A stretch of 20,654 nucleotides of DNA, from positions 1-20,654 of IMG/VR virus record IMGVR_UViG_3300032193_000336; one strand, 5' to 3'. Below the pieces are notes generated by a model. It was not told the DNA's origin. It was given only the letters and a program-made list of their open reading frames with translations, and ran no database searches. Source of the stretch: a virus. Of the stretch, positions 1 through 20,654 are shown one piece after another (the first letter of the stretch is position 1; every line of letters begins with the position of its first letter). The position numbers and the translations under genes are program-made.

Positions 1-1495
1 ACTCCATCAGGAAGTGATCAGCGAAACCAACAGCGAAGATCGAAACGTTCTGGATAAATGCATCTTCTGATGCACGGACGTGGAAGTTTCTCCAGTCATC
101 CTTCCAGTAAGAATCACCCTTGGTGTGGTAAGGAACTGTAGCAAATGCGTCAGTTAGTGATGCTTGGTTCCAAGTGTTGGAGTATTCATCATAACGGATG
201 AATGCACGGTCGTCCTTCTGCAGCGAAACACCCGTGTACTGCGCGATAACCATCGACTTAAAGCCTGTCGCCTTAAGACCGTTTGCCCAGATGCCGCAAA
301 TACCCCAGGTAGAACGGATAGAGCAGTTAAAGACATACGGAGATGCAGACTCAACCGAGTCAACTTCCGCTAGAGTTAGCGCATTAGCACCTAGTGCTGG
401 TGTAGTATCTACGCTAATTGTCTGTCCTGCTGCGATACCAGTGCCAATTGCACTAACAACTTCCGCAACTTCGTAAGTAAACTTACGTGGGTCATTCTGA
501 TCGATAGACTTAATGGGGAAGATACCCTCAAGTACGCTATCAATTTCCGTGTTTGAGATAGCAACAAACTGACCAGCAAAGTATCCGTGGTCAACCTTAG
601 TTGTTACTTCAATCTCAGATGTAGATGCAGGTAGAGATGGGATCGTTGTAGCATCATTGAACTTCAGAGATTCAATAACTCTGGAGTCAGACAGAGGTCC
701 AACAATTCTGTTCTCTTGGATTCTAAAGTCGAATTCGCCTGGATCATCAATGGTTGGTTGATAATCAGAGAATCCCTTAGCGATCTTTCTGTAGAATAGA
801 CCTAGTTCTTCTGTATCTGCGTATTCAAATACAGTTAGTTTGTGGTGAGAATAGTTTGGTGCTGTAAGTTTAGTGAAGTCATTAGGGTCGTAATAAACTT
901 CACCAGTACCATCTACAGCATTGTAGAGAGGTGATTCTGCAGTGGTCTGACCATCTTTAATGGTGAACTGCCAGAAGTAGCAACCACCAGTTACATTGAA
1001 GATAGCAGAGCGAGGAACAGTTACCGACGAAGGGTCAGGAACATATAGAGGACGAACAACAGTACGGCGAAGATCATAACCGACAAGTGAAGAACCTCTG
1101 GGGATGATTGCACCACCCTCAGTGTTGTTAAACTTATAGAGGACGTTATCAGGGTTTGAGATGTCTAGAATGGAGTTATCAGTCCATTCATTATTTGCTT
1201 GGTCGAAACCAAATACATCAATCAGATTAGTATCTGCTACACCAGGACGGTTGTCAATGTAGTGGATACCAGGCATCAGCATGATGCTGAACTGGTCAAA
1301 TCTATCATTGCCAAAACCAGGCAGATAAGAATATCTTGCGATTTCTAGGAAAGCACGCTGGATGCTCTTAAATGGTGTTACAGGTGAATTACCTCTATTA
1401 GATAACGCATCTGTCGCGTTGAAATCATCAGGAGAAACATAAAGATACTTACCAGTTTTGGAGCTGATAAGGTTATCCAGACGTGTTAATGGCAT
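1..1495 (-). CDS. Large virion structural protein, N-terminal part (cut by window edge)
   Basis: An open frame starts at the ATG at 1495 (protein begins MPLTRLDNLISSKTG) and runs without a stop off the left edge, giving 498 visible residues. Residues about 17-50 (YLYVSPDD..., then TPFKSIQRAF) resemble the entry into right-handed parallel beta-helix (pectate-lyase-like) domains, where a Y-V-S/D start is followed by a TPFKTIQ-type helix. This fold is common in phage fibres and other virion proteins. Further on it is rich in Gly, Asn, Asp and Thr. I recognise the N-terminus as that of large T4-like cyanophage virion proteins, but cannot tell fibre from baseplate-peripheral protein without the C-terminus. 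A late promoter box lies 40 bases upstream of the start. Family assignment fairly sure; exact role is inference. Confidence 0.75.
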   Translation of the reverse strand, partial: MPLTRLDNLISSKTGKYLYVSPDDFNATDALSNRGNSPVTPFKSIQRAFLEIARYSYLPGFGNDRFDQFSIMLMPGIHYIDNRPGVADTNLIDVFGFDQANNEWTDNSILDISNPDNVLYKFNNTEGGAIIPRGSSLVGYDLRRTVVRPLYVPDPSSVTVPRSAIFNVTGGCYFWQFTIKDGQTTAESPLYNAVDGTGEVYYDPNDFTKLTAPNYSHHKLTVFEYADTEELGLFYRKIAKGFSDYQPTIDDPGEFDFRIQENRIVGPLSDSRVIESLKFNDATTIPSLPASTSEIEVTTKVDHGYFAGQFVAISNTEIDSVLEGIFPIKSIDQNDPRKFTYEVAEVVSAIGTGIAAGQTISVDTTPALGANALTLAEVDSVESASPYVFNCSIRSTWGICGIWANGLKATGFKSMVIAQYTGVSLQKDDRAFIRYDEYSNTWNQASLTDAFATVPYHTKGDSYWKDDWRNFHVRASEDAFIQNVSIFAVGFADHFLME

Positions 1496-1534
1496 GATTA
1501 TTCTGACCCTGCAGTATAAATTTATCCTCGGATT

Positions 1535-1542
1535 TATTTATA
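1535..1542 (-). promoter_or_regulatory. T4-type late promoter TATAAATA
   Basis: The minus strand reads TATAAATA, the exact T4 late-promoter -10 consensus, 40 bases before the ATG of the virion protein at 1495. It lies in an inverted repeat: GTATAAAT at 1514-1521 and ATTTATAC at 1536-1543 are perfect reverse complements separated by 14 bases. It fits late transcription of a structural gene. Activity itself is inferred. Confidence 0.65.
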
Positions 1543-1576
1543 CACGAGGTCTGTACCTGTCCCCGAGAATAAGCAT
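1538..1576 (-). CDS. Possible 12-residue leader ORF with strong ribosome binding site
   Basis: On the minus strand an AAAGGAGAT sequence (1584-1592) stands 7 bases before an ATG at 1576, opening a 12-codon frame (MLILGDRYRPRV) that ends in TAA at 1538-1540. The stop overlaps the late promoter box. The Shine-Dalgarno sequence is among the strongest in the window, yet nothing longer follows it. It could be a leader peptide, a remnant of a lost gene, or chance. Confidence 0.3.
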   Translation of the reverse strand: MLILGDRYRPRV

Positions 1577-1644
1577 TCTTACTATCTCCTTTGAACACAT
1601 GTAAATGTATCCAATCTGTTCGCGATATGTTGTTTTATACATAA

Positions 1645-1718
1645 CTCCTCCACCTGGACTCGAACCAGGAACCTATTGATTAACAGTCAACCGCTCTGCC
1701 TGATTGAGCTATAGAGGA
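1645..1718 (-). tRNA. tRNA-Asn (GTT)
   Basis: A 74-base cloverleaf on the minus strand. The acceptor TCCTCTA pairs with TGGAGGA (one U-G pair), the D-arm begins AGCTCAAT, the anticodon loop is CTGTTAA with anticodon GTT, and the T-arm is CCTGG-TTCGAGT-CCAGG. The discriminator base is G. The 3' CCA is not encoded. It is the last of three tRNAs in a row. Confidence 0.93.
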
Positions 1719-1723
1719 TTGAG

Positions 1724-1796
1724 TGGAGAATAGCGGACTCGAACCGCTGACATCCTGCTTGCAAAGCAGGCGCTCTACCAACTGAGCTAATTCCCC
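1724..1796 (-). tRNA. tRNA-Ala (TGC)
   Basis: A 73-base cloverleaf on the minus strand. Acceptor GGGGAAT pairs with ATTCTCC (one G-U), D-arm GCTCAGTTGGTAGAGC, anticodon loop TTTGCAA with anticodon TGC, T-arm AGCGG-TTCGAGT-CCGCT, discriminator A. No encoded CCA. Only 5 bases separate it from tRNA-Asn. Confidence 0.93.
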
Positions 1797-1799
1797 ACA

Positions 1800-1871
1800 A
1801 GCCTTCGACAAGATTTGAACTTGCGACCTGAGCTTTACAAAAGCCCTGCTCTACCACTGAGCTACAAAGGC
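1800..1871 (-). tRNA. tRNA-Thr (TGT)
   Basis: A 72-base cloverleaf on the minus strand. Acceptor GCCTTTG pairs with CGAAGGC, D-arm GCTCAGTGGTAGAGC, anticodon loop TTTGTAA with anticodon TGT, T-arm GCAAG-TTCAAAT-CTTGT, discriminator T, no encoded CCA. Its first 10 bases overlap the end of cpeT: the cpeT stop codon TAG lies inside the tRNA. Confidence 0.9.
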
Positions 1872-2386
1872 ATTCGTTTAAACTTAAATGCTCCCCAATC
1901 AGATCCCCAAACCTTACGGTTGGTAGTTGCATCAAGACCACGATCTAATACTTCGTAGTATTCTTGAGACAACTGCACTTCATTGGCAACATAAGTTTTG
2001 ATGTTGCGCCGCATGACCCAGCATTCGCAGGTATCATTCTTACCTTTGAATAGTCTTGGTCCCTCTTGCTTCATAATATTATCACATGATGGTCGGTATG
2101 TCAAGCGATCATCAGTGAGTTTATCTAGATTCTTACAGTTGATGAATTCTGTAGGATCTTCGATCTCATAGTTCTTCAGGCGTAGATGTTCGCCCTCATC
2201 AACTACTTCAATTACAAATTGCCTGTATGGTCGGTTGAGCAGGTAGTTGTATGCCTGCTCACCATAGAATCGATTGTCTGAAATTTTCTTGTGTGTTACC
2301 CGAATGTGTGCATAACGGGTAGGATGAGACTGTGCTTGACGCTTATTAGAAAAGGTGCCTTCAAATAATTCAAGAAACGTGTTCAT
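1862..2386 (-). CDS. cpeT: CpeT/CpcT-type phycobiliprotein lyase
   Basis: A 174-residue protein of the T-type chromophore lyase family. In cyanobacteria these lyases bind phycobilins and attach them to phycobiliprotein subunits of the phycobilisome; phage homologues are known from Prochlorococcus and Synechococcus myoviruses. Family signatures visible are FEGTFSNKRQAQ (residues 8-19, the N..QA motif), GEQAYNY (42-48), PYRQ (53-56), a Cys at 101 within TYRPSC, the CECWV stretch near 120, DRGLDATT (148-155) and WGS (160-162). Full length matches the shorter phage members. The start ATG at 2386 lies inside the preceding 92-residue gene, overlapping 17 bases, so translation is probably coupled. 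The stop lies within tRNA-Thr. Whether it attaches chromophore or only binds it cannot be read from sequence. Confidence 0.9.
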   Translation of the reverse strand: MNTFLELFEGTFSNKRQAQSHPTRYAHIRVTHKKISDNRFYGEQAYNYLLNRPYRQFVIEVVDEGEHLRLKNYEIEDPTEFINCKNLDKLTDDRLTYRPSCDNIMKQEGPRLFKGKNDTCECWVMRRNIKTYVANEVQLSQEYYEVLDRGLDATTNRKVWGSDWGAFKFKRMPL

Positions 2387-2648
2387 CAGGTAAAACTTCA
2401 GGATTAACGAGATCTAATTCAAACAATACAGGGTGGCATTCTTCAGCAATCAAGTAGTCAGAAAATCTGAAGATATCTTCTAGACTATATTCTGGATTGA
2501 TTGCTGCTTCAGACAAGATCCACTTGTCTTCTTTTTCATGTCTTTCGAGTACATCAAACGCAAAAGGCATGTTCTCAACATAATACATTAGAACGGGTTC
2601 GTTGTCAACGAAAACGTGTTTCTTGCTGATAGTGTACTTCTGTGCCAT
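2370..2648 (-). CDS. Hypothetical protein, 92 aa
   Basis: Not recognised. It encodes a 92-residue acidic soluble protein (MAQKYTISKKHVFVDNEP...), with aromatic residues in the middle and a Glu/Leu-rich C-terminal half; no membrane segment, signal peptide or cysteine motif beyond a single C. It sits between tRNA-Leu and cpeT on the same strand and overlaps the cpeT start by 17 bases, so the two are probably translated together. An AGGAA sequence lies about 20 bases before the ATG, too far for a classical ribosome site. A link to pigment metabolism is possible from position only. Confidence 0.7.
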   Translation of the reverse strand: MAQKYTISKKHVFVDNEPVLMYYVENMPFAFDVLERHEKEDKWILSEAAINPEYSLEDIFRFSDYLIAEECHPVLFELDLVNPEVLPDEHVS

Positions 2649-2662
2649 TTGTTTTGTCAGTT

Positions 2663-2690
2663 TTTCCTGATAATACTATTTAACAGGAAA
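2663..2690 (-). other. Inverted repeat just 3' of tRNA-Leu
   Basis: TTTCCTG at 2663-2669 and CAGGAAA at 2684-2690 form a 7-bp stem with a 14-base A/T-rich loop, starting directly at the 3' end of tRNA-Leu and lying before the 92-residue gene. There is no U-run on either side, so it is not a typical terminator; a processing signal for the tRNA transcript is one possibility. Confidence 0.4.
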
Positions 2691-2775
2691 TGCGAGTGGC
2701 GGGACTTGAACCCGCAAGAACGTAACGTTCGACAGATTTTAAGTCTGGTGTGTTTACCAATTTCACCACACTCGC
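2691..2775 (-). tRNA. tRNA-Leu (TAA)
   Basis: An 85-base class II tRNA on the minus strand. Acceptor GCGAGTG pairs with CACTCGC, anticodon stem CAGA with loop containing TAA, a long variable arm (TCGAACGTTACGTTCTT region), T-arm GCGGG-TTCAAGT-CCCGC, discriminator A, no encoded CCA. Its first base is the last base of the stop codon TAG of the upstream oxygenase gene. Confidence 0.93.
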
Positions 2776-3266
2776 TAATAATAATTAAAGTTGATTGCAA
2801 CTCTAATCTTCTCATCAGTGCATGTTGCACCTGTGTGGTAGTCTTCAGAATTGAACAGTGCAAGTCTGTTTGCTACACTACCAATTATATCACCTTCATC
2901 GAGTTTTGTATACCCATTGTTGGTGTTGACATAGTAGATCGCAACCTTTGTATTGTGCTGGTTGTCCTGATGGAATCCATGCTCAATATTAGTCTCTGTC
3001 CTAGGGAGCAGGATACCCTTAATCCTGAGGATAGCAATTGGATTTAATTTTTCTAGAATTGGAAAGATGAGTTTGGAATACTCACTTTTGAATCCATAGT
3101 TATAATAGAAACTATGTCCAAATTGATAGTTGTGTTGTTCTTCACAAAGAAGAAGATCTTTTGAAACTACAGAATTTGCATAGTACCATGGAAAGTTTGC
3201 ACTCATCATGGTACTAGCAAGTGTATTGAACTGTTCTTCGGGAAGAAAGTTATCAATAACTTCCAT
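2775..3266 (-). CDS. 2-oxoglutarate/Fe(II)-dependent oxygenase
   Basis: A 163-residue protein with the iron-binding facial triad of the 2OG-Fe(II) oxygenase superfamily. Numbering from the GTG three bases upstream of the chosen start, H100-x-D102 lies in GFHQDNQ, H145 in SEDYHTG, and R156 in KIRVAINFNYY would hold 2-oxoglutarate. Strands preceding the H-x-D and the closing beta-strand fit the double-stranded beta-helix fold. Substrate unknown; such small oxygenases are frequent in cyanophages. I choose the ATG at 3266 because it overlaps the stop of the 45-residue gene as TGATG; the in-frame GTG at 3269 is an alternative. The stop TAG ends on the first base of tRNA-Leu, so the same transcript must be cut to release the tRNA. 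Confidence 0.82.
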   Translation of the reverse strand: MEVIDNFLPEEQFNTLASTMMSANFPWYYANSVVSKDLLLCEEQHNYQFGHSFYYNYGFKSEYSKLIFPILEKLNPIAILRIKGILLPRTETNIEHGFHQDNQHNTKVAIYYVNTNNGYTKLDEGDIIGSVANRLALFNSEDYHTGATCTDEKIRVAINFNYY

Positions 3267-3403
3267 CACTGAGGGCGTGTAGGAGGTTCAGACAGTTTCA
3301 GAATTGATTGCTGTTTGATAAATGCTCTGAGCTCAGGGGTCTCATCCCATTCCCAGATCTCTTCACGACCTTTGCTATCTGTGCGCTTAAACGTTTTCTT
3401 CAT
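3266..3403 (-). CDS. Hypothetical protein, 45 aa
   Basis: A short frame (MKKTFKRTDSKGREEIWEWDE..., 45 residues) preceded by GGAGG at 3413-3417, 9 bases before the ATG at 3403. The start lies inside the end of the upstream 66-residue gene and the stop overlaps the oxygenase ATG as TGATG. Good ribosome site plus coupling at both ends argue that it is real. Basic N-terminus, then acidic with two Trp; no known motif. Function unknown. Confidence 0.65.
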   Translation of the reverse strand: MKKTFKRTDSKGREEIWEWDETPELRAFIKQQSILKLSEPPTRPQ

Positions 3404-3587
3404 TAGAAATTTCCTCCAGTTTATCCATTATACCATCAAATGAACCAATATTCTCAATCTCAGAAATAAGATTGGCAATTTGTTTGCATACGATGGGTCT
3501 CTCCTGTCTAGCAGCAAATGCTAGAGCGTTGCGTAGAGATGCAGAAGCTTCCTGCAAACTCTCTTGTACTTGATTCCCTAAAGCCAT
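3387..3587 (-). CDS. Hypothetical protein, 66 aa, first gene behind sigma70 promoter
   Basis: Not recognised beyond resembling small conserved cyanophage proteins. It is predicted almost wholly helical: residues 1-28 (MALGNQVQESLQEASASLRN...) are amphipathic and Ala-rich, and residues 36-62 are another helix (ANLISEIENI...). AGAGGGG precedes the ATG at 3587. It is the first gene after the strong promoter at 3614-3642 and heads the run through the oxygenase, tRNA-Leu, cpeT and the other tRNAs. It overlaps the next gene by 17 bases. Confidence 0.72.
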   Translation of the reverse strand: MALGNQVQESLQEASASLRNALAFAARQERPIVCKQIANLISEIENIGSFDGIMDKLEEISNEENV

Positions 3588-3613
3588 TACCCCTCTGAAA
3601 CTTGAACAGTGTT

Positions 3614-3642
3614 ATTCTACTGAGTTTCTAAGGATCTGTCAA
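3614..3642 (-). promoter_or_regulatory. Sigma70-type promoter TTGACA-17-TAGAAT
   Basis: On the minus strand a perfect -35 (TTGACA, 3637-3642) and a five-of-six -10 (TAGAAT, 3614-3619) are separated by exactly 17 bases, with the ATG of the 66-residue gene about 27 bases after the -10. It would be read by host sigma70-type polymerase, suggesting early expression of the small genes, cpeT and tRNAs. Activity not shown. Confidence 0.72.
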
Positions 3643-3643
3643 G

Positions 3644-3748
3644 TCAGTCTTCAGAAAACATATTTGTGATGCTTGTGAATACACTATGAAAGAACACATA
3701 CAAAAAGAATGTGCTATCGTCTTTCTTCTTTCGTCTAGTTGCTGTCAT
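3644..3748 (-). CDS. Small putative membrane protein, 34 aa
   Basis: A 34-residue frame beginning at the ATG at 3748, which overlaps the stop of the glutaredoxin-like gene as ATGA. Residues 1-12 are strongly basic (MTATRRKKKDDS), followed by a hydrophobic aromatic stretch of about 15 residues (TFFLYVFFHSVFTSI), which looks like a single membrane helix with its N-terminus inside. It ends two bases before the -35 of the next promoter. No separate ribosome site is seen; expression would rely on coupling. Real gene status is moderately likely. Confidence 0.5.
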   Translation of the reverse strand: MTATRRKKKDDSTFFLYVFFHSVFTSITNMFSED

Positions 3749-3984
3749 AAGAACATACCGTGATCACTCATATATTTAAGGGTCTCTTTCAGTGTGCCAC
3801 GGTGATCTAAACCAATTGAAACCTGAGGATACTCTGCTCCTTCTCCAAACTCTGCCTTGAATTGTTTATGGGTAAAATGAATACCGAGCATAAACTCTTT
3901 TACATCTTGACCACATGCTTCGAGAACCATAACTGCTCGTTCTGATTCTTGACCACCGTTGCCATAAACTAGTGCCTGTATCAT
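3745..3984 (-). CDS. Glutaredoxin-fold protein lacking the CxxC motif
   Basis: A 79-residue protein with the outline of a glutaredoxin: an opening strand (MIQALVYG), a helix, and near residues 52-58 EYPQVSIG, matching the cis-proline strand of glutaredoxins (Y/V-P-Q-I/V-F-I), then a His-x-Gly segment and a final helix (TLKETLKYMSDHG). The place where the CPYC redox motif should follow the first strand reads GNGGQES, with no cysteine; the only Cys is at 24. It is therefore probably not a thiol-disulfide oxidoreductase, perhaps a binding or scaffold variant. The start overlaps the oxygenase stop as ATGA, and the stop overlaps the 34-residue gene. Fold assignment is by eye. Confidence 0.6.
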   Translation of the reverse strand: MIQALVYGNGGQESERAVMVLEACGQDVKEFMLGIHFTHKQFKAEFGEGAEYPQVSIGLDHRGTLKETLKYMSDHGMFL

Positions 3985-4655
3985 TGTTCGTGGTTGTATC
4001 TGCGAATTGTATGTATAACTTGTGAAATTAGAAAACTAGGATTTGTTTGAGACTCCTCAACTGTGTCTAGGACTGGAGTTGCCCCAATAATCTCCTTGCA
4101 TTTAAAGAGATCTGTTATAGCAGATCTAAGTTTCTCATTTTTGAACTCAGATGTTGCCCAGAAGACAGCGACATCTCGCATTCCCCTAGTAACTTCATTT
4201 ACCTGATGTGCTATGCCACACTCATAGGTAATCATCATGCCAGGTTTTAATTTAATTTTTTCTACCTTGCCATCTGACCATAGACACAACTCTCCACCAT
4301 CATATTCTGATGGGTCAGAGAGAAAAAGAGTATTGCTAAAGTCTCCTAGGGTATGGGTATCAAAGTGTGGTTTATAGAACCCACCAACACGAGTTCTGGA
4401 GATGGTGATATAACTCGTCTTGAGTGGAATAACAAAATCTCCAAAGTCTTTGTTCCTTGAGAGGGCATCATTGATTAATGCTACTGATCTCCTGTGAGAC
4501 TCTGCACTAGGATGTAGTTCGATATTGTTCTTGCGTTCTGCATTAGCAATACGCTGTGAGTTAGTACCACTCATCCAATTCTTACTAGCACCCACCCACG
4601 ATCTAATCTGAGATACTTCGTCCTCAGTAAGAAGTTGGGTTGTGATGTACCTCAT
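3981..4655 (-). CDS. PKHD-type 2OG-Fe(II) hydroxylase
   Basis: A 224-residue protein resembling PiuC/YbiX and prolyl-4-hydroxylase-type oxygenases. Iron ligands are H97-x-D99 in FYKPHFDTH and H150 in GIAHQVNEV; R160 in TRGMRDVAVFW is the 2-oxoglutarate-binding arginine. Between them YDGGELCLW (118-126) and LKPGMMITY (136-144) are characteristic of the family. Substrate unknown; members are common in T4-like cyanophages. The last 45 residues extend beyond the catalytic core. The ATG at 4655 overlaps the previous stop as ATGA, and its own TGA overlaps the next ATG, so it lies in the middle of a tightly coupled run. Confidence 0.88.
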   Translation of the reverse strand: MRYITTQLLTEDEVSQIRSWVGASKNWMSGTNSQRIANAERKNNIELHPSAESHRRSVALINDALSRNKDFGDFVIPLKTSYITISRTRVGGFYKPHFDTHTLGDFSNTLFLSDPSEYDGGELCLWSDGKVEKIKLKPGMMITYECGIAHQVNEVTRGMRDVAVFWATSEFKNEKLRSAITDLFKCKEIIGATPVLDTVEESQTNPSFLISQVIHTIRRYNHEQ

Positions 4656-4807
4656 TTTTTAGTATGGTCGTATTCAATTACAATTTTTCTATGTTCGGTA
4701 GTTCTATCACAGCAAGTGAAATAGTGTGCTTTACCATCCAAGAGTTCTTCAATTTTTTCTACCAAATTCTTAGCGATATTCAGTTTTGTTTCTTTGTTGC
4801 CAGTCAT
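4652..4807 (-). CDS. Hypothetical protein, 51 aa
   Basis: A frame from ATG 4807 (MTGNKETKLNIAKNLVEKIEE...) to a TGA that overlaps the hydroxylase start. A TTG at 4861 would extend it by 18 residues, but that lies deep in the upstream gene, so I prefer the ATG. The protein has an amphipathic Lys/Glu/Leu helix followed by a CC pair (HYFTCCDRTTEH) and a basic end. The CC and His residues could bind metal, but a full site is not visible. Function unknown. Confidence 0.6.
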   Translation of the reverse strand: MTGNKETKLNIAKNLVEKIEELLDGKAHYFTCCDRTTEHRKIVIEYDHTKK

Positions 4808-4910
4808 CAATTTGTTCTTGGGTAGGGACAATAATTCGGAAGGCAAGACCTTCCTCTTCAAACTCCTCGTTCATTTTTTCGTAGGTTTCTGGTGTAATCT
4901 TTTCAATCAC
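4770..4910 (-). CDS. Hypothetical protein, 46 aa (GTG start)
   Basis: Reading from the GTG at 4910 gives 46 residues (MIEKITPETYEKMNEEFEE...). GGAG stands 5 bases before this GTG and the codon overlaps the end of the 104-residue gene, which supports it over a farther in-frame GTG at 4967 that would require a 65-base overlap. Strongly acidic and helical. No family recognised. It overlaps the following gene by 38 bases. Confidence 0.55.
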   Translation of the reverse strand: MIEKITPETYEKMNEEFEEEGLAFRIIVPTQEQIDDWQQRNKTEYR

Positions 4911-5217
4911 GTTGTCTCCAATCGTCAGGTTTGTCTTGTTTGAACCAATCAACAATCTCATCCGCACCAGAGAACCCTGTACGGTAGTTAGAAGGGTCAG
5001 GATCGCCCAGACCCATCTTATTCATGAAATCGTCCATACTGCCTTCCTGGATGTCTTGTGCCGCCTGACGACGTGCTTTGTTCAACCAGTCCCTAGCAGT
5101 TGTATGAGCTTTGGCAAGTTTTTCTGCCCAGATCATGTCCTCTAGTTTTACATCCTCTTTGTTAGCGATCTTCTTACAGATGAATTCTAAGCGTAGTCTG
5201 TATTGAGTAGATAGCAT
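4903..5217 (-). CDS. Conserved cyanophage protein of unknown function, 104 aa
   Basis: The sequence MLSTQYRLRLEFICKKIANK..., with MIWAEKLAKAHTTARDWLNKARR near residues 28-50 and DPDPSNYRTGF and IVDWFKQDKPDDWRQRD near the end, resembles a small protein I recall as widely conserved in T4-like cyanophages; this is from memory and could not be checked. It is helical and charged in the first half, with an acidic Gly/Asp linker before an aromatic tail. It starts at 5217, one base after the preceding gene's stop. Function unknown. Confidence 0.75.
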   Translation of the reverse strand: MLSTQYRLRLEFICKKIANKEDVKLEDMIWAEKLAKAHTTARDWLNKARRQAAQDIQEGSMDDFMNKMGLGDPDPSNYRTGFSGADEIVDWFKQDKPDDWRQRD

Positions 5218-5218
5218 G

Positions 5219-5413
5219 TCAGTCCCGCAGTTTTAGTTCTAGATCTTCAAGGCGATGATACTCAGCATGTGCTCGCTCTTGGCGATCACACACAATATCG
5301 AGAATATCTCTCATGATTATATCGTTATCAACGTAGTCGTCAAGGTACTTATCTACTGCCTCTTTGAGGTATCTGTACCTATGCCATTCCTGTGAATAGG
5401 GTTTGTAGTTCAT
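5219..5413 (-). CDS. Conserved small cyanophage protein, 64 aa
   Basis: A 64-residue helical protein (MNYKPYSQEWHRYRYLKEAVDKYLDDYVD...). It is rich in Tyr, Asp and Arg with no membrane segment. The N-terminus is of a type seen in cyanophage genomes, but no function is known to me. It begins the small-gene run: a TCTAAATA box lies 20 bases upstream and a terminator for the previous unit ends just before that. Its stop is one base from the next ATG. Confidence 0.72.
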   Translation of the reverse strand: MNYKPYSQEWHRYRYLKEAVDKYLDDYVDNDIIMRDILDIVCDRQERAHAEYHRLEDLELKLRD

Positions 5414-5432
5414 GATAAAAGATCATTCAATT

Positions 5433-5440
5433 TATTTAGA
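5433..5440 (-). promoter_or_regulatory. Late-promoter-like box TCTAAATA
   Basis: On the minus strand TCTAAATA lies 20 bases before the ATG at 5413 and just after the terminator at 5446-5476. It resembles the ATAAATA/CTAAATA boxes at the head of the other transcription units in this window. No -35 is evident. Weak but well placed. Confidence 0.4.
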
Positions 5441-5445
5441 GTACG

Positions 5446-5476
5446 AAAAAAGGGGCACCCTGAAACAGGGCACCCC
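5446..5476 (-). terminator. Rho-independent terminator after the secreted beta-barrel gene
   Basis: On the minus strand GGGGTGCCCT (5476-5467) pairs with AGGGTGCCCC (5461-5452) as a 10-bp stem with two G-U pairs around a 5-base loop, followed directly by six T (5451-5446). On the plus strand the wobble pairs would be mismatches, so it acts for minus-strand transcripts, ending the gene at 5531-5908. Confidence 0.85.
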
Positions 5477-5530
5477 AATTTGGTGTTCCGACTTTTGAAG
5501 CGACCGCACGAAAGATCGCATCATTATTTA

Positions 5531-5908
5531 TCAGAAGGAATACTTGAGTCCGAGCTTAGCCCCATATCCACGGTCGATGGAATCATCACCAGAACCGACG
5601 AAGGAGACCTCACCATATGCACCAAGTGCCTCGGTCAGACCCAGACCGACACCTGCCTTACCAGAGGGAACGGTGTCAGCATCACCACCGTCAGGAGTCA
5701 GCACAGTAGCTCCACCCTGAACGTAGTAGGAACCAGTTTCGCTGAAAGTTCCCTCATAGCCTACGTGGAGATCTGTCGCGGCACCATTGTATTCCGAACC
5801 CGTCCAACCTGCGTTGGTTTCTACGTTAACGTAGGGTCCTGCAAGGGCAGCACCAGGAGCAGCGAAAGCAGCAGCTGCAGCGGCAGCAGCGAAAGCAGTT
5901 TTAATCAT
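5531..5908 (-). CDS. Secreted small beta-barrel (porin-like) protein
   Basis: A 125-residue protein with a clear Ala-rich signal peptide (residues 1-23, MIKTAF then eight Ala and more, cleavage after ALA before GPYV). The mature part has alternating polar and hydrophobic strands (VGYEGTF, SYYVQGGATV, GAYGEVSFV, YGAKLGLKYSF) and ends in Phe, the usual C-terminal residue of outer-membrane beta-barrels. At about 100 mature residues it is short for a porin, perhaps an 8-strand OmpA-like barrel or part of an oligomer. It is a paralogue of the protein at 20136-20495 (shared LAGPYV, GYE, PDGGD and terminal KY-x-F). It forms a one-gene unit with its own promoter and terminator. Why a phage exports this is unknown. 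Confidence 0.72.
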   Translation of the reverse strand: MIKTAFAAAAAAAAFAAPGAALAGPYVNVETNAGWTGSEYNGAATDLHVGYEGTFSETGSYYVQGGATVLTPDGGDADTVPSGKAGVGLGLTEALGAYGEVSFVGSGDDSIDRGYGAKLGLKYSF

Positions 5909-5991
5909 TGTTGTTTTTTCCTTTGTTAGTTTACTTGCGGAGTGGTTACCCGCAGATGGTGGATGAGGTTAGACCCCCATCGCATGAATAC

Positions 5992-6020
5992 AATTTATCA
6001 GGTTTGACCCAGAAAAACAA
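5992..6020 (-). promoter_or_regulatory. Sigma70-like promoter TTGTTT-17-TAAATT
   Basis: On the minus strand TTGTTT (6015-6020) and TAAATT (5992-5997) are 17 bases apart, and TG-A precedes the -10, giving an extended -10 form. It lies about 84 bases upstream of the ATG at 5908, leaving a leader that ends in AAAGGAAAAAAC. The rest of 5909-6059 holds no gene. Confidence 0.5.
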
Positions 6021-6059
6021 CCCCCCTTGTGCCAGTTTTAGATACGGATTTCCTAACAA

Positions 6060-7061
6060 TCAGTTAAGTAGAATTAATGCACCCTTGATATTGACAGCAC
6101 CAGCAGCGGTGATATTTGCGATACCGCCTGCCTTGGCGCTGAAGTTGAGTCCAGCATCCTCAGTGATAGACAGTCCTGCCTTGACATCATATGCGAGACC
6201 TGCCTTAGAACTGATAAAGTCAGCAGAATCATATGTCTGACCACCAATAGCAGTCTTAACAGAGTATGTTGAATCTCTCGCCTTAATGAGTGGTGGAAGT
6301 CCTGGACCACCAGCAACGATATGCTGTTCTACACCACCAATCCACTGCTTGTAGTCTCCCAAAATCGTCCAGTTGATATGACCAGGAGATACAATATTAG
6401 CAGATGCTCTGGGGTCAAACGATACCTTTGTGTCTTCTGAAACACCTACAGATATCTTCTGACCTAAAAGCAATTCCTGAACATTACTAGCAGTAGTCTC
6501 AATGTTAGCAGCATTCATGATGATGGCACCACCACCTTGAGTTCCTGACTGAATATTGACCTGTGTCTTACCAACCAGCATCAATTCTTCTGTCGCTTCA
6601 ATCAGAATCTTCTTTGCTCTAATATAACGACTAGAACCAACACTCTGCTCAACATAATCACCATAGCATACTACGTTCAATGCTTGTCCTTCGCCATCAT
6701 CACCAGCATTGAATTGAATGTCTGCTCTATTTTCATGCTTCGCTTGGTATCCCCAACTATGGACACACAACTTACCACTACCAGGACCAGACTCTTTGTC
6801 TTTTCTTCCAGTGATTAGTTTGATTTGCCCTAGACTAGTCTGAACAATAGCACTCGACCCAGCAGAAGAATCTGGTCCTTGGATACGTAGTGCTTTTGAT
6901 TGATCATCGGGCAGAGTTCTCTCATAGATGTGAGAGCGGGTCATGGTGCCCTTGTACCACGTTCTAATCCTAGGTTTATCCGTTAGAGTCTGAGACTCGT
7001 CAGGACTCTTAGGTTTAGCAATAGTCTTTGGATATGTAGAAGCAGGTTTTTGTATTGACAT
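6060..7061 (-). CDS. Baseplate central needle, gp5 C-terminal-like beta-helix
   Basis: A 333-residue protein directly after the gp5-like hub gene. The region from about residue 135 onward has short strands separated by Gly, Ala and Asn turns (KILIEATEELMLVGKTQVNIQ, then AGLAYDVKAG, LSITEDAGLN, FSAKAGG, VNIKGALILLN), like the triple-stranded beta-helix of T4 gp5C and VgrG needles. The first part is rich in Pro, Ser, Thr and Arg. I set the start at the ATG at 7061, which overlaps the hub stop as TAATG, the same junction used upstream; the frame also extends to a TTG at 7070, which is unlikely. Probably the membrane-piercing spike; a separate spike-tip protein is not seen here. Confidence 0.7.
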   Translation of the reverse strand: MSIQKPASTYPKTIAKPKSPDESQTLTDKPRIRTWYKGTMTRSHIYERTLPDDQSKALRIQGPDSSAGSSAIVQTSLGQIKLITGRKDKESGPGSGKLCVHSWGYQAKHENRADIQFNAGDDGEGQALNVVCYGDYVEQSVGSSRYIRAKKILIEATEELMLVGKTQVNIQSGTQGGGAIIMNAANIETTASNVQELLLGQKISVGVSEDTKVSFDPRASANIVSPGHINWTILGDYKQWIGGVEQHIVAGGPGLPPLIKARDSTYSVKTAIGGQTYDSADFISSKAGLAYDVKAGLSITEDAGLNFSAKAGGIANITAAGAVNIKGALILLN

Positions 7062-9997
7062 TATGGGCAATCCACGTAGCGACCAGTTCCGACCTTAGTG
7101 GAACCAATTGTAGTAAGTTCAGTTGTATCTAGACATGCTAGTGATGGCAATAGTTTAGCACCATATCCTCCACCACCGATGACTAGAATCTCTGGGAATC
7201 TCTCGTATGTTGTTACTCTATCAAGAACTCTTGCACCAATAACAAATCCGTCTTCATTGATAATTGCTTCAGCAGCATCTGGATTACCATCAATATAAAT
7301 CGTTGGTTTTTCTGTGTATCCAATGCCAGGTCTGATCAGTGTAAATGAATCAATAATACATCTCTTTCCAGCATCAGTCGCTTGGTTTAGTTTGTATCCA
7401 TAACCAGGAGACTTGACACGGATCTCTGTAAGATAACCTTTGTCATCCAACAAAGCGGTTGCAGTTGCACCAACACCTTGACCAGTGATGAATACGTATG
7501 GTGGTTCTGCCCATCTATCACCAGGGTTATCAATTCTGATCTCAATAATTCCACCGTTATCGTCAGTAATTGGTGGTTCAGTTGTGGGTTCTCTGAAGTC
7601 ATCGAACGAAGTATCAGGTGTATCACCAACACCTTGATCAAAGTCATCTAAATCAGAACTATCTGTCAAGATAATTACATCTGCAAATGCTCCTGTTCCA
7701 TTAACAGTAAATCTAAGAACTTCAGCATCTTCTACAGCAGTATCATCTTCGATACCAACTACAATTCTTGCACTATTGTCATTGATAACAAACTCACCAG
7801 TAGTCATTCCACCAATGATATCACTGCTTGTAATATCATCACCCAATAAGGTATAGTATAGAATGGTTCCATTCTCAACATTCTGTGTCTCAATAGTATA
7901 AGTAATAAACTCACCTTCTGGACATGTTGCTCTGTCAGCGACAACATCTACAGTCTGAACGATTTCATTTCCAGTATCATCATCCAGACCATCACCATCT
8001 GTATCTGTACCAAGATCAGGATCAGTTACTTCTTGATCAAACTCAGTCTGATCTACTACTGTAGTTACTTCGTCAGTGAATGTATCTTCATATTCAAATG
8101 GATTTGTTACAGGTGCGCTATATGGATTGCGTGGTTCAAACAACTTAGCTTCTGTAATAGTACAGATACCAATGTTCTTCTCAAATGTTGTTTGTACATC
8201 ACTACCAACAGTAGGAGTATTTTTTCTTAGAATGACGTAGAAGTCTTCATCTGCTTCTCTCTCAACAGATTGAATTGTTCTGATAGTAATAGTCTTAGAT
8301 GTTTCTCCTGGAGCAAATCCTAGGATATCATTTACTGGGAAGTAATCTTCTTGCTCTTTTGCAGAACCTTCATACTTAAGAGTTCTATATTTGACCGATG
8401 AAGATGATTCAGTGTATCCAGTTCTAGTTACTGTAAACTGTGCAAACTCACCTTCTTCGACCATGATATCGTCGATGTGATATACAATACGCTTCCTTTG
8501 TTTTGTACCACCATTATCATCTGGATCATCCGTAGTTGTGGTGTCTGTGCCATCACCATCGCCAGGGATGTTGCCAGTATTGCCACCAAACAGAGGAACA
8601 CCGCCAGTGAATCCAACAGTTGTAAAGTCTAGTGGTTTGCCCTCATATGCATCTCCACAAACATACTGGGTGTAATCAGCACCAGTTGCTGGGAATAGAT
8701 TATCAATGCTTTCTAACAGACCATCTAGGAAGTCTCTCTCCTCTAATTTTTCTGCTCCGTTGGTACAGGTCTGCTTCTTCTTCGCGCAAGATCTATCTGG
8801 ACCTGAGCAGGAAATTCCTAGTAGGTTCATAACAAAACTAATTGCACCACCAAGAATGTTTAGTGGGGCAGCGATTGCGCCAAGGATGTCATTTAATGGA
8901 CCAAGAACGCTATCGAGAAGATCAGTCATCAATGAGTTGATCTTCGACATGATACCATTAACTAAAGCATCAACTTGACATGCAGCAGCACGATAAATCT
9001 GCTCCACATAACTCATCAGGAGATCGGTCAAGAAATCTGCTAGACGATCACCTAAGTCTGCCATCGAGCAACCAAGTTGCTTCAGAAGATTGTTAAAGAA
9101 TACTGTTACTGGTGTGAGAGAATTACCTGTGTCTGTAGGAAATAGCAGTGCTTTAATGAGATCATTTACTGCTGCCTTGAGTTTCTCAATAACAAATCCT
9201 TTTACTTTAGCAACAAATTCAGTAACAACTGTCATTGCTTTATTGACATAGCCTCGTGCCATGCCAATACCATCCATCAAACCACCAGTTCCCTTGTTAA
9301 CTAGGTAGGTTCCAACATTTCCGCCATTATTTTGTACAGCAGCAAGGAACTCTCCCATGATGCCAGTCATCTGGGACATCATGTCATCTTCATCACATTT
9401 TTCTGCCTTTGACTGACACCAGTCTTCTGCGGCAGCAGTTTCATTTACTAATGGATCTACAATTGATGGTGGTGTTGCGACACGATCATTTCCATCGCCA
9501 TCTACAGTGCCGTCATATAATCCACCAGTAGCAGTGTTCTTATCAGTCCCCTGCTGTAATGGAGATCCATCTGTTTGAGCATTTACCTGTGGAATTGCTG
9601 TGGTAAATGGTGGTGTGTCTGGTGTTCGCTCAACAAATACTTTAGTAGCACCAGGAGTTTGACCAATAGAACCCATGATGATGGGTTTTTGTTTTTCGGT
9701 ATCCATGTAGAAACCGACAACCCAACATCCAATCTCTAATTGAGGATGTGCTCCGCCACCATTACCAGGAATAAATGGAACAGTTACAGGCATCATCACA
9801 GTTGCCCATGGCAAGTCTGCAGTGCTAACCAGTTCAGGATCACCAGGATGATCCCCAACGATTCTCACCTTGAATCGATAACCGCCTTTGTTGTTTACCT
9901 CATCAGCAGCGGTTCCTTCAATTTGACCTACCCACCACTGGAAACCATCGTTACCAATGCGTTGGGTAGGCAGCAACTGTGATACTAACTGATCCAT
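7061..9997 (-). CDS. 5: Baseplate hub protein, gp5-like, OB-fold with Calx-beta domains
   Basis: A 978-residue protein. Residues about 18-115 (QWWVGQIEG..., RFKVRIVGDHPGD, LPWATVMMPV, QLEIGCWVVGFY, KPIIMGSIGQ) match the N-terminal OB-fold of T4 gp5 and VgrG-type hubs. No lysozyme domain follows. Instead: a hydrophobic helical region (about 200-400); a Cys cluster near 397-410; a Calx-beta-like domain (about 509-616, with VEEGEFAQFTVTR and READEDFYVILR); an Asp-rich DTDGDGLDDD motif near 664 likely to bind Ca2+; a second Calx-beta-like domain (about 679-777); and C-terminal repeats (about 820-966) of a G-x-GY-x(2-3)-P-x-I type. It lies between the CP12-like gene and the needle gene, whose start overlaps its TAA. 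Adhesive or cell-contact roles for the extra domains are inference. Confidence 0.82.
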   Translation of the reverse strand: MDQLVSQLLPTQRIGNDGFQWWVGQIEGTAADEVNNKGGYRFKVRIVGDHPGDPELVSTADLPWATVMMPVTVPFIPGNGGGAHPQLEIGCWVVGFYMDTEKQKPIIMGSIGQTPGATKVFVERTPDTPPFTTAIPQVNAQTDGSPLQQGTDKNTATGGLYDGTVDGDGNDRVATPPSIVDPLVNETAAAEDWCQSKAEKCDEDDMMSQMTGIMGEFLAAVQNNGGNVGTYLVNKGTGGLMDGIGMARGYVNKAMTVVTEFVAKVKGFVIEKLKAAVNDLIKALLFPTDTGNSLTPVTVFFNNLLKQLGCSMADLGDRLADFLTDLLMSYVEQIYRAAACQVDALVNGIMSKINSLMTDLLDSVLGPLNDILGAIAAPLNILGGAISFVMNLLGISCSGPDRSCAKKKQTCTNGAEKLEERDFLDGLLESIDNLFPATGADYTQYVCGDAYEGKPLDFTTVGFTGGVPLFGGNTGNIPGDGDGTDTTTTDDPDDNGGTKQRKRIVYHIDDIMVEEGEFAQFTVTRTGYTESSSSVKYRTLKYEGSAKEQEDYFPVNDILGFAPGETSKTITIRTIQSVEREADEDFYVILRKNTPTVGSDVQTTFEKNIGICTITEAKLFEPRNPYSAPVTNPFEYEDTFTDEVTTVVDQTEFDQEVTDPDLGTDTDGDGLDDDTGNEIVQTVDVVADRATCPEGEFITYTIETQNVENGTILYYTLLGDDITSSDIIGGMTTGEFVINDNSARIVVGIEDDTAVEDAEVLRFTVNGTGAFADVIILTDSSDLDDFDQGVGDTPDTSFDDFREPTTEPPITDDNGGIIEIRIDNPGDRWAEPPYVFITGQGVGATATALLDDKGYLTEIRVKSPGYGYKLNQATDAGKRCIIDSFTLIRPGIGYTEKPTIYIDGNPDAAEAIINEDGFVIGARVLDRVTTYERFPEILVIGGGGYGAKLLPSLACLDTTELTTIGSTKVGTGRYVDCP

Positions 9998-10004
9998 ATT
10001 TTAG

Positions 10005-10232
10005 TCAATTATCATGAATTTTACACTCGGGTGCGCCAGGTTCTTGATCACAGTAGAGTTCTAGTGGTGTCGGATCGTGATGATCTCCTGCCTCGATCTC
10101 TTCTTTATGATGTTCTACCCACTCTTCAAGGTCATGTAGTTCGCCCTCAATATGACGACGTGCCTGTGGAGATGTATTTGGATTGTCCAAAATCTCCTTG
10201 TCCTTTGCGATATGCGCTTCGATGTTTTCCAT
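10005..10232 (-). CDS. cp12: CP12-like Calvin-cycle regulator
   Basis: A 75-residue acidic helical protein ending in LELYCDQEPGAPECKIHDN. This matches the C-terminal module of cyanobacterial CP12, in which two cysteines 8 residues apart (C-x8-C; here C60 and C69) in a YC-D-x-x-P-x-x-x-EC-x-x-x-D context form the redox disulfide that docks on GAPDH. The preceding LHDLEEWVEHHKEE resembles the CP12 core helix (VEELxAEASH). The N-terminal Cys pair of plant CP12 is absent, as in many cyanobacterial and phage forms. CP12 bridges GAPDH and phosphoribulokinase and switches off carbon fixation; cyanophage copies are known. It has the strongest ribosome site in the window (AAAGGAGGTA, 10239-10248) and lies between gp27 and gp5, an odd place for a metabolic gene. 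A structural role cannot be excluded. Confidence 0.7.
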   Translation of the reverse strand: MENIEAHIAKDKEILDNPNTSPQARRHIEGELHDLEEWVEHHKEEIEAGDHHDPTPLELYCDQEPGAPECKIHDN

Positions 10233-10238
10233 GTGTAG

Positions 10239-10248
10239 TACCTCCTTT
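10239..10248 (-). promoter_or_regulatory. Strong Shine-Dalgarno site of the CP12-like gene
   Basis: AAAGGAGGTA on the minus strand, 6 bases before the ATG at 10232. An ACTAAATA box (10252-10259), 20 bases before the ATG and inside the last codons of gp27, resembles the late-promoter boxes of this window. Together they suggest the gene is expressed more strongly than its neighbours. Confidence 0.6.
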
Positions 10249-10250
10249 AA

Positions 10251-11639
10251 TTATTTAGTGCCATGGTTAGACTCTGATTCTAGGTCGCCATACGAGTCTC
10301 GCATCAATCTTAAGGTTGTCGTAAACCTTCCGTTAGTGGATGATGTACTGTCATAAGAGTGAGTAACTTCCTCAATTAGATAAACACCGCTACTCTCAGG
10401 ATCGTATGGTTCTCGATCTACTCTCTTTCCTGGGGTTTTATTGACCAGTTTAATATTAATCTTATCTCCTGCACAAATTTCTGAGTTGCCAGGGATAACA
10501 ATAGTTCCTACCTGATGTTTTAATAGTTCATATCTCATCAAAGATTGGGTTGCAAAATGTTTGTGGAAATCGCAATATTCATTTGGTTTATCTGAACCGT
10601 CTGCCTCCTCATACGATGCGATTGCTGGTTCATTATACCACGATTCATGATCTAAGAGTGTAGATACAATTCTTGTAGGATAATCTGAAACAGACTTATC
10701 GCCAAACTTAATAAGAGATGGTGTATTCTGTGATCCAAGGTGCTTCATATCTTTGTAAGCATCCTCGACACTATAATGATACTCACTGTATTGACCAGTA
10801 GAGTGATTAAAGAATACAATGAGACTAGAATACTTACCTTTTCTCATTGCTGACATGACATCAACTTCAGCATTAAAAATTGCTTGAGAGATGGTCATTC
10901 TGTCGTCAGCACCATCACCCTGGTTTGCTGGTTTTTCGATGTATGGTCCCCATGTCTCATCTCTATCAATCATAGTATCAACAGAGAAGAAATTATATCC
11001 CCTCTTTGTCTCCCAGAATAAGAATCCTGCAGTTCCACCAATCTTTTCTTTTTCAGTCTTTGCTTGTTTGCCTTTACCAGATCCTGGTGTTTTTGTGCCA
11101 TTACTAGGAACAGACTTCACTGCAATAGAAGAGATAATATCAAAAGGTCTCCTATTTGTGGGTAGCATCTTGATAGCAAACTCAGGAGACTCAGAGAAGA
11201 ATTCTTTTTCTGAATTCAAGTTCTCTTTTAAGATTTTCCCAACAATAGAGTCTGGTTTCCCTTCTAATCTATTGATCAATCTAACACACTCGTTATTGAG
11301 TGCCTCTACAGATATCAGACCTAGTGTGTATGACTGTACTTGGTTTTTAGCATATCTATTTCCAACCTTCCATACTTGGAACACATACTCTTCTTCGTCT
11401 TCTCTAGAACTTGTCTGACAAACGATCTTAACAGTTTCTCCACCCTGAACAGGGAGATCTGCTAACAATCCAGCACTATCAACAACTGTTAATGTAGCAG
11501 CACGGAATGGACTAGTGATACTCTCAACATAGTTGAATGTACCAACCATCTGTCTGATCTCATATCCCTCAGTCTCACCAAGTTTTGCAATAACAACACT
11601 CTTGAGATGAAAGTCTGTTATGTTCTGAAATTGATCCAT
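10251..11639 (-). CDS. 27: Baseplate hub subunit gp27-like
   Basis: A 462-residue protein. The N-terminus (FHLKSVVIAKLGETEGYEIRQM...), two tail-tube-like beta domains with alternating strands (ATLTVVDSAG, ETVKIVCQT, EYVFQVWKVG) and the late PGNSEICAGDKINIKL segment fit the T4 gp27 / phage hub family, whose trimer links the tube to the gp5 spike. T4 gp27 is 391 residues, so this one is longer, with an inserted Lys/Gly-rich loop near residues 183-200. The start ATG overlaps the tape-measure stop as TAATG. The order tape measure, gp27, gp5 is consistent with hub assembly. Assignment rests on family features and position; sequence identity to T4 would be low. Confidence 0.75.
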   Translation of the reverse strand: MDQFQNITDFHLKSVVIAKLGETEGYEIRQMVGTFNYVESITSPFRAATLTVVDSAGLLADLPVQGGETVKIVCQTSSREDEEEYVFQVWKVGNRYAKNQVQSYTLGLISVEALNNECVRLINRLEGKPDSIVGKILKENLNSEKEFFSESPEFAIKMLPTNRRPFDIISSIAVKSVPSNGTKTPGSGKGKQAKTEKEKIGGTAGFLFWETKRGYNFFSVDTMIDRDETWGPYIEKPANQGDGADDRMTISQAIFNAEVDVMSAMRKGKYSSLIVFFNHSTGQYSEYHYSVEDAYKDMKHLGSQNTPSLIKFGDKSVSDYPTRIVSTLLDHESWYNEPAIASYEEADGSDKPNEYCDFHKHFATQSLMRYELLKHQVGTIVIPGNSEICAGDKINIKLVNKTPGKRVDREPYDPESSGVYLIEEVTHSYDSTSSTNGRFTTTLRLMRDSYGDLESESNHGTK

Positions 11640-14425
11640 TATGCTAGTGCTCTAATTTTTAACTCTTGGAACACTTCAGTTCCAGTTGCTGACATGCCAG
11701 GAGCAGCAGATACACCGTTTGGATTTACCTGTTGCTGACCACTACCATTGCCTCCTGTATAGTAATTATTAATGACAGTAGGCGATGCAGAAGTAGAAGC
11801 AGATGCTACCTGCGCTGATGTCGCCATGAGAGGTGTTCCAGTATTTGGATTGGATGATTGCATATTGTTATACCAATTCATATCCTCTGCCGATGGAGTT
11901 AGACCAGTGGATTTTTTCTGTCTCTGGAGAGCTTCCTGATATGCTTTTTTGATTGCATCAGCACTCTTACCACCCTGACCATAATAACTAGTGCCATATC
12001 CATACCTAACATCTCCCATTAAGTTAGGGAAAGATGCAAACTCAGGTGCTAACATATCAATCACACTATCACTCATACCCTCTTGTGCTAGTTTTTCAGG
12101 AGTAACACCTCTAAATCTAGCAATTCTGCCTAGCATGATCTGGTCCTGCAATTCTGGAGTGAACATCGCATTTGGATCGATGTTTTGCTTTTGCATTTCT
12201 TCTTTTAGCATATAACTCATCATCTGATATCTACCAGTAGCATCAGAATTGTGTTCATCTTGTGCATATACTTGCTGACCATTATACATGCCTGTTCTTT
12301 GCATCTCTAAAACTTGTGCAAGAGTCATTTTTCCTTGCTCAAGTGCAGGAATTACCTTACCACCATAAAGAGTTCCATAACTCTTGTTAGTTCCTTCAGC
12401 AAATGAAATTGCATCCAACATAGCACGCTGTTCTCTTGATCCACCAACAGCTTGTCCTGATTTATTTGGACCTAACAAAGGTGTTGTTGGCAATGGTGGT
12501 AATGGTGGCGGAGCAGATGGTGAAGTATCGCCACCAGTAATACTATTAATAATTCCTTTTACTGGTCTTGCAAAAAGTTCAAAGACTTTCATGTACTCTT
12601 GTTCTTTGGCAAATAAACGGAATCCTTCTGCCTGAATCTCAGCAACTTCTTTCTTTCTTCTCTTTTGAGCATCAACAAATGCATCACCAAACATCGCAAA
12701 TGTCTTTCTACCTTTAGCACCCTCTAGTGGGAAAACACCCTCAGCACCTGCTTCACCCATAAGTGCATTGGTGGGTTCTGTAATGATACCACCCTTCGCA
12801 AATGGGGTCATGCCCAAATCTCTTGCTAATAGGAAACCATCAATACCCAAACTAGCACCAGCACCAACACCAGTAGCACCCATGACACCAGAAGCAATTT
12901 CAAGACCAGCACCTAAGTAGTCTCCTTCTAATGCACGCTGAACACCAAAAACAATACCAGCAAGACCAGCAATGACTGGAATTTTCTTCAATACAGACTT
13001 ACCAAGTGCTTTTGCCCCTGGTTTTGCTAGTCCAGCAGCAACTTTTGCTGCACCAGTGCCTTTTTTAGCACCCGCTTTAACAAGTTGATTAGCAGCATCA
13101 GAACCAAATTGATCAGCAACAATTCTTACTGCTTCTTTCTTAGGAACACCTTCATCTACAAGTCTAGCTAAGATTTTCGATGGAGCTGCTTTACTAGCTT
13201 GTCTGACACCACCTTCAATGAAGAATTCTCCTACATCTGCAGCAGCTTTTGTAGCAACCTTAGATCGTGCTCCTTTTGCTGCCATCTCCCCTGCTGTTGC
13301 TGCAGCTGCAAGAGACTTAGCAGATGTTTTTGCAACAACTTTACCACCTCCAAGTGCTGTTTTTACAATAGGAGCAGATTTTGCAGTTCCAAATAATAGT
13401 TTAGATGCATTTTCTGCTACTTTGGGCATCATTTTTGCTGCACTCACTGCAGCAAGGCGATTCTTAGAACCCACCGTGGCTAACTTAAGAGCTCCAAAAC
13501 GAGCACCTTTAGCAATTGCCTGAGCTCCTGCCTTAGATGGACTTAGACCTCTTCTTACTAAGGTTTTGAAGAAGTCGCCCATATCTTTGCGACTACCCCC
13601 TCCAGAACCAGTGCCACTACCAGGAGAAAGTCTCTTAAATTTTGATGGTGATAAGAAGTCAGAGAAGTCTCCACCTTGTTCTAATCGCCTTTCTTCTGCC
13701 CTAGCACGTTCTCTACTTGTTCGTCGATCTGCACGAGCTTCTTGCTCGTTATGCATACTGACTTGTTTTGATGTCTGGTCTTTAGTTAATGCAGACAGAC
13801 CAACAATTGCTTCTGTATTTCTATTAACAGCAGCGACAATATCAGCACCACTATCTGGTGTGATGGGAGGTGCTCCTTCTCCAGTTGGAGCAACACCCTT
13901 TGCACGAAGACTTGCTCTGTAGTCTCTTACAATTAATTTTTGTTCTTCTGCGGACTTACCACTTGCACGCAGTTTTTCAATATTAAGTTCTCCACTCTTA
14001 CTGAAGAAACGACTATCTTTTAGTCCTCCAGTAGATGTAATACCTGGCGTAGTGCTAGCACTAGCACCACCAGGAAGTCTTTTTGGACCACCAGGAGTTG
14101 CAACTTTTGCTCCTGTTTTTAAATCAACGTTTATAGGGTTTTTTTCAATGCTCCCACTGCTACCCTGCAGCATTTTAGGTGCTTTTCTACCTGGGAGAAA
14201 ACCACCACCAATAGCAGTATTTTCACCAATACCAAATCTACCAGCAACCTCTGTACCACCTCTACCAGATCTATAGGTAGTATCTCTAGATTTTGCAGTA
14301 TTGAGTCGAATACCCTTAAGATGATCAGCAATTTTCTCTAATTGCTTCCCAATCTTTCTTTCAAGATATCCTATAATAGGACTTTCGCCCGTTACTGGTG
14401 TTGGTGTGAGAAAACCGTGTGCCAT
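11639..14425 (-). CDS. 29: Tape measure protein (gp29-like) with muramidase domain
   Basis: A 928-residue protein. Residues about 1-60 are a helical N-terminus; 190-530 are Ala/Lys-rich helices with a hydrophobic segment near 480-540 (IPVIAGLAGIVFG...). Then FAKGGIITEPTNALMGEAGAE (about 542-562) carries the GGI-x(4)-T-x-ALVGE-x-G-x-E motif typical of phage tape measures. After a Pro-rich linker, residues about 660-822 form a lysozyme-like domain with ISFAEGTN (E near 677, candidate catalytic acid) and ATGRYQMM near 731, as in muramidases that cut peptidoglycan. The tail is Ser/Asn/Gly-rich. The length would allow about 90-140 nm of helix depending on how much is extended. Its ATG overlaps the upstream chaperone stop as TAATG. 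T4 gp29 lacks the lysozyme. Confidence 0.75.
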   Translation of the reverse strand: MAHGFLTPTPVTGESPIIGYLERKIGKQLEKIADHLKGIRLNTAKSRDTTYRSGRGGTEVAGRFGIGENTAIGGGFLPGRKAPKMLQGSSGSIEKNPINVDLKTGAKVATPGGPKRLPGGASASTTPGITSTGGLKDSRFFSKSGELNIEKLRASGKSAEEQKLIVRDYRASLRAKGVAPTGEGAPPITPDSGADIVAAVNRNTEAIVGLSALTKDQTSKQVSMHNEQEARADRRTSRERARAEERRLEQGGDFSDFLSPSKFKRLSPGSGTGSGGGSRKDMGDFFKTLVRRGLSPSKAGAQAIAKGARFGALKLATVGSKNRLAAVSAAKMMPKVAENASKLLFGTAKSAPIVKTALGGGKVVAKTSAKSLAAAATAGEMAAKGARSKVATKAAADVGEFFIEGGVRQASKAAPSKILARLVDEGVPKKEAVRIVADQFGSDAANQLVKAGAKKGTGAAKVAAGLAKPGAKALGKSVLKKIPVIAGLAGIVFGVQRALEGDYLGAGLEIASGVMGATGVGAGASLGIDGFLLARDLGMTPFAKGGIITEPTNALMGEAGAEGVFPLEGAKGRKTFAMFGDAFVDAQKRRKKEVAEIQAEGFRLFAKEQEYMKVFELFARPVKGIINSITGGDTSPSAPPPLPPLPTTPLLGPNKSGQAVGGSREQRAMLDAISFAEGTNKSYGTLYGGKVIPALEQGKMTLAQVLEMQRTGMYNGQQVYAQDEHNSDATGRYQMMSYMLKEEMQKQNIDPNAMFTPELQDQIMLGRIARFRGVTPEKLAQEGMSDSVIDMLAPEFASFPNLMGDVRYGYGTSYYGQGGKSADAIKKAYQEALQRQKKSTGLTPSAEDMNWYNNMQSSNPNTGTPLMATSAQVASASTSASPTVINNYYTGGNGSGQQQVNPNGVSAAPGMSATGTEVFQELKIRALA

Positions 14426-14595
14426 TACTGCCTTGCTGCTTTTTCTTGTTCTTGCTTGACTTGTTCTAGGTATTGCATGAGGAGACTAGTATAAACCTGT
14501 CTCTCCCAAGGCATCATATTTTCAATTTCACTCAAACTATATTTATGGTGCTGCATCAAGGCGAAGTTAGTCTTAAAATACCCTTCCATGGACAT
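14425..14595 (-). CDS. Small tail-assembly-chaperone-like ORF, probably read as a -1 frameshift extension of gp26
   Basis: A 56-residue frame (MSMEGYFKTNFALMQHHKYS..., then LSEIENMMPWERQVYTSLL and a Glu/Gln/Lys helix). It ends in TAA overlapping the tape-measure ATG. It is helical and acidic, with no signal peptide. The frame is open upstream to the gp26 slippery site, so a -1 shift joins gp26 residues 1-236 to RIALFH and then this ORF, for about 298 residues in total. Its two candidate ATGs lie in the loop and 3' arm of a stem-loop, and there is no good ribosome site, so independent initiation looks weak. Position between a small tail gene and the tape measure, with a frameshift, is that of the G/GT chaperones. 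T4 places gene 51 here, but size differs. Confidence 0.75.
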   Translation of the reverse strand: MSMEGYFKTNFALMQHHKYSLSEIENMMPWERQVYTSLLMQYLEQVKQEQEKAARQ

Positions 14596-14619
14596 ATGGA
14601 AGAGTGCTATCCGAAAAAA
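14580..14619 (-). promoter_or_regulatory. -1 programmed ribosomal frameshift signal in gp26
   Basis: On the minus strand the in-frame heptamer T_TTT_TTC (14619-14613, codons AAT-TTT-TTC of gp26) fits the X_XXY_YYZ slippery rule. After a 7-base spacer (GGATAGC, containing the gp26 TAG), ACTCTTCCAT (14605-14596) pairs with ATGGAAGGGT (14589-14580) as a 10-bp stem with one U-G pair and a 6-base loop. A -1 slip re-reads TTT-TTT and enters the downstream ORF with no stop until 14425. Confidence 0.82.
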
Positions 14620-15320
14620 TTCGCTAACCCCTGAATAATCATTGAATTTTCAACACCAGTATTTGGATTCTTGATCTTAATCTCATGTCTCAAGACTGGT
14701 GCAGTTTCAAAGAATTTTTCAACACTTTCAAATTGCTTATTAGTCAGTCCTTCGACAAATTGAACAAATTCCTTCTTTGAAGTCGTAGAACTGTCATATA
14801 CATCTTCTGCGTCAAAAATTTGATCAATGCATTTTGCGATAATAGCAATAATGTCATCACCAGTGCTATTTTTGCCAGCAATAGAGACTTTGACGAATTC
14901 ATCAAATGAGGGATATTTCATAATTACGCCCAACGTGTCAGATAGCATAATTTTGTTAGAATGCCCTTCTGGTTTAAAAACCTCAATATCCGTCAAATTC
15001 AAATTATACTTAACTTGCGTTTCGCCGTCATCTTCACATGTTAGCATCATTTCCACAACTTCGCCAACTGACACAGCACGAATTTGTAGGAAAATATATT
15101 CTAAGTCAAAAATCGCCAAATCTTCGAGTTTTACTCTAGACTGGATGCAATTTTTTAACAAAGTTCTTACTGCATCTTCAATCTGCTTATCATCTCCAGA
15201 TTCAAGTGCAAGCAAAAGAACTTTTTCTTCTTTTACAACAAATGGGCGATATTTGATTTTTTTGCCATTAGAAGGGATTTCCAACTCATAGGTTGGAAGA
15301 GCAACTTGTGGTAATGCCAT
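14607..15320 (-). CDS. 26: gp26-like baseplate/tail protein, probable tail assembly chaperone (short form)
   Basis: A 237-residue protein (MALPQVALPTYELEIPSNGK...) of the T4 gp26 baseplate family (Pfam T4_baseplate type), seen in KIKYRPFVVKEEKVLLLALES (22-42), the acidic Cys-containing VEMMLTCEDDGE near 85-96 and FVEGLTNKQFE near 188-198. T4 gp26 is 208 residues. Classically called a hub subunit, its N-terminal layout and its place just before the tape measure also fit a tail-assembly chaperone. Its last codons contain a -1 frameshift signal that would produce a longer fusion. A GCTAAATA box lies 25 bases upstream of the ATG; no clear ribosome site is present. Confidence 0.82.
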   Translation of the reverse strand: MALPQVALPTYELEIPSNGKKIKYRPFVVKEEKVLLLALESGDDKQIEDAVRTLLKNCIQSRVKLEDLAIFDLEYIFLQIRAVSVGEVVEMMLTCEDDGETQVKYNLNLTDIEVFKPEGHSNKIMLSDTLGVIMKYPSFDEFVKVSIAGKNSTGDDIIAIIAKCIDQIFDAEDVYDSSTTSKKEFVQFVEGLTNKQFESVEKFFETAPVLRHEIKIKNPNTGVENSMIIQGLANFFG

Positions 15321-15344
15321 TATGTTTAGACCAGATCATATGTA

Positions 15345-15352
15345 TATTTAGC
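15345..15352 (-). promoter_or_regulatory. Late-promoter-like box GCTAAATA before gp26
   Basis: On the minus strand GCTAAATA lies 25 bases before the gp26 ATG. The identical octamer lies 24 bases before the gp4 ATG on the plus strand (16139-16146). Same sequence and spacing at two transcription-unit heads support a real late-promoter element. Confidence 0.5.
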
Positions 15353-15368
15353 GCGACTTTTTGACTCC

Positions 15369-15407
15369 AAATTTAGCGGGAAAAATTTTCCCTGTTTTGC
15401 GGAATCG
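15369..15407. repeat. Intergenic palindromic repeat, copy A
   Basis: A 39-base element between the tail-tube-like gene and gp26, about 30/39 identical to copy B at 19113-19151. Its centre is the perfect palindrome GGGAAAAATTTTCCC (15378-15392). It is flanked by a further inverted repeat, GACTTTT (15355-15361) and AAAAGTC (15408-15414). Probably a terminator or processing element closing the tail-tube transcript; function inferred. Confidence 0.6.
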
Positions 15408-15421
15408 AAAAGTCAATTTTG

Positions 15422-16138
15422 CTACGCTAGGTTTCTATTCGCTAGGTTTAGATCTTGCTGACCAGTAAATCTTTGTGCTGCACTCAGTAGTTCGCCCTTA
15501 TTCATCCACAAATTACTATCAGTGATATCATTCTGAACTGTGTAGTGCTTAGTGTAGGAGAACTGTGCTGTTACCTGTGTCAGCTGACTTGATCCAAACT
15601 GCAGAGGTATAGCATCAATAGCATATGGATATGCTTCCTCTAAAACGTAAGTAATAGGAGATCTTTCAATAGGACTGTTGCCACCCAGGTCTGTCTTTGA
15701 GATTAAGATTGTACTAGAATAGTTGTCCTTAAATTGCAATCGAATATTTCTATTCCTAGTTCTTTGAGTAAAATTACCTTGAATATAGCGAAGGTCTTCT
15801 GAGTTTAGTTGTTCTCCACCTTCACCAAAAATAAAATCATTCCAGTTTTGTAAGAACTTAAGTGCTGACATGTTAGCATCACACATGAATCCAAGTTGGA
15901 TCTCTGTGAAGACTCTTGTGTGTGCATAGTTTGTCTGCCCACTACCAACATAGAGTCCATTCTGATTGCCTTGGGCAGTATTAGTGTTAGGAAGTTGTGC
16001 TTCGCTACAGAACATTTCAAAGTAATCTTCTTCAGCTGGTAGTCCTACAGGAGGTCTGAGAAACTTCACCACGAAGTTATTACTGAACGACATTCCGCCG
16101 TTCGCTGCCATTGTTGTTAATAGGCGATCTATAGACAC
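15422..16138 (-). CDS. 54: Tail-tube-like baseplate protein, candidate gp54 (tail tube initiator)
   Basis: A 238-residue protein with a tail-tube outline: SFSNNFVVKFLRPP (strand and loop), EMFCSEAQLPNTN (the segment common to gp19-type tube proteins), RVFTEIQLGFMCDANMSALKFLQNWNDFIFG (strand, then the helix and W-N-x-x-IFG typical of gp19-like tubes) and repeated antiparallel strands to the end. The main tube protein gp19 in T4-like phages is normally beside the sheath gene, so a second tube-like protein inside the hub block is best read as the tube initiator gp54. The GTG at 16138 is taken as start because a CATAAATA box lies 27 bases upstream; an ATG at 16111 (MAANGG) is an alternative. It diverges from gp4. 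Confidence 0.65.
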   Translation of the reverse strand: MSIDRLLTTMAANGGMSFSNNFVVKFLRPPVGLPAEEDYFEMFCSEAQLPNTNTAQGNQNGLYVGSGQTNYAHTRVFTEIQLGFMCDANMSALKFLQNWNDFIFGEGGEQLNSEDLRYIQGNFTQRTRNRNIRLQFKDNYSSTILISKTDLGGNSPIERSPITYVLEEAYPYAIDAIPLQFGSSQLTQVTAQFSYTKHYTVQNDITDSNLWMNKGELLSAAQRFTGQQDLNLANRNLA

Positions 16139-16172
16139 GCTAAATACCTACGTTGGTCCTTCTATATTTATG
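16139..16172. promoter_or_regulatory. Overlapping divergent late-promoter-like boxes
   Basis: GCTAAATA on the plus strand (16139-16146) points to gp4, whose ATG is 24 bases away. CATAAATA on the minus strand (16165-16172) points to the tail-tube-like gene, 27 bases before its GTG. The boxes sit head to head in a 31-base gap, the minus box reaching into the gp4 start codon. No sigma70 -35 is visible for either. Confidence 0.5.
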
Positions 16173-16601
16173 GCGTACTCTGGGATTTATAAACCTACCC
16201 ATCCTAAGAAGTACCGTGGCAACCCATCAAACATCATCTATAGATCGTTATGGGAACGTAAGTTCATGGTGTTCTGTGATAGTAATCCCTCTATTCTAGA
16301 GTGGGGTAGTGAAGAGATTATTATACCATACAGAGCACCTGATGGTAAATTGAGAAGATACTTTCCAGACTTTTATATTAAGGTACGTGAAAAGTCAGGT
16401 AAGATCACCAAGTATATCATTGAAGTAAAACCCAAAAAGCAAACAAAACCACCGAATGACAAAAACAAAAAAACTGCTGCCTATCGTAATGCTGCACTGA
16501 CTTACGCAAAGAACCAAACTAAGTGGTCTGCTGCGCGAGAGTATTGTGAAGACAGGCAGATGAACTTCTTAATACTTACCGAAGATCACTTAGGAGTCTA
16601 G
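16170..16601 (+). CDS. 4: Head completion protein gp4 with nuclease-like fold
   Basis: A 143-residue protein matching T4 gp4 (also called gp50/gp4, about 150 residues), which acts at head completion before tail joining. It starts MAYSGIYKPTHPKKYRGNP and contains YRSLWERKFMVFCD (24-37), RRYFPDFYI (62-70) and YIIEVKPKKQ (82-91). E29, D67 and the E85-V-K87 triad form a PD-(D/E)xK nuclease signature as in TnsA-like endonucleases, so it may trim or process DNA ends at the portal. No Shine-Dalgarno is visible before the ATG. First gene of the rightward structural unit; the next gene follows after 4 bases. Confidence 0.88.
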   Translation: MAYSGIYKPTHPKKYRGNPSNIIYRSLWERKFMVFCDSNPSILEWGSEEIIIPYRAPDGKLRRYFPDFYIKVREKSGKITKYIIEVKPKKQTKPPNDKNKKTAAYRNAALTYAKNQTKWSAAREYCEDRQMNFLILTEDHLGV

Positions 16602-16605
16602 AACA

Positions 16606-17292
16606 ATGGCAACAGGATTCGCCTCAGTCCAGCGCAATGCTGTAAATAAAGATCCAGGATACAAAACACTCTTCGAGAGAGTGAATGCTGCTACAGGAGG
16701 AGAGAAGAAGTCCCTCTCATGGTATAGATCAGCAGTCAAGTCCGAAGCAAGTAGATACAAAAAGAACTTTAAAAAGTATATTTTAGATGAACGAGCAGAC
16801 AGAGTAGGTGCTGCTCAAGAACAAGATGCAAATGAACTAAGAAAATATACAGTAGCAGGTCATCTGTATATGTTTGAGTATAAGGCAAAGATGAGATGGT
16901 TGCCTTACTATGACAGATTCCCTTTAGTATATGTAATTAAGTCATCTAAGTCAGAATTCTGGGGTGCTAACTTACACTACCTATCACCCAAGAAAAGAAT
17001 TATTGCAACTAAAAAATTAATGCAGGGTAGAATTGACCTACCTAAGAAGTGTTTCCATAAATATCTACACCCCCATGTAGATGGATTATATTTGGATCTC
17101 GCTGCTAATGAATGGGACACTGCCATTCTCCTACCAACAGCAGATTTTGTGAAAGACCTTAATGGAATGGTGTTCCCAATCGATCAACAGGTTGTGTGGG
17201 AAGAAACAGATGATGCTTTTTACGATAAGATCAAAGGTCATAGACTCATCAAAGGTTATGGAACAAAACAGTCAAAGGAGATGTCTAAGTAA
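16606..17292 (+). CDS. Conserved T4-like phage protein, unassigned (possible gp2-type DNA end protector)
   Basis: A 228-residue basic protein. Residues 1-80 are Lys/Arg-rich helices (SVQRNAVNKDPGYKTLFERV, KSEASRYKKNFKKYIL). A beta-rich core follows: AGHLYMFEYKAKMRWLPYYD, then RFPLVYVI and FWGANLHYLSPKK. The P-Y-Y-D-x-FPLV motif with a later GxNLHYL is shared by a family of myovirus proteins encoded near gp4. From its position beside gp4 and its basic charge it could protect or bind DNA ends, but I cannot confirm this; a baseplate role is the alternative. The stop overlaps the gp48 ATG as TAATG. Confidence 0.6.
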   Translation: MATGFASVQRNAVNKDPGYKTLFERVNAATGGEKKSLSWYRSAVKSEASRYKKNFKKYILDERADRVGAAQEQDANELRKYTVAGHLYMFEYKAKMRWLPYYDRFPLVYVIKSSKSEFWGANLHYLSPKKRIIATKKLMQGRIDLPKKCFHKYLHPHVDGLYLDLAANEWDTAILLPTADFVKDLNGMVFPIDQQVVWEETDDAFYDKIKGHRLIKGYGTKQSKEMSK

Positions 17293-18470
17293 TGGCTTTA
17301 GGAAATTGGAGAGTAGATCCAGTTGAAAATTACAACCTACAAGCAGATCACCAACGTAAAAAATTTACTGGTAGGAATGCGAAACCACCGTTTCCTCAAA
17401 TTAAAGGAAGTGAGCGCGTTGGTGATCTGACAACTACTAATGTTGCAAACCGCAATGGTATAGTGCAGCACTGGAGATTTAATGGACAAACTTGGTCAAA
17501 GATTACTCCAACTCAATTCAAGACTGCTCAAAATGAAGCAAGAAAAACACGACAAAACTATGACACTCTAGTAGCAGGTAATGTCTCTGATGCGTTGAGA
17601 TATCCAAATGATATTGTCGCAGAAGATACTGATTATGTTTTGTTTGAATTCTATGAGTACAAACCACCTTTCCAAGGTATCAATAAAGATAGTGAAAATG
17701 CTAATCAAGGTGGTCTAGCACAGTACAATCAGTCTGCTACAGATGCAGCATTCTATGAAAAAACTAGTGGTATTCCATCAGTAGTCCTCTACATGCCAGA
17801 GGATGTATCTACTGGATACAAAGCAAACTGGAGTGGTAAGTCTTTCAGTAATATCGGTAGAGATATTATGACTACTGCTGGTGCTGATCTTAAAAATGTT
17901 CCTTCAAACCTTGGAAGAACTGCTGATGATATGTTGAATCAGATCATTCCAAATGCATCGACAACTTTAATTCAGGCAACGATCAGTAAAATTACTGGGG
18001 AACAAATTGAAAGAAATGATATCCTAGGATCAACCAGAGGTGTCATTCTAAACCCAAACGTTGAACTATTATTTGGTGGTATTGATCTAAGGAACTTCCA
18101 GTTGAACTATAAACTAGTTCCAAGGAACGGAGATGAGGCAGTCATAAACAAACAGATTGTAAATTCATTCAGAAAAGCAATGCTACCAAGTTTTGCTTTA
18201 GGTAATGAATTAAACTTCTCAAGTGCTGAAGCTACCTCAAGAAACTATGTTAAAGTCCCCAACGTTTGTAAAGTCTCATTTATGCGTGGTGGATCAGTAA
18301 ATACAGATGTAGCACAGTATAAAATGTGTGCTATCACTCAGGTAGATGTAAATTATACACCAGATGGAACCTATGCTACCTATGAAGGTGGTGAGATGGT
18401 TGCAGTTGGATTAACTCTGAACTTCCAAGAGACTAAACTCATATTCGCAGACGAGGTAGAGCAATACTGA
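17292..18470 (+). CDS. 48: Baseplate tail-tube cap gp48
   Basis: A 392-residue protein related to T4 gp48 (364 residues), which caps the hub and, with gp54, starts tail tube polymerisation. Visible features are an N-terminal Arg/Lys/Pro-rich stretch, LRYPNDIVAEDTDYVLFEFYEYKPPF near residues 97-122 (the segment conserved in gp48), and near 245-262 the NPNVELLFGGIDLRNFQLNYKL tube-like strand pair that begins a gp19-like C-terminal domain ending in LTLNFQETKLI. The tube-like end agrees with a cap that presents a docking surface for the tube. Its stop overlaps the gp53 ATG as TGATG, so the two baseplate proteins are co-translated. Confidence 0.85.
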   Translation: MALGNWRVDPVENYNLQADHQRKKFTGRNAKPPFPQIKGSERVGDLTTTNVANRNGIVQHWRFNGQTWSKITPTQFKTAQNEARKTRQNYDTLVAGNVSDALRYPNDIVAEDTDYVLFEFYEYKPPFQGINKDSENANQGGLAQYNQSATDAAFYEKTSGIPSVVLYMPEDVSTGYKANWSGKSFSNIGRDIMTTAGADLKNVPSNLGRTADDMLNQIIPNASTTLIQATISKITGEQIERNDILGSTRGVILNPNVELLFGGIDLRNFQLNYKLVPRNGDEAVINKQIVNSFRKAMLPSFALGNELNFSSAEATSRNYVKVPNVCKVSFMRGGSVNTDVAQYKMCAITQVDVNYTPDGTYATYEGGEMVAVGLTLNFQETKLIFADEVEQY

Positions 18471-19099
18471 TGTACTTTTCACTAGTTCCTAACATCGAGT
18501 ACGATGAAAAACCAATCAAGTATCCGTTCTCGGAATCTGATTTCGTTGTAGCAAAGAATTTCTTCCGCAGATTCACTGTCAATGAAGATGTATTCTCCTA
18601 TGCAGTGCTGTTCAATCAATATACTATTGTTGAAGGTGAGAGACCAGACACTATTGCTGATAGAGCATATGGAGATCCATTCTATGATTGGGTTGTTCTA
18701 ATCACAAACAACATGGTCAATGCACAATACGATTGGCCTATGTCAAACAAAGAACTAGAGAATGTATTGATGAGTGAGTACGATGATCCTTATGCAGAGA
18801 TCCATCACTACGAGACATACAAGATCGGACAATACAATGAAGGACTACATGTAGATGAGACATTCTACAATGGTATTCACAAGTTGAATATCGATGGTAA
18901 AATTGAAATAAAAAACGGCAACGAGATTGCAAAACCCGTCACCGTAATTGAATATTATACTTTGGAGAATGAGAAGAAGAGACAAATCTATCTTCTCAAA
19001 CCCAAATATTTTAGACAGTTTGTAGACGAATTTAAAAAGAGAAACTTTTATAAAAAGTCTAACAACTTTATCTCACAGAGACTAAAGAAAACTGGTTGA
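18470..19099 (+). CDS. 53: Baseplate wedge subunit gp53 with LysM-like segment
   Basis: A 209-residue protein (T4 gp53 is 196) of the baseplate wedge gp53 family. MYFSLVPNIEYDEKPIKYPF is the conserved beginning. Residues 50-81 (QYTIVEGERPDTIADRAYGD, then PFYDWVVLITNN) have the pattern of a LysM-like module: strand, two short helices, aromatic pair, strand. In T4 gp53 clamps neighbouring wedges in the inner ring around the hub. Charged helices follow to residue 209. It ends the rightward unit, converging on pstS across a short region containing palindromic copy B. Confidence 0.88.
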   Translation: MYFSLVPNIEYDEKPIKYPFSESDFVVAKNFFRRFTVNEDVFSYAVLFNQYTIVEGERPDTIADRAYGDPFYDWVVLITNNMVNAQYDWPMSNKELENVLMSEYDDPYAEIHHYETYKIGQYNEGLHVDETFYNGIHKLNIDGKIEIKNGNEIAKPVTVIEYYTLENEKKRQIYLLKPKYFRQFVDEFKKRNFYKKSNNFISQRLKKTG

Positions 19100-19112
19100 T
19101 CTTTTTCAACAA

Positions 19113-19151
19113 AAAATTTGCGGAAAAAATTTTTCCAGTTTTATGGAATTC
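19113..19151. repeat. Intergenic palindromic repeat, copy B (probable bidirectional terminator)
   Basis: A 39-base element in the gap between convergent gp53 and pstS, about 30/39 identical to copy A (15369-15407). Centre GGAAAAAATTTTTCC (19122-19136) is a perfect palindrome. Compared with copy A the third base from each end has changed together (G-C to A-T), keeping the pairing. A short hairpin GTTGA/TCAAC (about 19095-19110) precedes it. Position suggests termination for both strands. Confidence 0.6.
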
Positions 19152-20124
19152 ACTTTAGCGTTTCGACAGCAGCAAGTGATTTTTGACGCAGTGATTCAGG
19201 GAGAGGAACATAACCCAGTGCGTCTGCCTTCTGCTGTTGAGTAGGCGTCAGCATGTAGCGGAGCATGTCCTTGACACTCTCGTTCTTCTCATACTCAGGG
19301 TACGCAAGGATCCAGGTGAGAGAAACGATTGGGTATGCATTAGCACCAGCAGGGTTAGCGTCAGCACCACGCAGTTGATCGTCAAGGACAATCTCACCAA
19401 GACCAGCGGAAGCAGTCTCAGCAGATGCCTTCACGAAGTTGCCTGCTTTGTTCTGAATGGCAACCTGTTGGAGACCACCACGAACATAACCATAATTTAC
19501 ATAACCAATAGAACCTGGGAGGTTAGTGATAGCAGCAGCAACACCAGAGTTGCCTTTGCCACCAATACCAACAGGCCACTTTACAGATTTACCAGTGCCA
19601 ACCTTCGCCTTCCACTCAGGAGAGAATGCAGACAGTGAGTTGGTGAATCCTTTGGTAGTACCAGAACCATCAGAACGCCAGACAGTTTTGATATTACTAT
19701 CAGCACATCCAAAGTGAGACCAGTTGGTGATCTTGCCGAGGAATACATCAGCAAGTTCAGTCTGTGTCATCTTAACTTCACAACCAGGGTTGTTGTAAGT
19801 AGGGACGATCGCACCGCCCGTCATAGGGACATGAACCATCCCTTCAGCAGGTTGTTTTTCATCAGATACAGCACCATCAGAGGCACCGAAATCAACAGTC
19901 TTTGCTTTGAACTGACGGACACCAGCACCACTACCAACTGCTTGATAGTTTACTTGGTTGCCAGTGTCATCAGACAGAGACTTAAGGACACTGTTGTAGT
20001 ACATGGCAGGGAATGTAGCACCCGCACCATTCAATTTGTATGGTTTGTTTGCTTGCTCAGTGGAACCACATGCTACCACCAGGGGTGCTGCCACTACGGC
20101 AGCAGCGATTGCTTTGAGTTTCAT
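19150..20124 (-). CDS. pstS: Phosphate-binding protein PstS
   Basis: A 324-residue periplasmic binding protein of the PstS family, which delivers phosphate to the PstABC transporter. A lipoprotein signal is present: basic-hydrophobic MKLKAIAAAVV, then lipobox VVAC with C19. Family motifs are GAGATFPAMYY near 34-44, SGAGVRQF near 65-72, VDFGASDG near 77-84 and WRSDGSGTTKGFT near 149-161, the phosphate-contact loops. Full length for the family (E. coli 346). Cyanophage pstS is a known host-derived gene expressed under phosphate stress. It follows the beta-barrel gene by 11 bases with GAGGTAAAGGATA before the ATG, so both share the Pho-box promoter upstream. No pst permease genes are nearby, so it would work with the host transporter. 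Confidence 0.95.
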   Translation of the reverse strand: MKLKAIAAAVVAAPLVVACGSTEQANKPYKLNGAGATFPAMYYNSVLKSLSDDTGNQVNYQAVGSGAGVRQFKAKTVDFGASDGAVSDEKQPAEGMVHVPMTGGAIVPTYNNPGCEVKMTQTELADVFLGKITNWSHFGCADSNIKTVWRSDGSGTTKGFTNSLSAFSPEWKAKVGTGKSVKWPVGIGGKGNSGVAAAITNLPGSIGYVNYGYVRGGLQQVAIQNKAGNFVKASAETASAGLGEIVLDDQLRGADANPAGANAYPIVSLTWILAYPEYEKNESVKDMLRYMLTPTQQQKADALGYVPLPESLRQKSLAAVETLK

Positions 20125-20135
20125 TATCCTTTACC

Positions 20136-20495
20136 TCAGAACTTGTACTTGGTGCCCATCTCAAACTTCCAGTCGCGAGTGTCATCGTCTTGGAAGATGT
20201 TTTCGTACTTAGCATAGGCAGAGAGACTATCAGTCACCTTAAACTTACTACCAAGTTCAAGAGCGGTGAAGGTTTCATTGTCACCACCATCAGGAGAAGT
20301 AACGCCAAGACCACCCTCAACATAGGGAGCGAAGCGTTCAAACTTCCATTCATAACCAATGCGACCCTGATGGACTTGCTTGGAGAAGTCTTCATCAGTG
20401 CCTTTAAATTCGTGTTTGGACTCAACATAGGGTCCTGCAAGGGCAGGTGTCGCCAGTGCTGAGGCAGCCAGTGCGGCAAGAGCGATTGCTTTCAT
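20136..20495 (-). CDS. Secreted small beta-barrel (porin-like) protein, co-transcribed with pstS
   Basis: A 119-residue protein from the ATG at 20495 (MKAIALAALAASALATPALA, a clean signal peptide cut before GPYV). The frame extends 16 residues upstream, but that would destroy the signal peptide; AAAGGA lies a little upstream of the chosen ATG. The mature protein alternates strands (GRIGYEWKF, APYVEGGLGV, LELGSKFKV, LSAYAKYENIF, FEMGTKYKF) and ends in Phe, as outer-membrane barrels do. It is a paralogue of the protein at 5531-5908 (shared LAGPYV, GYE, PDGGD and ending). Being in one unit with pstS under a Pho-box-like promoter, it may help phosphate cross the outer membrane. That role is inference. 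Confidence 0.72.
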   Translation of the reverse strand: MKAIALAALAASALATPALAGPYVESKHEFKGTDEDFSKQVHQGRIGYEWKFERFAPYVEGGLGVTSPDGGDNETFTALELGSKFKVTDSLSAYAKYENIFQDDDTRDWKFEMGTKYKF

Positions 20496-20547
20496 TTGTT
20501 TGGAATTCCTTTGTGAAAAATAGATCAACGACTTTTGATCCAAGAGT

Positions 20548-20603
20548 AATTTAGCACTGCTTAATCTAGATGTAAACTAACGTTAGGTTAAGCTTTAAGT
20601 AAA
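20548..20603 (-). promoter_or_regulatory. Pho-box-like array and promoter for the beta-barrel-pstS operon
   Basis: On the minus strand 8-mers recur with exact 11-base spacing: TTTACTTA (20603-20596), CTTAACCT (20592-20585), GTTAGTTT (20581-20574) and a weak TCTAGATT (20570-20563). The cyanobacterial PhoB box is tandem PyTTAAPyPyT/A repeats with 3-base gaps; the second matches 8/8, the first 7/8, the third 6/8. A -10-like TAAATT (20548-20553) follows 9 bases after the last unit, and the ATG is about 53 bases further. Regulation by host PhoB has been reported for other cyanophage pstS genes. Confidence 0.68.
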
Positions 20604-20654
20604 GGTCAGCGAATGAACTTATCCATCCTCAATTTGATGTAGTACATTCCGATA

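Follow-up and report, generated by a model that had tools for sequence, protein, structure and literature searches.

The window analysed here is the whole 20.7-kb stretch of a virus record and carries the tail genes of a T4-like cyanophage on the minus strand. The gene for the tail tube protein (15422..16138, minus strand; Pfam PF23849, E 4.4e-84; phrog_45, tail tube) lies upstream of gp26 (14607..15320, minus strand). The 237-aa product of gp26 is a member of the T4_baseplate family PF12322 (E 9.8e-73; 244.9 bits against a curated Pfam cut-off of 24.5) and matches phrog_150 (E 1.4e-79). A small ORF in the -1 frame relative to gp26 (14425..14613, minus strand) opens with CGG ATA GCA, closes at TAATG, and matches phrog_634 (E 3.2e-24) and the C-terminus of phrog_150. 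The label of phrog_634 is baseplate hub assembly catalyst (gp51), and this extension of gp26 is annotated as gp51 in relatives. It is followed by a long ORF of 928 aa (11639..14425, minus strand), a putative tape measure protein by its position, its length, and a match to phrog_10093 (tail length tape measure, E 3.8e-8), with endolysin/peptidase phrogs matching more strongly. The gene order of tail tube, gp26, extension, and tape measure puts gp26 and its extension in the position of the G/GT gene pair between the tail tube and tape measure genes.

The 3' end of gp26 reads GGG TTA GCG AAT TTT TTC GGA TAG, with a slippery heptamer, T_TTT_TTC (TTTTTTC, 14613..14619, minus strand), framed as AA T_TTT_TTC GGA TAG. 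The initial annotation had gp26 terminating in this heptamer; the heptamer is indeed in frame at 14619-14613, but a sense codon, GGA, intervenes before the stop. No other in-frame T_TTT_TTC occurs among the 6,327 codons of the main ORFs in the window. The 7-nt spacer that follows (GGATAGC, 14606..14612, minus strand) was read directly and includes the zero-frame stop TAG (14609-14607). It leads to a hairpin (14580..14605, minus strand) with a 10-bp stem, ACTCTTCCAT/ATGGAAGGGT (14605-14596/14589-14580), and the 6-nt loop ATGTCC, with a folding energy of -12.8 kcal/mol and a z score of -3.9 computed against dinucleotide shuffles. Direct reading and folding thus confirmed the spacer and the stem-loop at 14605-14580 as first described, and the small ORF's own ATGs were found where they had been placed, in the loop (14595) and in the 3' arm (14589). 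The -1 frame is open as far as TAATG, an overlap shared with the tape-measure ATG at 14425, again as first described. The reading frames predict products of 237 aa in the zero frame and 298 aa when fused via the -1 frame, in agreement with the proposed forms of 237 and approximately 298 residues. Absent from the initial annotation was a Shine-Dalgarno (SD)-like element, CAGGGG (14628..14633, minus strand), 8 nt upstream of the heptamer; this site, TCAGGGGT, has a predicted anti-SD duplex energy of -6.0 kcal/mol.

We compared 265 homologous loci, comprising the window, loci from IMG/VR scans with three cyanophage queries and with Aeromonas and Stenotrophomonas phage queries, and named phages. 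The initial annotation had proposed conservation of the heptamer and of the stem in relatives as checks. An in-frame heptamer was kept in 261 of the 265 loci, including those of Kyanoviridae, Straboviridae (AS-zj and VH7D), and Stenotrophomonas phages, and in 259 of these 261 the heptamer is separated from the stop by exactly one sense codon. Nearly all relatives have an open -1 frame extension, of near-constant length. Immediately before the heptamer, 24 loci have a stop in the -1 frame, which restricts entry into that frame to the heptamer or a point beyond it. The 240 distinct genes that bear the heptamer, counted without the four exceptions described below and without correction for relatedness, all use the exact T_TTT_TTC spelling, compared to 30.5 expected from their own codon usage. 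Judged against codon usage, the spelling is therefore not due to chance. Other Phe-Phe sites within gp26 are spelled T_TTT_TTC in 3 of 242 cases.

Four loci depart from this pattern. L094 (Rhizobium phage) and L096 (Vibrio phage) are distant relatives that lack the heptamer and have TAATG overlaps instead. In L265 (IME-SM1) the slippery run is short by one T. This is probably a sequencing error that mis-annotates gp26, since the near-identical sisters L095 and L264 keep six T and the missing T shifts reading away from both frames. In L235 (1201-2091), gp26 and the extension form a single 297-aa frame in which TTTTTTC has become TTTTT. A second gp26 copy was sought in this record, a 236-kb contig, and was not found; the single-frame fusion could be real or an assembly error. 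Separately, in Aeromonas phage AS-zj (L097:3205-5235) about 2 kb after gp26 is without an annotated gene and holds an unannotated -1 frame extension.

A scan of 90 loci with 34-nt windows and mononucleotide shuffles gave a folding z score that peaked at about -3.7 at +4 to +6 nt past the heptamer, compared to about -0.2 in the rest of the gene. For a fixed stem, the share of paired cells in the window clade was 0.893 in register and did not exceed 0.63 at slid positions; in the P-SSM2 clade the corresponding values were 0.926 and at most 0.405. In the broad set, the observed stem pairing was reached by 0 of 500 shuffles, and pair 13:27 occurs as T-A (50), G-C (16), and A-T (13), which, as a pattern of paired substitutions, is truly compensatory. 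Variation in the window clade consists mainly of one-sided G-U changes, not of double changes. In S-PM2 this place is occupied by another, longer stem, and the hairpin is weak or absent despite the heptamer in AS-zj, the Stenotrophomonas phages, and some P-SSM4/Syn33-like loci. The position and register of the stem are kept in most close relatives. A search of Rfam found no family covering the frameshift signal.

The SD-like element lies 8 to 10 nt upstream of the heptamer across the family. Anti-SD pairing peaks sharply in 8-nt windows starting 12 to 18 nt before the heptamer, with a best family-wide mean of -6.8 kcal/mol compared to -0.8 kcal/mol gene-wide. Pairing below -5 kcal/mol was found in 74% of loci versus 46% after synonymous shuffling, and where the site encodes Glu, GAG is used in 125 of 139 cases, compared to 26% elsewhere. 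Part of the SD-like signal is accounted for by the conserved Glu/Gln-Gly-Leu residues, with codon choice adding to it because synonymous shuffling lowers the signal and GAG is in excess. The element is unevenly distributed, with pairing below -5 kcal/mol in 24% of the window clade versus 97 to 100% of the P-SSM2 and broad sets. Together with the spelling of the heptamer and the register of the stem, these patterns indicate that the signal is under selection.

The signal is similar to that of Escherichia coli dnaX, in which an upstream SD, a slippery heptamer, and a downstream hairpin are likewise combined, and the spacing between the SD and the heptamer in dnaX resembles that of the cyanophage element. 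As in dnaX-type signals, the hairpin starts within 5 to 9 nt downstream of the heptamer. The window also has the SD-like element expected about 10 nt upstream, although much of its clade has only a weak one. The two systems differ in the heptamer (A_AAA_AAG in dnaX and T_TTT_TTC here) and in the outcome, as frameshifting gives the shorter product in dnaX and the longer one in the cyanophages. In dnaX, the upstream SD stimulates frameshifting (PMC5009743), and the cyanophage element is probably a stimulator of the same kind. U_UU.U_UU.C is among the heptamers with measurable frameshifting in E. coli when stimulators are absent (PMC4066793).

The relationship of the predicted products to T4 proteins bears on their function. 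The profile of the fused product aligned with T4 gp51 over columns 13-281, the C part included, and with T4 gp26 over the N part only; T4 gp51 matches both phrog_150 and phrog_634, and T4 gp26 and gp51 both match PF12322. T4 thus appears to encode the short form and the long form in two separate genes, since gp51 aligns to the whole fused form and gp26 to its N part. T4 gp28, whose gene immediately precedes that of the T4 tape measure, was considered as the C part and rejected, as it gave no profile match. An AlphaFold model of the short form (pLDDT 84.5) matched the HK97 tail assembly chaperone (TAC) 2OB9 (HK97 gp13) weakly (probability 0.87, E 0.81) and 3FGX weakly (probability 0.57), and these were the only credible solved-fold matches. 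The gp26 profile gave no match when searched by sequence against solved structures, and the weak TAC matches come from the fold search only. 3FGX has been grouped with tail assembly chaperones (PMC9603447).

Annotations and older T4 genetics place gp26 in the hub (review PMC3004832), and a genuine frameshift might accordingly serve a structural baseplate hub part instead of a chaperone. However, that review also names T4 gp26 and gp51 as chaperones of hub assembly, the position of gp26 between the tail tube and tape measure genes is that of a chaperone gene pair, the model of gp26 has its weak fold match in the HK97 TAC, and a TAC identification in T4-like phages has been published, as cited in PMC10885494 and PMC12846349. 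We consider a structural hub role very improbable. The chaperone identity suggested in the initial annotation is instead favored by the gene order, the homology to T4 gp51 and gp26, and the weak HK97 fold match.

We therefore put at roughly 90% the probability that gp26 is a tail assembly chaperone with a -1 frameshifted long form, produced through the heptamer, the hairpin, and the SD-like element. Both the occurrence and the efficiency of frameshifting, like the chaperone function, are what we infer from sequence. Most ribosomes would stop at the TAG at 14609-14607 and release the 237-residue short form (TAC-N). A fraction would slip back one base as the two Phe-tRNAs re-pair on T_TTT_TTC, aided by the hairpin 7 nt downstream and probably also by the SD-like sequence 8 to 10 nt upstream, and would then continue in the -1 frame, yielding a long form of 298 residues (TAC-NC). 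Lambda gpG/gpGT suggest, by analogy, that the N part would serve to coat the tape measure protein and the C part to recruit subunits of the tail tube.

Most database annotations, including those of S-PM2, P-SSM2, Syn1, and others, treat the small ORF as separate, and it could be a gene of its own (gp51), with translation starting at its ATG or resuming by reinitiation past the stop of gp26. An ATG lies 2 nt past the gp26 stop in 144 of 261 loci and within the first 18 codons of the -1 frame in about two thirds of the distinct junctions, and the TAATG overlaps of the distant L094 and L096 occur without a heptamer. However, the start codon is not conserved among relatives: 39 of 209 distinct junctions lack an ATG, GTG, or TTG among the first 18 codons of the -1 frame from the heptamer onward, and most of the window's clade has NTLEG where the window has MSMEG (ATG). 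The motif FFR(I/V)xxxH is conserved even where no start codon precedes it. An SD-like motif before the first ATG was found in 3 of 201 cases, below the 11% expected at random, and in the P-SSM2-like clade about 25 nt separate the end of the upstream SD-like element from the ATG, a distance too great for normal initiation. A stable hairpin encloses the ATGs of the small ORF in the window and P-SSM2 clades, and a separate start leaves the invariant heptamer unexplained. The small ORF therefore has neither a start codon nor a ribosome site conserved among relatives, so that this check, like those of the heptamer and the stem, favored the proposed frameshift, and we judge a separate gene to be very improbable, with coupled initiation a possible side route at loci where an ATG is near the stop.

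RNA polymerase slippage on the T6 run would give the same protein as ribosomal frameshifting at this homopolymer, but the runs on which bacterial slippage has been described comprise 9 A or T (PMC5009743). Here, an invariant C follows a run of 6 T, the frame is defined, and the spacing of the hairpin and the SD-like element is that of a ribosomal signal. Slippage is an extremely improbable source of the long form. The window also contains four phage tRNA genes (1645-2775), for Asn-GTT, Ala-TGC, Thr-TGT, and Leu-TAA. Since a Phe tRNA is absent among these four, an effect on ribosomal slippage at the tRNA level is unsupported.

The predicted arrangement is similar to that of lambda, where a short chaperone and a -1 frameshifted long one, gpG and gpGT, are also encoded between the tail tube and tape measure genes. 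The TAC-N of the window phage is longer than its lambda counterpart, and the lambda heptamer, GGGAAAG, differs from T_TTT_TTC. Frameshifting is reportedly conserved in several T4-like groups, with T4 itself using genes 26 and 51, according to the 2022 study by Vladimirov and colleagues. A 2016 review described lambda-type G-GT frameshifting as widespread in long-tailed phages "except T4" (PMC5009743). T4-like chaperone genes were subsequently identified by Vladimirov, Gautam, and Davidson (2022, Virology 566:9-15), a study that PRFect (PMC10885494) cites for T4-like phages in which a short gene is accompanied by a separate gene for the long fusion and that a 2025 paper (PMC12846349) cites for polyT -1 frameshift signals in T4-like TAC-N genes. 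As represented in these two papers, the chaperones of that study belong to the same gene family as gp26 and likewise have polyT -1 signals in TAC-N. The core idea of a frameshifted chaperone in T4-like phages is thus, going by these citations, already published.

The three-part signal, with its hairpin and SD anatomy, and the fusion in L235 may be unreported. We suggest, tentatively and at somewhat less than even odds, that the chaperone frameshift of the T4 superfamily has a previously undescribed dnaX-like signal (SD-like element, T_TTT_TTC, and hairpin) conserved across marine cyanophages and that at least one lineage, that of L235, has hard-wired the fusion as a single frame with no second copy detected. 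A frameshifted chaperone would correct the annotation in hundreds of cyanophage genomes, where gp26 and "gp51" would be one gene with two chaperone products in place of a baseplate hub subunit and a separate catalyst. It would also link marine T4-like phages to the lambda tail assembly rule and offer a compact natural signal for studies of frameshifting in cyanobacteria.

Elsewhere in the window, a gene at 19150-20124 encodes a periplasmic phosphate-binding-like protein (PF12849), and two paralogous genes for cyanophage outer-membrane-protein-like beta-barrels (PF24653; 5531-5908 and 20136-20495) flank the tail region.
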